DNA of 51,280 nt from contig MWCM01000009.1 of assembly GCA_002070055.1 (NCBI GenBank), forward strand, positions 1 through 51,280. The letters are read 5' to 3'. Source of the DNA: a bacterium ADurb.Bin212. GTDB taxonomy: Bacteria > Patescibacteriota > UBA1384 > XYA2-FULL-43-10. Position 1 is the first letter of the stretch; each line of letters opens with the position of its first letter. The notes below the pieces were generated by a model. It saw nothing but the letters and a program-made list of their open reading frames with translations. It was not told the origin of the DNA and made no database searches. Below, piece after piece: positions 1-51,280 of the stretch. Both the position numbers and the translations under genes were made by a program.

Positions 1-84
1 TCAAGAAGATGACACTGGCCTTCCTACCGTTTGCAGTTATCTCACTACTTTTACCACACTAAGTGGCGAAGAGCCTTGTGCGCC

Positions 85-113
85 TTGACAAAACGGCTAA
101 TATGTGATAGAAT
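85..113 (+). promoter_or_regulatory. Sigma-70 type promoter of the GC-rich secreted gene
   Basis: A consensus TTGACA (85-90) is followed after exactly 17 bases by TAGAAT (108-113). The start point would lie near 120, giving a leader of about 100 bases before the ATG at 223. The leader holds a small hairpin (CAGCC paired with GGCTG, about 180-199) and a strong Shine-Dalgarno sequence at 206-213. Upstream bases 1-84 hold nothing I can name. Confidence 0.7.
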
Positions 114-222
114 GCATAAGTTTGCGCATGGCAAATCGCTCCTTAACGAGTTGAGGTTCGACTGCCGTTGGCAACAAGCAGCCTGTATTAACGGGCTGAC
201 TGAATAGAGGAGGTCATCTAAC

Positions 223-1056
223 ATGACCGCCACCAAGCTGTTCGCCATCGCCATCGCCCTGATCGCCACTCTGGCCACCCCCGCGCTGTGCGCGGACGGC
301 GGGTTGAACCCCGCCGACATCCCCGGCGCCGATGCTTGGGATGTTCCCGGCGAAGTCGACGAGGTCGACCGCCAGGCGGCTAAGTCCGACTGGTCAACGG
401 TAGACTTCGTTGGTCACAGCGAAGTGATCGAGGGCGAGTACATCCCCGAACGCCGCGATCGTTGGGACATGGCAAGAATTGGGATGGTCGCCAGAGGTAA
501 GTACCCGTTCATGGAAAACACCACGACGGGGTACACCAGGCCCAAGGACATGCAGGAGTTGTTCAGCGAGATGGACGGCGAGACCGTTTCGCGCATGCTC
601 ACGCCAGAAGTGAGCTACTCTCTGAGCGAGGACTACACCTACGTCTTTGTCTCGGACATGCAAGCTCGCCACTTCTTTCCTGCCTACATCGAGCGCTCCG
701 AGAAGTCGGGCGTGGAACCCAGGACCACGGACGGCGCAACTGTGTACGACAAGTACAGAGTCGTGTCATTCTACGGTGTCTGGCAAAACGCCAAACTGGG
801 ACGCATCGTCAGATTCTTCGACCTGCGTCTCCCTGACTGGGAACACCGTGTTGTCTGGCAAGACAGTAGCGGAAACCGCCAGACGACCGAGTGGACTCGA
901 TCTGGCGCTGAGGCCTCTACTTGGCTCAGCGGGATTGCGACACCCAGTAACTGGGGACGCGTGGAGCATCGGTACTCTCCTGTCGCTTCCATGCTCATCA
1001 TACATATCGAAGGTCGGCAGGTCTGGCGGGGTGACTACCGCCAGATACCCGACTAA
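223..1056 (+). CDS. GC-rich secreted protein of unknown function
   Basis: A 277-residue protein that I do not recognise. Residues 1-24 look like a Sec signal peptide: a short charged start, a long Ala/Ile/Leu stretch and a small residue before DGG, so the product is probably exported. The mature part is acidic, then rich in Trp, Tyr and Arg, with no membrane segment and no obvious catalytic motif. The start is secure because GAGGAGG lies 8-10 bases before the ATG. Codon third positions are mostly G or C, unlike nearly every other gene in the window, which points to recent transfer or to a gene under separate codon pressure. It has its own promoter and is followed by a GC-rich hairpin, so it behaves as a free-standing unit. 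Confidence 0.8.
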   Translation: MTATKLFAIAIALIATLATPALCADGGLNPADIPGADAWDVPGEVDEVDRQAAKSDWSTVDFVGHSEVIEGEYIPERRDRWDMARIGMVARGKYPFMENTTTGYTRPKDMQELFSEMDGETVSRMLTPEVSYSLSEDYTYVFVSDMQARHFFPAYIERSEKSGVEPRTTDGATVYDKYRVVSFYGVWQNAKLGRIVRFFDLRLPDWEHRVVWQDSSGNRQTTEWTRSGAEASTWLSGIATPSNWGRVEHRYSPVASMLIIHIEGRQVWRGDYRQIPD

Positions 1057-1064
1057 GAACCGGT

Positions 1065-1098
1065 CCCCCGCCGCGCGCGAAGCTGCGCACGGCGGGGG
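1065..1098 (+). terminator. GC-rich hairpin after the secreted orphan gene
   Basis: CCCCCGCCG (1065-1073) pairs perfectly with CGGCGGGGG (1090-1098), just after the stop codon at 1054-1056. There is no T-run directly after it, so it may act as an RNA 3' stabiliser or need the downstream hairpin at 1154 to end transcription. The high GC content of the flank stops right here. Confidence 0.55.
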
Positions 1099-1115
1099 CG
1101 CCAATCTTACACCTA

Positions 1116-1144
1116 TTGACAAGTATTAAAATATATGCTATAAT
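1116..1144 (+). promoter_or_regulatory. Consensus promoter leading directly into a terminator
   Basis: TTGACA (1116-1121), a 17-base spacer and TATAAT (1139-1144), with TG one base before the -10, make the best promoter match in the window. The predicted start near 1151 is only three bases before a strong intrinsic terminator, so the default transcript would be about 36-40 bases long. Confidence 0.7.
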
Positions 1145-1153
1145 GAAGAAGTT

Positions 1154-1190
1154 GCTTGGGAAGTTAGTGTTAACCCAAGCTTTTTTATTT
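1154..1190 (+). terminator. Intrinsic terminator
   Basis: GCTTGGG (1154-1160) pairs with CCCAAGC (1174-1180), followed by a T-run from 1181. It could end transcription from the GC-rich gene upstream, or cut short RNA started at the promoter 1116-1144. Confidence 0.8.
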
Positions 1191-1203
1191 AACATGCAGA
1201 TAC

Positions 1204-1232
1204 TTGCATTTTAAAAATACATAGTATATACT
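1204..1232 (+). promoter_or_regulatory. Probable promoter of the transglycosylase gene
   Basis: TTGCAT (1204-1209), a 17-base spacer and TATACT (1227-1232). Start near 1239 would give a leader of about 200 bases before the ATG at 1437. Confidence 0.5.
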
Positions 1233-1257
1233 CCCCTACTAGATAGCATTTAGCGCC

Positions 1258-1363
1258 CTGTGATACACAAATATATATTACTTGTGTGTCACAGAAGCTC
1301 TAAAAGAGCATTTTATTAACTTAATCGGTCGAATGGAGGAGGTTTCACTCATAAGGTGATAAA
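1258..1363 (+). promoter_or_regulatory. Structured 5' leader, possible riboswitch or attenuator
   Basis: Three stems follow each other. The first is a 13-bp stem, 1258-1270 with 1282-1294, broken only by one G-T wobble. The second is a short hairpin, GCTCT (1297-1301) with AGAGC (1305-1309), followed by an ATTTTATT tract, which looks like a weak terminator. The third is a GAGGTTT / AAACCTC stem around 1338-1372. This layout upstream of a wall hydrolase recalls cyclic-di-AMP riboswitch positions, but I could not match the conserved core of that or any other class, so the ligand is unknown. Confidence 0.45.
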
Positions 1364-1436
1364 ACCTCATTAAACAAGGGATTTGGGGCAAGGCATAATA
1401 CTCCGAACATTACCTCGCCGACTTCCAAATCACATT

Positions 1437-2165
1437 ATGGTTCTTCTTAAGAAGAATTTAGTAAGTGTTGTTAAATCAACTTTAAAATTTAAAAAGATCG
1501 CCAGTATTGTAGCCGCAATATTACTTACAGCTACACTGCTAGGCTTAATCGCTATCGAATCTCCTCAGGTTGTTAGGGGTAGCGATGAAAATAATAAAAC
1601 TAAACCAAACTTAATTTTTAAGCCAGAAAGTCACAAGGCTGTAGTTTTGGGTGATAAAAAGCCTGAAATTGTGCCTGGTGAATCTTTGGCACAAAAGGAA
1701 GCTAGAGAAAAGGCTGAGGCTGAGGCAAAAATAAAGGCGCAGACCTTAATTGCCGCTAAAAGTAGAAGTGTGGTCTCTCGCGAAAGAAGGATTTATAATG
1801 ATCCAACCAGCTTTGATGGTATTTATACTGCGGCTGGAAACGCTTTTGGGGTTGACCCTATGCTACTTAAAGCCATTCACTACGTAGAAACCGGCTGTTC
1901 TGGTTCGACTACCCGTTCCTCACACATGGGAGCAACAGGTCCGATGCAGTTCTTACCATCTACCTTTGCTAGACACGGTGTAGATGGAAATGGAGACGGA
2001 TTCAAGGATATTCATAATGTAGAGGATGCAATATTCTCTGCTGCCAATTATTTGCGAGCTTGCGGATACCCAAATATCCAAAGAGCGCTTTGGGGATACA
2101 ATCCATCACAGTCATATTATAATAAGGTGATAGGTGTAGCCAGATCTTTCGGCATGATTATCTAA
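1437..2165 (+). CDS. Membrane-anchored lytic transglycosylase (SLT domain)
   Basis: The protein has 242 residues from the ATG at 1437; a longer reading from a TTG at 1383 is possible but that segment is not coding-like. A transmembrane segment at about residues 22-42 is followed by a charged Ala/Lys/Glu-rich linker (about 82-105) and a C-terminal SLT lysozyme-like domain. The likely catalytic Glu is residue 151 in HYVETG, followed by the GPMQFLPSTF motif and an AANYLRACG helix, all typical of the family. It should cleave the glycan strands of peptidoglycan outside the cell. No good ribosome site lies before 1437, so the exact start is unsure. It is a single-gene unit with a structured leader and ends at the terminator 2214-2244. 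Confidence 0.85.
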   Translation: MVLLKKNLVSVVKSTLKFKKIASIVAAILLTATLLGLIAIESPQVVRGSDENNKTKPNLIFKPESHKAVVLGDKKPEIVPGESLAQKEAREKAEAEAKIKAQTLIAAKSRSVVSRERRIYNDPTSFDGIYTAAGNAFGVDPMLLKAIHYVETGCSGSTTRSSHMGATGPMQFLPSTFARHGVDGNGDGFKDIHNVEDAIFSAANYLRACGYPNIQRALWGYNPSQSYYNKVIGVARSFGMII

Positions 2166-2213
2166 TTTGTGTCTGCGAAAGTAAAACAGGAAATTAACTA
2201 AAAATATAAAAAT

Positions 2214-2244
2214 AACAAAAGCCCCTGAGAACGGGGCTTTTGTT
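2214..2244. terminator. Bidirectional intrinsic terminator
   Basis: AACAAAAGCCCC (2214-2225) pairs with GGGGCTTTTGTT (2233-2244), giving a T-run on both strands. It separates the convergent transglycosylase and enolase genes. Confidence 0.9.
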
Positions 2245-2257
2245 ATGTATTGGGCGT

Positions 2258-3559
2258 TTAATTGTTTGATGCGTCCAAGGCTTCCCATTTTGAATATTCG
2301 CTTCTTTCCCCTAGGTCGGATTCTATCATCAGCAATCTGTTATATTTAGCAGTGCGCTCACTACGTGCTGGAGCACCCGTTTTAATAGCGCCACAACCGC
2401 AAGCCACAGCTAGGTCTGCAATAAAGTGATCTTCTGTTTCTCCGGAACGGTGGGATATTATTATCTTAAAACCAGCTTGAATAGCAGTGCGAATTGTCTC
2501 TACAGCCTCAGAAAGAGTGCCTATTTGGTTTGGTTTAATTAAAATGCCGGTTGAAGAGTTGTGCTCAATGCCTCTTTTTAATAACTCTTTGTTTGTGGCG
2601 TATAAATCATCTCCAATCGTCTCTATATGGTCGCCGATGCGGGAGGTTAATTCTCTCCAGCCATCCCAATCATTTTCATCTAAGCCATCCTCTATAGATA
2701 CAATTGGGAATTTCTCTACCCAATTAGCATAGAACTGCACCAACTCCTCTGTGGTTAACGATCGATTTTCGCGGTGAAGTTGATAAATGCCCTCACTATA
2801 AAAGCGTGAAGCCGCGGGATCCAGTGCAATGAAAACATCTTCACCGGGAGTGTAGCCGGCGTCCTTAATTGACATTATTAGTAGCTCCATGGCTTGTTCG
2901 TTTGAAAAGAGAGATGGAGCGAAACCGCCTTCGTCACCCACTAATGGCTGATAGCTTCGTTCATCTAATATTTTCGCCAGAGAGTGGTATATCTCTGTGC
3001 CGGCTTGTAAGGCTCTTGCTAATGATGGGAATGCTACCGGCACGATCATGAATTCCTGAAAATCGGTGGAGCCAACAGCGTGCTTTCCGCCGTTTAAAAT
3101 ATTCATCAGGGGGATTGGTATCTTGTATTTTTCGTGCCTGATGCCTATAAGCTTAGATAAATATTCATATAACTCTAAATTGTTACTGACTGCGGCCGAT
3201 TTTGCACAGGCCATAGATACGGCTAGCGTGGAATTACCGCCCAGTTTGGTTTTGTTGGGTGTGCCATCTAAATCAATCATTTTTTTATCGATCTCTGCCA
3301 AATTGTCGGCGTCCATACCGACAATTTCTTTTTTGATGGCGGTATTGATTGTCTCTACGGCTTTCTGAACGCCCTTGCCGCCATAGCGGTCTTCGTCGTT
3401 ATCACGCAATTCCAATGCTTCATATTGGCCAGTGGAAGCACCGCTCGGCACATAGCCAATTTTATTTGATCCGTCCTCCAGCCTGACTTTACAGGCAACG
3501 GTTGGATTGCCTCTGGAGTCCAGAATCTCATACGCTTTGATATCTGCAATTTTTGACAC
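2258..3559 (-). CDS. eno: Enolase
   Basis: A full-length 433-residue enolase, which turns 2-phosphoglycerate into phosphoenolpyruvate in the cytoplasm. The family hallmarks are all visible: LDSRGNPTV near the N terminus, GASTGQYEA, the GDEGGFAP motif with the catalytic Glu, SIEDG, the IKPNQIGT motif with the catalytic Lys, and SHRSGETED near the end. The start is a GTG at 3559 with AGGAGG a few bases before it. The ribosome site begins directly after the stop codon of the DUF3048 gene, so the two are co-transcribed. It works with the two phosphoglycerate mutases at 28.5-31.8 kb. Confidence 0.97.
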   Translation of the reverse strand: MSKIADIKAYEILDSRGNPTVACKVRLEDGSNKIGYVPSGASTGQYEALELRDNDEDRYGGKGVQKAVETINTAIKKEIVGMDADNLAEIDKKMIDLDGTPNKTKLGGNSTLAVSMACAKSAAVSNNLELYEYLSKLIGIRHEKYKIPIPLMNILNGGKHAVGSTDFQEFMIVPVAFPSLARALQAGTEIYHSLAKILDERSYQPLVGDEGGFAPSLFSNEQAMELLIMSIKDAGYTPGEDVFIALDPAASRFYSEGIYQLHRENRSLTTEELVQFYANWVEKFPIVSIEDGLDENDWDGWRELTSRIGDHIETIGDDLYATNKELLKRGIEHNSSTGILIKPNQIGTLSEAVETIRTAIQAGFKIIISHRSGETEDHFIADLAVACGCGAIKTGAPARSERTAKYNRLLMIESDLGERSEYSKWEALDASNN

Positions 3560-3570
3560 TTCTCCTCCTT

Positions 3571-4779
3571 TTATTCATAATTGACGCTTGAATCCGGCGG
3601 AATTACGCAGATCCAAAATTGTCCCCTATTAAACACAATCTCTTCTCCTTTACTATCGTAAAAAACCTCTCTGTCTTTTCTGGAATCTTTCTTCCATTTG
3701 CCTTCAATAACTTCTCCGTCAAGAAAGATTTTTGCGCTTCCTTCACCTACGGTTTCCATTAGGTAGCCATGCTCATTAATTCTGGTGACAAGCGGGGATC
3801 GTTTTACGGTCATTACAATCAGGTTGGTGGGAGCAATCTCTGACTTACTCTCACGATCTTTTTGCACCGAGCCATTGTTTAATACCCGTTTGTAGGTATT
3901 TGTTGTGTTGTCATATTTGAATTTAACATTGTAACTGGCACTGGAGAATAGCACGTTAATATTCGTTGCACTTGGTGTGGAGCTGCTTGGAGTGGTTTGG
4001 CCTTGGCTCTGCGAGTCGGTCACTGTTTGCGTATTAGCATTATTAGAACTATCTTCGACTTCTTGATTTGGGTTTATGGCTTCAGCAAATTTATATTGAC
4101 GATAATTTGGCGTGGCAGAATAACCAAGTTTTGATGCTTGCTCCCGAAGCTTACTTACTGAGGCAAACATTGTGTGTTCCCTGGAAACCTTTAAGGAGGT
4201 GTCACGCCAGTAAGGAGCGGTGTATTTAAATTGATCCAAATCGAATACTTTTTCGTTGGCAATTTGATCAAGAGCATAAGCGTTTCCGCCCACATGAGCA
4301 TAATAGGCATTGTATCCCATAGCCCAATCTACATAGTAGGGGCGGGCTGATCTGACGGGGCCAACTTTGTCGGCCTCTTTGGGGCCGAAAATCGCCATAA
4401 ATCTGGTTATGCCTCCTTCAGCGATTGCCTCGTAAACAATACTGGCTTTGTCTAAACCTGCTTGCGGTCTGGCATCCACATGGTTCTCTACCATTACGGC
4501 CAGAGGATATTTGTCTTGTGTCTCTGAGCTTATAGCGCTACCGTCAAGTCTGGAGTAGAAGGTTGGTTCATAATTTTTTTCTTCGATAAGTGCGTCCTCT
4601 TCGGCTTGTTCTTGTGGCGTAGTTTTAGTCATAAAATACAGACCGGTAGCAACGGCGGCGATAAGCACAAGACCAGAACAGATAATAAATATTAATCTTT
4701 TTTTAGGGTTGGCAAAAAAATCAGCCAAGCGCTGTTTAAGGCTTTTTTTATGTGTAATAGTAATCTCTTCCAGATTCAT
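3571..4779 (-). CDS. DUF3048 family membrane-anchored protein (YerB-like)
   Basis: The protein has 402 residues when started at the ATG at 4779. This start is preferred over the ATG at 4800 because AGGAGGGG lies just before it. A cytoplasmic tail of about 28 residues is followed by one membrane segment (about 29-50) and an extracellular DUF3048 domain (from about residue 80), recognisable by PLAVMVENHVDARPQAG and the GPVRSARPYY segment. A Ser/Thr/Asn-rich insert near residues 235-270 splits the domain. The molecular function of the family, which includes Bacillus YerB, is unknown; an envelope role is likely. It leads a two-gene operon with enolase. Confidence 0.85.
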   Translation of the reverse strand: MNLEEITITHKKSLKQRLADFFANPKKRLIFIICSGLVLIAAVATGLYFMTKTTPQEQAEEDALIEEKNYEPTFYSRLDGSAISSETQDKYPLAVMVENHVDARPQAGLDKASIVYEAIAEGGITRFMAIFGPKEADKVGPVRSARPYYVDWAMGYNAYYAHVGGNAYALDQIANEKVFDLDQFKYTAPYWRDTSLKVSREHTMFASVSKLREQASKLGYSATPNYRQYKFAEAINPNQEVEDSSNNANTQTVTDSQSQGQTTPSSSTPSATNINVLFSSASYNVKFKYDNTTNTYKRVLNNGSVQKDRESKSEIAPTNLIVMTVKRSPLVTRINEHGYLMETVGEGSAKIFLDGEVIEGKWKKDSRKDREVFYDSKGEEIVFNRGQFWICVIPPDSSVNYE

Positions 4780-4827
4780 ACCCCTCCTACTAGGCAACAT
4801 TAAAATTTGTAATATTTCTTCGGAATT

Positions 4828-4836
4828 ATTATATCA
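4828..4836 (-). promoter_or_regulatory. Extended -10 promoter for DUF3048-eno
   Basis: On the minus strand TG-a-TATAAT occupies 4836-4828. The same TGTGATATAAT string lies before the LytR_C gene at 10079-10071. The transcript would start about 40-45 bases before the ATG at 4779. Confidence 0.55.
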
Positions 4837-4867
4837 CAAAAAATCGCTATTATATAAATTAACTCTT

Positions 4868-6109
4868 TTAATCTTGCCAGTATTTTTTGCCACGGAGATT
4901 TTCTGGCAGGTGTGATTTTGAATCATACATTTGGTAGCCTTTGCCAAATCCGAAATCTCTCATCATTTTAGTCGGGGCGTTGCGAATATCTAAAGGAATT
5001 GGGTCAACCCGCATGTTTTTGATATCTTCTGAAGCCGAAGCATAGGCGCTATCGACAGATCTGGATTTGGGAGCCAAAGATAAATATATTACACACTGTG
5101 CTAATATTACATTCGCTTCCGGCATTCCTACAAAATGCACGGCTTGCTGGCAGGCCACTGCTTGAAGTAGCGCGTTTGGATCTGCCATACCAATATCTTC
5201 GCTGGCAAAACGAATCAAGCGTCTAACAACATAAAGAGGATCTTCACCCGCCTCTATCATTCTAGCTAAATAGTGAAGCGCTGCATCGACATCGCTGGCT
5301 CTTATAGATTTGTGCAGGGCGGATATTGCATCGAAGTGACCATCTGCTCCTTTGTCATATCTGATAAACTTCTGCTGTATTGCCTCTTCGGCGGTTGTGA
5401 TATCAATAAGAAGTTGTTTATTTTTTGCTCTTGTGGAGAGGATGGCAATCTCTAAGGCATTGTAGGCATCTCTAGCGTCCCCTTCGCACAACTTGGCAAT
5501 GTGAGCCTTGGCTTCTTTTGTGACTTTAACCTTAGCGTTAAGAGGTGTTTTAAATATTAGCCCCTGATTAACTTTTGTAACAGCGCGATCTAAAAGAGTT
5601 ACAATATTAGTTTCTGTTAGTTCACGAAGGTGGAAAACTCGACATCTGGAAAGAAGTGGCGAATTTACCTCAAAAGAGGGATTCTCTGTAGTGGCGCCGA
5701 TAAATATTATTACCCCATTCTCGATATACGGCAGAAAAATATCTTGCTGAGACTTATTAAAGCGATGGATTTCATCGACAAAAAGCACACTCTTTTGGTT
5801 GTTAGTTGTAAGATTAATCTCTGCCTCTGCAATGATCTGTTTTGCCTCCGCTTTTGATGCGGATACAGCAGAGAGTTGAAAGAAGTTAGCCTTTGTTTTT
5901 TTTGCTATAATTTTTGCAAGCGTGGTTTTGCCGCAACCGGGCGGCCCCCAAAGAATCATAGATGGCAGTTTGTCTGCCTCTATCGATCTTCTGAGCAACT
6001 TTCCCTCGGACAGAATGTGCTCTTGGCCGACATAATCGCTAAAAGAGGTTGGTCTTAATAGATCAGCGAGTGGTTTTTGTGAATCAAATGAAGTAATAGT
6101 GCTGTCCAT
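4868..6109 (-). CDS. rarA: Replication-associated recombination protein A, AAA+ ATPase
   Basis: A 413-residue RarA/MgsA/WRNIP1-type clamp-loader-like ATPase that acts at stalled replication forks. Visible features are the N-terminal [13 protein letters not shown] segment, Walker A GPPGCGKT (55-62), Walker B VDEIH (111-115), the sensor-1 ATTENPSF segment, and a C-terminal tetramerisation region with [12 protein letters not shown]. The length is normal for the family. The gene has no Shine-Dalgarno sequence: a TG-a-TACAAT promoter element ends six bases before the ATG, so its message is predicted to be leaderless. Confidence 0.93.
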
Positions 6110-6115
6110 GGCACT

Positions 6116-6144
6116 ATTGTATCAAAGCAAGTAATACCGAACAA
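6116..6144 (-). promoter_or_regulatory. rarA promoter, leaderless arrangement
   Basis: Minus-strand TTGTTC (6144-6139), 17 bases, then TACAAT (6121-6116) with TG one base upstream. Only six bases separate the -10 from the ATG at 6109, so transcription should begin at or next to the A of the start codon. Confidence 0.6.
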
Positions 6145-6152
6145 CAGCCGAA

Positions 6153-7049
6153 CTACTTTTTGAGACCTTGCAAGTATTTGACTGCCGAGAGAGCTGCATT
6201 TGCGCCCTGCCCTGAGGCGATAATTAGCTGTTTGTGGTCTAGATCTGTAATGTCGCCGGCAGCAAAAATGCCTGGACATGAAGTCGCTTGATATCTGTCG
6301 GTGATAATATGTTTTGACTCGTTAGTTTCGACTAGTCCCCTTACAATCGAATCATCGGCAACATGACCTACCTCGACAAAAACACCATCAACGCTAATTT
6401 CTCTGCCTGTTTTTGTTAAGATTGAATTCACAACGTTTTCGCCTTTTATTTCGACAATTTCATCATTAAATATTTTTTCAATTTTTTGGTTATTTATAAC
6501 CTTGTCAATTAACACTTCGTCACCCCGAAAGGACTCCTTCCGATGTAATAAATAAACGCTTGAAGCTATCTCTGCCATGGTTAAAGCTGTCTCTAGCGCT
6601 GAATTTCCGCCACCAACTACCGCGACAGCTTTTCCCTTAAAAAATTGTCCGTCACAATTGACGCAGTAGCTGATTCCCCTGCCAATAAAATCCTCTTCGC
6701 CCTTTACATTTAACTTGCTGGGAGATTTGCCGTAGGCCAGGACTAAGCTTTTGGCTCTGACTTCACCATTGGGGCTTTTAACTATAAACGCATCTTCCTG
6801 CTTTTCAATCTTTTCGGCCATGGCATATTTGATTTCGATTGGGTATTTGTTTAAGTGTTTAAGCAGTTTATTGGCCAGATCTGCACCATTTATGTGCTCT
6901 TCTCCTGGCCAATTTTCGATATCTAAAACGTTAGGCAGTTGCCCTCCTGGTTGCTGAAATAATATTGCGGTTTTAAGTTGTCTTCTGGCAGCAAAAATAG
7001 CTGCTGTGATGCCGGCAACTCCACCGCCAACAATTGCTATATCATACAT
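6153..7049 (-). CDS. trxB: Thioredoxin reductase-like FAD/NAD(P)H oxidoreductase
   Basis: A 298-residue flavoprotein of the thioredoxin reductase family, which passes electrons from NADPH through FAD to a disulfide. The FAD-binding glycine motif is IVGGGVAG (6-13), the redox pair is Cys129 and Cys132 in CVNCDG, the NAD(P)H-binding motif is VVGGGNSA (about 144-151), and the second FAD motif FAAGDITD lies near the C terminus. A clear AAGGAG precedes the ATG. It follows glutamate dehydrogenase in the same direction with a 32-base gap. No thioredoxin gene is in view, so the partner protein is unknown; a ferredoxin-dependent relative cannot be excluded. Confidence 0.88.
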   Translation of the reverse strand: MYDIAIVGGGVAGITAAIFAARRQLKTAILFQQPGGQLPNVLDIENWPGEEHINGADLANKLLKHLNKYPIEIKYAMAEKIEKQEDAFIVKSPNGEVRAKSLVLAYGKSPSKLNVKGEEDFIGRGISYCVNCDGQFFKGKAVAVVGGGNSALETALTMAEIASSVYLLHRKESFRGDEVLIDKVINNQKIEKIFNDEIVEIKGENVVNSILTKTGREISVDGVFVEVGHVADDSIVRGLVETNESKHIITDRYQATSCPGIFAAGDITDLDHKQLIIASGQGANAALSAVKYLQGLKK

Positions 7050-7081
7050 AATTATTCTCCTTGGTATGAGTAAATATTTGA

Positions 7082-8326
7082 CTAGTTTAAGATGCCCCTA
7101 TTTTTGACCGCTTTGCCGATCCTGTTTATTGCCAAGGCATACGCGGCTTGTCTCATGGTAATATTTTTGTTAACAGAAAAATTATAGATATCATAAAAGG
7201 CGCTGGACATTTTTTGGGCCAGTTTTTGTTCAATCTCCTCCTGTGTCCAATAAAATCGGGAGCGATTCTGAACCCATTCAAAATAACTAACAGTAACGCC
7301 CCCGGCGTTGGCCAGTATATCCGGTATAACATCGACCCCATTTTTGGTTAATATGGTGTCTGCTTCCGGTGTTGAGGGGCCATTTGCCACCTCTAGCACA
7401 CACTTTGCTTTAATATCTTTAGCATTATCTTTGGTGATAACATTTTCCAAGGCTGCAGGAATGATAATATTAACATTCAGTTTAAATAGTTCTTGGGAGG
7501 ATATTTCTTTGCCTTTTTTATACCCTAGCAAAGAGACATGTTTTCTTTTGTATTCGTCAAGGTCGTGGGGATCAAGTCCCTCTTTATTATAGATTGTGGC
7601 TTTGGAGTCGGCTACGGCCAAAATCTTGATTTTGTGGTGGAATAGAATATCTGCCATATTGGCTCCGGCATTTCCAAAACCTTGTATGGCCACAGTTATG
7701 TCTTGAGGATTCAGCGACTTTGCCTTCAAATATTCAAATAACACATAAGCCGCACCTTGAGCAGTAGCTGTATCTCTGCCCAATGAGCCCTCATTTTCTA
7801 GTGGTTTGCCCGTAACAACTGCGGGAGAGTGTTTGCGAGATATTCTAGAATACTCATCCATAATCCAAGACATGGTTTGTGCGTTGGTATATACGTCTGG
7901 AGCTGGAATATCAGTGTCTGGACCAATTAATTCGAAAAGTTTGTTAACCCAGCCGTGGGTTAAATGTTTTAATTCGTGCTCGGAAAGCTCTTTTGGATTA
8001 ACTGCGATTCCGCCTTTGGCGCCTCCGTAAGGTATGTCGACTGTGGCGCACTTAAAGGTCATCCATGTGGCTAAGGCCTTTACTTCATCCAAATTCACAT
8101 CAGGATGGTATCTTAAGCCTCCCTTGTATGGGCCTCTATAATTGTTATGCTGGACGCGAAAACCTTTGAATATTCTGATTTTGCCGTTATCCATTTCAAG
8201 CGGTATTGAAACCTCAACTACCCTTTCTGGCTCCTTTAAAACCTTTATTATTTCTTGATCACAATCAGAATACTTTGCTGCTGAATCAATTTGACGCTGC
8301 GCATTTTCGAAAGGATTGTTGTTCAT
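7082..8326 (-). CDS. gdhA: Glutamate dehydrogenase (Glu/Leu/Phe/Val dehydrogenase family)
   Basis: A 414-residue protein that interconverts glutamate with 2-oxoglutarate and ammonia using NAD(P). Visible motifs are PYKGGLRYHP, the catalytic-lysine motif PYGGAKGG (the Lys is the proton-relay residue of the family), DIPAPDVYT, and the Rossmann motif GFGNAGANMAD. The length fits hexameric bacterial enzymes. AGGTGG precedes the ATG. It starts three bases after the stop of the PPC-domain gene, so translation is probably coupled. Coenzyme preference cannot be told by eye. It may feed 2-oxoglutarate or reducing power into the fermentative network. Confidence 0.94.
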   Translation of the reverse strand: MNNNPFENAQRQIDSAAKYSDCDQEIIKVLKEPERVVEVSIPLEMDNGKIRIFKGFRVQHNNYRGPYKGGLRYHPDVNLDEVKALATWMTFKCATVDIPYGGAKGGIAVNPKELSEHELKHLTHGWVNKLFELIGPDTDIPAPDVYTNAQTMSWIMDEYSRISRKHSPAVVTGKPLENEGSLGRDTATAQGAAYVLFEYLKAKSLNPQDITVAIQGFGNAGANMADILFHHKIKILAVADSKATIYNKEGLDPHDLDEYKRKHVSLLGYKKGKEISSQELFKLNVNIIIPAALENVITKDNAKDIKAKCVLEVANGPSTPEADTILTKNGVDVIPDILANAGGVTVSYFEWVQNRSRFYWTQEEIEQKLAQKMSSAFYDIYNFSVNKNITMRQAAYALAINRIGKAVKNRGILN

Positions 8327-8328
8327 AT

Positions 8329-8748
8329 TTAACCACCTATTAGATTAAGACCGATATGGTCATTATATTTTCTTTTTATTGCTTGGTCAAAAACTTCCAG
8401 CTTGATTTCGCAAGTTGCGGCTACGGTTGCCGAAATTAAATGCCCTGCGATCGGCTTCATATTTATATCGCTTAAGACCGCGTGTATATGCGTGGTGGTG
8501 TCATTATCTAGCGTCGCGACGTTGCCTACTAGCGAAACGATCTCCAACTCTTGGTCAATCTTTTTTTGTGTAAATCTTTTGTCTTTTAGATTATAAAATG
8601 CGAGCTCAACACCAGACACCGCTCCGAGGCCCGATAACCACCCCCCAGTGATTTTGTTTGTTTGGCAATATTTTTTAATTTCGGCAACTATCTCTTCGTC
8701 TTTTTTCAGCACAAGTACTAGGGTTTGAGGTTTAGTTGAATGGCTCAT
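8329..8748 (-). CDS. PPC (DUF296) domain protein
   Basis: A 139-residue single-domain protein of the PPC/DUF296 family. The pattern GWLSGLGAVSGVELAFY, a central HIHAVLSD segment with conserved His residues, and the GHLISATVAATCEI strand are characteristic. In plants the domain accompanies AT-hook DNA-binding proteins; stand-alone bacterial versions form trimers with a possible metal site but have no firmly known role. AGGAG precedes the ATG. It is the first gene of a three-gene unit with gdhA and the trxB-like gene, so a link to nitrogen or redox metabolism is possible but is inference. Confidence 0.85.
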   Translation of the reverse strand: MSHSTKPQTLVLVLKKDEEIVAEIKKYCQTNKITGGWLSGLGAVSGVELAFYNLKDKRFTQKKIDQELEIVSLVGNVATLDNDTTTHIHAVLSDINMKPIAGHLISATVAATCEIKLEVFDQAIKRKYNDHIGLNLIGG

Positions 8749-8832
8749 TTTGTTCTCCTAATAAATACTTTTTATTATCATAATACAAATACAATATCTG
8801 ACTTCATTTAGATTATCAAAAAAATGATGTGC

Positions 8833-8852
8833 AAAAAACCGATCATTTGATC
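8833..8852 (-). terminator. Weak terminator after the small membrane protein gene
   Basis: On the minus strand a 4-bp GATC/GATC stem with an AAAT loop is followed by GG and six T residues. It lies about 50 bases after the stop at 8902 and before the promoter of the PPC-gdhA-trxB unit. The stem is short. Confidence 0.35.
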
Positions 8853-8901
8853 TGCATTAATTTATGCACAAACATATCAGAACAAAAAAACCAATCAGCA
8901 A

Positions 8902-9162
8902 TTAAGTGAAGATTCGATAAAATAAACCCTTTAGTAGAGACCAGATGATAATTGCTAATGTTTTGGCGGCCGGCCACGTTCCAGGTAAGGCAGCAATTAA
9001 TACTGCTATTAGTATCCAGTGGCCACTTTTGACAAAAGCGTAAATATTCCAAACAAAAAACAACAAAAGAAACACTGAGATGAGTAATTGATACTCAACC
9101 GAAAGAGTGGCCATATATGAGTCGTAGTATGAAAACAACTTATCTAAAAAATTGCCGTTCAT
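8902..9162 (-). CDS. Small membrane protein with two transmembrane segments
   Basis: An 86-residue protein with a hydrophobic segment at about 24-42 and a second at about 48-76, and charged ends. I do not recognise a family. It begins three bases after the stop of the LytR_C-domain gene, so the two are co-translated and may act together in the envelope. The tight coupling is the main support for the call. Confidence 0.65.
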   Translation of the reverse strand: MNGNFLDKLFSYYDSYMATLSVEYQLLISVFLLLFFVWNIYAFVKSGHWILIAVLIAALPGTWPAAKTLAIIIWSLLKGLFYRIFT

Positions 9163-9165
9163 CGA

Positions 9166-10038
9166 TTATTTCTTTCCCACAACTACTATTACATCAAATT
9201 TTCCGGCTACTTGGGGATTTTCGAACATTGTTACTGTATAGCCAGAGAGTATGCCTTTAATCAGCTCCGCTTCGGGAGATTTTCCGGTATTGTAATATAT
9301 GGTTGTTGATTCGTAATTAAAATTACTAGCGTTAGATACTCCATCAATGATGAAACCGTTGTCGACCAATATTTTTTGCACCGTGGCTGCCGATCCGCTT
9401 ATACCGTTACCGTTTAGGACCTTAACTTGCACTGCGCTTTTATCTAAACTTACTGGCGTTTCCTCTGTTGGAGTTGTTGTGGCAGGCGCGGTGCTCTGGC
9501 TGGGTGTATTTTCCGGTTCACTTTCTTGGCTATTCTCTTCTTCCTGTTCGGTACCAATCCTTGTGTAATCTTGGCCGCTGACTATTTGCACTCCTGAGTC
9601 CTGATTTTGGTTTGCACTACTATCTGAATTCTTTGAGGAGTCTTTAAATAAATTGCTTTTTATAAAAAAGATATATGCACCCGCGGCAACAATCACCAAA
9701 ATAATAACGACAACGGGCCACTTCCTTTTTTTATTTTTTTTGACAATGGCTTGTGGCATAGAATTGTTCTGATTTTTTTCTTGTGGTTGTTGTTCTTTTG
9801 TGTCGATAGTATCGATGCTTTTTTTGAGGTGAGCAAAAGGTTCTTCGTGATCAGAAAAAATATCCTCGTAAACCGGAGGGGTTGTCCCAGACCTATCTAT
9901 AGGAATCTCTGTGACTGTATTATCTTTAATCTGATCTGTTTCTTCTGCGGGTGTTTTTTCCGTGGAGTTTTGATCCGAGTCTAATAGATCGGGTTTATCA
10001 TCTTTAGCTTTTATTTTGATATCATCTGAAATTCCCAT
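9166..10038 (-). CDS. LytR_C domain membrane protein
   Basis: A 290-residue protein with a long acidic cytoplasmic N-terminal region (about 1-100), a Lys/Arg-rich stop sequence, one membrane segment (about 107-127), a Ser/Thr/Glu/Pro-rich linker, and a C-terminal LytR_C domain (about 204-290) marked by VKVLNGNGISGSAATV. This domain is found next to LytR-CpsA-Psr phosphotransferases, which attach polymers to peptidoglycan; here the catalytic LCP domain is absent, as is common for stand-alone versions. AGGAGGGG precedes the ATG. Its disordered linkers resemble wall-spanning proteins. Confidence 0.85.
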   Translation of the reverse strand: MGISDDIKIKAKDDKPDLLDSDQNSTEKTPAEETDQIKDNTVTEIPIDRSGTTPPVYEDIFSDHEEPFAHLKKSIDTIDTKEQQPQEKNQNNSMPQAIVKKNKKRKWPVVVIILVIVAAGAYIFFIKSNLFKDSSKNSDSSANQNQDSGVQIVSGQDYTRIGTEQEEENSQESEPENTPSQSTAPATTTPTEETPVSLDKSAVQVKVLNGNGISGSAATVQKILVDNGFIIDGVSNASNFNYESTTIYYNTGKSPEAELIKGILSGYTVTMFENPQVAGKFDVIVVVGKK

Positions 10039-10070
10039 AAACGGTGTTCCCCTCCTAATAACTAAAACAT

Positions 10071-10079
10071 ATTATATCA
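10071..10079 (-). promoter_or_regulatory. Extended -10 promoter of the LytR_C gene
   Basis: Minus-strand TG-a-TATAAT at 10079-10071, about 33 bases before the ATG at 10038, with a Shine-Dalgarno sequence in between. Confidence 0.55.
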
Positions 10080-10097
10080 CAATATTGTTGCACTAGG

Positions 10098-10994
10098 TCA
10101 AACGTTACTAAAGTTGGGGTGCTTTCTAATGTTTGTAATATATTTTTTCCATTCATCACCGACGATAATCGAATTATCAAGGTTTGCCTCTTTTAATATC
10201 TCAGCAAGATAAGTAACGTTTTCCAGTTCAAATTCGAGAAGATTGATAGATAACAAATCGGCTAATGGCGCGGAGGTTGAGACCACAGCCCAATGAGTGG
10301 CTGCCAACTCTCCGTCTGATCCGGGACCGTTTCCCTGCATGGTGGCATATCCATCGACCACCGACAACGAAGCGGGCATTATTTGATAAAGAGAACTTAT
10401 AAGGTTGTTGTGCTGAGTACTTGAGGCGGATGCAATTGAGCTCTGCTTGTTAATTCTAAGTGATCTGACGAAAGACTTGTGGGACTGTGCGGTAGGATCA
10501 AGATGGCTGGGAAGTAGGTTGCTTATAGAACCAAAATAGTTGTAAATGCCATGTGTTTTTGGGGGGGTAACTGAAATTATAAAATCTGATTCAACAAGCG
10601 TTTTTGGAAGCGATATTTTGCGCTTGTCGCTAGAGTCTTGGTTTGATGTAGCTGTTTGATATTGGTCTTTTTGTAAGTCGACAAGGGCTAAGTCGTATTT
10701 TTCTTGAATATCAAAATATTTATAGTTGTGAAATGCTTCTAGTGCGGTGCCAAGAGCACAACTTTCTGCCAAAGTGATTTGGTTTTTGACGTGCGGCGAA
10801 ATAAAGTCGAGTAATGCGTCTAAGGTGTCTAAATGTGTTGCTGAAAGTTGATAGCTGCTGCAGTAACAGTTGGCCTTAATTACAACATTCTTGGCATTGG
10901 AAATTGCGCTTACAATATCCGTTTTCATCAACGATAGCGCCCTCGAGACGTTATAAAAACGATCATCAGATGTGATAAATGATATTTTAGCCAT
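10098..10994 (-). CDS. DUF362 family protein
   Basis: A 298-residue protein resembling the DUF362 family: an N-terminal VVIKANCYCS segment, a central SDFIISVTPPKTHG motif and a later VVDGYATMQGNGPGSDG segment. The ferredoxin-like cluster domain that some family members carry at the C terminus is absent. The reaction catalysed by the family is not established. The two Cys in NCYC could bind metal, but that is inference. The gene lies 16 bases downstream of the AbrB-like gene in the same direction and is probably co-transcribed with it. Confidence 0.75.
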   Translation of the reverse strand: MAKISFITSDDRFYNVSRALSLMKTDIVSAISNAKNVVIKANCYCSSYQLSATHLDTLDALLDFISPHVKNQITLAESCALGTALEAFHNYKYFDIQEKYDLALVDLQKDQYQTATSNQDSSDKRKISLPKTLVESDFIISVTPPKTHGIYNYFGSISNLLPSHLDPTAQSHKSFVRSLRINKQSSIASASSTQHNNLISSLYQIMPASLSVVDGYATMQGNGPGSDGELAATHWAVVSTSAPLADLLSINLLEFELENVTYLAEILKEANLDNSIIVGDEWKKYITNIRKHPNFSNV

Positions 10995-11010
10995 ATAATT
11001 TATAAAAATA

Positions 11011-11211
11011 TTACCACCTAAGGTCAGAATCCAGGTTTTCTTTTTCTTGGCGTCCTGATTTAGTTATTATGAGTCTACCGTTTTTTTCGTCAACCTGTAC
11101 ATTAACCTCTTCGCCCTTCTCCCAGAGAAGTTTACGTAAAACCCATTTGGGCAAAGTGATGCACAAACTGTAGTTAGAGAACTTGATTAATTTTCGTTTT
11201 TCCACCTCCAT
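11011..11211 (-). CDS. AbrB/MazE/SpoVT-type transcriptional regulator
   Basis: A 66-residue swapped-hairpin DNA-binding protein when started at the ATG at 11211. A longer form from a TTG at 11250 would overlap its own promoter. The domain covers about residues 5-52, with the ITLPKWVLRKLL-type core and the VNVQVDEKNGRLIITK strand. No toxin gene adjoins it, so it is more likely a transition-state type regulator than an antitoxin. It sits between lexA and the DUF362 gene. The -10 element TATACT ends nine bases before the ATG, so the message has almost no leader. Confidence 0.8.
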   Translation of the reverse strand: MEVEKRKLIKFSNYSLCITLPKWVLRKLLWEKGEEVNVQVDEKNGRLIITKSGRQEKENLDSDLRW

Positions 11212-11220
11212 GTTAGTAAT

Positions 11221-11250
11221 AGTATATTCTATAAAGACCTGTTGAGTCAA
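11221..11250 (-). promoter_or_regulatory. Promoter of the AbrB-like gene
   Basis: Minus-strand TTGACT (11250-11245), 18 bases, TATACT (11226-11221). It starts four bases after the lexA stop codon, so the regulator can be expressed apart from lexA. Confidence 0.6.
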
Positions 11251-11253
11251 ATG

Positions 11254-11859
11254 TTAATAGCGTCTTATAACGCCTCTGACTTTTCCTTGGATAATAACTC
11301 TATTTTTAGCAAAATGCATTGCTTTCATGGTTATGTTTGCTGGTTGGAGGCGAATGGTAGATTTTTCGTTATAGTATCTTTTAAGAGTAGCTTTATCGTT
11401 ATCTATTAAGGCTACAATAATGTCGCCGTTTCTGGCATTTGAGGTTTGTTCAATTATTACGTAGTCTCCATCTAAAATGCCGTCGTCTTTCATTGATTCG
11501 CCTCTGACTTTTAAGGCAAAGGTTTTTTTACCCATCATATCTCTGGGAATTTCTATGGTATCGCCGGTTCTTATGGCCTCTATTGGTTTGCCGGCATCTA
11601 TGGTTCCTTCTAGAGGTATTTCAAAAGATTCAAGGTTAGATGCGAAAGATGGTGTGAGCTGTAGCGATCGTGCTGATATTGCTTCGCGAGATAAATAGCC
11701 CTTTTCTTCTAATATGTTTATGTATTCAGCTACAGTGCCGGTTGAAGAAAATTCAAAGTAATAAGCTACCTCACGAAAGCTAGGTGCATATCCGTTTTCT
11801 TCGATAAACTGCCTGATGTAATCTAAAATCTCTTTTTGTCTACGTGTTAAGGGCTCCAT
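11254..11859 (-). CDS. lexA: LexA repressor
   Basis: A 201-residue SOS repressor with protease (EC 3.4.21.88) features. The N-terminal winged helix (about 1-65) includes RQKEILDYI and PSFREVA. The self-cleavage site is Ala89-Gly90 in DAGKP, the nucleophile is Ser122 in GESMKDDG, and the general base is Lys160 in ATLKRY. All are intact, so RecA-stimulated autocleavage is expected. Upstream lies a GTTC-N7-GTTC direct repeat just after the predicted start point, a likely site of autoregulation. The leader is about 75 bases. No other classical SOS gene is in the window, though rarA is a repair gene. Confidence 0.95.
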   Translation of the reverse strand: MEPLTRRQKEILDYIRQFIEENGYAPSFREVAYYFEFSSTGTVAEYINILEEKGYLSREAISARSLQLTPSFASNLESFEIPLEGTIDAGKPIEAIRTGDTIEIPRDMMGKKTFALKVRGESMKDDGILDGDYVIIEQTSNARNGDIIVALIDNDKATLKRYYNEKSTIRLQPANITMKAMHFAKNRVIIQGKVRGVIRRY

Positions 11860-11913
11860 GTTTGCTCGCTATAAAACCCAACCGTCGTTAAAGGGTGGCG
11901 TTAAATAATTTAT

Positions 11914-11928
11914 GTTCGGTGTTAGTTC
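11914..11928. promoter_or_regulatory. Candidate LexA operator, direct repeat
   Basis: GTTC at 11914-11917 and 11925-11928 are separated by exactly seven bases. This matches the direct-repeat LexA box known from alphaproteobacteria (GTTC-N7-GTTC), rather than the inverted-repeat boxes of Bacillus or E. coli. It lies 6-20 bases after the predicted lexA start point. Confidence 0.5.
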
Positions 11929-11940
11929 GGTCATAGTCTT

Positions 11941-11949
11941 ATTATACCA
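11941..11949 (-). promoter_or_regulatory. lexA promoter, extended -10
   Basis: Minus-strand TG-g-TATAAT with the -10 at 11946-11941. No good -35 is seen, as expected for an extended -10 promoter. An additional CGAACACC lies just upstream, near 11959. Confidence 0.55.
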
Positions 11950-12006
11950 AACAAAAAACGAACACCACAGATGGTTATCCACATGTTGATTTTTACTCTC
12001 CTAAAA

Positions 12007-12036
12007 CAAAAAAAGTCATCTTTTTGATGCAAGATG
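12007..12036 (-). terminator. Terminator of the 40-residue basic protein gene
   Basis: On the minus strand CATCTT pairs with AAGATG (stem at 12036-12031 and 12022-12017) and is followed by AC and seven T residues. The stem overlaps the last codons and stop of the small gene. Confidence 0.65.
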
Positions 12037-12138
12037 CTTCTTTGTTTTGCTGACAATCCGAGAACGTTGACAATTCTTTTCGGACAGAATCGTCATCCTT
12101 CTCACTATTCTAACCTGCGTAATTCTTGCCAAGAACAT
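12016..12138 (-). CDS. Small basic protein, 40 residues, unknown
   Basis: A short reading frame of 40 residues, about one third Lys and Arg, beginning MFLARITQ and ending KKHLASKR. It is supported by a full set of signals: a promoter (12174-12203), AAGGAG with five-base spacing to the ATG, and a terminator directly at its end. I do not recognise a family; size and charge would suit a nucleic-acid or ribosome-binding peptide, but that is inference. It lies just upstream of lexA in the same direction and has a separate terminator, so it is an independent unit. It fills most of the otherwise empty stretch 11.95-12.27 kb. Confidence 0.5.
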   Translation of the reverse strand: MFLARITQVRIVRRMTILSEKNCQRSRIVSKTKKHLASKR

Positions 12139-12173
12139 GACGTCTCCTTGGCTAAAAATATTTACTTACAGTA

Positions 12174-12203
12174 AGAATATTACTTATTTGGTGATCGAGT
12201 CAA
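12174..12203 (-). promoter_or_regulatory. Promoter of the 40-residue basic protein gene
   Basis: Minus-strand TTGACT (12203-12198), 18 bases, TATTCT (12179-12174). Start near 12167 would leave a leader of about 29 bases that includes AAGGAG. Confidence 0.45.
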
Positions 12204-12273
12204 CAGCTAACATTTTGGTTGTTGATATTAAGGAATCTGGGACTTAAATATAAAAATATAATGTGTAAATGTT

Positions 12274-12735
12274 TCAATCTACTAATCTATATAGAACGAT
12301 GCCGCAGGCTGTGGCTACGTTCAGTGATTTAGCAACTCCCTTCATGGGTATCTCCACATGGTCATGGCACTGTTCCAGGACTTTTTTGCTTACTCCATCA
12401 ATTTCGTTTCCTAAGATTATTGCGATTGGTGTTTGATAATGATAGTGTTGGTAATTTACGCTTCTGGCGGATTGCTCCAAGGCGACGATTTTTATTCCAA
12501 TTTTTTTCAGGTGCTTAACAATTCTTAGTGTGCTCTTGTAGTATCTCCAATTGACGTGTTCTATTGTGCTTAGCGCAGTTTTTGAGATCTGTGGTCTGGG
12601 TGGGGTTGCGGTTATGCCACACAAAAATACCTGTTTTACGCCAGCAGCGTCACAAGTGCGAAAAATTGCGCCAACGTTGTGCATAGATCGGATATTATCC
12701 AAAATAACGTAAATATCTTTTGAATCACTCTTCAA
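12274..12735 (-). CDS. SPOUT (TrmH/SpoU family) RNA 2'-O-methyltransferase
   Basis: A 153-residue protein consisting only of the SPOUT knot domain. The three family motifs are present: NIRSMHNVGAIFRTCDA (motif 1), IILGNEIDGVS (motif 2) and IPMKGVAKSLNVATA (motif 3). It methylates a ribose in tRNA or rRNA with S-adenosylmethionine; the target cannot be told. It lacks the N-terminal substrate-binding extension of larger homologues. The start is a TTG at 12735, since no ATG lies upstream before an in-frame stop. It follows hisS with a 107-base gap that holds no clear feature. Confidence 0.88.
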   Translation of the reverse strand: MKSDSKDIYVILDNIRSMHNVGAIFRTCDAAGVKQVFLCGITATPPRPQISKTALSTIEHVNWRYYKSTLRIVKHLKKIGIKIVALEQSARSVNYQHYHYQTPIAIILGNEIDGVSKKVLEQCHDHVEIPMKGVAKSLNVATACGIVLYRLVD

Positions 12736-12842
12736 AATATTGTGATGTATTAATGATGGGGTTTAGAATGTAAAATAAAGGAGAGTTTTAATATTCCTGA
12801 GATTTAAGAGAAATTACATAATAAATGCCTTCTCGGGTATGC

Positions 12843-14129
12843 CTACTTATCCAATCTACGCCTTATTTCACTAGCTAAATTCTTAACCGGAAGAGTTTCT
12901 TGCGCCGAAGCGGAAAGGTCCCTGAGAATAACCTCATCTTTTACTGCTTCAGCTTGTCCAATAATAACCGCATATTTTGACTTTGATTTAACTGCGTTTT
13001 TGATCTGCGTGCGAAGGCTCTCGTGAGAAGGGATAAATAGAACATTTATAGATTCTTTGCTAATTTGATCGTAAACTTTTTTAGCCTTGTTTTTGGCTTT
13101 TTCGCCCAGTTGTAAAATGCAAACTTCGATGCCATTTTTGACAGGGGGCTGGACCTTTTGCTCTTTCATTAAATTAACAATTCGGTCTATACCCAACGAA
13201 TAGCCGACTGCGAAGCTTTTGGGGCCGCCCAGTTTCTCTATCAAGTCATCGTACCTACCTCCACCACCAAGTGAATTTTGTCGCTCTATGTCGCTTGCTT
13301 CAGCTATCTCGAATACCGTTTTTGAATAATAATCTAGGCCCCTAACTAATCTTGGGTCTATGTCATATCTAATTTGAAAATAATCCAATAACTCCAAAAG
13401 TTCCTGAAAGTGGTTTTTGCAATCGGAACAAAGTGTGTCTAAAATAACGGGAGATTCCTTGGCAATTTTTTTGCAGGATTCCTCCTTGCAGTCAAGAAGC
13501 CTAAGCGGGTTATTGTGATATCTTAAATTACAATTATCACAAGACAAAGAAAGTTTATCTTTGTAATATTTTTTTAGTTTGGCAATATATTTGGGGCGGC
13601 ATTTTGGACAACCGATTGAATTAGTGTATATAATTAAGTCTTTTAGACCCAGTCGTCCCAATATCTCCCAACAACTCATGATTGCCAAGTAATCTGATTT
13701 TGGTGTTTGGTCTCCAAAAATCTCGATACCCAACTGCTGAAACTCTCGATAGCGTCCCTTTTGTGGTCTGTCGTGTCTGAACATAGCGCCAAGATAATAT
13801 AATTTGACGGGTTGTGGCCAACTGGCCATACCATTTTGAATATAGGCTCGAACAGCTCCAGCTGTTCCTTCTGGTCTAAGCGCCAACTTTTCATCACTAT
13901 CTTCTTTGGTTTGTTCTAGCAAATAAATCTCTTTTTGAATAATATCGGTATCTGATCCTATGCCCCGGCAAAAAACCTCAGAGTTTTCAATATGAGGAAG
14001 ATCAATGCGATCAAAACTTAAGGCAGAAAGAGTATTTTCGGCGATTGATCGAAAATGCTGCCAATAAGGTTGATCTTTGGGTAATATGTCGCGGGTGCCT
14101 CTTGGTGTTTGAAAACTTTTATTAGACAT
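12843..14129 (-). CDS. hisS: Histidyl-tRNA synthetase
   Basis: A 428-residue class II synthetase of normal length. It begins with the FQTPRGTRDILP segment, has motif 2 with FRHDRPQKGRYREFQQ (Asp where most have Glu), the LVRGLDYYSKTVFEI histidine motif, and motif 3 with GGGGRYDDLIEKLGG. The C-terminal anticodon-binding domain starts near residue 330. A four-cysteine insertion between motif 2 and the histidine motif (CPKC, CDNC, and further CxxC-like pairs, about 175-240) looks like a zinc-binding module and resembles inserts in some homologues. TGAGG lies five bases before the ATG. Confidence 0.96.
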   Translation of the reverse strand: MSNKSFQTPRGTRDILPKDQPYWQHFRSIAENTLSALSFDRIDLPHIENSEVFCRGIGSDTDIIQKEIYLLEQTKEDSDEKLALRPEGTAGAVRAYIQNGMASWPQPVKLYYLGAMFRHDRPQKGRYREFQQLGIEIFGDQTPKSDYLAIMSCWEILGRLGLKDLIIYTNSIGCPKCRPKYIAKLKKYYKDKLSLSCDNCNLRYHNNPLRLLDCKEESCKKIAKESPVILDTLCSDCKNHFQELLELLDYFQIRYDIDPRLVRGLDYYSKTVFEIAEASDIERQNSLGGGGRYDDLIEKLGGPKSFAVGYSLGIDRIVNLMKEQKVQPPVKNGIEVCILQLGEKAKNKAKKVYDQISKESINVLFIPSHESLRTQIKNAVKSKSKYAVIIGQAEAVKDEVILRDLSASAQETLPVKNLASEIRRRLDK

Positions 14130-14164
14130 TTTGCCTCAGTGATTATTGTTAGTCTGTTAAAATC

Positions 14165-16066
14165 CTAGCTAATAGAATGGGGCATGTCAAATGGATCAAT
14201 ATATATATGCCTCTTGGGGTCAGTATTTTTCAGAAACTTGCAGTTGTGCTTGTGAACTTTAATGGTGTGGTCGCGTCCTACATAGCCGACAATCTTATCG
14301 GTTTTGCCGGGGTTGCAGCATTTAGCCATTTTGAGTCTAAGTGCTGAAAACGTTTGAGAGTTGTCAGTTTTTAATAAGTTTTTAGATTTTTTGCTCGGTT
14401 GAATATTTACCTCTGGATAGAGAGTTTTTAAAGCAGCATACTTCGAGACCGATCGATTGTATACAGCGACCATCAAATCATCAATCGATTTATATGGCAA
14501 CCTGGATTTGGAGAGCAGATTTCTGGCTTGATTATCACTAATTGGAGTTAGTGAATTTTCTACAACCAGTTCAGAAAAGATCTTTTTGCCTCTCTCGGCC
14601 AACTCATTAAAATTTTGTTCTTTTAGAAACCTCTTTATTTTTTGTTTTGCGTGGCTGGTCTTGCACATTCGCAGCCAGTTTATGTTGGGTTTTGCTTTTG
14701 ATGAGGTGATAATTTCGACAGTATCGCCGTTGTTAAGGGAGCTATCCAGACTGGCAATTTCGCCGTTAATTTTTGCGCCCGCGCATTTTAGACCGACTTT
14801 GGAGTGGACCCTGAAGGCAAAGTCAAGAACAGTTGAACCTTTAATTAAATTTATAATGTCACCATGTGGCGTAAATGCAAATATTTTTGTAGCAAAGAGG
14901 TCACTTTGGATAAAATTTAAAAAATCACGGTTGTTGTTTAGTCTACTTGCTTTTTGAATCTCTCCTATCCACTCGCGCTGGCTTTTGGTTAATGCGGTGT
15001 TACGATCGCCGGTGTTTTTATAGTGCCAATGGGCTGCTGCGCCGAACTCGGCATGTATGTGCATCTGGGGTGTTCTGATTTGTGCTTCGAATATTTCGCC
15101 CTTCTCATCTTGCAGTGTGGTGTGTAAAGACTGATAACCATTATGCTTAGGGTTTGCAATCATGTCATAAATTCGCCCGGGAATCGGTTTGTAGATTGTG
15201 TGTAAAATTCCCAACGCCTTATAGCAATCCTCAACATCTTTCAAAATTATTCGAATCCCGTATAGATCAAAGAATTTTTCCATTTGGAATTCATACTTCT
15301 CTTTGAGCTTGTTGTGAATACTATAAAGATGTTTAGTTCGGCCATATATTTCTATGGGCTCAATAGAGTAGCTTTTTAATAGCTCACTAACAACCTGGAT
15401 CGTTTTTGGAATAAATTCCTTATTAATCTCGGGTAGAATCTTTAGTGTCTGCATATATTCTTCAGGGTAGGCATATGGAAAAGCGGCGTCTTCGAGCAAT
15501 CCTTTAACTTCAGACAAACCGATTCTTTCGGCGATTTGTGCGTAAATATCAATGCTCTCCAAGGCATAGTATCGTCTTTTGTCCTCTTTGATATGTTGCA
15601 AAGTTTGAATATTGTGTAAACGGTCAAATAACTTAATAATCAATACCCGTAGGTCAGTTGCCGAAGATACCAAAAGCTTGCGGTAGTTATCTACTCTCTC
15701 GTTGTAGTAATCCTGTTGGCTAAAAAATAGCGGTTTATTTTTTATGGGGATTTTGGAAAGTTTACTGACGCCATCAACCAAATTTGCAATATCTGCTCCA
15801 AAATTATTGCTTAAGTCATAGTAAGATACGTCACAATCTTCCAGGGTGTCGTGAAGCAGGGCAGCTGATATTGAACCATAATCGAATTTGCGCTTACTAA
15901 TTTCATTTGCGACGCACAGTGGGTGCAAAAAATATGGATCTCCGCTTTTTCTGATTTGCCCTTCGTGCTGATCTAAAGCAAATTGATACGCCTTTAAAAT
16001 AATATTCTGTTCATCCTTTGAATATTTCTCGATACTGCTTAAAAAGTCGTGACTAATTTTGTGCAT
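14165..16066 (-). CDS. rel: RelA/SpoT family (p)ppGpp synthetase/hydrolase
   Basis: A 633-residue stringent-response enzyme. The N-terminal HD hydrolase domain shows RKSGDPYFLHPL, LLHDTLED and KLFDRLHNIQTL. The synthetase domain shows GRTKHLYSIHNKL, PIPGRIYDMIANPKHNGYQS and EAQIRT. Both active sites look complete, so the protein is probably bifunctional. A TGS domain follows (about 385-445), then a helical region and the conserved cysteine motif MAKCCNPGKTDKIVGYVG. The chain stops about 50 residues later, so the usual C-terminal ACT/RRM domain is absent. It lies 15 bases after clpC, with a small perfect hairpin between the genes. Confidence 0.93.
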   Translation of the reverse strand: MHKISHDFLSSIEKYSKDEQNIILKAYQFALDQHEGQIRKSGDPYFLHPLCVANEISKRKFDYGSISAALLHDTLEDCDVSYYDLSNNFGADIANLVDGVSKLSKIPIKNKPLFFSQQDYYNERVDNYRKLLVSSATDLRVLIIKLFDRLHNIQTLQHIKEDKRRYYALESIDIYAQIAERIGLSEVKGLLEDAAFPYAYPEEYMQTLKILPEINKEFIPKTIQVVSELLKSYSIEPIEIYGRTKHLYSIHNKLKEKYEFQMEKFFDLYGIRIILKDVEDCYKALGILHTIYKPIPGRIYDMIANPKHNGYQSLHTTLQDEKGEIFEAQIRTPQMHIHAEFGAAAHWHYKNTGDRNTALTKSQREWIGEIQKASRLNNNRDFLNFIQSDLFATKIFAFTPHGDIINLIKGSTVLDFAFRVHSKVGLKCAGAKINGEIASLDSSLNNGDTVEIITSSKAKPNINWLRMCKTSHAKQKIKRFLKEQNFNELAERGKKIFSELVVENSLTPISDNQARNLLSKSRLPYKSIDDLMVAVYNRSVSKYAALKTLYPEVNIQPSKKSKNLLKTDNSQTFSALRLKMAKCCNPGKTDKIVGYVGRDHTIKVHKHNCKFLKNTDPKRHIYIDPFDMPHSIS

Positions 16067-16067
16067 A

Positions 16068-16085
16068 CTAACACGAACCTGTTAG
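16068..16085. other. Hairpin between clpC and rel
   Basis: CTAACA (16068-16073) pairs with TGTTAG (16080-16085) around a six-base loop. It spans the clpC stop codon and ends just before the rel ATG, so it may affect rel translation. There is no T-run, so it is not a terminator. Confidence 0.3.
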
Positions 16086-18589
16086 TTTTTGTGGGACTTT
16101 AAAAATACCACATCTTCGCCGACAATATCGGCAATTAATTTAGCTCCTGGACTTATCTCACCGTTTAAGATTGAAGTTGAAATCTTGTTTTCTAGATGTT
16201 CCGAGATAACTCGTCTCATTGGACGCGCCCCGAACTCCGGTTTGTAGCCTTTGTTGGCCACCCAATTTATTAATCCGACGGAAAAATCGATTCTAACCCC
16301 CTCTGTCGCCAGCCTATTTTTAAGTTTGTCAATTTCTAGTTTGGCGATTTTCAATATCGAATCTCTTGATAAGGGTTTGAATATGACTATTTCGTCGACT
16401 CGGTTTAGAAACTCAGGCTTAAAATGTTTTGATACCATGTCTTCTACCCGTTCTGACATCTTCTGATAGTCTATCTCTCCAGTTTTATAGCTACCATCTC
16501 CGGAAAAACCGATCGTAGCTTGTTTGTTAAGCAGATCTGTGCCTAAATTTGAAGTCATAACAATTAAGGTGTTGCGAAAGTTAACAACTCTTCCTTTGGC
16601 GTCGGTCAATTCGCCATCCTCCATGATCTGCAACATAATATTAAAAACCTCCGGATGAGCCTTTTCTATTTCGTCAAATAAGACCAGAGAGTAGGGCTGT
16701 CTTCTGACTCTTTCTGTTAATTGTCCGCCTTCATCATAACCTACATATCCAGCCGGTGCCCCCACTAGTCTGGAAACATTGTGTTTCTCCATGAATTCAG
16801 ACATGTCAATTTTTATAAGCGATCTGGCAGAACCGAATATTTCTTGTGACAAAACCTTAACCAGTTCGGTCTTGCCAACTCCTGTGGGTCCAAGAAATAT
16901 AAATGAGCCAACAGGTCTGTTAGGGTTAGAAATTCCAACCCTGGATCTGCGCAAAGCTTGCGATATCTTTGACACGGCTTCATCTTGACCTACAATTTTT
17001 TTCTTTAACGATTTTTCTAAAGATATATACTTATTTTTTTCTTTAATATCCATATTTGAAACAGGGATGCCCGTCCACCTAGAAACAATCCTAGAAATGT
17101 CCTCGGGTGTAATAACGGAAATGACAGAGCCACTCTTTTGTTGGTTGATTTTGTCGATTTCTTTTAATAGGGAAAGCTCTTTTTGTTTAAAATATGTCGC
17201 CTTTTCGTAATCTTCATTGGCAACGGACTCATCTTTTTTTCTTGAGGCGTTTTTTAGCTTCTTTTCAAGCTCAGACAATTTGATACTTTTCTTATTCGTG
17301 ATATTTTTGAACGCCGCTGCTTCGTCTATTAAATCTATGGCCTTATCTGGTAAGAATCTGTCTTGTATATATCTGCTTGAAAGTTTGGCGGCGGCTTCAA
17401 GTGCGTCGTTCTGATAAGCGACGTTGTGGTGTTTTTCATATTCACGAGCAACGCCTTGAAGAATTTTAATTGTGTCTTCGACACTTGGTTCTGGCACTTG
17501 TACTACTTGGAATCTTCGCTCAAAGGCGGTGTCTTTTTCTATGTGTTTTTTATATTCTTCAAGAGTTGTCGCACCAATAATCCTGATCTCCCCCCTTGCT
17601 AGTTTGGGTTTTAAAATATTTGCGGCGTCGAGAGAGCCCTCGGCACTGCCGGCGCCGATTACGGTATGGAGTTCGTCGATAAATAGAATGGCGTTTTTAT
17701 TCTTTTCGATTTCTTCAAGTAGTTTTTTTATTCTTGCTTCAAACTGACCCCGATACATTGTGCCAGCGAGGAGAGCAGATAAGTCCAAAGTATATATCTC
17801 TTTGTCAGCGATAGCGCTTGGTACGTCACCGTGTTTGATTTTTAGCGCCAATCCTTCAATTATCGCAGTTTTGCCCACGCCAGGTTCGCCGATTAAAACG
17901 GGATTATTTTTCTTTCTTCTAATTAATATCTGCACAATTCTTTCAATTTCATTGTTTCTGCCAATAACCGGATCAATCTTGCCTTTGGCTGCTTGTTCGG
18001 AGACATTTATTGTAAACTCTTTTATGGCACTTTTTTCTTGTTTTCTCTTAACGCCGATAGGCCCTGGGAAGGGAGGCATTCCGGTTATGTCCTCAGGCAT
18101 CTCTTCCGAAAAATTCTCCTCGTTCGAAGTTTGTTCAGCATCGATTGACTTCCCCGCTTCTAGAAAGATTGAGTCGAGCTGTTTTTTGATATCTTTTGGA
18201 TTCACGCCCATTCTCTCGATAATGCTGAATGAATTAAAGTTTTTATTTGAAATTAAAGCCAACAGAAGGTGCTCACAGTCAACGTTCTGATGTCGATATT
18301 TCATTGCAAATTGGACGGCTAGCTTTATTGCTTCTTTGGCGTTTTCTTGCACGCCGTTTAGTTGTTTCTTTTTGCTGACAAGTGCGGATACAAGCTGAGC
18401 GCGATCTACCGATATGTCGAACATACTTAGAATATCATTTGCCAGCGTTCCTTTTTGCAATATTAATGCTAGCAACTGATGTTCGGTATCAGTCAGTGAG
18501 TTCTGCTCTTTGGATATCTTTTCGGACATCATAAGAGCTTGTTTTAAATTCGGAGTAAATTTTGAAAATATATTGTCCATGTTGTCCAC
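16082..18589 (-). CDS. clpC: ClpC-type AAA+ unfoldase
   Basis: An 835-residue double-ring ATPase that unfolds proteins for the ClpP protease. In order it shows the Clp N domain (about 1-145, two repeats), AAA-1 with Walker A GEPGVGKT (234-241) and the [13 protein letters not shown] segment, a short UVR-like coiled region (about 430-475) typical of ClpC, AAA-2 with GPTGVGKT, and the C-terminal D2-small domain. The IGF tripeptide in AAA-2, after LLNKQAT, matches the ClpP-docking loop, which ClpB lacks. No clpP gene is in the window. It lies 54 bases after nusA, with a TATAAT just before it. Confidence 0.93.
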
Positions 18590-18643
18590 TAAAAAATTAT
18601 ACTAATATTGATTAGCAAAGGTCATCAAGAGTAATATTTACTG

Positions 18644-19744
18644 TTATTCGGGAGAATCAAGTGCTTCGTTTGGGTCTGTATTTTGACCAACCTCTGCCTC
18701 TTCATCTTCGATAATATCTATGCCCCAGCCAGTTAATTTGGAGGCCAATCTCACGTTTTGTCCACCCTTACCAATGGCTAGGGAAAGATTATCTTTGTTT
18801 ACTTTGACTGTTGCTTTGTGTTCTTTTGAGGAGATGTTAATTTCAGTTGTTTTAGCTGGAGAAAGTGCGTTCATGATAAATTGTTCAACATCCTCGTCCC
18901 ACAATACAATATCAATCTTCTCTTCACCGATTTCGTTCAAAATTGCTTGAACTCTGGTGCCTCTTTGACCAACACATGACCCTACTGGGTCTATGCCATC
19001 TTCGTTAGCGATAACGGCAATTTTAGTGCGGGATCCAGGCTCTCTGGCGATACTCTTAATTTCAACCGATCCAGATGCAATTTCGGGGACTTCGCTTTCG
19101 AATAGTCCTCTAATTAGATCTTCATCGGTTCTAGATACAACTATTTGTGGACCGCGTGCGTTCTCTCCTACTTCGCGAATGTAGACCTTTAGTCTTTGAC
19201 CTATGTAGTATCTCTCTGATCTTATCTGATCTGAAGGATAAATAATGGCGTTGGCTTTGCCTAGCGATACAATGATATTTTTGCCGTCTATTTGTTGTAC
19301 TGAAGCGGATAATACACTTCCCTCTTTGTCTTTATATTCTTCGAATAGCATCTCTCGCTCGGCTTCTCTGATACGCTGAATCACGACCTGCTTAGCTGTT
19401 TGCGCAGCGATTCGACCGAAATCATCCTCCTTGGGTTGCGGTATGGTGATTTCTCCGCCAACCTCGGCTTTTTTGTCAAGTTTTCTGGCTTCAACTAATG
19501 TAAGCTGTCTCTCTGCTTCCTCGACTTCTTCCTCGCTTTCGACGATTTCGAAAACTCTAAAAACATCGGCCTCGCCTGAAATCGGGTCCATTTTTGCCCG
19601 CATAATTTGTTTGTTCTTGCCGTAGTCTTTTCTGTATGCGGCGGCGATTGCTGCCTCAACCGCTTCTATTACTACCTCTTTTTTTAATCCTTTTTCTTCG
19701 CATATCTCGTCGATAGCTTGCATAAATGCACTGGTTTTAGCCAT
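18644..19744 (-). CDS. nusA: Transcription termination/antitermination factor NusA
   Basis: A 366-residue NusA starting at the ATG at 19744, chosen over the ATG at 19768 because AAAGG lies five bases before it. The order is an RNA polymerase-binding N-terminal domain (about 1-130), an S1 domain (GSVLSASVQQIDGKNIIVSL), KH1 and KH2 domains with DPVGSCVGQRGTRVQAI and LAIGKGGQNVRLASKL. The C-terminal acidic repeats of E. coli NusA are absent; a short acidic tail ends the chain. The gene has a consensus promoter and a leader terminator, so it may control itself by attenuation. Confidence 0.96.
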   Translation of the reverse strand: MAKTSAFMQAIDEICEEKGLKKEVVIEAVEAAIAAAYRKDYGKNKQIMRAKMDPISGEADVFRVFEIVESEEEVEEAERQLTLVEARKLDKKAEVGGEITIPQPKEDDFGRIAAQTAKQVVIQRIREAEREMLFEEYKDKEGSVLSASVQQIDGKNIIVSLGKANAIIYPSDQIRSERYYIGQRLKVYIREVGENARGPQIVVSRTDEDLIRGLFESEVPEIASGSVEIKSIAREPGSRTKIAVIANEDGIDPVGSCVGQRGTRVQAILNEIGEEKIDIVLWDEDVEQFIMNALSPAKTTEINISSKEHKATVKVNKDNLSLAIGKGGQNVRLASKLTGWGIDIIEDEEAEVGQNTDPNEALDSPE

Positions 19745-19826
19745 TATAACCTTTCCATTGATGCGCAATATTTTTAAATCTTCGATTTGCTTAAATACTT
19801 GCGCATATTTTATAAAACATTTTAAT

Positions 19827-19851
19827 AAAAAATGGTGCCCGTTCGGCCACC
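19827..19851 (-). terminator. Terminator in the nusA leader
   Basis: On the minus strand GGTGGCC (19851-19845) pairs with GGGCACC (19840-19834) with one mismatch, then ATTTTTT. It lies about 25-50 bases after the predicted nusA start point and 82 bases before the nusA ATG. The imperfect stem suits a factor-dependent attenuator. It could also back up termination of the operon ending at 19947. Confidence 0.65.
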
Positions 19852-19874
19852 AAATCAGAAACTATCAAATCCAC

Positions 19875-19887
19875 TACACTTAGTGTA
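19875..19887. promoter_or_regulatory. 13-base palindrome over the nusA -10 element
   Basis: TACACT-T-AGTGTA is a perfect inverted repeat whose one arm is the -10 of the nusA promoter. It could be an operator, or simply a chance symmetric -10. Confidence 0.35.
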
Positions 19888-19910
19888 TCAATCTGATCAA
19901 AAAATGTCAA
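19882..19910 (-). promoter_or_regulatory. nusA promoter
   Basis: Minus-strand TTGACA (19910-19905), 17 bases, TACACT (19887-19882), with TG one base before the -10. Start near 19875. Confidence 0.7.
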
Positions 19911-19946
19911 TAGACATTTGATGATATAAATCTATATACGAATGAA

Positions 19947-20684
19947 TTATGAAGGTTCTTTAATAATCGGGATTAGTTTAAGTTCATCTATCTCTACGGC
20001 TGTATTACTATCTGAAATTTTGACGATTTCGATTAAATTCTTTCCCTCCCCAAGGGATATATTTGCTGGCTCGGTCCAAAGCCATTCTTCCTCACTTTGA
20101 CTCGGGATTGAGAGTGTGAATGAGTTCTGACCGTTGACAACAACACTAACATCTTCCGAATCTTGTGATTTATTGGTTTTGGGTTTGATTTTAAAGGTGA
20201 GCTGATACTCTCCAGAGATCTCTGAAATAATTGTATATTCAATTGCCGCCAGATGATCGTTTAGGACCAGGTCTGATTCATCTTGCTTATCAGCGGCATA
20301 GGAATTCTCTCCGCCGTTTTTAAGTGTCCCATCATAAGCTTTCTTTTCTATGGTGTATTTTTGCAACAAATCATTATAATAATCAGAGTCCTTCTCGTTT
20401 TCTATGGTTTCTGTGCTAATATCCGACGCTTCGTTGTTATTGGTATTAATATTTTGCTCTTCGCTTTGGCTGGAATAGCTTAAAATTGCAATTATTGAAG
20501 CGATTGATAAATATACCACTGTTTGAATTAGGCCCGAAAGTTTTAATTTAATCGATATTAGATAAAAGAGTAAAACCCAAAATACGACGATGGCAAGAGC
20601 ATAATACTGGCCCTTGGACATATATCCCCACACCGCTGTTGCCACTGCAGTAAGCAAGCAAATTATATTTGAAATGTTTTTCAT
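19947..20684 (-). CDS. Membrane protein with a C-terminal jelly-roll-like domain
   Basis: A 245-residue protein with three hydrophobic segments in the first 75 residues, then a polar Asn/Glu/Ser-rich linker and a beta-rich C-terminal domain (about 145-240). The end of this domain (GEGKNLIEIVKI, then VEIDELKLIPI) resembles carbohydrate-binding modules of the CBM6/35 kind; this is a weak, by-eye similarity. It is the last gene of the murA-glycosyltransferase operon, so a role in binding or handling the surface glycan fits. GGGAGGAG precedes the ATG. Confidence 0.6.
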   Translation of the reverse strand: MKNISNIICLLTAVATAVWGYMSKGQYYALAIVVFWVLLFYLISIKLKLSGLIQTVVYLSIASIIAILSYSSQSEEQNINTNNNEASDISTETIENEKDSDYYNDLLQKYTIEKKAYDGTLKNGGENSYAADKQDESDLVLNDHLAAIEYTIISEISGEYQLTFKIKPKTNKSQDSEDVSVVVNGQNSFTLSIPSQSEEEWLWTEPANISLGEGKNLIEIVKISDSNTAVEIDELKLIPIIKEPS

Positions 20685-20701
20685 TCTCCTCCCAATTAAA
20701 T

Positions 20702-21355
20702 CTAGGCGATATTTCTGGCCTGTTCTTGATCTTCTTCTTGATGTTCGTTTTTGTGATAGATCATATTTGCATTATTTTCGGCAACCTCGAAGGCATAATA
20801 AAAATTGTTCGGCACGTGCTGCCCCGGGGTATTAATGCGATAAATACTTATACCATGTTCTTCTGCTGCATTTTCGATATGATGCCAAGAGTAAGAACTA
20901 AGTTCAGATAAAATATCTCCCCATGGAATGTTATAATCATTAGCTGGTTCTGCTTCGTTTCTTTTGTAATAAAATTTTTCCAAAGGTTTTGGCATTAGCA
21001 TTATCATGTTAATACTGTTCTCAAATCTTCTGATAGTTGGCAGATCAAGCTCCTTTAACTTGTTTGAGGCTAGTGTTTGATTTCCGATAACGATGAATCG
21101 AGGCATTTCGAAATTGTTATTCTTTAGATATTTAATAATTTTTACCCTACGTTCTTCGGTACTAGCATACTTGCCGATGATGCTCATGAAATATTCACCA
21201 AATTTTGCCGAAAGTTTTTCGACGAATTCTAACGTTTTCTGACACAGCTCTGCTTTGTCGGCCTCGTAGCCAATAACATCAATATGACATTTATTGAGCA
21301 GGTAGTTTTCTGAACCTGATATTCCCTCTCCATTGGGTCTTGGTATTTCTGCCAT
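20702..21355 (-). CDS. Unknown protein in the glycosyltransferase operon
   Basis: A 217-residue soluble-looking protein with no signal peptide or membrane segment. It has a helical first half, a PRFIVIGNQTL strand-turn near the middle and an acidic Glu/Gln-rich C terminus. I do not recognise a family. It lies 9 bases after the WecG-like gene and 17 bases before the membrane protein gene, so it is part of the same operon. The ribosome site is weak. Confidence 0.6.
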   Translation of the reverse strand: MAEIPRPNGEGISGSENYLLNKCHIDVIGYEADKAELCQKTLEFVEKLSAKFGEYFMSIIGKYASTEERRVKIIKYLKNNNFEMPRFIVIGNQTLASNKLKELDLPTIRRFENSINMIMLMPKPLEKFYYKRNEAEPANDYNIPWGDILSELSSYSWHHIENAAEEHGISIYRINTPGQHVPNNFYYAFEVAENNANMIYHKNEHQEEDQEQARNIA

Positions 21356-21364
21356 ATTAACTCT

Positions 21365-22210
21365 CTATGTTAATTTTAGTTTTATTATATATATAATAAA
21401 ATCCAAAATGGCTTTTTGTCTTTTTATTCTTTTGGGTTGTCTAATAAGCCTATACAACCACTCAAAGCCGATTAATCGTATAATTTTTGGAGCACGATTT
21501 TGAACTTTGGCGATAAAATCGAGTGAACCTCCAACGCCTATTGCCACTTTGGCACCTGATTTTGATAAATATTTATGCATCCAATATTCCTGTGAAGGAG
21601 ATCCGAGGGAGCAGAAAACAAAATCTGCTCCGGAGTGTTTGATGGTGTAAACAACATTTTTGCTTTCCTCGTCGGTTCCGGAGAAGGAGTGGGTTCCGGC
21701 AATTTTTAAATCATATATTTTGGTTTGAAGTTCTAATGAGGCTTTTTCAACAGCGTTCGGATCCAATCCGTTTTTATTGCCTAACAGATAAATGGATTTA
21801 CGTTCTTGAACTGATTTTTCGGCAATATCCCAGACGATGTCGGCTCCGGGAGTAATAAAATACTTCTTTTTGAACAGTCGAACAATAACCGGATAAAAAA
21901 GTATGTAAATTACCAACTGAAGGACAACATAAATATCACGAAACAAGATAAACTTTGGCGCCCAAGAATTAAGCAACAAATAGCCCCATATTACACCGTG
22001 ACCGTCAATCAAATTTAATGCGGCACTGTTCAATATTTTTCTAAATTCCGGGTCTTTAAGACTACGCATTAAAAATTCAACATTTGTAGTGGTGATGTAT
22101 GAAGGGGTTTTCTTTTCGCTCAGAGTAAAAATATTTTCCAAAACTTGATTTTTGGGCAGATTGTCCAATTTTATGTCGAATAGCTCAATTTTTGATTTGT
22201 TTTTAATCAT
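21365..22210 (-). CDS. WecG/TagA/CpsF family glycosyltransferase
   Basis: A 281-residue GT26-type enzyme. Family signs are NLIDGHGVIWGY, the FCSLGSPSQEYWMHKY segment, AIGVGGSLDFIAKVQNRAP and the C-terminal GFEWLYRLIRQPKR basic motif, which in the family mediates membrane contact. The enzyme adds N-acetylmannosamine or a similar sugar to a lipid-linked acceptor for teichoic-acid-like or capsule polymers. The N-terminal half carries an extra hydrophobic stretch (about 95-115). It overlaps the end of the preceding glycosyltransferase gene by eight bases. Confidence 0.88.
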   Translation of the reverse strand: MIKNKSKIELFDIKLDNLPKNQVLENIFTLSEKKTPSYITTTNVEFLMRSLKDPEFRKILNSAALNLIDGHGVIWGYLLLNSWAPKFILFRDIYVVLQLVIYILFYPVIVRLFKKKYFITPGADIVWDIAEKSVQERKSIYLLGNKNGLDPNAVEKASLELQTKIYDLKIAGTHSFSGTDEESKNVVYTIKHSGADFVFCSLGSPSQEYWMHKYLSKSGAKVAIGVGGSLDFIAKVQNRAPKIIRLIGFEWLYRLIRQPKRIKRQKAILDFIIYIIKLKLT

Positions 22211-23321
22211 TCCGACAATACTTATATTTATTTTTTACGTAAGACTTAAAATTATTTATAAAACTCACTTTGGAAAAATCATTCGCTCTCTTCTGACAAT
22301 ACTCTGGCTTAAACAAATCTGGGTTTTTTTCAAAATAGTCTATTGCCTGGTTTAGAGAGATGGCGTTACTGTTTTCAAAGAAGACGCCGGTCCTGTTGTT
22401 GATAACTGACTCGGCCACGCCCCCTTTGGCATAAGCAATAACCGGTCTTCCAACACTCATGGCTTCAATTGGTGTCAAACCGAAGTCTTCTTCTCCGGGG
22501 AAAACCAATGCTTTGCATTCGCTTAGATATTTTTTTACTTCTAAGTTGCTTTGATATCCCAGAAACTCGATATTCTCTCGCGCCATTTTTTTTAGCCTTG
22601 AGGCTTCTGACCCCTCACCAACTACTTTGAGTTTTTTACCGCTGATATTAAAGGCTTCCACCGCGAGATCGATTTTTTTATATGACGACAATCTTGATAA
22701 AATTAGATAATAATCTTTGTTTTTTTCTACCTTGCCAATAGCTGATAGTTGCGAGGCGGGATAGATAATGTCAGAATCGGCATGGTAATATTTTTTAATC
22801 CTTTTTTGAACATTTTTTGAGTTGGCAATCCAATGATCAACGCGACGAGATGAATAATAATCCCAAACCCGTATCTGACTAAACAATTTACGGATATATA
22901 TAGACAGCAGCCCGAAACCGATGTTATTTTCTTTAGCATACTCAGCCTGCCAGTCCCAAAGATATCTGATCGGTGAGTGGCAGTAGCAAATGTGAACTGT
23001 TTGGGGTTTAGTGATAACGCCATGAGCAAATGAATTTGAATTAGAGATAACCATATCATACTCTGAAAGGTCGAATTCCTCGATGGCTTGCGCAAATTTT
23101 GGCAACAAAAGCTTCGATCTATTTTTTAAAAACTTTGGATATTTGGCCAATTTTGACTCGATAATATTGTAGTCGGATGAAGAAAAAACTCCTTTTGTTC
23201 CGACAGGATCGAAAAGCAAAGTATAGATCGGAGCTTCTGGAAATACCTGGTGTAGTAACTCCAGAACTCTCTCTGCCCCGCCGTTTTTTATTAAGAAATC
23301 ATGAACTAGAGCGACTTTCAT
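22203..23321 (-). CDS. GT4 family glycosyltransferase
   Basis: A 372-residue GT-B glycosyltransferase. The N terminus has HDFLIKNGGAERVLELL, the linker shows ILSRLSSYKKIDLAVEAF, and the nucleotide-sugar site has FPGEEDFGLTPIEAMSVG with the paired Glu residues of the family. The CHSPIRYLWDW segment is common in mannosyl-like transferases of surface polysaccharide clusters. It overlaps the preceding glycosyltransferase gene by 23 bases. The donor sugar cannot be told. Confidence 0.9.
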   Translation of the reverse strand: MKVALVHDFLIKNGGAERVLELLHQVFPEAPIYTLLFDPVGTKGVFSSSDYNIIESKLAKYPKFLKNRSKLLLPKFAQAIEEFDLSEYDMVISNSNSFAHGVITKPQTVHICYCHSPIRYLWDWQAEYAKENNIGFGLLSIYIRKLFSQIRVWDYYSSRRVDHWIANSKNVQKRIKKYYHADSDIIYPASQLSAIGKVEKNKDYYLILSRLSSYKKIDLAVEAFNISGKKLKVVGEGSEASRLKKMARENIEFLGYQSNLEVKKYLSECKALVFPGEEDFGLTPIEAMSVGRPVIAYAKGGVAESVINNRTGVFFENSNAISLNQAIDYFEKNPDLFKPEYCQKRANDFSKVSFINNFKSYVKNKYKYCRND

Positions 23322-24399
23322 ATACCTCTTTTATAAAATCCATTAATTCAACTGTGAATTTCTGCCAAGTAAATTTTTTTAGTTGTTGCTTGCCCATATC
23401 CCTCAAACTGCAACGTAGATTGTTATCGCTTATAACAGAATGAATGCCTTCGGCAATATTTTTACAGTTTTTTGGGTCGCAGAACATAACGGCCTCGCCT
23501 CCAACCTCCGGTAATGATGAACTGTTGCTACAAACAACGGGAGTCCCCGCCTTAAAAGACTCAAGTATTGGTATTCCAAAACCCTCATATAAGCTTGGGT
23601 AGACAAATACATCTGCTTGCTGGTAAATATTCTGCAAATCGCTATCGCTTGCGTAGCCCAATTCAACAATATCGTTGGAGAATTGGCCGGATGCACTAAT
23701 GGCCCTGGCCACCTCTTTGTAACCATAGCCTCTGGACCCAACCAATAGTAATTTGTGGTCAAAATCCTGGTATTTTTGCCTTAAGAAACTATAGGCCTCG
23801 ATTAGTTTGACAGTATTTTTTCTGTGTTCGAGCCTGCCAACACTCAAAATATATTTTTCGGGAAGAGATAATGTTTTGTGATCGATATTCGAAATTGCTT
23901 TAATCTCGGGAATGCTTTGATAAATAACTCGTTTCATTGCATTGGAATTTGGAAAATGCTTCTCAAAGTCTAACTTGGTGTTTTGACTAACGAATATGAT
24001 GCCGGCGGCTTTTTGTGAAATATTATTGAATATATGATCAAACGAAGAAATTTGTTTAGGACTATAGGCTTCCGGGAAATACTTATATGCCAAATCGTGG
24101 ACCACTACGATAACAGGAATTTTGGTAAATGGCGGAACAGAATACCCCATTTCAATAAACAAATCGACTGGATTTGCCGACAGCGACAATGGCAAGCGTA
24201 AAGAGTGCCACCCTTTGGGAAATTTGGAAACGTGCAAAATTACATTGTCTTCAGTATCTACGTTTATTGGCAGTTGACTAAAAAGATGGAATTGATGTTG
24301 TTTTGTTTTAATAATAAAAGATATAGCAGAACTTGAAAATTTTTCTACTCCGGTTTTATGTTCTTTGCCTAAATAAGTGGCATTGATGCCGATTTTCAT
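23299..24399 (-). CDS. GT4 family glycosyltransferase
   Basis: A 366-residue GT-B glycosyltransferase with GINATYLGKEHKTGVEKF at the N terminus, the VHDLAYKYFPEAYSP loop, the hinge ILSVGRLEHRKNTVKLIEAY, and the donor-site motif YPSLYEGFGIPILESF. This pattern is close to mannosyltransferase B-type enzymes. It starts two bases after the mreB stop, so it is co-transcribed with murA and mreB, tying glycan synthesis to cell shape genes. Confidence 0.9.
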   Translation of the reverse strand: MKIGINATYLGKEHKTGVEKFSSSAISFIIKTKQHQFHLFSQLPINVDTEDNVILHVSKFPKGWHSLRLPLSLSANPVDLFIEMGYSVPPFTKIPVIVVVHDLAYKYFPEAYSPKQISSFDHIFNNISQKAAGIIFVSQNTKLDFEKHFPNSNAMKRVIYQSIPEIKAISNIDHKTLSLPEKYILSVGRLEHRKNTVKLIEAYSFLRQKYQDFDHKLLLVGSRGYGYKEVARAISASGQFSNDIVELGYASDSDLQNIYQQADVFVYPSLYEGFGIPILESFKAGTPVVCSNSSSLPEVGGEAVMFCDPKNCKNIAEGIHSVISDNNLRCSLRDMGKQQLKKFTWQKFTVELMDFIKEVYESRSSS

Positions 24400-24401
24400 A
24401 A

Positions 24402-25409
24402 TTAGCTTTTAGCCCACAAAACTGATTTTTTATATGCATCCAAATGATCCAAAGCAATTCCACAGCCCTTGATAGTACAGAGAGATGGCTCTTCGGCGAC
24501 TTCACACGGCACGCCGGTAACTTTAGTAAGAAGAGTGTCGATGTTTCTCAGCTGAGCGCCCCCACCGGTTAGGATTATACCTTTATCCATTACATCGCTT
24601 GCAAGCTCCGGGGGCGTGTTTTGTAGCACTTCTTTTACTGCGTTTATAATATCCATTAGCGGCGATTTTATTCCTTTAACAATGTCTTCTGAAGATATAA
24701 GGATACTTTCAGGAAGACCTGTCACAGCATTAGATCCGGAAATCTCGATTTTCTCCTCCTTTTTCATTGAAAGGGCTGATCCGATTTTTATCTTTATCTC
24801 TTCGGCGGTTTGGTCTCCCACAACTAGATTAAATTTTTTACGGATGTGATTAGTAATTGCTTTGTCAATTTTTAATCCCGCCACGCGTAGCGATTTTGAG
24901 GTAACAATATCGCCCAGTGCTATAACTGCAACTTCCGAGGTTCCTCCTCCGATATCGATAATCATATTTCCTGAAGGAGTGGCTATTGGTACGCCAGCAC
25001 CTAAGGCTGAAGCGATCGGTTGTTTGATAATATATGTTTCCTTTGCCCCGGCGCTTGTGCAAGCATCAATTACGGCTCTCTTTTCGGTGGAGGTTATTCC
25101 TGCGGGCACCGAGATCATAATCTCTGGCTTATAGAAACGGATTTTGCCCATAACTCTGTCTATAAAGCTTTTCAACATAGCCCTGGTTACACGATAATTA
25201 GCGATAACTCCATCCTGTAAGGGATGTGAGGCAATAATACTGTCAGGAGTTCTGCCCATCATTTCCTTTGCCTCGCTCCCTATGGCCATCACTTTTGAGT
25301 CGGAGGTTTGCAGTGCTACAACGGAGGGTTCGTTAATTACAATACCCTTTTTGGGTACAAAGACCAAAACATTGGTTGTCCCTAAGTCAATAGCGATTTT
25401 TCTGGACAT
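24402..25409 (-). CDS. mreB: Cell-shape protein MreB
   Basis: A 335-residue actin-like ATPase that guides lateral wall synthesis beneath the membrane. Visible motifs are IAIDLGTTNVLV (phosphate 1), the MISVPAGITSTEKRAVIDA segment, MIIDIGGGTSEVAVIA (phosphate 2) and GIILTGGGAQLRNID (adenosine motif). The length is normal. It directly follows murA, with a two-base gap, and suggests a rod-shaped cell. No mreC, mreD or rodA is in the window. Confidence 0.95.
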   Translation of the reverse strand: MSRKIAIDLGTTNVLVFVPKKGIVINEPSVVALQTSDSKVMAIGSEAKEMMGRTPDSIIASHPLQDGVIANYRVTRAMLKSFIDRVMGKIRFYKPEIMISVPAGITSTEKRAVIDACTSAGAKETYIIKQPIASALGAGVPIATPSGNMIIDIGGGTSEVAVIALGDIVTSKSLRVAGLKIDKAITNHIRKKFNLVVGDQTAEEIKIKIGSALSMKKEEKIEISGSNAVTGLPESILISSEDIVKGIKSPLMDIINAVKEVLQNTPPELASDVMDKGIILTGGGAQLRNIDTLLTKVTGVPCEVAEEPSLCTIKGCGIALDHLDAYKKSVLWAKS

Positions 25410-25411
25410 AA

Positions 25412-26674
25412 TTATTCCATTCTTTGGATATCAGCTCCAACATTATCTAGCTTTTCGACCATCTTCTCATATCCCCTCTCTATCATCTCGGCATGGCCGA
25501 TAATGGTTTCTCCTTTTGTGGCCAGAGCAGCCAAAACTAATGCTGACCCCCCTCTAATATCGAAGGCATCAATTTCTTGTGGCTTTAATCTGCTCGCGCC
25601 ATAGACATCAATAATATGCGGAGAGACTACCTCGATTTTAGCGTTCATCCGTTTTAGCTCCTCAATATATCCAAAACGACTCTCGAAAAGAGTTTCAAAA
25701 ATGCGAGTTTTGCCTTTGGCTTGAGTCATTAGAACTGCATATACTGATTGCAAGTCTGTCGGAAAGCCTGGATAAGTTCGAGTATCTATCGGTGTGGAAG
25801 ATAAGCCCTCGTGGTTATTAACTAATATATATTTTTGACCTTCCTTGTCTGTTATCTCGAAACTTGCGCCGGCATTTTTAAGCTTGGTAAGCACAATACT
25901 TAAATGCTCTGGGATTAGCGGACCAATTTCAAGTTTAGAATTAGTGATAAGGGCAGCCATAATGTATGTGGCAGCCTCGATTCTGTCTGGCATTATATGG
26001 TATTCACAAGGAGACAGTTTATCAACTCCTTGGATTTCTATGTCGTGAGTTCCGGCACCATATATCTTTGCGCCCATCTTGTTTAAAAAATTTGCTAGAT
26101 CTGCTATTTCCGGTTCGGCTGCTGCGACTCGTATTTTTGTTATACCTTTAGATAAAACCGCAGCCATAATTGCATTTTCTGTAGCTGTCACACTCATTTT
26201 GCATAACACAATTTCACCCGCCTGAGGTTTGCCTTTTAATATGTAATTGTCGCCACTTTCTGATATGTCGATATTAAACTGCTTAAGAAGATCAAGGTGA
26301 TCATCTATTGATCTACTACCGATTAAACAGCCCCCTGGCTCGGCAATAGTTACTTCGCCGAATCTTGCCAACATTGGGCCAGCAAGGACAATTGAGGCTC
26401 TAATTTTGCGAGTTAATGCCGGATCAAGAACGGTGGTATTAATATTTGAAGTGTCTATCTCGATGGTGCTGTCATGCTTTGAAATTGACGCCCCAAGATG
26501 CATTAGAATGTCTTCCATCTTTGAGATATCAATAATATCGGGAACATTATGAATTACGCTTTTTCCTTGAGCCATGATTGAGGCGGCTAAAATTTTAAGT
26601 GCTGAGTTTTTTGCGCCAGAAATAGGAATTTTCCCAGATAATGTTTTTCCGCCACGGACTATATAGCTTGACAT
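25412..26674 (-). CDS. murA: UDP-N-acetylglucosamine 1-carboxyvinyltransferase
   Basis: A 420-residue MurA, the first committed enzyme of peptidoglycan synthesis, transferring enolpyruvate from phosphoenolpyruvate to UDP-GlcNAc. Lys22-Asn23 in GAKNSALK are intact, and Cys116 in GGCLIGSR matches the catalytic Cys that fosfomycin targets; many organisms with Asp here are resistant, so this one is predicted sensitive at that position. The DRIEAATY and RTYPGFPTDLQ motifs are also present. AAGGAG precedes the ATG. It is the first gene of the seven-gene surface operon. Confidence 0.96.
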   Translation of the reverse strand: MSSYIVRGGKTLSGKIPISGAKNSALKILAASIMAQGKSVIHNVPDIIDISKMEDILMHLGASISKHDSTIEIDTSNINTTVLDPALTRKIRASIVLAGPMLARFGEVTIAEPGGCLIGSRSIDDHLDLLKQFNIDISESGDNYILKGKPQAGEIVLCKMSVTATENAIMAAVLSKGITKIRVAAAEPEIADLANFLNKMGAKIYGAGTHDIEIQGVDKLSPCEYHIMPDRIEAATYIMAALITNSKLEIGPLIPEHLSIVLTKLKNAGASFEITDKEGQKYILVNNHEGLSSTPIDTRTYPGFPTDLQSVYAVLMTQAKGKTRIFETLFESRFGYIEELKRMNAKIEVVSPHIIDVYGASRLKPQEIDAFDIRGGSALVLAALATKGETIIGHAEMIERGYEKMVEKLDNVGADIQRME

Positions 26675-26738
26675 GTTTCTCCTTATTTAAACACTCATAA
26701 TCATATTCAAAAAGTGTTACTTTTTCAAGCCCAAACAA

Positions 26739-26767
26739 TTTTCAGCGATATAAATATGTGTTAATAT
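26739..26767 (+). promoter_or_regulatory. Promoter of the PEGA gene, leaderless arrangement
   Basis: TTTTCA (26739-26744), 17 bases, TAATAT (26762-26767), with TG one base before the -10. Nine bases separate it from the ATG at 26777, and there is no Shine-Dalgarno sequence. Confidence 0.5.
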
Positions 26768-26776
26768 CTAGACAAT

Positions 26777-27493
26777 ATGAACAACTCAAGAACAAAGAGA
26801 TTAAAAAGTATATTAATTGGACAATCAATTGTGGCGCTGTCTATTATCTTAATTGCATCATATCTTATTATATATTCGATGGGTTACAAAATTAACCTAA
26901 CAAGCAGAAAAATCATAAAAACAGGTATGATTGTTTTATCTACTGATATTAAGCCCGACAAAATACTTGTCAACAGTGAAGAGAAGCCGACTAAAAAAGA
27001 TATAGCTTTTCAGTTGGAGCCCGCATATTATGACGTGAAAATTACTAAGGATGGTTATCACGATTGGTCGGTTCGTTCGAATGTGAAGGAAGAATTGGTG
27101 AATTATTATAATAACATTATTCTTTTTAAGGACGATGCTAAAATAACTGCCTTGGATAATCAAGAAATTGTTGATAGATTTAAGAACCCAGTCGATGACT
27201 TAGTGGAGAATTCACCGAAGGGTTTACAGTTTAACGACTATGAAATATGGCTTGACCAGGAACTTGTTGCTAGATACTCAGAACCTATCAAATCGGTCTC
27301 TTGGTATCCTGGCTATCATCATATTGTTTATCAAAAAGGAAACCAAATTTGGGCCATTGAAGACACCGGAGACAACAATACTCCACTTGTTTCTTTGCCT
27401 TCAGATGATCTGGCCAAATTTATATTTGCCAATCGGGGCAAAGATATTTATATACACCAGTCAGATAGATATTATCAGGCAAATATTAGGTAA
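26777..27493 (+). CDS. PEGA domain membrane protein
   Basis: A 238-residue protein with an N-terminal membrane anchor (about 15-37) and an external region. Residues about 48-98 resemble a PEGA domain (a strand around GMIVLSTDIKPDKILVNSEE, then YYDVKITKDGYHDW). The later part (about 150-238) has repeats of strand pairs such as VSWYPGYHHIVYQKGNQIWAI, suggesting a partial beta-propeller. The function is probably surface-related. The gene ends with TAA directly against the stop codon of the convergent sortase gene; its terminator lies inside the sortase gene. Confidence 0.75.
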   Translation: MNNSRTKRLKSILIGQSIVALSIILIASYLIIYSMGYKINLTSRKIIKTGMIVLSTDIKPDKILVNSEEKPTKKDIAFQLEPAYYDVKITKDGYHDWSVRSNVKEELVNYYNNIILFKDDAKITALDNQEIVDRFKNPVDDLVENSPKGLQFNDYEIWLDQELVARYSEPIKSVSWYPGYHHIVYQKGNQIWAIEDTGDNNTPLVSLPSDDLAKFIFANRGKDIYIHQSDRYYQANIR

Positions 27494-28270
27494 CTATCTC
27501 GTTCCATTCGGTATGGATACTGTTTCACCACCCTTAAAAGTGGTGTTTTTTGAGATGTCGGGGTAAATTTGTGTAGCTCTGATAATAAGTCTATTTATGC
27601 TTGTGCCAACCGGAGAACATGTCATTAGGGAGAGCTGTGGAGTTCCGTTGCTCCCTGTTACCCAAATCTCGCTGGGTTTAACTGTGATAATTTTTTCGGT
27701 TTTGTAGACATAAACGGCGTTGTTGTAATTCAAATAAACCAGATCACCGATAACTAATTTGTTTAATAGAGCAAAAATGTTTTTATATGACCCTTTTGAC
27801 CAGGGATAGTTCGAGCTGTGACCAGTAATAAAGACATTTCCGTTCTGGCCGGGAAGAGCTGTGCCGTTTAAATGAACCACACCGTCTTGTAGTGCCTTTT
27901 GAACCTCTTTCTCGTCGACGTTTGTTTGCCATTTTATCGGTGAGCTAACGTCAATTTTTGGCACAAAGAGAGTGTTTTCTGAAATGTCTGGCAAAAGCTT
28001 ATTTACTTTTTTCGTGTCTTCTGTTGTTTGGATGTTTACTATGGTTTCGGGGTAGTATTCGGAATATTTGGTCTGGGCTTGAAAATCGCTCATATACCAA
28101 TATGAAAGGGATTGGTAGAGCGCCGAGAAATTTACAGCAACATAAGAAATGATTGAAAGAGAGAAAAACAGTAATAAGTAAAACAGGTATCTCCTATTTT
28201 TCGCTCTGTTCTCATCTTTTGTTGCAAATATATGAAGAAGGTCTTCTTCGGTTATTTTAAAATCTTTCAT
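27494..28270 (-). CDS. Sortase family transpeptidase
   Basis: A 258-residue sortase, which links LPXTG-like surface proteins to the wall or to each other. A cytoplasmic tail and one membrane segment (about 27-47) precede the catalytic domain (about 95-240). The triad is visible: His151 in TGHSSNYPW, Cys218 in LMTCSP and Arg227 in INRLIIRA. The pattern resembles class D/E-like sortases, but the class is not certain. I found no LPXTG substrate in the window. The -10 element TATAAT ends six bases before the ATG, so the message is predicted to be leaderless. Confidence 0.9.
   Translation of the reverse strand: MKDFKITEEDLLHIFATKDENRAKNRRYLFYLLLFFSLSIISYVAVNFSALYQSLSYWYMSDFQAQTKYSEYYPETIVNIQTTEDTKKVNKLLPDISENTLFVPKIDVSSPIKWQTNVDEKEVQKALQDGVVHLNGTALPGQNGNVFITGHSSNYPWSKGSYKNIFALLNKLVIGDLVYLNYNNAVYVYKTEKIITVKPSEIWVTGSNGTPQLSLMTCSPVGTSINRLIIRATQIYPDISKNTTFKGGETVSIPNGTR
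27526..27551 (+). terminator. Terminator of the PEGA gene inside the sortase gene
   Basis: CACCAC (27526-27531) pairs with GTGGTG (27540-27545), followed by six T residues on the plus strand. It is placed within the last codons of the convergent sortase gene. Confidence 0.7.
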
Positions 28271-28276
28271 AACATA

Positions 28277-28285
28277 ATTATATCA
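28277..28285 (-). promoter_or_regulatory. Extended -10 promoter of the sortase gene
   Basis: Minus-strand TG-a-TATAAT with the -10 at 28282-28277, six bases before the ATG at 28270. There is no recognisable -35. Confidence 0.55.
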
Positions 28286-28298
28286 TCGTTAATTCATT

Positions 28299-28330
28299 AA
28301 AAAAATCTCACACAAGATGAGACTTTTTTG
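28299..28330. terminator. Bidirectional terminator after tRNA-Leu
   Basis: TCTCA (28306-28310) pairs with TGAGA (28318-28322), flanked by an A-run on one side and a T-run on the other. It ends tRNA transcription on the minus strand. Confidence 0.75.
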
Positions 28331-28337
28331 TTTCATT

Positions 28338-28424
28338 TGGTGCCGCGGGAGAGACTCGAACTCTCATGATATCGCTATCGCAGGATTTTGAGTCCTGTGC
28401 GTCTACCAATTCCGCCACCGCGGC
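28338..28424 (-). tRNA. tRNA-Leu (anticodon CAA)
   Basis: An 87-base class II tRNA. The acceptor arms GCCGCGG and CCGCGGC pair perfectly, with discriminator A and an encoded CCA end. The D-loop region GGCGGAATTGGTAGACGC, the anticodon stem CAGGA/TCCTG with loop CTCAAAA (anticodon CAA, reading UUG), a long variable arm and the T-loop GTTCGAGTC are all visible on the minus strand. A TATCTAA/TTAGATA inverted repeat lies just upstream at 28431-28450. Confidence 0.96.
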
Positions 28425-28509
28425 AATATTTATCTAAAATGAATTAGATAATTTTTAATGTGGGATCATAACTATATTAGATTACCATTTTTAGTGTTAA
28501 TACTCAAGT

Positions 28510-28538
28510 TTGACACTTGTTAAATAATGAAATAATGC
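28510..28538 (+). promoter_or_regulatory. Promoter of the phosphoglycerate mutase-oxidoreductase block
   Basis: TTGACA (28510-28515), 17 bases, TAATGC (28533-28538). A similar TAATG-type -10 is seen at 48806. The leader would be about 25 bases. Confidence 0.5.
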
Positions 28539-28568
28539 GTAAAATATAACTGTAATATCGGAGGGGCT

Positions 28569-30173
28569 TTGCTGATTCAAAAGGTCAGGTCGCAAAAAAT
28601 TCATATGTCATCATTTAATAAGGATCACTCGCCTTATGTTCTTTTAGTTTTAGATGGTTGGGGAATTGCTCCATCTTGGGGAGGTAATGCCATATCACAA
28701 GCCAAAACTCCTAACTATAATTATCTTTGCAAAAATTTTCTGTATACAACGGTTAAAGCTTCCGGGAGAGACGTCGGCTTACCAGATGACTCTGCCGGCA
28801 ATTCCGAGGCCGGCCATTTGAACCTAGGTGCCGGCAAAATCATTCTCCAAGATGAGACAATTATTAATAAAGAAATTGAAAACGGGCATTTTTTTCAGAA
28901 GAAATTGTTGCTCGAAGCGTTTGATCATGCCCAAAAAAATAACTCAACAGTTCATTTCATGGGCTTACTATCCGATGCTGGGACTCATAGCCACATTTCC
29001 CATCTTTTCGCCTTGATTGATATGGCAAAGCAATTGAGTTTCAGGCGCGTGAAGCTTCATCTTTTTTCAGATGGCAGAGATTCCGCCCCTATGAGTGGTA
29101 TTGAACTCTTAGACAAGGTCGAGAGATATATCTCTCACGCGGGGATTGGTGAGATTTGTAGCATAATGGGCCGATATTATGCAATGGATAGAGACAACAG
29201 GTGGGGTCGCACTTCTAGAGCATACAATACTTTAGTCAAAGGAGAGGCGGAATTTGCCTCCAACGCGCGACAAGTTTTTTCAAAATCCTACGCCAGAGGC
29301 ATAACGGATGAATTTATTGAACCAAGGATTATTGTTAACGCTGAGCAACACGCATCGTTAGTTAAGGACAATGATGTGGTAATTCTTTTTAATTTCCGTC
29401 CGGACAGGGTCAAACAAATAACCATGTCATTTTTGGCCAATGAAATTGCCGAGTTCCCAGATCGGAAAAAATTGAATAACATTAAGTTCCTGTCTTTTAC
29501 TATGTATGAGCAACACTACGGTGATTGGCCAATTCAGCACATCTTTAAGCCCGACACCAACAAATCGCCTCTTTCGAAAATTCTGTCTGAGAACAACCTT
29601 AAGCAACTTCATATCGCCGAAACGGAAAAATATGCTCATGTTACTTATTTTTTCAACGGCGGCAATGACAAGCCCTTTCCAAATGAAAACTGGAATTTGG
29701 TGCCTTCCCCAAAGGTAAAAACCTATGATGTTACTCCCCATATGAGCGCACAGACCATAACCACATATTTAGTCAAAGCTCTTGATGAAAATAAATACGA
29801 TGTAATTGTAGCGAACTATGCAAACCCTGATATGGTTGGACACACCGGCAATCTACAATCAACAATTCAAGCTGTCACTTTTGTTGATCATTGCTTGGGG
29901 GTAATTGCTAAAAAAGTTGTCGATAAGGGCGGTACATTGCTGGTATGCGCAGATCATGGCAATGCAGAGCAGATGATCTCCCCAACTACCGGCCAAGCTT
30001 ACACAGAGCACTCTACTAATCCTGTGCCGTTCATCATCGCATCTAAACACGTTGATAAAGTAAAAAATCATTTAATTCCGGGAAGGCTTTCTGACATTGC
30101 CCCCACGCTTTTATATATGGCAAACATCGGTATACCCGATGAAATGGCCGGATCAAACATACTTTTTAGATAA
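28569..30173 (+). CDS. gpmI: 2,3-bisphosphoglycerate-independent phosphoglycerate mutase
   Basis: A 534-residue enzyme that converts 3-phosphoglycerate to 2-phosphoglycerate with two metal ions. Motifs in order: VLDGWGIAPS, GNSEAGHLNLGAG with the phosphorylated Ser, DAGTHSHISHL, SDGRDSAP, NFRPDRVKQ, ETEKYAHVTYF with the catalytic Lys, NPDMVGHTG and ADHGNAEQM. All metal ligands appear intact. The start is taken as the TTG at 28569 because GGAGGGG lies just before it; the ATG at 28605 has no ribosome site. It is followed after 26 bases by a divergent paralogue. Confidence 0.94.
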   Translation: MLIQKVRSQKIHMSSFNKDHSPYVLLVLDGWGIAPSWGGNAISQAKTPNYNYLCKNFLYTTVKASGRDVGLPDDSAGNSEAGHLNLGAGKIILQDETIINKEIENGHFFQKKLLLEAFDHAQKNNSTVHFMGLLSDAGTHSHISHLFALIDMAKQLSFRRVKLHLFSDGRDSAPMSGIELLDKVERYISHAGIGEICSIMGRYYAMDRDNRWGRTSRAYNTLVKGEAEFASNARQVFSKSYARGITDEFIEPRIIVNAEQHASLVKDNDVVILFNFRPDRVKQITMSFLANEIAEFPDRKKLNNIKFLSFTMYEQHYGDWPIQHIFKPDTNKSPLSKILSENNLKQLHIAETEKYAHVTYFFNGGNDKPFPNENWNLVPSPKVKTYDVTPHMSAQTITTYLVKALDENKYDVIVANYANPDMVGHTGNLQSTIQAVTFVDHCLGVIAKKVVDKGGTLLVCADHGNAEQMISPTTGQAYTEHSTNPVPFIIASKHVDKVKNHLIPGRLSDIAPTLLYMANIGIPDEMAGSNILFR

Positions 30174-30184
30174 AACTTTAATGG

Positions 30185-30193
30185 TGCTATAAT
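30185..30193 (+). promoter_or_regulatory. Extended -10 promoter of the second phosphoglycerate mutase gene
   Basis: TG-c-TATAAT with the -10 at 30188-30193. The predicted start point, seven bases on, coincides with the A of the ATG at 30200, so the message should be leaderless. It lets the downstream genes be expressed apart from the first gpmI. Confidence 0.6.
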
Positions 30194-30199
30194 ATAACC

Positions 30200-31801
30200 A
30201 TGGCCAATCTAGACACAAAAATTCTTTTATTAATATTGGATGGTTGGGGGCTCTCCCCTTCTTGGGGGGGCAATGCCATCTCCTTGAATAATCCCAACAA
30301 TATTAACAATCTATGGAGGTCTTACCCACATAAAATATTAAAAGCTTATGATCGATCAATATCTAAAACCGGCTATATTGGTAACTCTGAAATCGGTCAC
30401 TCAGCTATATCGGCTGGCAAATTTGTAATACCAAATCTGGACTATATTGATGCTCATATAAATGATGGCAGCTATATGGATAACCAAGTGCTTAAGCTAG
30501 CAGCCGAGAATTGTCATAAACATGATTCATCTCTACACCTTATTGGCATGATATCAAATGCTGGTATACACTCCCACCTTAATCATCTTTACGCCATGCT
30601 GAATTTCGCCAAACAGCAAAATATCTCTAAGGTTTACGTCCACGCCATAACTGACGGAAGAGACACAGGTCCAACCGATGCAATTTTATACATGGGTGAT
30701 CTGATAAATAATATTAAAAGAATTGGCGTGGGCGAAATAGCCACCGTTTCTGGAAGATTTTACGCCATGGACAAGGGCAACCACTATGACCGCATTAATT
30801 TGGCATACAAAGCAATAGTTCAGGGTGTTGGAGATATGGGCATTGAGCCAAGACAGGTGGTTTCAAGATCTTACGAAAAGGGCTACACCGATGAATACAT
30901 TCCTCCAACTGTAATTATCAAGAACCACAAACCGACAGCTAGAATAAATGATTTTGATAGTGTTATATTTTTTAATTATCGCTCAGATCGCATGCAAGAG
31001 TTATGCGCAACATTAATTGGAAAATTTAAAATCGGTTGGAATTTTAAACGAATATACAACCTCTTTATTGCTACTTTTACCGACTACTTTTACCAGGAGT
31101 ATAATTACGGTTACAATGTCATTTTTAAACGCCCAACACTGGAACCGAATTTGGCTCAGATTGTATCTAATAATAAAATGAGGCAGATTCATATCGCAGA
31201 AAGCGAAAAGAGTTCACACGTCACATATTTTTTTGACGGTGGACGGCTCGAAGCATACCCCGGAGAGGAGTGGAAGATTATACCGTCCCCGAACATTCCA
31301 GACTTTACTAATAAACCGGAGATGTCAGCTAGCGGGGTTTCGGCCGCCATTATCTCCTCAATGCAGAGCAACAAATACAACTTAATCGTAGCGAACCTAG
31401 CAAATGTTGATGTGCTTGGTCACTCGGGAGATATTAGAGCTACCGCCAGAGCCGTCGACGTTGTCGACGCTGAAGTCGGCAAGATTTTCGAACAGTGTCG
31501 TCGGAACAACTATCATCTAATTATTACCTCTGATCACGGTAACGCAGAACAGATGATAAAAGTCGCTGATTCGGGAAGTGACAGGGAGATTGTCCACACG
31601 GTTAATCCGGTCCCATTTATTTTAGCTAAGGGGGATGCTCAATACAAAAACACTCACTTTGCTTCCAGTCAAAACATGTTATCGGATATACTAAGATCTG
31701 ACGGCACACTAGCTGATGTTGCACCGACCATATTGGAGTTGTTCGAAATTGACAAGCCAAAAGAAATGGAAGGCATATCATTACTTAATAGATTAGAATA
31801 G
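30200..31801 (+). CDS. Second, divergent phosphoglycerate mutase (iPGM family)
   Basis: A 533-residue paralogue of the preceding gene, nearly the same length. Core metal-site motifs remain: LILDGWGLSPSWGG, IGNSEIGHSAISAGK with the Ser, NAGIHSHLNHL, TDGRDTGP, NYRSDRMQE, ESEKSSHVTYF and SDHGNAEQM. Around the phosphoserine the usual HLN(I/L)GAG(R/K) is changed to HSAISAGK, and segments between motifs differ widely from the first copy. It could be a second mutase or a related phosphotransferase with another substrate. It starts a co-directional run with pduL and the acetate kinase-like gene. Confidence 0.85.
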   Translation: MANLDTKILLLILDGWGLSPSWGGNAISLNNPNNINNLWRSYPHKILKAYDRSISKTGYIGNSEIGHSAISAGKFVIPNLDYIDAHINDGSYMDNQVLKLAAENCHKHDSSLHLIGMISNAGIHSHLNHLYAMLNFAKQQNISKVYVHAITDGRDTGPTDAILYMGDLINNIKRIGVGEIATVSGRFYAMDKGNHYDRINLAYKAIVQGVGDMGIEPRQVVSRSYEKGYTDEYIPPTVIIKNHKPTARINDFDSVIFFNYRSDRMQELCATLIGKFKIGWNFKRIYNLFIATFTDYFYQEYNYGYNVIFKRPTLEPNLAQIVSNNKMRQIHIAESEKSSHVTYFFDGGRLEAYPGEEWKIIPSPNIPDFTNKPEMSASGVSAAIISSMQSNKYNLIVANLANVDVLGHSGDIRATARAVDVVDAEVGKIFEQCRRNNYHLIITSDHGNAEQMIKVADSGSDREIVHTVNPVPFILAKGDAQYKNTHFASSQNMLSDILRSDGTLADVAPTILELFEIDKPKEMEGISLLNRLE

Positions 31802-31821
31802 CATTTATTAGACGAGGGGTT

Positions 31822-32382
31822 ATGAAGGCAACTATAGAAATATCAGCGAGGCACATACACTTAGACAGTGATGATCTTTTTACTTTGTTTAACACTAATT
31901 CTCTACCGGTGCGGAACTATTTGACTCAAAAAGGAGAATTCGCTTCCGATTTTACTGTTGAAGTGGTCGGTCCCAAGAATCGTTTGAAAAAGGTTAGGGT
32001 TTTGGGTCCGCTACGAAAGTTTTCACAACTAGAGATATCGCGCACCGATTCATACTTCTTGGGACTTGACGCTCCGCTCGCCCACTCTGGAGAGGGCATT
32101 GGAGACAAGGTAAGGATTATCGGTCAAAAAGGTGAAATCACCAAGAATATTGCCATGGTCGCAAAGAGGCATTTTCACTGTTCTCCCACATTTGCCAAGA
32201 AACACAACCTAAAAGCTGGAATGCATCTAAGTATGCACATACCGGGTCAAAGATCATTAACTCTTCATAATATATTTGTTCGCGTCGCAGATCACTTTGC
32301 TGATACTGTCCACATCGACACTGACGAAGCGAATGCTGCTGATATTCACGGTGTATCTTACGGAACATTAATTAGGTCTTAA
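31822..32382 (+). CDS. pduL: PduL-type phosphate acyltransferase
   Basis: A 186-residue enzyme that exchanges CoA for phosphate on short acyl-CoAs, giving acetyl- or propanoyl-phosphate. The two PduL zinc-binding regions are visible: SARHIHLDSDD near the N terminus and AKRHFHCSP plus VHIDTDEANAADI in the second half. It replaces the unrelated Pta enzyme. No microcompartment shell gene is near and there is no N-terminal targeting extension, so it is likely a free cytoplasmic enzyme. GAGGGG precedes the ATG. The next gene begins two bases after its stop. Confidence 0.9.
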   Translation: MKATIEISARHIHLDSDDLFTLFNTNSLPVRNYLTQKGEFASDFTVEVVGPKNRLKKVRVLGPLRKFSQLEISRTDSYFLGLDAPLAHSGEGIGDKVRIIGQKGEITKNIAMVAKRHFHCSPTFAKKHNLKAGMHLSMHIPGQRSLTLHNIFVRVADHFADTVHIDTDEANAADIHGVSYGTLIRS

Positions 32383-32384
32383 CT

Positions 32385-33467
32385 ATGATATTAGTATTAA
32401 ACGCCGGTTCTTCATCATTAAAATATAAACTTTTTGAATTGCACGGTCGTGACCTTGTTATACTAAAAAGTGGTTCAGTGAACGATATCGGCCGAAAACA
32501 GTGTGCCAATATTTCTGAAGCCTCCAAGCAAATTTTTGCAGAGATTGCCCCGCTTTCCAAAAATATTAGCCAAGTTGGCCATCGTATTGTTTTTGGTGGC
32601 GACAAAGCAAAAGATGGCGAAGAATTAACAAAAGCATCTCTAGCTAACCTGTTAAAGGTATCGCACTTTGCGCCACTCCACAATCCATCAGCCGTCGCTA
32701 CAATTAAATATTTTTCAAAGGTTTTAGCCTGTCCGCATTATCTATTTTATGACGATTCATTTTATTCAACTCTTCCCGAAACCGAACGCATTATCCCCAT
32801 TGATCAAATCATTAGCAGAAAGCTAGGCATTCAGAGGCGCGGTTTCCACGGCATCTCCCACCAGTACGCATTTTTGAATAGTGATGCAAGCAAATATTCA
32901 AAAGTAATCTCGATCCATATTGGTGCGGGCAGTTCACTAACGGCGATTATGGATGGACAAGCCATTGCAACATCTATGGGGTTAACTCCCTTGGGGGGAA
33001 TATGTATGCTGACTCGAAGCGGCGATATTGACCCGGGAGTAGTTACCTTTCTTATAAAAAAAATGGGGATACAAAAAACTGAGCATATTCTCAACAAGCA
33101 ATCAGGATTAACGGGTATAATGGGCGCTAATTTAAGTTTTTTTGACATCCTATATTTAGCCGGAGAAAAAATTGAAGATGAAGCCTATCACCCGCATTTC
33201 GGTAATATTGATGAATCCACAAGAAATAATGCCAAATTGGCACTCGACGTATTTGCATCACGAACGAAACAATTTATTGGTGCATACTCAGCAACTATGG
33301 GCGGTGTTGAAGCTTTGCTCTTTACCGGTAGAGCCGGAGCCGGTTCATCTGTGCTTAGATCAAAAATATGTTACGGGTTAGATTATTTAAATCTTAAACA
33401 AGTTATCTCATTCAGACCCGATGAAGAATTAGCCATAGCCAACAAAATTATCAAAAATATTTATTAG
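32385..33467 (+). CDS. ackA: Acetate kinase-like protein with altered active site
   Basis: A 360-residue ASKHA-fold kinase, about 40 residues shorter than typical acetate kinases, which make ATP and acetate from acetyl-phosphate. Conserved parts: LNAGSSSLK (Asn6), GHRIVFGG with Arg67, the YDDSF segment with the catalytic Asp, RRGFHGISH with His155, and TRSGDIDPG with Arg211. Two key positions differ: the HLGNG motif reads HIGAG (Ala181 where methanosarcinal AckA has Asn211), and FTAGIGENS reads FTGRAGAGS, so the metal-site Glu384 is replaced by Ala319. The position next to pduL supports a role with acyl-phosphates, but activity or phosphate donor may be changed. Confidence 0.8.
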   Translation: MILVLNAGSSSLKYKLFELHGRDLVILKSGSVNDIGRKQCANISEASKQIFAEIAPLSKNISQVGHRIVFGGDKAKDGEELTKASLANLLKVSHFAPLHNPSAVATIKYFSKVLACPHYLFYDDSFYSTLPETERIIPIDQIISRKLGIQRRGFHGISHQYAFLNSDASKYSKVISIHIGAGSSLTAIMDGQAIATSMGLTPLGGICMLTRSGDIDPGVVTFLIKKMGIQKTEHILNKQSGLTGIMGANLSFFDILYLAGEKIEDEAYHPHFGNIDESTRNNAKLALDVFASRTKQFIGAYSATMGGVEALLFTGRAGAGSSVLRSKICYGLDYLNLKQVISFRPDEELAIANKIIKNIY

Positions 33468-33482
33468 TAAACTAGAAATATT

Positions 33483-34529
33483 ATGACAAACAAAAATGCC
33501 AAACAACTATTAACAGGAAACGAAGCCGCAGTTCTTGGAGCAATTGATGCCGGAGCGGAAATAATGTTCGGTTATCCGATAACGCCAGCTACCGAGATTT
33601 TGGAGGGTTGGATTAAAACTGCTCAGACTAATAAAAATCTTAAGTATCTTCAAACTGAAGACGAAACATCAGCCGGCTTTGGAGTGGTTGGCGCCATTGC
33701 GGCCGGAGTCAAATCATTTACAGCCAGCGCTGGTCCGGGACACGTTCTTATGCAAGACCCCTTAAGTATGGCAGAAAACCTAAGGCTACCTTTTGTTGGT
33801 ATCATGATGCAAAGAGGAGGTCCATCTACTGGCACAGTAAATTTCTCACAACAAGAACTCAACCTGGCTGCTTTTGGCGGAAATGGCGATGGTTTACGTA
33901 TTGTATATTCAGCATCTAACGTAGAAGAGATGTATAAACTTACATTATTAGCCTTTGATACCGCATGGAAATATATGTTTCCAACTATTCTTTTGGGTGA
34001 TGGCTATTTGGGCAAAATGAGATCAACGGTAAACTTGCCAAAACCTATTCGGCCGATAAAATCGCATAAGATTCTGGCCGAGTTAAAAACCCCCACCCAT
34101 CTGAGAAACTGTTATAGTTCAGAGGAAGATTTTGGATTAAGGCTAAAACAGAACATTGGTGAATGGAAAAAAATAAAGAGCAAAATCGTTTTATCAGAAC
34201 GACACAATTTAAAGGGTGCAAAATATCTTATTGTGTCACACGGTTTGGTAGCGGAAGCTTGTCGTGATGCGGTCAACTTACTTAGAGAACAGAAAGTTTC
34301 TGTTGGCCTATTCCGGGCAATTTCTCTTCACCCACTGGACACTTTAGCGTTGACCAAGTCTCTATCTGGCATTAAAAAAATATTCGTTGTAGAATCCTCG
34401 TTAAACCAATTCTCCAGGGTTATTAAATATGAACTTTATCCCAACAATATTCCTATTGTCGAAATTTCAAGACCTGCTCAAGGTTTTACGCCTGACGAGA
34501 TCGCTTTAAACATTAAAAAATATTTGTGA
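33483..34529 (+). CDS. 2-oxoacid:ferredoxin oxidoreductase, alpha subunit
   Basis: A 348-residue alpha subunit (pyrimidine-binding and domain II of the thiamine-diphosphate enzyme). Typical segments are GNEAAVLGAIDAGAEIMFG, YPITPATEI, SAGPGHVLMQDPLSMAENL and QRGGPSTGT; the C-terminal half has the VSHGLVAEACRDAV Rossmann-like domain. Together with the next two genes it oxidises a 2-oxoacid and CoA to acyl-CoA and CO2, reducing ferredoxin. Three-gene versions like this act on pyruvate, 2-oxoglutarate or branched-chain 2-oxoacids; the substrate cannot be told, though linkage to pduL and the kinase favours pyruvate. Confidence 0.9.
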   Translation: MTNKNAKQLLTGNEAAVLGAIDAGAEIMFGYPITPATEILEGWIKTAQTNKNLKYLQTEDETSAGFGVVGAIAAGVKSFTASAGPGHVLMQDPLSMAENLRLPFVGIMMQRGGPSTGTVNFSQQELNLAAFGGNGDGLRIVYSASNVEEMYKLTLLAFDTAWKYMFPTILLGDGYLGKMRSTVNLPKPIRPIKSHKILAELKTPTHLRNCYSSEEDFGLRLKQNIGEWKKIKSKIVLSERHNLKGAKYLIVSHGLVAEACRDAVNLLREQKVSVGLFRAISLHPLDTLALTKSLSGIKKIFVVESSLNQFSRVIKYELYPNNIPIVEISRPAQGFTPDEIALNIKKYL

Positions 34530-34535
34530 GGAGAT

Positions 34536-35279
34536 ATGATCAATAACAATAACAACATGCCGAAGTGCTGGAGAAAGGTCACAAAACCTCACCTTTTTTG
34601 CCCGGGATGTGGTCACGGTATCACGTTAAAACAGCTAGGTTTCGCCATAGATGACTTGGGTATTCAACACAAGACTACTTTTGGAATCGATATCGGCTGT
34701 TCCCTTTTGGCTTGGAACTTTTTTGATATAGATACATTGCAAACACATCACGGCAGAACAACTCCGGCCATGGTCGGATATAAAATGGCTGCTCCAAATC
34801 GTGTAGTAATTGGCTATATGGGTGATGGAGGGGGATATGCTATAGGTCTGCAATCGTTATTACACGCGGCATTTCGCAATAATCCGATCACTACTATCTT
34901 GGTCAACAATGAAAACTACGCTATGACTGGTGGTCAGATGGCTCCAACGACAGAAGAGATGGGTGTTACGACCACATCTCCAAACGGCAAAGAAGTAATG
35001 TTTGGATCGGGCCTTCGTGGCGCAGAATTAGTTAGGAATATTGCTCCAAATAAAGCATATATAACCAGAGTTTCTCTGTCTAACCCCGAAGGAGTTAGGG
35101 CCGCCTTCAAAAAGGCTCTGAACAATCAAATTGAGAACAATTCTTTTTCTTTTGTTGAGGTCTTGAGTATCTGTCCAACCAACTGGAAGACCAACGCCAA
35201 AGATACCCTTCAAAGGCTAAAAGACATGGAATCTTATTACAAAGTCGGAGAATTAACCGTAGAGGAGAAAAATGAATAA
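34536..35279 (+). CDS. 2-oxoacid:ferredoxin oxidoreductase, beta subunit
   Basis: A 247-residue thiamine-diphosphate-binding subunit. FCPGCGHG near residue 25 is the conserved cysteine motif of the family, and the cofactor motif runs from MGDGGGYAIG to VNNENYAMTGGQ with the usual GDG...NN spacing. The PTTEEMGVTTTSPNGK loop follows. GAGGAG lies before the ATG, six bases after the alpha subunit gene. Its end overlaps the gamma-delta gene by eight bases, so the three are translated together. Confidence 0.92.
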   Translation: MINNNNNMPKCWRKVTKPHLFCPGCGHGITLKQLGFAIDDLGIQHKTTFGIDIGCSLLAWNFFDIDTLQTHHGRTTPAMVGYKMAAPNRVVIGYMGDGGGYAIGLQSLLHAAFRNNPITTILVNNENYAMTGGQMAPTTEEMGVTTTSPNGKEVMFGSGLRGAELVRNIAPNKAYITRVSLSNPEGVRAAFKKALNNQIENNSFSFVEVLSICPTNWKTNAKDTLQRLKDMESYYKVGELTVEEKNE

Positions 35280-36102
35280 AAATACTGATACAATAAAAAT
35301 TCTTCTCGCTGGCGAGGGAGGACAAGGGGTCCAAACCATCGCAAAGATAATAACAGAAACAGCGGCACAGGCAGGAAAAGAGGTGGCGTACATCCCGTAT
35401 TTTGGAGTTGAACAACGCGGCACCCCGTCTATTTCATTTGTGACAATTAGTTCCTCATTAATCAGATATCCTCGATTCGAGGCTGCTGATGTAGCATGCA
35501 TTGTAATATCCCGCGCAATCAATAAATCTGCTAATTATATTTCTCCAAATACCGAAATAATTTTTGACAGCTCTACTGTCGATACGAAGAAATTTCCAAA
35601 AACATTCATGAAATTCAAGGGCCTACAAGCCACGAAAATTGCAGCCGAAAAGTTCGGTCAAAAATCATTTAATATGATAATTTTAGGATTACTGGCGAAA
35701 AAACTCGGTTTAGACTTCGAAATTGTTTGGCAAGTTGCACAGCATAACCTCGCAGATAAATTGAAAGATAATTCGATCAAAGAGAACAATCATAATGCCC
35801 TGCAATTCGGTTACGAAGCCGTTTTGGAGGAATCGAAATTCCCAAAACCTATATATGAAACAAAAAAAAGTATCAGCATTTACAAGAACTCAGAAAAAAC
35901 TGCAATTATTGATCCGTCTTTGTGTAAAGGTTGTGGTATCTGCATAGAGAAATGTCCAGTAAAAGCACTTAGTTTTGGTGATGATCTGGGTGTATTTGCT
36001 TTTCCTGTGCCGAAAATCGACCTTGAAAAATGCATAATCTGTGGCAACTGCCGACGATTTTGCCCAGATGGGGCAATAGGCGTGGACAAGAATAGCAAAT
36101 AA
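35272..36102 (+). CDS. 2-oxoacid:ferredoxin oxidoreductase, fused gamma-delta subunit
   Basis: A 276-residue fusion. Residues 1-180 form the gamma domain, with GEGGQGVQTIAKII and FGVEQRGTPS. Residues about 205-270 form a two-cluster ferredoxin domain, with CKGCGICIEKCP and CIICGNCRRFCP giving two full Cx2Cx2Cx3C sets for 4Fe-4S clusters. In many organisms gamma and delta are separate; the fusion makes this a three-gene complex. GAGGAG precedes the ATG. It ends the plus-strand energy block and meets the convergent methyltransferase gene with no gap. Confidence 0.92.
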   Translation: MNKNTDTIKILLAGEGGQGVQTIAKIITETAAQAGKEVAYIPYFGVEQRGTPSISFVTISSSLIRYPRFEAADVACIVISRAINKSANYISPNTEIIFDSSTVDTKKFPKTFMKFKGLQATKIAAEKFGQKSFNMIILGLLAKKLGLDFEIVWQVAQHNLADKLKDNSIKENNHNALQFGYEAVLEESKFPKPIYETKKSISIYKNSEKTAIIDPSLCKGCGICIEKCPVKALSFGDDLGVFAFPVPKIDLEKCIICGNCRRFCPDGAIGVDKNSK

Positions 36103-36729
36103 CTATTTTATGGCTTCAATTTCGATATTTGAGTACCGGCCTTTGTTTCTCGGAACAATTTCAGCTCGAATAATATGAAATCCGGCATCGGATATAATCT
36201 GTTTTAGTTCAGGACATGTGTAGAAATATACTTTTCTGATTATTTTTGTATTTTCTGCAATAAATGGCACGTCGGTTAAACCCAAAATCGATTCATCATT
36301 ACTAAACCAAGAAGTTAATATAAGTTTGCCCCCATTTGATAAACTATTATACAAGCCCCGAGCAAACATTTTTTGTGATACTGGACTAGGAATATGATGA
36401 ATTACCGATAAGCAGATAATATTTTGGAAACTCCATTCATCTTTGAACTGACTGGGTTCTATTTGCTCGAATTTATGTTGTCTGAACTGATTTTTAGCAA
36501 AATGTAATAATGATATTGATGGATCAACGCCCAGATATTTATGGGGGGAGAAGAACTGAGCCATTCTGCCATTGCCACATCCGTAATCTAGGACGCTTTG
36601 ATCCTTAAAAATTCTTTGTGCAATAGCCAGTAAATCAGAAGATACTGATTCTCTAGTGCTTGAAAATTTGTCGGCAATCAGGTTATAATCTGATATTGTC
36701 CGATTAATCGTTTTTTGATCATCATCCAT
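36103..36729 (-). CDS. Class I SAM-dependent methyltransferase
   Basis: A 208-residue methyltransferase when started at the ATG at 36729; a longer reading to 36879 would run over the elp3 start and is not coding-like. The SAM motif is VLDYGCGNGRMAQFF, followed by YLGVDPSISLL, the ICLSVIHHIP post-motif and LSNGGKLILTSW. The arrangement resembles the Trm9/ABH8 group that methylates wobble uridine side chains. That would fit its divergent neighbour elp3, which makes the carboxymethyl-uridine intermediate, but the substrate is inference. Only 13 bases separate it from elp3. Confidence 0.82.
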   Translation of the reverse strand: MDDDQKTINRTISDYNLIADKFSSTRESVSSDLLAIAQRIFKDQSVLDYGCGNGRMAQFFSPHKYLGVDPSISLLHFAKNQFRQHKFEQIEPSQFKDEWSFQNIICLSVIHHIPSPVSQKMFARGLYNSLSNGGKLILTSWFSNDESILGLTDVPFIAENTKIIRKVYFYTCPELKQIISDAGFHIIRAEIVPRNKGRYSNIEIEAIK

Positions 36730-36742
36730 TGTAATTTCCAAA

Positions 36743-38332
36743 ATGAATAATATTGTCGAAAATTTTATTATTGGACTTTCGAAACATCCAAGGCTAAATA
36801 GTGATGTATTTTTTGCTGAGCAAAGAAAGTTTGCGAAAAGCAATAACCGTGGATTTTTTAACAAAGACGAATTAAACAAAGCTTACCAAAAATTGCTTGA
36901 TAAAAAAACCTTGAAGCCCAACCCTACTCTACTCTCCTTAATAAGAATGAAAAATACTCGTTCTCACTCAGGGATCGCGGTTGTAAGCGTTTTAACCAAA
37001 CCGTATCCATGTTCCGGTCGTTGCGTCTATTGCCCTACTCAAAAAGATGTACCCAAAAGCTATCTATCAAATGAGCCGGCAGTAATGAGAGCCATATCAT
37101 GCAAATATCATCCATACAGACAAACAGAGAGCAGGCTTAGCGCGCTAGAAGCAACCGGACACATAATTGATAAGATATCGATTAGAATAATCGGTGGCAC
37201 TTGGTCTGAATATCCCAAGAGGTATCAAAGCTGGTTTATCTCCCAGGTATTTAGAGCGTGCAATGAATATTATTCGAAAGAAAAACTTAGTCTATCTCTT
37301 CCGCACAACCAAAAAGTCAATGAGTCTGCAAACGTTAGAATTGTTGAGTTGTCCATTGAAACAAGACAAGACAGAATCAATTATCAAGAGGTAATAAGAT
37401 TACGCAATTTGGGAGTGACAAAAGTTGAGCTAGGAGTGCAATCGGTCGATGATAATATTTTACAAATGAACAGTCGGGGCTCAAGCAACGCTGACACAGT
37501 TCGAGCGACTAAATTATTAAAAGACTATGGTTTTAAAGTATCGTATCAAATGATGCTTAACCTTCTGGGTGCAAATCCAGCTTCAGATATTAACGTATTT
37601 AAAACAATATTTAGCCAACAAGATTATAGGCCGGATCATTTGAAAATATATCCTTTGGCATTGGTTAAAAACAGCAAATTGTATAAACATTATGTAAATG
37701 GCAACTTTCAACCATACGATAGGAATACTCTCATTAAAACAATCTCAACAATCAAAAGTATAGTGCCGGAGTATTGCCGTATCGAAAGGGTGATAAGAGA
37801 TATTCCAGCCGAAGTGATAGTTAAAGGAGGCGCTAAATCATCAAACCTGCGTCAGGAAGTTCAGCAAAAGATGAAAAGATTGGCCATTAGCTGTAGGTGT
37901 ATTCGTTGTAGGGAAATTAAAGATCAAACGCCACTCGGAATTGACCGTCTCTACATTAATGAATATTTAGCGTCCGATAGTCAGGAATATTTTATCTCAA
38001 TTGAGTCAGGAACTAACACTAAGCAGTTACGTGGTTTTTTACGATTGAGAAAAGTTAATGAAAACACAAACATGCTGGTTGGGGCTTGCTATATGGTAAG
38101 AGAATTGCACGTCTATGGTCCGACTGTTGCCATTGGGGAAACGGATGCATTGGCATCTCAACACAAAGGAATTGGTAAGCGGCTTGTGACGGTAGCGGAG
38201 CAAATTGCCCTTGAAGACGGTGCTAAAAAGATTTGTGTAATTGCCGGTATAGGAGTAAGAAAATATTTTAAAAAGTTAGGATATAAATTAGTCAACACAT
38301 ATATGACTAAAGATCTGAAGCCAGATACATGA
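36743..38332 (+). CDS. elp3: Elp3-type tRNA uridine-34 modification enzyme (radical SAM/GNAT)
   Basis: A 529-residue two-domain enzyme that builds carboxymethyl-type groups on wobble uridine of tRNA. The radical SAM domain has its cluster cysteines at 90, 94 and 97 (CSGRCVYCP), then VELSIETRQD, LGVTKVELGVQSVDD and the KIYPLALVKNSKLY segment. A Cys-rich linker (SCRCIRCREI) precedes the C-terminal GNAT acetyltransferase domain with HKGIGKRLVTVAE and FKKLGYKLV. Elp3 is archaeal and eukaryotic in origin but is known in some bacteria, where it works without the rest of Elongator. Its last 26 bases overlap the convergent C39 protease gene. Confidence 0.93.
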   Translation: MNNIVENFIIGLSKHPRLNSDVFFAEQRKFAKSNNRGFFNKDELNKAYQKLLDKKTLKPNPTLLSLIRMKNTRSHSGIAVVSVLTKPYPCSGRCVYCPTQKDVPKSYLSNEPAVMRAISCKYHPYRQTESRLSALEATGHIIDKISIRIIGGTWSEYPKRYQSWFISQVFRACNEYYSKEKLSLSLPHNQKVNESANVRIVELSIETRQDRINYQEVIRLRNLGVTKVELGVQSVDDNILQMNSRGSSNADTVRATKLLKDYGFKVSYQMMLNLLGANPASDINVFKTIFSQQDYRPDHLKIYPLALVKNSKLYKHYVNGNFQPYDRNTLIKTISTIKSIVPEYCRIERVIRDIPAEVIVKGGAKSSNLRQEVQQKMKRLAISCRCIRCREIKDQTPLGIDRLYINEYLASDSQEYFISIESGTNTKQLRGFLRLRKVNENTNMLVGACYMVRELHVYGPTVAIGETDALASQHKGIGKRLVTVAEQIALEDGAKKICVIAGIGVRKYFKKLGYKLVNTYMTKDLKPDT

Positions 38333-39086
38333 TATTTTTTTCACCCAAGTTGATGTCTTCCCTGTTGTAGTCATGTAGCGCATTAAATAACACCTCGTTA
38401 GTGTAATAGTATTTCTCTCCTTTTCTTGTGCCCGGGTCATTGGTGATAAATCCTTTGTCGTCATAACCAACAATCAAAAGCATATGGTAGTTTGGCCCTC
38501 CATTGCGAAAGTTTGGATTATTGAGCTTTTTGCCTGCCATTCCTGCAATAATGGGAGAATTGTTATAATATATCGACTCTTTGATCTCCTGCCATGAGGC
38601 AACCGATTTTACCTGCAATCCTCTCAGACCATATTTATTCTTTGCTATTTCACTGAGCTCTTGGAGGGTAATACTATTTTGATAACCTTGAACAACTTGA
38701 TACTCAACCATTTCACTAATCAGTCTATCGGCTTCATCTTTTAAAACCGTATGCTTATTTTCGTGCCAAGCGTTTAGCATCAAAAATGATGCCTCTTCAC
38801 AGGCATCTTCGTGGAGAGCATCCCATAATCCATAAGGGGCCTGTGAGAAGAATGGCACTTCTAATTCAAAATTTTGAGGAATATCAACTTTGACAGTTTC
38901 TATCGGTGCAGGAACATTTTCAGATATTTCGGATATTTCGGTGTTGGTTTGTAATATTTTGTGCTTGGACAAATAGCTAAAACCGCTGTTGTTTAGCTCG
39001 AAGTTAAGGGCAAAAACAGCAAAAATTATAATGACAAATAGTAAACAAATTAGTAAAATTACGGTAGTTTTGTTACTTATCTTCAT
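38307..39086 (-). CDS. Membrane-anchored C39-like cysteine peptidase
   Basis: A 259-residue protein with an N-terminal membrane segment (about 8-28), a linker and a papain-like C39 family 2 domain from about residue 75. The likely catalytic Cys is residue 96 in EDACEEASFLML, the His is residue 201 in NYHMLLIVGYDD, and Asp217 in NDPGT completes the set. The domain starts with VPFFSQAPYG, the usual opening of this family. It probably acts outside the cell, but its substrate is unknown. Translation is coupled to a tiny upstream membrane gene whose stop overlaps its start. Confidence 0.85.
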   Translation of the reverse strand: MKISNKTTVILLICLLFVIIIFAVFALNFELNNSGFSYLSKHKILQTNTEISEISENVPAPIETVKVDIPQNFELEVPFFSQAPYGLWDALHEDACEEASFLMLNAWHENKHTVLKDEADRLISEMVEYQVVQGYQNSITLQELSEIAKNKYGLRGLQVKSVASWQEIKESIYYNNSPIIAGMAGKKLNNPNFRNGGPNYHMLLIVGYDDKGFITNDPGTRKGEKYYYTNEVLFNALHDYNREDINLGEKNIMYLASDL

Positions 39087-39213
39087 TTTGTTTTTGTCTA
39101 TTCTTAAGTAGCACTATAGACAAAATTATTGCAGGAAAGCCCAAAACCGCTACCGCTATAGACATTAGAAGCGCAATCAGAAGTTCGTTAGATTGCAAAA
39201 CAACTCCCTCCAT
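39073..39213 (-). CDS. Small single-pass membrane protein, about 41-46 residues
   Basis: A reading frame between the cyclophilin and C39 genes, with one long hydrophobic segment (LLIALLMSIAVAVLGFPA and onward) and a Lys/Arg/Gln-rich tail. It may start at the ATG at 39213 or, more likely, at the TTG at 39198, because GGAGGGAG lies eight bases before that TTG. Its stop codon lies inside the first codons of the C39 gene, an overlap of 14 bases in another frame, which suggests translational coupling. I do not recognise a family. Confidence 0.6.
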   Translation of the reverse strand: MEGVVLQSNELLIALLMSIAVAVLGFPAIILSIVLLKNRQKQNEDK

Positions 39214-39216
39214 ATT

Positions 39217-39834
39217 TTAGCCAATTGGTTCGATGACAATCGAGTTTATTTTATCATCAATCTCAATAGACGATACCACATCCATGCCTGAAATTACTTT
39301 ACCGAATAAATTATATTGTTTGGGTAGTGAGAGTTGATCTTCTAAACAGATAAAAAACTGACTTCCGTTTGTGTCCGGTCCCGAGTTTGCCATTGCTAGA
39401 GATCCCTTAACGTAATCTCCTAAAACCTCTTCATCTTCAAAACTATATCCTGGCCCACCTGTGCCATTACCGTTTGGGTCGCCACCTTGAATCACAAAAC
39501 CCGGTACTACACGATGAAATGTTAAACCGTCGTAAAATTTGTTTTCAACCAGATAAACAAAATTGCTAACAGTTAACGGTGCTTTGTCTGCAAAAAGTTC
39601 GAGTTCGATTAAACCCTTTTCCGTGTTAAGAACAGCCTTTTTGTTAAATATGCGTTCATCGGCCAAACGACCGGGGAATTCTAAATTACTGCTATTTTTC
39701 ATATTTTCTTCTCCATCATTAGTTTGCTCCTGATCTGATTCAACAACCGGACCAACCGCCTTTTCCGGCCTAAAAACGAAATACAAAACAACTGCTGCAA
39801 CAACCAACAGAACGGGAAGTATGGATTTCTTCAT
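39217..39834 (-). CDS. Membrane-anchored cyclophilin-type peptidyl-prolyl isomerase
   Basis: The protein has 205 residues from the ATG at 39834, which has GGAGGGGAGAAGG upstream; the reading frame extends further but without a ribosome site. A membrane anchor (about 3-22) precedes the cyclophilin domain (about 60-205), with FHRVVPGFVIQGGDP carrying the catalytic Arg, MANSGPDTNGSQFFI, and FGKVISGMDVV. It should help fold exported proteins outside the membrane. A divergent extended -10 (TG-c-TATAAT, 39883-39875) serves as its promoter and leads an operon with the small membrane gene and the C39 peptidase. Confidence 0.92.
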   Translation of the reverse strand: MKKSILPVLLVVAAVVLYFVFRPEKAVGPVVESDQEQTNDGEENMKNSSNLEFPGRLADERIFNKKAVLNTEKGLIELELFADKAPLTVSNFVYLVENKFYDGLTFHRVVPGFVIQGGDPNGNGTGGPGYSFEDEEVLGDYVKGSLAMANSGPDTNGSQFFICLEDQLSLPKQYNLFGKVISGMDVVSSIEIDDKINSIVIEPIG

Positions 39835-39874
39835 AAAAATCAGCCTTCTCCCCTCCTTACTATTATTTTGTATT

Positions 39875-39913
39875 ATTATAGCATAATTATTTTGATTGTA
39901 TATCTGATACAAT
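39875..39913. promoter_or_regulatory. Divergent extended -10 promoters
   Basis: On the minus strand TG-c-TATAAT (39883-39875) serves the cyclophilin operon. On the plus strand TG-a-TACAAT (39905-39913) serves the DUF2207 gene, whose GGAGG and ATG follow within 30 bases. Confidence 0.55.
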
Positions 39914-39939
39914 GGTAACGTCAATAATTTGGAGGTTGT

Positions 39940-41661
39940 ATGAAAAAAATATTTGTAACAATTGCGCTACTGCTCTCAGCAATGACTCCATTTTCTGTTT
40001 CGGCTCGTGACTCCAGCCAGATTCTTGATTGGTATATTAATGATTTTCATAGCCGCATAACTGTCAATCAAGACTCGTCTTTAGATATAGCTGAAAGAAT
40101 CACTGCTGATTGTGGTGACTTACCAGACAAGCATGGCATATTTAGAGTAATTCCTTATGTGTCGTATGGAGATAATGGCCAGAGATTCGAAACCCCGATC
40201 ACTCTTGAAAGTATTACCAATCAAGACGGGGTAAAATATGATTTTACTCAAACCAAAGATACACAAGACAAAACTATTAGTTATAAAATCGGTAGCCCCA
40301 ACCAAACTGTAAAAGGCGAAAATATATATATTATTAAATATCACGTTGAAAATGCCATTAGATTTGGAAACGACAAGTTCGATGAACTATATTGGAATTT
40401 AAGCGGGAATTTTTGGCAACTTGAAATTGACAGTTTCTCTGCCGAGATAATATTTCCCGAGCAATTTGACTCTTCTAAAGCCGAGGTTAACGTCTATACG
40501 GGCGACTTTGAATCAAACACAATCTCGAATTCATATTCTTGGCAATCAAATAATCTCTTATCTATTACTCCTTCTGATCCACTGAGTATTGGTGAAGGAA
40601 TAACTCTTTCGATCACTCAACCCAAAGGGCTGTTCAAACCGTATGTTGCTCCGTTTTATGTGCGTTTTTCTTGGCTATGGCTAATATTCTTGCCACTGTT
40701 ATTCTATTATTTCTGCTATAAAATTTGGCAAAAAAATGGCCGAGATCCAAGAATTAACCCAACGGTGGCACCCGAGTTTGAAATTCCTGAGAATCTTTCA
40801 CCTCTAGATATGGGAATGTTGCAAAACGATGGAAGAATAGACAATAAGTTTCTAACTGCTTCAATTGTTAATTTGGCAGTTAAGGGCAAGATTAAAATTG
40901 AAAAAATTGAATCGTCAGGATTGCTAAAAAGTAAAGACTACAAATTAATAAAAACCGAACAGACCCTCGACGGCGTTTCTCCCTCAGAGAAGAAACTATT
41001 TGATCGATTGTTTGGAAATAATAACGAGATTTTAACGTCATCTCTAAAAAACAAGTTCTATATTGAGATTCCCAGAATTCAAAACTCTTCTATGGATTAT
41101 TTGGTTAATAAAAACTGGTTAATTCGATCTAGCCGCTATTGGCAGACAGGTTTTATAGTCGCCGCAATTGTTCAGTTTGTTTTGGGAATATTTTGCATGA
41201 ATTTTGGAAAATATTTCGGATATTCTTTGATGATTTCTGCGCTAATAGTTTTTGTTTTCTCTTTTTTGATGACCAAAAGAAGTGAGGAAGGCGCAAAACT
41301 CCATAAGAGAATTTTGGGGTTCAGACTCTACATGAGCAAAGCCGAAAAATTCCGTCAACAGTTTAATGAAAAAGAGAACATCTTTGAGGCATACTTGCCT
41401 TACGCAATAATGTTTGGCATTACGGGATTGTGGATTAAACAGATTAAAAGTATTTATGGTGAGGAGTATGTGAACAACTACCATCCTTTGTGGTATGTGG
41501 GAGTAGGACAAATGTTCGATTTTAATTCTTTTAGTAACGATATGCAGTCGTTATCGTCAAATATTGGGAACACTTTGTCGTCGAGTCCTTCTTCAAGCGG
41601 TTCAGGTGGCGGCGGGTTCTCAGGCGGCGGCGGTGGCGGCGGTGGCGGCGGCGGATGGTAA
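39940..41661 (+). CDS. DUF2207 family membrane protein with Gly-rich tail
   Basis: A 573-residue protein with a signal peptide (1-22), a large external beta-rich DUF2207 domain (about 28-230) starting with WYINDFHSRITVNQDSSLDIAERI, a membrane segment (about 243-263), a cytoplasmic winged-helix-like region, two further membrane segments (about 403-445) and a C-terminal Ser/Gly-rich tail ending in a run of glycines and Trp. This build is the standard one for the family, whose function is unknown. GGAGG precedes the ATG. Its stop codon directly touches the stop of the convergent PHP gene. Confidence 0.88.
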   Translation: MKKIFVTIALLLSAMTPFSVSARDSSQILDWYINDFHSRITVNQDSSLDIAERITADCGDLPDKHGIFRVIPYVSYGDNGQRFETPITLESITNQDGVKYDFTQTKDTQDKTISYKIGSPNQTVKGENIYIIKYHVENAIRFGNDKFDELYWNLSGNFWQLEIDSFSAEIIFPEQFDSSKAEVNVYTGDFESNTISNSYSWQSNNLLSITPSDPLSIGEGITLSITQPKGLFKPYVAPFYVRFSWLWLIFLPLLFYYFCYKIWQKNGRDPRINPTVAPEFEIPENLSPLDMGMLQNDGRIDNKFLTASIVNLAVKGKIKIEKIESSGLLKSKDYKLIKTEQTLDGVSPSEKKLFDRLFGNNNEILTSSLKNKFYIEIPRIQNSSMDYLVNKNWLIRSSRYWQTGFIVAAIVQFVLGIFCMNFGKYFGYSLMISALIVFVFSFLMTKRSEEGAKLHKRILGFRLYMSKAEKFRQQFNEKENIFEAYLPYAIMFGITGLWIKQIKSIYGEEYVNNYHPLWYVGVGQMFDFNSFSNDMQSLSSNIGNTLSSSPSSSGSGGGGFSGGGGGGGGGGGW

Positions 41662-42456
41662 TTATTTCTCATGAAATCTGATAGTATTCGACCATAAAAG
41701 ACGGAATCCTTTTGGAATAAAAAACCAAAGGTATTTTAGAGCCGCAAGAACGCTCCATCCCCTATACATTGCTTGTGTTTGTTGATGCTTAATAGCATGT
41801 CTTAGATCATCAGAAGTTTTACCTTCAAAAATTGTATAACCACGACCTATAGCATCCAGTATGTGCGCATCGCTCGATCCTGTCTCGGCCCTAAACAATA
41901 ACGTTCTATTAATAAATGATGCGGCCAGATTTTCATCGGCCAAAGTCGGCGTCGAGTTAACGATTTCTATTGCATCTAAACCATGGTGATTGGCGATAAG
42001 TTCTTTAGCACCTATTCCATTCATCACCACCATATGATCATTCTTCAAACGAGTATGATAAAATGGATGGGCAGCAATTGAAATGCCACCCTGAGCTCTA
42101 ACCTCCTTTATAGCCTCACTAACGCTTTGATTGGGTTTAATAGCCTCTTTTATATACAGAGCAAGAAGATGTCCCTCCAAACAAGAGATCTCCTCTCCCA
42201 CTATGACTTCAAAGCGATATGCTTTACTCTTAGCCAAACCCTTTGCTAAAACCGCCCCCTCTATGGTGTCGTGATCGGTTATCGCAATTACGTTTAAATC
42301 GGTTTTATATTGAACGTACTCAAGAATCTCTTCGATACCAGGCTTTCCATCGGAGTAATTTGAATGTATGTGGAGATCGGCCCTGCCGAGTTTAACGCGA
42401 GGAGATATCGCTTTAATTATGCGGCTAGGGCTGTATTTGTTAATATCAATATCCAT
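41662..42456 (-). CDS. PHP-domain metal-dependent phosphoesterase
   Basis: A 264-residue PHP protein. The metal ligands are visible in DLHIHSNYSDG (His29, His31), ITDHDT, the GEEIS Glu, IAAHPFYH and SSDAHI. Family members hydrolyse phosphate esters such as nucleoside 3',5'-bisphosphates or phosphorylated peptide/DNA ends; the substrate here is open. A C-terminal hydrophobic/basic stretch (LKYLWFFIPKGFRLLW) may contact the membrane. GAGGGGAAG precedes the ATG. It follows the ABC transporter genes by 28 bases. Confidence 0.85.
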   Translation of the reverse strand: MDIDINKYSPSRIIKAISPRVKLGRADLHIHSNYSDGKPGIEEILEYVQYKTDLNVIAITDHDTIEGAVLAKGLAKSKAYRFEVIVGEEISCLEGHLLALYIKEAIKPNQSVSEAIKEVRAQGGISIAAHPFYHTRLKNDHMVVMNGIGAKELIANHHGLDAIEIVNSTPTLADENLAASFINRTLLFRAETGSSDAHILDAIGRGYTIFEGKTSDDLRHAIKHQQTQAMYRGWSVLAALKYLWFFIPKGFRLLWSNTIRFHEK

Positions 42457-42484
42457 TTATTCTTCCCCTCACCGCGAGAGTAAA

Positions 42485-43768
42485 TTACTTCTTTTTAGAA
42501 AAGTTGAGTTTTAGAGTTAAGATAAGATCACTGGAGAAAATCTTAGCGGCCAATAAAACAAAAATTACGAATAGTATCAACATATAACCAGCCCCAGCCA
42601 GGACAAAAATATGGTTACCGGTTAATATATTGGGCATGGCAAGAAAAATGTGCGAGAAAGGAATAGAATAAATAATGTATCTAACTCCAATAGACATAGA
42701 ATTCAGGTCCATAAGTAGTGTCAAAAAATATGGAATCATTACTAAAATCATTAACGGAGCAACCACTCCTTGTGCGCTTTTTGCGTCTTCGGCAAAAGCC
42801 CCCAATATCATTGCGATAGATAGTGCAAGCAGAATTGCCAAAAACAGAATTAGACCGAGCTCCAAATACCCAAAGGCTGAGAATTTTAAGCCTAAATCTG
42901 CAGCCAATTGACTCACGTTTTCTCCGCTGCTCACACCAGAAGCCATTCCGCTAATGCCACTGTTCATGTTTCTGATGCCCAACATGTATAATGACGCCAT
43001 AATTAAAGAAACAAATCCGGCTGCTAACATTTTGGATGCCACAATTGCTTTTCTGGATATTGGCAGACTAAGCAATGTTTCAAGCGTTTTGTTTTCTTTT
43101 TCGGTCGCTACCGCTGAAGCAATCATTTGAGCGGCCATAACAATAACGACAAACAAAACAGTAGGCACGGTTGTTGTTTGTCCTAATATAAAACTTAGTA
43201 GCTGGGTCGCATCGCCTTCTTTAATAATACCATTTGCAGAGACGAATTTTTTCACCGTTACCGGTTGTTTTAGCTTGGTGGTATTGCCGGGTCCAATTTT
43301 TTCTCCGAGCAAAGTATTGCTAACCATCTCATTAATAAGAGCCGCAGAGGTTGTGCCGATAATCATTTTTTTGCCCGCCAAAGCACTAAAATTGCTCATC
43401 AAAGAGTAACTTTCAATCGTTGTTTGCCCACCTCCATATACATTGTTTTCAAAACCTTTGGGAATCAATATGCCGGACTGAATATTCTCCTCTTGCATTT
43501 TTATGTTAAGTTCGACATTATCCGTGGCGTCGGTTTCGACTACCGTAGCAACAGGCTCTAAAGATGAGATAATTGAGGCGGACAAATTAGATCGATCCAG
43601 GTCAGCAATTACAATTTTATCTTTAACGCTTTCTTGTTCTTTCATCTGCTTACTTGTAACGTTGCCAATTACAAAAAAGACTACAATCACAGTTAAAAAT
43701 GGCACCCACAATTGTGGTGTTAATAGCTCTTTTATCTCTTTTTTTAATAAAACCCAAAATTTTTTCAT
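42485..43768 (-). CDS. ABC-2 type exporter permease (NatB-like)
   Basis: A 427-residue permease with a first membrane segment (about 20-38), a large external domain (about 45-200), and five or more membrane segments in the C-terminal half. The VATEKENKTLETLLSLPISR stretch is the typical coupling region of NatB/YhaP-like permeases, which pump sodium or unknown substrates out of the cell. The gene overlaps the ATPase gene by four bases (ATGA). Confidence 0.88.
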   Translation of the reverse strand: MKKFWVLLKKEIKELLTPQLWVPFLTVIVVFFVIGNVTSKQMKEQESVKDKIVIADLDRSNLSASIISSLEPVATVVETDATDNVELNIKMQEENIQSGILIPKGFENNVYGGGQTTIESYSLMSNFSALAGKKMIIGTTSAALINEMVSNTLLGEKIGPGNTTKLKQPVTVKKFVSANGIIKEGDATQLLSFILGQTTTVPTVLFVVIVMAAQMIASAVATEKENKTLETLLSLPISRKAIVASKMLAAGFVSLIMASLYMLGIRNMNSGISGMASGVSSGENVSQLAADLGLKFSAFGYLELGLILFLAILLALSIAMILGAFAEDAKSAQGVVAPLMILVMIPYFLTLLMDLNSMSIGVRYIIYSIPFSHIFLAMPNILTGNHIFVLAGAGYMLILFVIFVLLAAKIFSSDLILTLKLNFSKKK

Positions 43769-44490
43769 TGTTTCTTTAGTCTTAAAAATACCTCTTCTAA
43801 GTTTTTAGCATTATGTTTTTCTTTTAACTCTTTAACTGTGCCTGTTTCGATAATTTCGCCTTGATCAATTATGCCTACCATATTTGACAGGTATTCAATT
43901 TCTAGCATGTTGTGACTTGAAACCAGCACAGTTGTGCCGCTCTTTGCATAATTAATAATAATGTTGCGTATTTCCAGCGCGTTGATTACATCCAAACCAC
44001 TTGTTGCCTCGTCTAGAATGGCGAGCTTGGGCTGGCTCATTAAAGCCCTGGCTAACATTACTTTTCGGGTCATGCCTTTTGAATATGTTCCTAACTTATC
44101 TCTAATTCTAGACCCCAAATCAGATATTTCCAAAGCTTTAGAAACATACTCTTTCTGTTTTACGGGGTTGTCGGTATATAGTGCCGCCATTAATTCTAAA
44201 TATCCCAGGCCGGAAAGATTTTTATATGCCCCAACCTCTTCTGGCAGATAACTGATTTTTGACCTGGCTAGATCGGGTTCTTTTTCTATATCAGTTCCAT
44301 CAATAATAATTTGTCCCGATGTAGGATGTAAAATAGTGCTTATCATTTTTAATGTCGTGGATTTACCTGCACCGTTTGGACCTATCAAAGCAAAAATTTC
44401 TCCCTTGGGTATGCAAAAATTTAGACCCTTAACTGCTTCAAAAGAGCCATAGCTTTTTTTGAGATTATTAATTTCTAAAACTTTTTCCAT
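43765..44490 (-). CDS. ABC transporter ATPase (NatA-like)
   Basis: A 241-residue ATPase of the ABC-2 exporter. Walker A is GPNGAGKST (about 38-46), the Q-loop lies in SYLPEEVGAYKNL, the signature is TYSKGMTRKV, a variant of LSGGQ, Walker B is LAILDEATSGLD, and the switch His lies in VSSHNMLE. It pairs with the permease encoded right after it. TATAAT ends seven bases before the ATG and there is no Shine-Dalgarno sequence, so the message is predicted to be leaderless. Confidence 0.93.
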   Translation of the reverse strand: MEKVLEINNLKKSYGSFEAVKGLNFCIPKGEIFALIGPNGAGKSTTLKMISTILHPTSGQIIIDGTDIEKEPDLARSKISYLPEEVGAYKNLSGLGYLELMAALYTDNPVKQKEYVSKALEISDLGSRIRDKLGTYSKGMTRKVMLARALMSQPKLAILDEATSGLDVINALEIRNIIINYAKSGTTVLVSSHNMLEIEYLSNMVGIIDQGEIIETGTVKELKEKHNAKNLEEVFLRLKKQ

Positions 44491-44497
44491 AACATCT

Positions 44498-44525
44498 ATT
44501 ATAGCTTATGGTGCAAAGAATTCAA
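44498..44525 (-). promoter_or_regulatory. Promoter of the ABC exporter operon, leaderless arrangement
   Basis: Minus-strand TTGAAT (44525-44520), 16 bases, TATAAT (44503-44498), then seven bases to the ATG at 44490. Confidence 0.6.
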
Positions 44526-44533
44526 TTTTCTAA

Positions 44534-45130
44534 CTAGATCAAATCGTATTCATCTTTCCAAACAAAACCACCTTTTAGGAACTCTTGCTTCAACTGGAGT
44601 TTAATGTCGCGCAACATTGGTTTTAGCTCTGGAACCTTTGCGACATGTTTATCAGCATAGGTGGCAATAATCTCCGGTACGTCATATGTGGCATATCCCG
44701 TACATACCAAGTGGCTGATTGTTTCCATTTTGTCCATCGCCTTAACGAATTTGGACTCTTCTGTTTCCCCCGCCTCATATTCCATCCAAAGTTTCTTTAT
44801 GTCACGCGACATCTTATCCGACAACATCGCAGCAAGTTGATTAATAGCAACAAGTTCTCTTTGTTCTTTGGCTTCTTTGGTGTCCTTACCGCTAACAATG
44901 TCTCTGTAATCCACATCACCGCAAACCGCTTCTACAACATCATGCACAAGGGCAATCTTTACAGCTCTAAAACGGTCAATGTTCAAATTGAGTTCCTCTG
45001 CAACCATATAAACCATTAAAGATAGCCTCCAAGAATGGTCTGCGCTAGATTCCTTTTCTTTCATTTCTGGAGCAGAAGAAAATCTTCGAACATTTTTTAA
45101 ATTATCTGCTATCTTTAAAAATTCTAACAT
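44534..45130 (-). CDS. HD-domain hydrolase (YfbR/HDDC2-like)
   Basis: A 198-residue HD-domain protein. The metal-binding set is visible as SADHSWRLSLM, ALVHDVVEAVCGDVDY and VKAMDKMETISH, the pattern of the YfbR/HDDC2 5'-deoxynucleotidase group. It probably hydrolyses nucleoside monophosphates; this is inferred from family resemblance. The ribosome site TGAGGCAAA before the ATG is identical to that of hisS. It lies 46 bases after the heliorhodopsin gene. Confidence 0.85.
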   Translation of the reverse strand: MLEFLKIADNLKNVRRFSSAPEMKEKESSADHSWRLSLMVYMVAEELNLNIDRFRAVKIALVHDVVEAVCGDVDYRDIVSGKDTKEAKEQRELVAINQLAAMLSDKMSRDIKKLWMEYEAGETEESKFVKAMDKMETISHLVCTGYATYDVPEIIATYADKHVAKVPELKPMLRDIKLQLKQEFLKGGFVWKDEYDLI

Positions 45131-45176
45131 TTTGCCTCAATAAAAATTTTAATAAACTACTAAAAATATTTACATA

Positions 45177-45956
45177 TTACATTGGCCTTAGTGTGCCAGC
45201 AAAGACTTGCCATGCAAGAAGCGTTTTGGCAACCAAGCTCAAAATTATATATGCTTTTTCACCATACAAATAATCCGCCCACTTTCCAACTTTTTTGTAT
45301 TGCAATACCTGGTTGATTGCAAATGTGTTAAAGAACACAAAAATTGAAAAATATATCCAATAAACAAAGTCTGGTGCTCGATATTCCCCCTCGCCTGCTG
45401 CAAATAGATATATAGCTATCGCAATCCAAGGGATTATGCCTGCAATACATCCGAAAATAAATGAAGTCCAATCTGTTTTATTTGTTGATTGATTGTGAAG
45501 CTCCATCATCCAACCGAATAAAATCATTGAGGCATTAAGGCCGACCAAAGCAATTAACGCTGCCAAATCATATATACCAACAAGCATTGCGATGATAACA
45601 AGCATCAAAGTTGAGGAAAACGCATACTCCACCCATCTGGCGATATTGATATGCTGACTTAAATTCTTTAAATACCACTTATTTAAGACTGTCGATACTA
45701 AGAAGTGAGCAATTGCTGACATTATAAGAAAAGCGGCTACTGCAGGACCGATTCTTAAGTTAAATATGGTTTCCGCAACTGGTTTTAAGGACTGGCTCTT
45801 AATATCAAAATTCAAAAAGTTTCCAATGACAGGTATTGAAAAACTTGATGAGAGTAGAAGCATAGCCACTCCCTGTGACAGATGCAAAAAGCCCATTCCA
45901 ATATTCCACTTGCGAAGACTGTTCGCTTGTTTTTGATCAGTTTGAATCTTGGCCAT
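45177..45956 (-). CDS. Heliorhodopsin
   Basis: A 259-residue seven-helix retinal protein. Helix 3 has RWVEYAFSS with the Schiff-base counterion Glu110, helix 7 has SLVAKTLLAWQVFAGTLRP with the retinal-binding Lys244; both are offset by three from Glu107 and Lys241 of the reference heliorhodopsin 48C12. The GLNASMILFGWMMELHNQ and FNTFAINQVLQYKKVGKWADYLYGE segments are also hallmarks of the family and not of type-1 proton pumps. The N terminus faces the cytoplasm in this family. A TATAAT (45980-45975) and AAGGAG precede the ATG. No retinal synthesis gene is in the window, so retinal may come from outside or from elsewhere in the genome. The role is unknown; sensing or lipid/stress functions are proposed for the family. 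Confidence 0.95.
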   Translation of the reverse strand: MAKIQTDQKQANSLRKWNIGMGFLHLSQGVAMLLLSSSFSIPVIGNFLNFDIKSQSLKPVAETIFNLRIGPAVAAFLIMSAIAHFLVSTVLNKWYLKNLSQHINIARWVEYAFSSTLMLVIIAMLVGIYDLAALIALVGLNASMILFGWMMELHNQSTNKTDWTSFIFGCIAGIIPWIAIAIYLFAAGEGEYRAPDFVYWIYFSIFVFFNTFAINQVLQYKKVGKWADYLYGEKAYIILSLVAKTLLAWQVFAGTLRPM

Positions 45957-46010
45957 TTTTCTCCTTTATTCCTTATTATAACTACAATATAAGATTATCG
46001 AATAACACGA

Positions 46011-46505
46011 CTATATAAAATCGTTTTTGATCATAGAAAACACCCCGCAAAAGACAACAATACAGTCTTCAAAAGTTAATACTTTTTTATCACAAGAAAT
46101 AATTCCTTCTCTACCATAGGAAAGATTAGTCTTAGCTGTAGATCTGACGCGATATTTGTGGTCGTCAAATAATATTTCAAGGTATGAGGCATTCTGATCA
46201 TATACATACTCTATATTTAATGATTTTTTGCCAAGATGTATTCTTGCCATTCTCTTTCGAGTAATAATAAAACTACAAAGCTCAGCAATTATATCTCCTT
46301 GCTCGTCGCGTATACTCCATTTCCTTTGATCAGGAAAGCCCATCTTAAAAAGATACACCCTGTCATAAATTTTTAGTGAAAACTTGTTTGACCATGGCCA
46401 TACAATATATGAACTTAAAGATTCAACCAGCACTTTTCCATCTTCATCAAATATTTCGAATCTGGCCCCGAACCATCCACTAATCTTAAAGGATAATTTT
46501 TTCAT
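46011..46505 (-). CDS. Beta-rich unknown protein upstream of heliorhodopsin
   Basis: A 164-residue protein without signal peptide or clear membrane helix. It consists of alternating strands with Trp-rich turns (FEIFDEDGKVLVES, then YLFKMGFPDQRKWSIRDEQG), which recalls the LURP-one/Tubby-like fold of lipid-binding proteins; this is a weak similarity seen by eye. The C terminus is more hydrophobic. Its ATG touches the stop of the alpha/beta hydrolase gene, so the two are coupled. It lies 54 bases before the heliorhodopsin gene. Confidence 0.65.
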   Translation of the reverse strand: MKKLSFKISGWFGARFEIFDEDGKVLVESLSSYIVWPWSNKFSLKIYDRVYLFKMGFPDQRKWSIRDEQGDIIAELCSFIITRKRMARIHLGKKSLNIEYVYDQNASYLEILFDDHKYRVRSTAKTNLSYGREGIISCDKKVLTFEDCIVVFCGVFSMIKNDFI

Positions 46506-47186
46506 TTATTGTAAACAATTAATAATTGTTTGATTTACTTTTTCGGTTTCATCCTGGTTGTGTCTGTAATCATGGCCGATTCCCGACATCACTATCAGCT
46601 CTTTGGGATAATTCGCAACGTCGTAGATGTCCTTCAATTGCTTTGGCGCAACACAATCATCCACTTCTCCGGCAATTAATATCAGCCTGCCTTTAAGCTT
46701 ACTGATCTCAAGTGTGACATCATATTGCATCGAATCCTCAATAAATGAAAATGGCAATGTAAATTCCCGTTGTTTTTTAGGGTTCTGGGGCAAATCCCTA
46801 TTAGATATCTTGTATCCCCTTTCTCTCCAACTATTAATTTTAGCCATGTTTTCGTCCCGAATATATGTAGTCGGGCACATAATGCCCACGGCAGTTGTGA
46901 CACTTGGATTCCGCGAGGCATAAAGTAAAGCAATACTTCCACCCAAACTGTGTCCTGCGAGTAATATCTCTTGGTAATTCTGATGTTTATTGATCTCATT
47001 ATCAACATCAGCCAAGTAGCTGGTGATAGAGTATTTACTGGCATCGCCATCTCCCTCCCAAGTGCCCGTTGGATTGATGCGAACAACACTATAACCCAGA
47101 ATACTTAATTTATTATCCAGGTCAACAAGATGGGCATAATCCTTAGAGTCCAAGAAACCTGGTAGCAAAATGGCTGTTTTATTCAT
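46506..47186 (-). CDS. Alpha/beta hydrolase
   Basis: A 226-residue alpha/beta hydrolase. The nucleophile is Ser80 in LAGHSLGGS, the oxyanion loop LLPGFLDSKD lies near the N terminus, the acid is likely in LIAGEVDDCVAP, and the base His lies in SGIGHDYRH. Esterase, lipase or peptidase activity are all possible. It lies 24 bases after the S66 peptidase gene. Confidence 0.85.
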   Translation of the reverse strand: MNKTAILLPGFLDSKDYAHLVDLDNKLSILGYSVVRINPTGTWEGDGDASKYSITSYLADVDNEINKHQNYQEILLAGHSLGGSIALLYASRNPSVTTAVGIMCPTTYIRDENMAKINSWRERGYKISNRDLPQNPKKQREFTLPFSFIEDSMQYDVTLEISKLKGRLILIAGEVDDCVAPKQLKDIYDVANYPKELIVMSGIGHDYRHNQDETEKVNQTIINCLQ

Positions 47187-47210
47187 TTTAGTAAATGTGG
47201 CTGATAAGTA

Positions 47211-48197
47211 TTAGTGTTTTGTGATTGTAATTGAGGCACACTTTTTCGATGTCATTATATTCACTTCCCCACCAACAGGGAATGTAATTTTGGGATCAGT
47301 ATGACCAAAATCTACATCGTAAATTATTGGCATGCTGTGTAGTTCTTTTTTTGATCTAATTATCTGCTCAATTAGCGAGGGTGTCATTTCGCTCGCCACC
47401 TGAAAACGGCCTATAACCATCCCCTTTACGCCAGAAAAATCCGGTTGGTGAATGAGTGACTGCAAGTCCCTATCAAAAGTAACAGCGTTTGATTCGTAGT
47501 CATCTTCGATAAACACTATTGAGTTGTGAAGTGATGGCATATACTCTGTGCCTTGGAGTAAATTAAGAGTGCATAGATTGCCACCAATTATTGTACCCTC
47601 AGCCTCACCCTCATAAACAACCCTAAAGCCCTTATTGTTAAAATACTTGGCGTCATTCTGATTCTTCCACCACTTACGGTCGTCCCACCTTGCACTAGCT
47701 TCAACATTTATTGGATCGTTATTAAACATACATTTTTTAAAATAGCCAATTGTGTAATCGCTATCGCGCAATTTACCAAAAGTCGAAAATGCCGGTCCGG
47801 AATAATTTACAAGTCCGGTTTTGGCATAAATGGCATTATTGAGCGCGGTTATGTCAGAGAATCCACAAAATATTTTTGGGTTGGTGCGAATAAGCTCCCA
47901 GTCAAGATAGCTAAGCAGTTGGTTTGAATTAAACCCGCCAATAACAGAGATTACTGCTTTAACTTTTGTATCGCTAAAAGCACTATGTAGATCCTCAACA
48001 CGCGATTTAATACTGCTAGATCTAAAATCATCACACTCATCTATGTGCTTTGCAAACTCTAAATTTAGCCCAAGGTCAGACAAGCACTTCTCGGCGATTT
48101 GCCTCGTTTGATCTTCGATAACCTTCATAGATCTGGACGGGGCAACAACCCTTATGGTATCACCTTTTTTTAATTTTTCTGCAAATATTTTTTTCAT
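47211..48197 (-). CDS. S66 family peptidase (LD-carboxypeptidase/MccF-like)
   Basis: A 328-residue protein from the ATG at 48197; a TTG start four codons earlier is less likely because the family normally begins close to LKKGDTIRVVAPS. The nucleophile is Ser114 in GFSDITAL, the Glu lies in VFIEDDYE, and the His lies in DVDFGHTDPKI. Family members recycle murein tetrapeptides by cutting L,D bonds, or inactivate microcin C-like compounds. It lies three codons or so after the HIT gene and is probably co-transcribed with it. Confidence 0.9.
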   Translation of the reverse strand: MKKIFAEKLKKGDTIRVVAPSRSMKVIEDQTRQIAEKCLSDLGLNLEFAKHIDECDDFRSSSIKSRVEDLHSAFSDTKVKAVISVIGGFNSNQLLSYLDWELIRTNPKIFCGFSDITALNNAIYAKTGLVNYSGPAFSTFGKLRDSDYTIGYFKKCMFNNDPINVEASARWDDRKWWKNQNDAKYFNNKGFRVVYEGEAEGTIIGGNLCTLNLLQGTEYMPSLHNSIVFIEDDYESNAVTFDRDLQSLIHQPDFSGVKGMVIGRFQVASEMTPSLIEQIIRSKKELHSMPIIYDVDFGHTDPKITFPVGGEVNIMTSKKCASITITKH

Positions 48198-48212
48198 CCT
48201 ACGGATCAAAAT

Positions 48213-48710
48213 TTAATCAGATATTTTTTTAAGATTTTCGCCTAAAAGCTTTAATTTTTCGCCATCTGCCATGGGTCCACCGCCGGAAGATATCCAACCT
48301 TCATATTTGGGGAACCAGAACTCTTTTCCGCTTAAAATTTGCTTCCACTCACCTTTTTTCATGTAACCAGTTCCGTGCATCGGTGAGAGTTTGATGTGTG
48401 CGTGGTCGATGCCGGTGCCCTCCATTATTACGCCAACCCTGCCAACATCTTCGAAATATCTCTCCAAAACTCCGGCAACTTTTTTTGCGGCGATTATAAA
48501 TCGTTGCAAAACGTCATCAGGCATTTTCATTACATCACTACCATAATGCTTTTTGGGAATAACACAGCTAAATCCCTCCGTGTTTGGGTCTATTGATAAA
48601 AATGCCATAAATTCATCGTCTTGCCAGTAGATATTTGCAGGTATCCTGCCAGCAACTATTTCACAAAAAACGCATGTATTATTTTTACTTTTGGGGTCGT
48701 ATTTGGCCAT
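48213..48710 (-). CDS. HIT family protein with altered triad
   Basis: A 165-residue nucleotide hydrolase/transferase-like protein. It opens with CVFCEIVAGRIPA, the standard HIT start, with CxxC as part of a possible zinc site. The triad region reads His103-Ala-His105-Ile-Lys107, so the middle nucleophilic His (His112 in HINT1) is kept while the third His is Lys. A C-terminal stretch with GTGYMKKGEW extends past the usual end. Activity is therefore uncertain. Confidence 0.85.
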   Translation of the reverse strand: MAKYDPKSKNNTCVFCEIVAGRIPANIYWQDDEFMAFLSIDPNTEGFSCVIPKKHYGSDVMKMPDDVLQRFIIAAKKVAGVLERYFEDVGRVGVIMEGTGIDHAHIKLSPMHGTGYMKKGEWKQILSGKEFWFPKYEGWISSGGGPMADGEKLKLLGENLKKISD

Positions 48711-48782
48711 TACATACTTTCATTAATAGTTAATTACTACAAATATACTCCGCGCAGATGATTTTTCAAGTTCAAGCGCATA

Positions 48783-48811
48783 TTGACAAGATCAATAATA
48801 TGTGCTAATGT
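48783..48811 (+). promoter_or_regulatory. Promoter of the putative small RNA
   Basis: TTGACA (48783-48788), 17 bases, TAATGT (48806-48811), with TG one base before the -10. The first bases after the -35 (TTGACAAG) and the TGC before the -10 resemble the promoter at 1116. Confidence 0.65.
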
Positions 48812-48817
48812 GATTGC

Positions 48818-48925
48818 TTGGAATGACTAAACAAAGTTATCAAAAGAGAATAGTGCCAAGAAGTCGAGCAAAGGACCGACTGCATATTTCATTAAATATC
48901 AATGAGGCATAGGCCTCATTTTTTG
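48818..48925 (+). ncRNA. Putative structured small RNA of about 105 bases
   Basis: Between a consensus promoter and an intrinsic terminator lies a stretch with no convincing reading frame and four stems: CTTGG (48817-48821) with CCAAG (48856-48860), AGTCG (48862-48866) with CGACT (48877-48881), ATATTT (48884-48889) with AAATAT (48894-48899), and the terminator AATGAGGC (48901-48908) with GCCTCATT (48913-48920) plus T-run. I could not match it to 6S, SRP, tmRNA or a riboswitch class. It may be a free small RNA or an attenuated leader of the CYTH-AAA gene. Confidence 0.5.
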
Positions 48926-49087
48926 TATATATCGATTAAAGATGTCCAAAGAAACAGCTAAATTTAAGGCGACCAAAAATACCATAATGCAGTCAAAAGA
49001 GTGCTACCTGATTCGAAATTTCTTACGTAAACGCAAGCCGCGATATATGGCAGGTTTAATAGATAGCGACAAAATTAATATAATAAG

Positions 49088-49120
49088 AAAAACGATCTCC
49101 GAAATGGAGGTCGTTTTTTT
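49088..49120 (+). terminator. Second intrinsic terminator before the CYTH-AAA gene
   Basis: AACGATCTCC (49091-49100) pairs with GGAGGTCGTT (49106-49115), with one G-T wobble, followed by seven T residues. Together with 48901-48925 it forms two terminators in series upstream of the gene at 49252. Bases 49121-49251 hold no other clear feature. Confidence 0.8.
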
Positions 49121-49251
49121 AAATCCAACAAATTGCGTCACAGACGACTGTTCTAAAACAAATGACGAAACAATATGTCCCCGCTCAAGCGACTTGCAGA
49201 ACATCTTACCACAAATAGCTAGTAAGTTTATTAAATATAGAAAGGATCAAA

Positions 49252-50583
49252 GTGAAAGAAAGAGAGATGAAGTATCTGCCCGAAAAGCAACATTTTTGTG
49301 GCAAAGGAGGAAAGCGAATTAGACAGGTCTATTTAGATCTGGAGAATACGGAACTGCTTGAAATAATTAAGCCGTTGCTCGGCACAACCGAGGTGGAACA
49401 AGTTAGCGAAGTGAGGGTTCGGCAAAAAGCAGATGAACAAAATACCAGTTTCACTCTAACGGCAAAAAGCGCGGGAGGAGAAGTTAGGGAGGAGTATGAG
49501 GTAGAAATTAATGAACAGCGTTTCCGAGAATTATTAAAATTCGGCAGCATGGGCGAAATATCAAAAGAACGCTTTGACTGTGAGATTGTTGAGGGAGTTA
49601 TTGCAGAAGTGGATGTTTACCATGGAAAACTTGAGGGCCTAGTAACCATAGAGGTTGAATACGATGCTGAGAGCATTTCGCAAGCTGAAGTAGAAGCACT
49701 AATACAAAACTTTGCAGGCAAAGGAGAGGTTGTAAGTGAGTATCAAAGCTACAAAAACAAGAATTTAGCTAAAGCCGAGAGCTTAAATGAGGTATATAGA
49801 GCTTTTGACAAAGAAAAAATTGAGAAAAACACCGAAACAAAAACCGAGAGAAGTCGTCCACAGGTTAAAAAGATCGCCATAACCGGCGGTCCATGCGCTG
49901 GAAAATCACAAGTTATGGAGGCGCTAAAGACAGAGTTTGGCGACAAACTTCACATCCTAGGTGAAGTTGCTACACAACTTTTGGAGATCCCATACGAACA
50001 GGGAGGAATAGGGGTACCTGGCAAAGATGTAGAATGGAGCCCCGAGTGGCAAAGCGAGTTTCAAAGAAGAGTAATTGAAAAACAACTCGAAGACGAAACT
50101 CTGCTGGTGCAGATAGCAAGTCTGAGCCAAGAAGGCTCTGTATTACTATGCGACAGAGGTATATTGGACGGAGCTGCGTACACAGAGGGAGGCCGAGATA
50201 ACTTCTTGGCCCAACAACGAATCGGTCTTGCACAGTGCTTCGAGCTTTACGACGCAGTGATCCACCTAAACTCACTGGCAACCGACAATCCCGAAATGTA
50301 CGAAGAGCTTAAGCATACCAACCCGAGTCGCTTTGAAGATGGTGAAAGTGCTAGAGCCCTAGATGAAGCGATTGCCGAAGCCTACTGCGGACACGAAGCA
50401 CTAATAAGAATACCGGCTCAACCTAGTATTGAAGACAAAATAGCCTACTGTAAACAGATAATAGAAAATATTGGCGGGCTAATAATTGAACAAAATCTGG
50501 AAAAGACACGCACTGAGCACATACACAATACAGAGATTCACAATGAGATACGTCAAGAAAAAGACTTACACAAAAATAGTTAG
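49252..50583 (+). CDS. CYTH domain-AAA ATPase fusion protein
   Basis: A 443-residue fusion. Residues 1-140 form a CYTH (triphosphate tunnel) domain: the ExExK motif is Glu3-Glu5-Lys7, followed by KRIRQVYLD, VRVRQKADE, EEYEVEI and the EVDVYHGKLEGLVTIEVEY strand. Residues about 205-420 form a P-loop domain with Walker A GGPCAGKS (212-219) and a Walker B-like LLCDRGILDGAAY, as in NadR- or AAA_28-type nucleotide kinases. A charged linker joins them. CYTH domains hydrolyse triphosphates such as thiamine triphosphate or polyphosphate, or make cyclic AMP. The start is the GTG at 49252: AAGGA lies before it, and a later start would remove Glu3. The substrate of either half is unknown. Confidence 0.88.
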   Translation: MKEREMKYLPEKQHFCGKGGKRIRQVYLDLENTELLEIIKPLLGTTEVEQVSEVRVRQKADEQNTSFTLTAKSAGGEVREEYEVEINEQRFRELLKFGSMGEISKERFDCEIVEGVIAEVDVYHGKLEGLVTIEVEYDAESISQAEVEALIQNFAGKGEVVSEYQSYKNKNLAKAESLNEVYRAFDKEKIEKNTETKTERSRPQVKKIAITGGPCAGKSQVMEALKTEFGDKLHILGEVATQLLEIPYEQGGIGVPGKDVEWSPEWQSEFQRRVIEKQLEDETLLVQIASLSQEGSVLLCDRGILDGAAYTEGGRDNFLAQQRIGLAQCFELYDAVIHLNSLATDNPEMYEELKHTNPSRFEDGESARALDEAIAEAYCGHEALIRIPAQPSIEDKIAYCKQIIENIGGLIIEQNLEKTRTEHIHNTEIHNEIRQEKDLHKNS

Positions 50584-50709
50584 GCTCTCCGATTACAAAT
50601 TCAACAAAAAATCCTTACAATCTATGCTTGATTAATAACTGTTAATATGTTAAAGAATAATTGCTGACAACGATCGAGACGCAAGAATCGAGAGAAGGGA
50701 GGCATATTA

Positions 50710-51018
50710 ATGCCCTGCAAGACATTGCGCGGCAAGGCAATGGCTTTCCTTACATCCAAGTTTGTCGTCACTTGGGAGGAAGCACGTACAATCGCATGTG
50801 TTAGCGGCTACGAGAGCTCCTCTCACAGGCCTCTCACCATCAGCGATCAGAAGAAGCTGGCCAAGATCGGCAATAACAGGAAGCTTGTTGCCCGTCGCAA
50901 CAAGCCGAAGGGCGTCGGGAGGAAGAAGCGGCGGATGTCGCAAGGTTTATCGCGAAGCAAGCAAGCTACAAGCACCTACTCCAGGCAAACTTCCGCTCGT
51001 TCGTCGTGGTCGTGGTAG
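50710..51018 (+). pseudogene. GC-rich orphan gene, probably frameshifted
   Basis: A 102-residue reading frame starting at an ATG with GGGAGG seven bases upstream. Up to about residue 68 it has G/C-rich third positions and a natural composition. After that it turns into an Arg/Ser-rich stretch, while the -1 frame (open 50877-51101) reads as a natural sequence with EEEAADVARFIAKQASY and a hydrophobic core FRSFVVVVVAFIPVPG. The simplest reading is one gene of about 120-130 residues with a frame change between 50877 and 50940, through mutation, sequence error or recoding. I do not recognise a family. Base composition matches the other orphan at 223-1056. Confidence 0.5.
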
Positions 51019-51031
51019 CGTTCATCCCGGT

Positions 51032-51055
51032 CCCTGGTAAGACGTTTTGCCAGGG
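51032..51055 (+). terminator. GC-rich hairpin at the end of the second orphan gene
   Basis: CCCTGG (51032-51037) pairs with CCAGGG (51050-51055) around a 12-base loop. As at 1065-1098, it has no T-run and marks the end of GC-rich sequence. Confidence 0.4.
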
Positions 51056-51090
51056 CCCGGCCTACACCCAAAACCAATATTTCATAACAA

Positions 51091-51117
51091 AAACAACCTG
51101 ATTTTAGGTTGTTTTTG
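51091..51117. terminator. Intrinsic terminator
   Basis: AAACAACCT (51091-51099) pairs with AGGTTGTTT (51106-51114), with T-runs possible on both strands. The stop codon of the -1 frame of the orphan gene (51099-51101) lies in this hairpin. Confidence 0.8.
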
Positions 51118-51165
51118 TCTTTCAGAACAATATATTACATCTTAATATATAATATATTATGGTGG

Positions 51166-51191
51166 TGTGTTCTCGACTCCGCTCGAACACA
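51166..51191. repeat. REP-like palindrome in a gene-free end region
   Basis: TGTGTTC (51166-51172) pairs with GAACACA (51185-51191) around TCGACTCCGCTC. The core CTCGACTCCGCTCG resembles dispersed palindromes of other bacteria. The rest of 51102-51280 is AT-rich and I see no gene in it. Confidence 0.35.
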
Positions 51192-51280
51192 TTTTGAGCG
51201 TTTTGAAGATGGGGATTTTTAGCTTTTTAATTTCAGGCGTTTTAGGGGGACAAAAATATATATAGGATTTTTTAATGGGG

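Follow-up and report, generated by a model that had tools for sequence, protein, structure and literature searches.

A GC-rich single-gene unit between conserved genes of a Patescibacteria chromosome, and a probable class of acquired units with the same layout

Results

Genes and signals at the ends of the contig

The DNA analysed here, referred to as the window, is a stretch of 51,280 nt corresponding to the entire contig C9 of a 1.22 Mb genome assembled in 74 contigs (the focal genome, G000). The candidate phyla radiation (Patescibacteria) characteristically lacks the ribosomal protein uL30, which is absent from the focal genome and from 113 of the 117 sampled genomes of the same phylum, and present in 13 of 14 control genomes. 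The features found at the two ends of the window are listed in Table 1.

Table 1. Features at the left and right ends of the window
Feature	Position	Strand	Remarks
Right end of insertion-sequence-like repeat	1..75	+	terminates TTACCACACTAAGTGGCGAAGAGCC; identical at the contig ends of C5 and C18
9-bp target duplication	76..84	+	TTGTGCGCC; also beside the other end of the element on C14
Promoter of the focal gene	85..113	+	TTGACA-17-TAGAAT; extended -10 TG; 11/12 consensus
Structured 5' leader of the focal gene	114..222	+	z -3.5 for 117-240
Leader stem-loop	179-198	+	CAGCCTGT/ACGGGCTG
Shine-Dalgarno sequence ahead of the focal ATG	206-214	+	AGAGGAGGT
Focal orphan gene (P0001)	223..1056	+	277 aa; predicted Sec-exported; GC3 0.75
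GC-rich 3' hairpin	1062..1102	+	closes the GC-rich unit of the focal gene
Promoter of the lytic transglycosylase gene	1116..1144	+	perfect consensus, 12/12; directly after the focal unit
Conserved lytic-transglycosylase-like gene	1383..2165	+	start uncertain; right flank of the exchange site
Second GC-rich orphan gene	50710..51018	+	102 aa; GC3 0.69
GC-rich hairpin after the second gene	51027..51060	+	-23.2 kcal/mol; z -3.7

The focal gene has a GC content of 0.60, with values of 0.58/0.47/0.75 at the three codon positions. In a whole-genome ranking of genes of at least 100 aa its GC3 comes 8th of 896 (robust z of 8.4, for a genome median of 0.37), in agreement with the original prediction that its third positions are mostly G or C. 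The neighbours had been described as strongly A/T: their GC3 is indeed lower (0.33-0.43 for the next genes), but "strongly" is somewhat overstated. The N-terminus of P0001, MTATKLFAIAIALIATLATPALCADGG, resembles by eye a Sec signal peptide, and the protein is probably exported and works at the cell surface or outside it. Searches in Pfam, NCBIfam, PHROGs, PADLOC, PDB, phages and viral contigs gave no homologue of P0001, and neither did the 55 genomes of the class nor the 379 other genomes of the phylum. The single match, treated as no more than a lead, was weak, covering 54 aa at 33% in a Verrucomicrobium PSD1 protein and seeded by an exact 8-mer. P0001 can thus be called an orphan, as proposed, and the native high-GC homologues that would have spoken for a resident gene are missing from the 380 genomes of the phylum searched. 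An AlphaFold model computed from the single sequence had a pLDDT of 36.5.

The expression signals that had been predicted around the focal gene, namely a consensus promoter of its own, a strong ribosome site and a GC-rich 3' hairpin, were all recovered. The promoter begins 138 nt before the ATG and lies 110 nt upstream of it. At the 3' side, a 59-nt stretch folds at -37.5 kcal/mol (z -4.9), a value that none of the shuffled sequences equalled, though the hairpin has no T run and a terminator scan gave no call there. Transcription presumably terminates at this hairpin and, judging from promoter, leader and hairpin together, the unit may be "specially expressed", as had been suggested. The promoter of the transglycosylase gene starts 14 nt past the hairpin, and a similar one is found for this gene in two other genomes, G049 and G054.

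A second gene of the same composition and design had been noticed at the right end of the window. Composition and hairpin are indeed comparable, but the design is only partly so: no consensus promoter scored above 9/12, and inspection by eye showed no signal peptide in the encoded protein, which is basic. The 55 genomes of the class yielded no homologue of this gene. Elsewhere in the window, two adjacent genes (28569-30173 and 30200-31801) both have N-termini that look phosphoglycerate mutase-like by eye and are followed by phosphotransacetylase-, acetate kinase- and 2-oxoacid oxidoreductase-like genes; an orphan ORF without Pfam match (48942-49322) overlaps the start of an AAA/CYTH-like gene (49252-50583).

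An insertion sequence forms the left contig end

The repeat at the left edge belongs to an insertion sequence, perhaps ISL3-like. Its ends read GGCTCYTCRCCACTTAGTG, and the opposite end of the element was found on contigs C10, C11 and C14. Pairing these ends across contigs by their neighbouring bases resolved three insertions, each with its own 9-bp duplication: TTGTGCGCC for C14/C9, GCTAATGCC for C5/C11 and TTTGTATAT for C18/C10. In all three resolved copies the duplication is directly followed by TTGACA, a promoter -35 box, and the insertion sequence seems to target promoters. Because the duplications end at TTGACA, the element must have landed between the focal promoter and the former upstream DNA, which is found on C14, a contig that begins with a SprT-like metalloprotease gene. 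The matching duplication on the partner contig shows that an insertion sequence, and not a chimeric junction, ends the contig here, which largely answers the original prediction's concern about an assembly junction at this edge. The element was also considered as the carrier of the focal gene; this was rejected, as the duplication places both of its ends outside the unit. The same insertion sequence lies just upstream of the promoter of another GC-rich unit of the genome, which encodes a membrane protein (C10:48935-50134).

The junction is variably occupied in related genomes

The SprT-like and transglycosylase genes are divergent at the focal junction, and each of the order's 11 genomes has the latter. 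We compared this junction among relatives, of which G054 belongs to the same family as the focal genome, and G049 and G050 to one genus; gap sizes were calculated from tblastn positions. Three genomes from three other genera carry a GC-rich gene at the same place and in the same orientation as the focal gene: 131 aa and GC3 0.65 in G054, 118 aa and GC3 0.68 in G049, both with hairpins, and 401 aa and GC3 0.58 in G053. No similarity was detected among these three proteins and the 277-aa focal protein. In G045, G046 and G048 the two flanking genes are adjacent, with about 330-360 bp between them and no unit. The junction of G050 measures only about 450 bp and, judged by this size, holds no unit, and a homologue of the G049 unit was found nowhere in the genome of G050. 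In G051 the gap is about 770 bp.

GC-rich single-gene units form a genome-wide class

Listing the outliers in GC3 and codon usage, a check proposed with the original prediction, yielded about 25 GC-rich units in the whole focal genome, surveyed over all contigs of 3 kb or more, and 26 in about 0.4 Mb of G054. Units were retained by an automatic scan if they encoded at least 80 aa with GC3 of at least 0.60 and showed the codon-position pattern of GC-rich coding DNA; a few calls are perhaps spurious. The layout of the focal unit is enriched among them. In the focal genome, 64% of units but 24% of other genes are separated from both neighbours by more than 60 nt. A promoter matching at least 10/12 positions precedes 44% of units in the focal genome and 47% in G054, compared to 17% and 11% of other genes; in the focal genome this was tested among genes with a long upstream gap, and no shuffled sequence reached 10/12. 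The 70 nt 3' of focal-genome units fold on average at -24.5 kcal/mol (z -3.2) versus -10.3 kcal/mol (z -0.9) for other genes, and hairpins below -18 kcal/mol follow 85% (focal genome) and 92% (G054) of units versus 13% and 14% of the others. A slightly stronger leader structure of units was seen in the focal genome alone (p 0.03).

The GC profile of the units is flat and AT-rich until about 60 nt before the start, and reaches 0.55 at the ribosome site; on the 3' side it stays near 0.55 for about 60 nt beyond the stop codon, then falls sharply between 60 and 80 nt to 0.33. Promoter spacers are AT-rich, as in resident genes. Codon usage of the units correlates at r = 0.945 between the focal genome and G054 and at about 0.94 with two more distant genomes, against only 0.16 with the resident genes of the focal genome. 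Tryptophan amounts to 2.6% of residues in units versus 1.0%, and tryptophan and cysteine are doubled. Shared codon usage, hairpins and promoters, in the focal genome as in its relatives, thus bear out the suggestion that such cassettes constitute a class.

In contrast to this uniformity of composition, the genes themselves differ from genome to genome. All-against-all comparison showed the units to be nearly all singletons, the exceptions being two paralogues lying side by side in G054 and a few remote matches between enzymes. Roughly a quarter of 54 unit proteins matched a known family, the remainder being orphans. Recognisable units encode PurM, PlsY, UbiA, thymidylate kinase, Lnt-like, radical SAM, GHMP kinase, amidase, M23 and other proteins; models of defence proteins gave few further matches. 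In one unit of the focal genome (C5:50851-52707) a PlsY acyltransferase domain is joined to a dehydrogenase-like domain at the C-terminus. G054 encodes a pair of GC-rich secreted paralogues (L126, 2499-3041 and 4126-4692) that end with an aromatic residue (QVMKF) in the style of outer-membrane barrels, and units at C15:3494 and C1:41131 of the focal genome are similar to them by eye. These bacteria are thought to have no outer membrane, which makes barrel-style proteins odd. Two GC-rich islands of about 0.9 kb in the focal genome (C1:11293-12213 and C14:7400-8302) contain no convincing reading frame and are possibly decayed units.

Units recur at the same junctions

Three further junctions are filled by unrelated units in both the focal genome and G054 (C8:42767/L125:5752, C2:60054/L156:6818 and C5:11989/L157:10425), always in equal orientation relative to their neighbours. 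At seven junctions G054 alone has a unit, and at one the focal genome alone; many units have no counterpart at the corresponding junction of the relative. Over all 144 intervals, the coincidence of filled junctions between the two genomes has a p value of 0.001; restricting the test to gaps of at least 100 nt gave 0.01, and to gaps of at least 200-300 nt, 0.04-0.05. This control for long gaps weakens the statistic for hot spots. Inclusion of the separately identified focal junction brings the p values to between 0.0001 and 0.02. Some empty sites are nearly seamless: where G054 holds two units the focal genome has a gap of 14 bp, and where the focal genome holds one, G043 has 7 bp. Units are thus gained, lost and replaced at conserved junctions of related genomes, in keeping with the proposal that they are transferred genes.

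Discussion

We propose that the focal gene is one of a class of horizontally acquired, autonomously expressed single-gene units that are swapped between conserved chromosomal genes, a reading to which we assign a probability of roughly 0.7. A unit would consist of an AT-rich sigma-70 promoter, a structured leader, a consensus ribosome site, a GC-rich coding region and a GC-rich 3' hairpin. The promoter would drive the gene wherever the unit lands, and the hairpin may both end the transcript and shield the resident promoter downstream, here that of the transglycosylase gene; the two signals would then free the unit from dependence on its site. DNA uptake is a plausible entry route. Homologous recombination in the conserved flanking genes probably swaps units within related populations, and a rarer illegitimate event could carry one to a new site. 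As the promoters of units are AT-rich and resemble resident rather than donor DNA, promoter and coding part may differ in history. Going further, it is conceivable, if tentative, that bacteria of this taxonomic class draw on a shared and hitherto undescribed pool of autonomous single-gene units with uniform high-GC coding regions, AT-rich promoters and hairpin ends. A dedicated mechanism would load them into preferred intergenic sites and replace them there, each species thereby holding its own set of exported or surface proteins.

The most serious alternative, possible but somewhat doubtful, is one-way transfer by natural competence from a single GC-rich partner, for instance a bacterium on which the cell lives, the units being recent imports. 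Uniform GC3 and codon usage among the units would follow naturally from a single donor, and a published survey of gene transfer into Patescibacteria mentions comEC/pili DNA uptake and donors from other phyla (PMC12455944). Random fragments, however, would not be expected to bring in whole units that have AT-rich promoters of resident type; moreover, the different genera share the composition but hold different genes, and sites are reused.

An origin from phage morons, left behind or carried by phages, appears improbable. A moron is a single gene with its own promoter and terminator, and the units share with morons this one-gene layout with promoter and 3' hairpin, a composition foreign to the surroundings and a variable presence. 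Unlike morons, they lie in the chromosome between housekeeping genes. The focal unit has no flanking phage genes, and no unit searched in viral collections has relatives there: P0001 has no match in phages, viral contigs or PHROGs, two other units have none in viral contigs, and one unit searched in plasmids has none either. Recognisable units, furthermore, encode enzymes such as PurM, PlsY and UbiA.

Less likely still is that these are resident, fast-evolving genes of fixed position whose high GC3 is maintained by selection, e.g. for expression or secretion. Position and orientation do recur across genera, as this would require, but the four junction proteins, of 277, 131, 118 and 401 aa, have no similarity, the junction is empty within one genus, and many units lack a counterpart at their junction. 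Finally, although the focal unit sits at a contig end of a 74-contig assembly, an assembly artefact or contaminating GC-rich DNA is very improbable, given that units of the class also occur inside contigs, that matching 9-bp duplications on C14 and C9 accompany the insertion sequence which makes up the contig end, and that C14 starts with the SprT-like gene which adjoins this site in relatives.

Horizontally acquired units as we envisage them share traits with several known systems. Like integron cassettes they are single, mostly orphan genes with a GC-rich terminal hairpin and a high turnover; unlike these cassettes they have their own promoter and are dispersed rather than arrayed. Neither a target duplication nor a shared end motif was found for the units (flanking direct repeats of 25 units in no excess, mean 8.08 versus 8.11). 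The attC-like core GTTRRRY occurs in 5% of 38 units versus 6% of shuffled sequences, and the pair RYYYAAC ... GTTRRRY in none. A transposon-borne gene does not fit: no terminal repeats or target duplication were found around units, and the insertion sequence at the left edge, with its own duplication, does not enclose the focal gene. As at chromosomal hot spots of transfer, different accessory genes occupy the same conserved junction in different genomes; what differs is that time and again a single autonomous GC-rich gene makes up the cargo, with a composition shared between genera, in a small genome of the candidate phyla radiation. Atypical composition and absence of homologues are common to acquired and orphan genes in general, but these are usually AT-richer than the host genome, whereas the units are much GC-richer.

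Gene transfers into Patescibacteria have been reported, and the available portion of that survey makes no mention of such a class (PMC12455944). We found no description of it in the open-access literature, to which the search was confined.

Small bacteria that depend on a host are regarded as streamlined. Here, foreign-looking orphans equipped for immediate expression make up about 2-6% of the genes, and their turnover at fixed sites extends even to two species of a single genus. Their layout offers a simple rule for spotting recent gene gains independently of homology. If the finding is general, the source of many unknown genes would become testable, and layout and composition together would permit listing units in any genome, finding their donors and asking whether exported units take part in host attachment.
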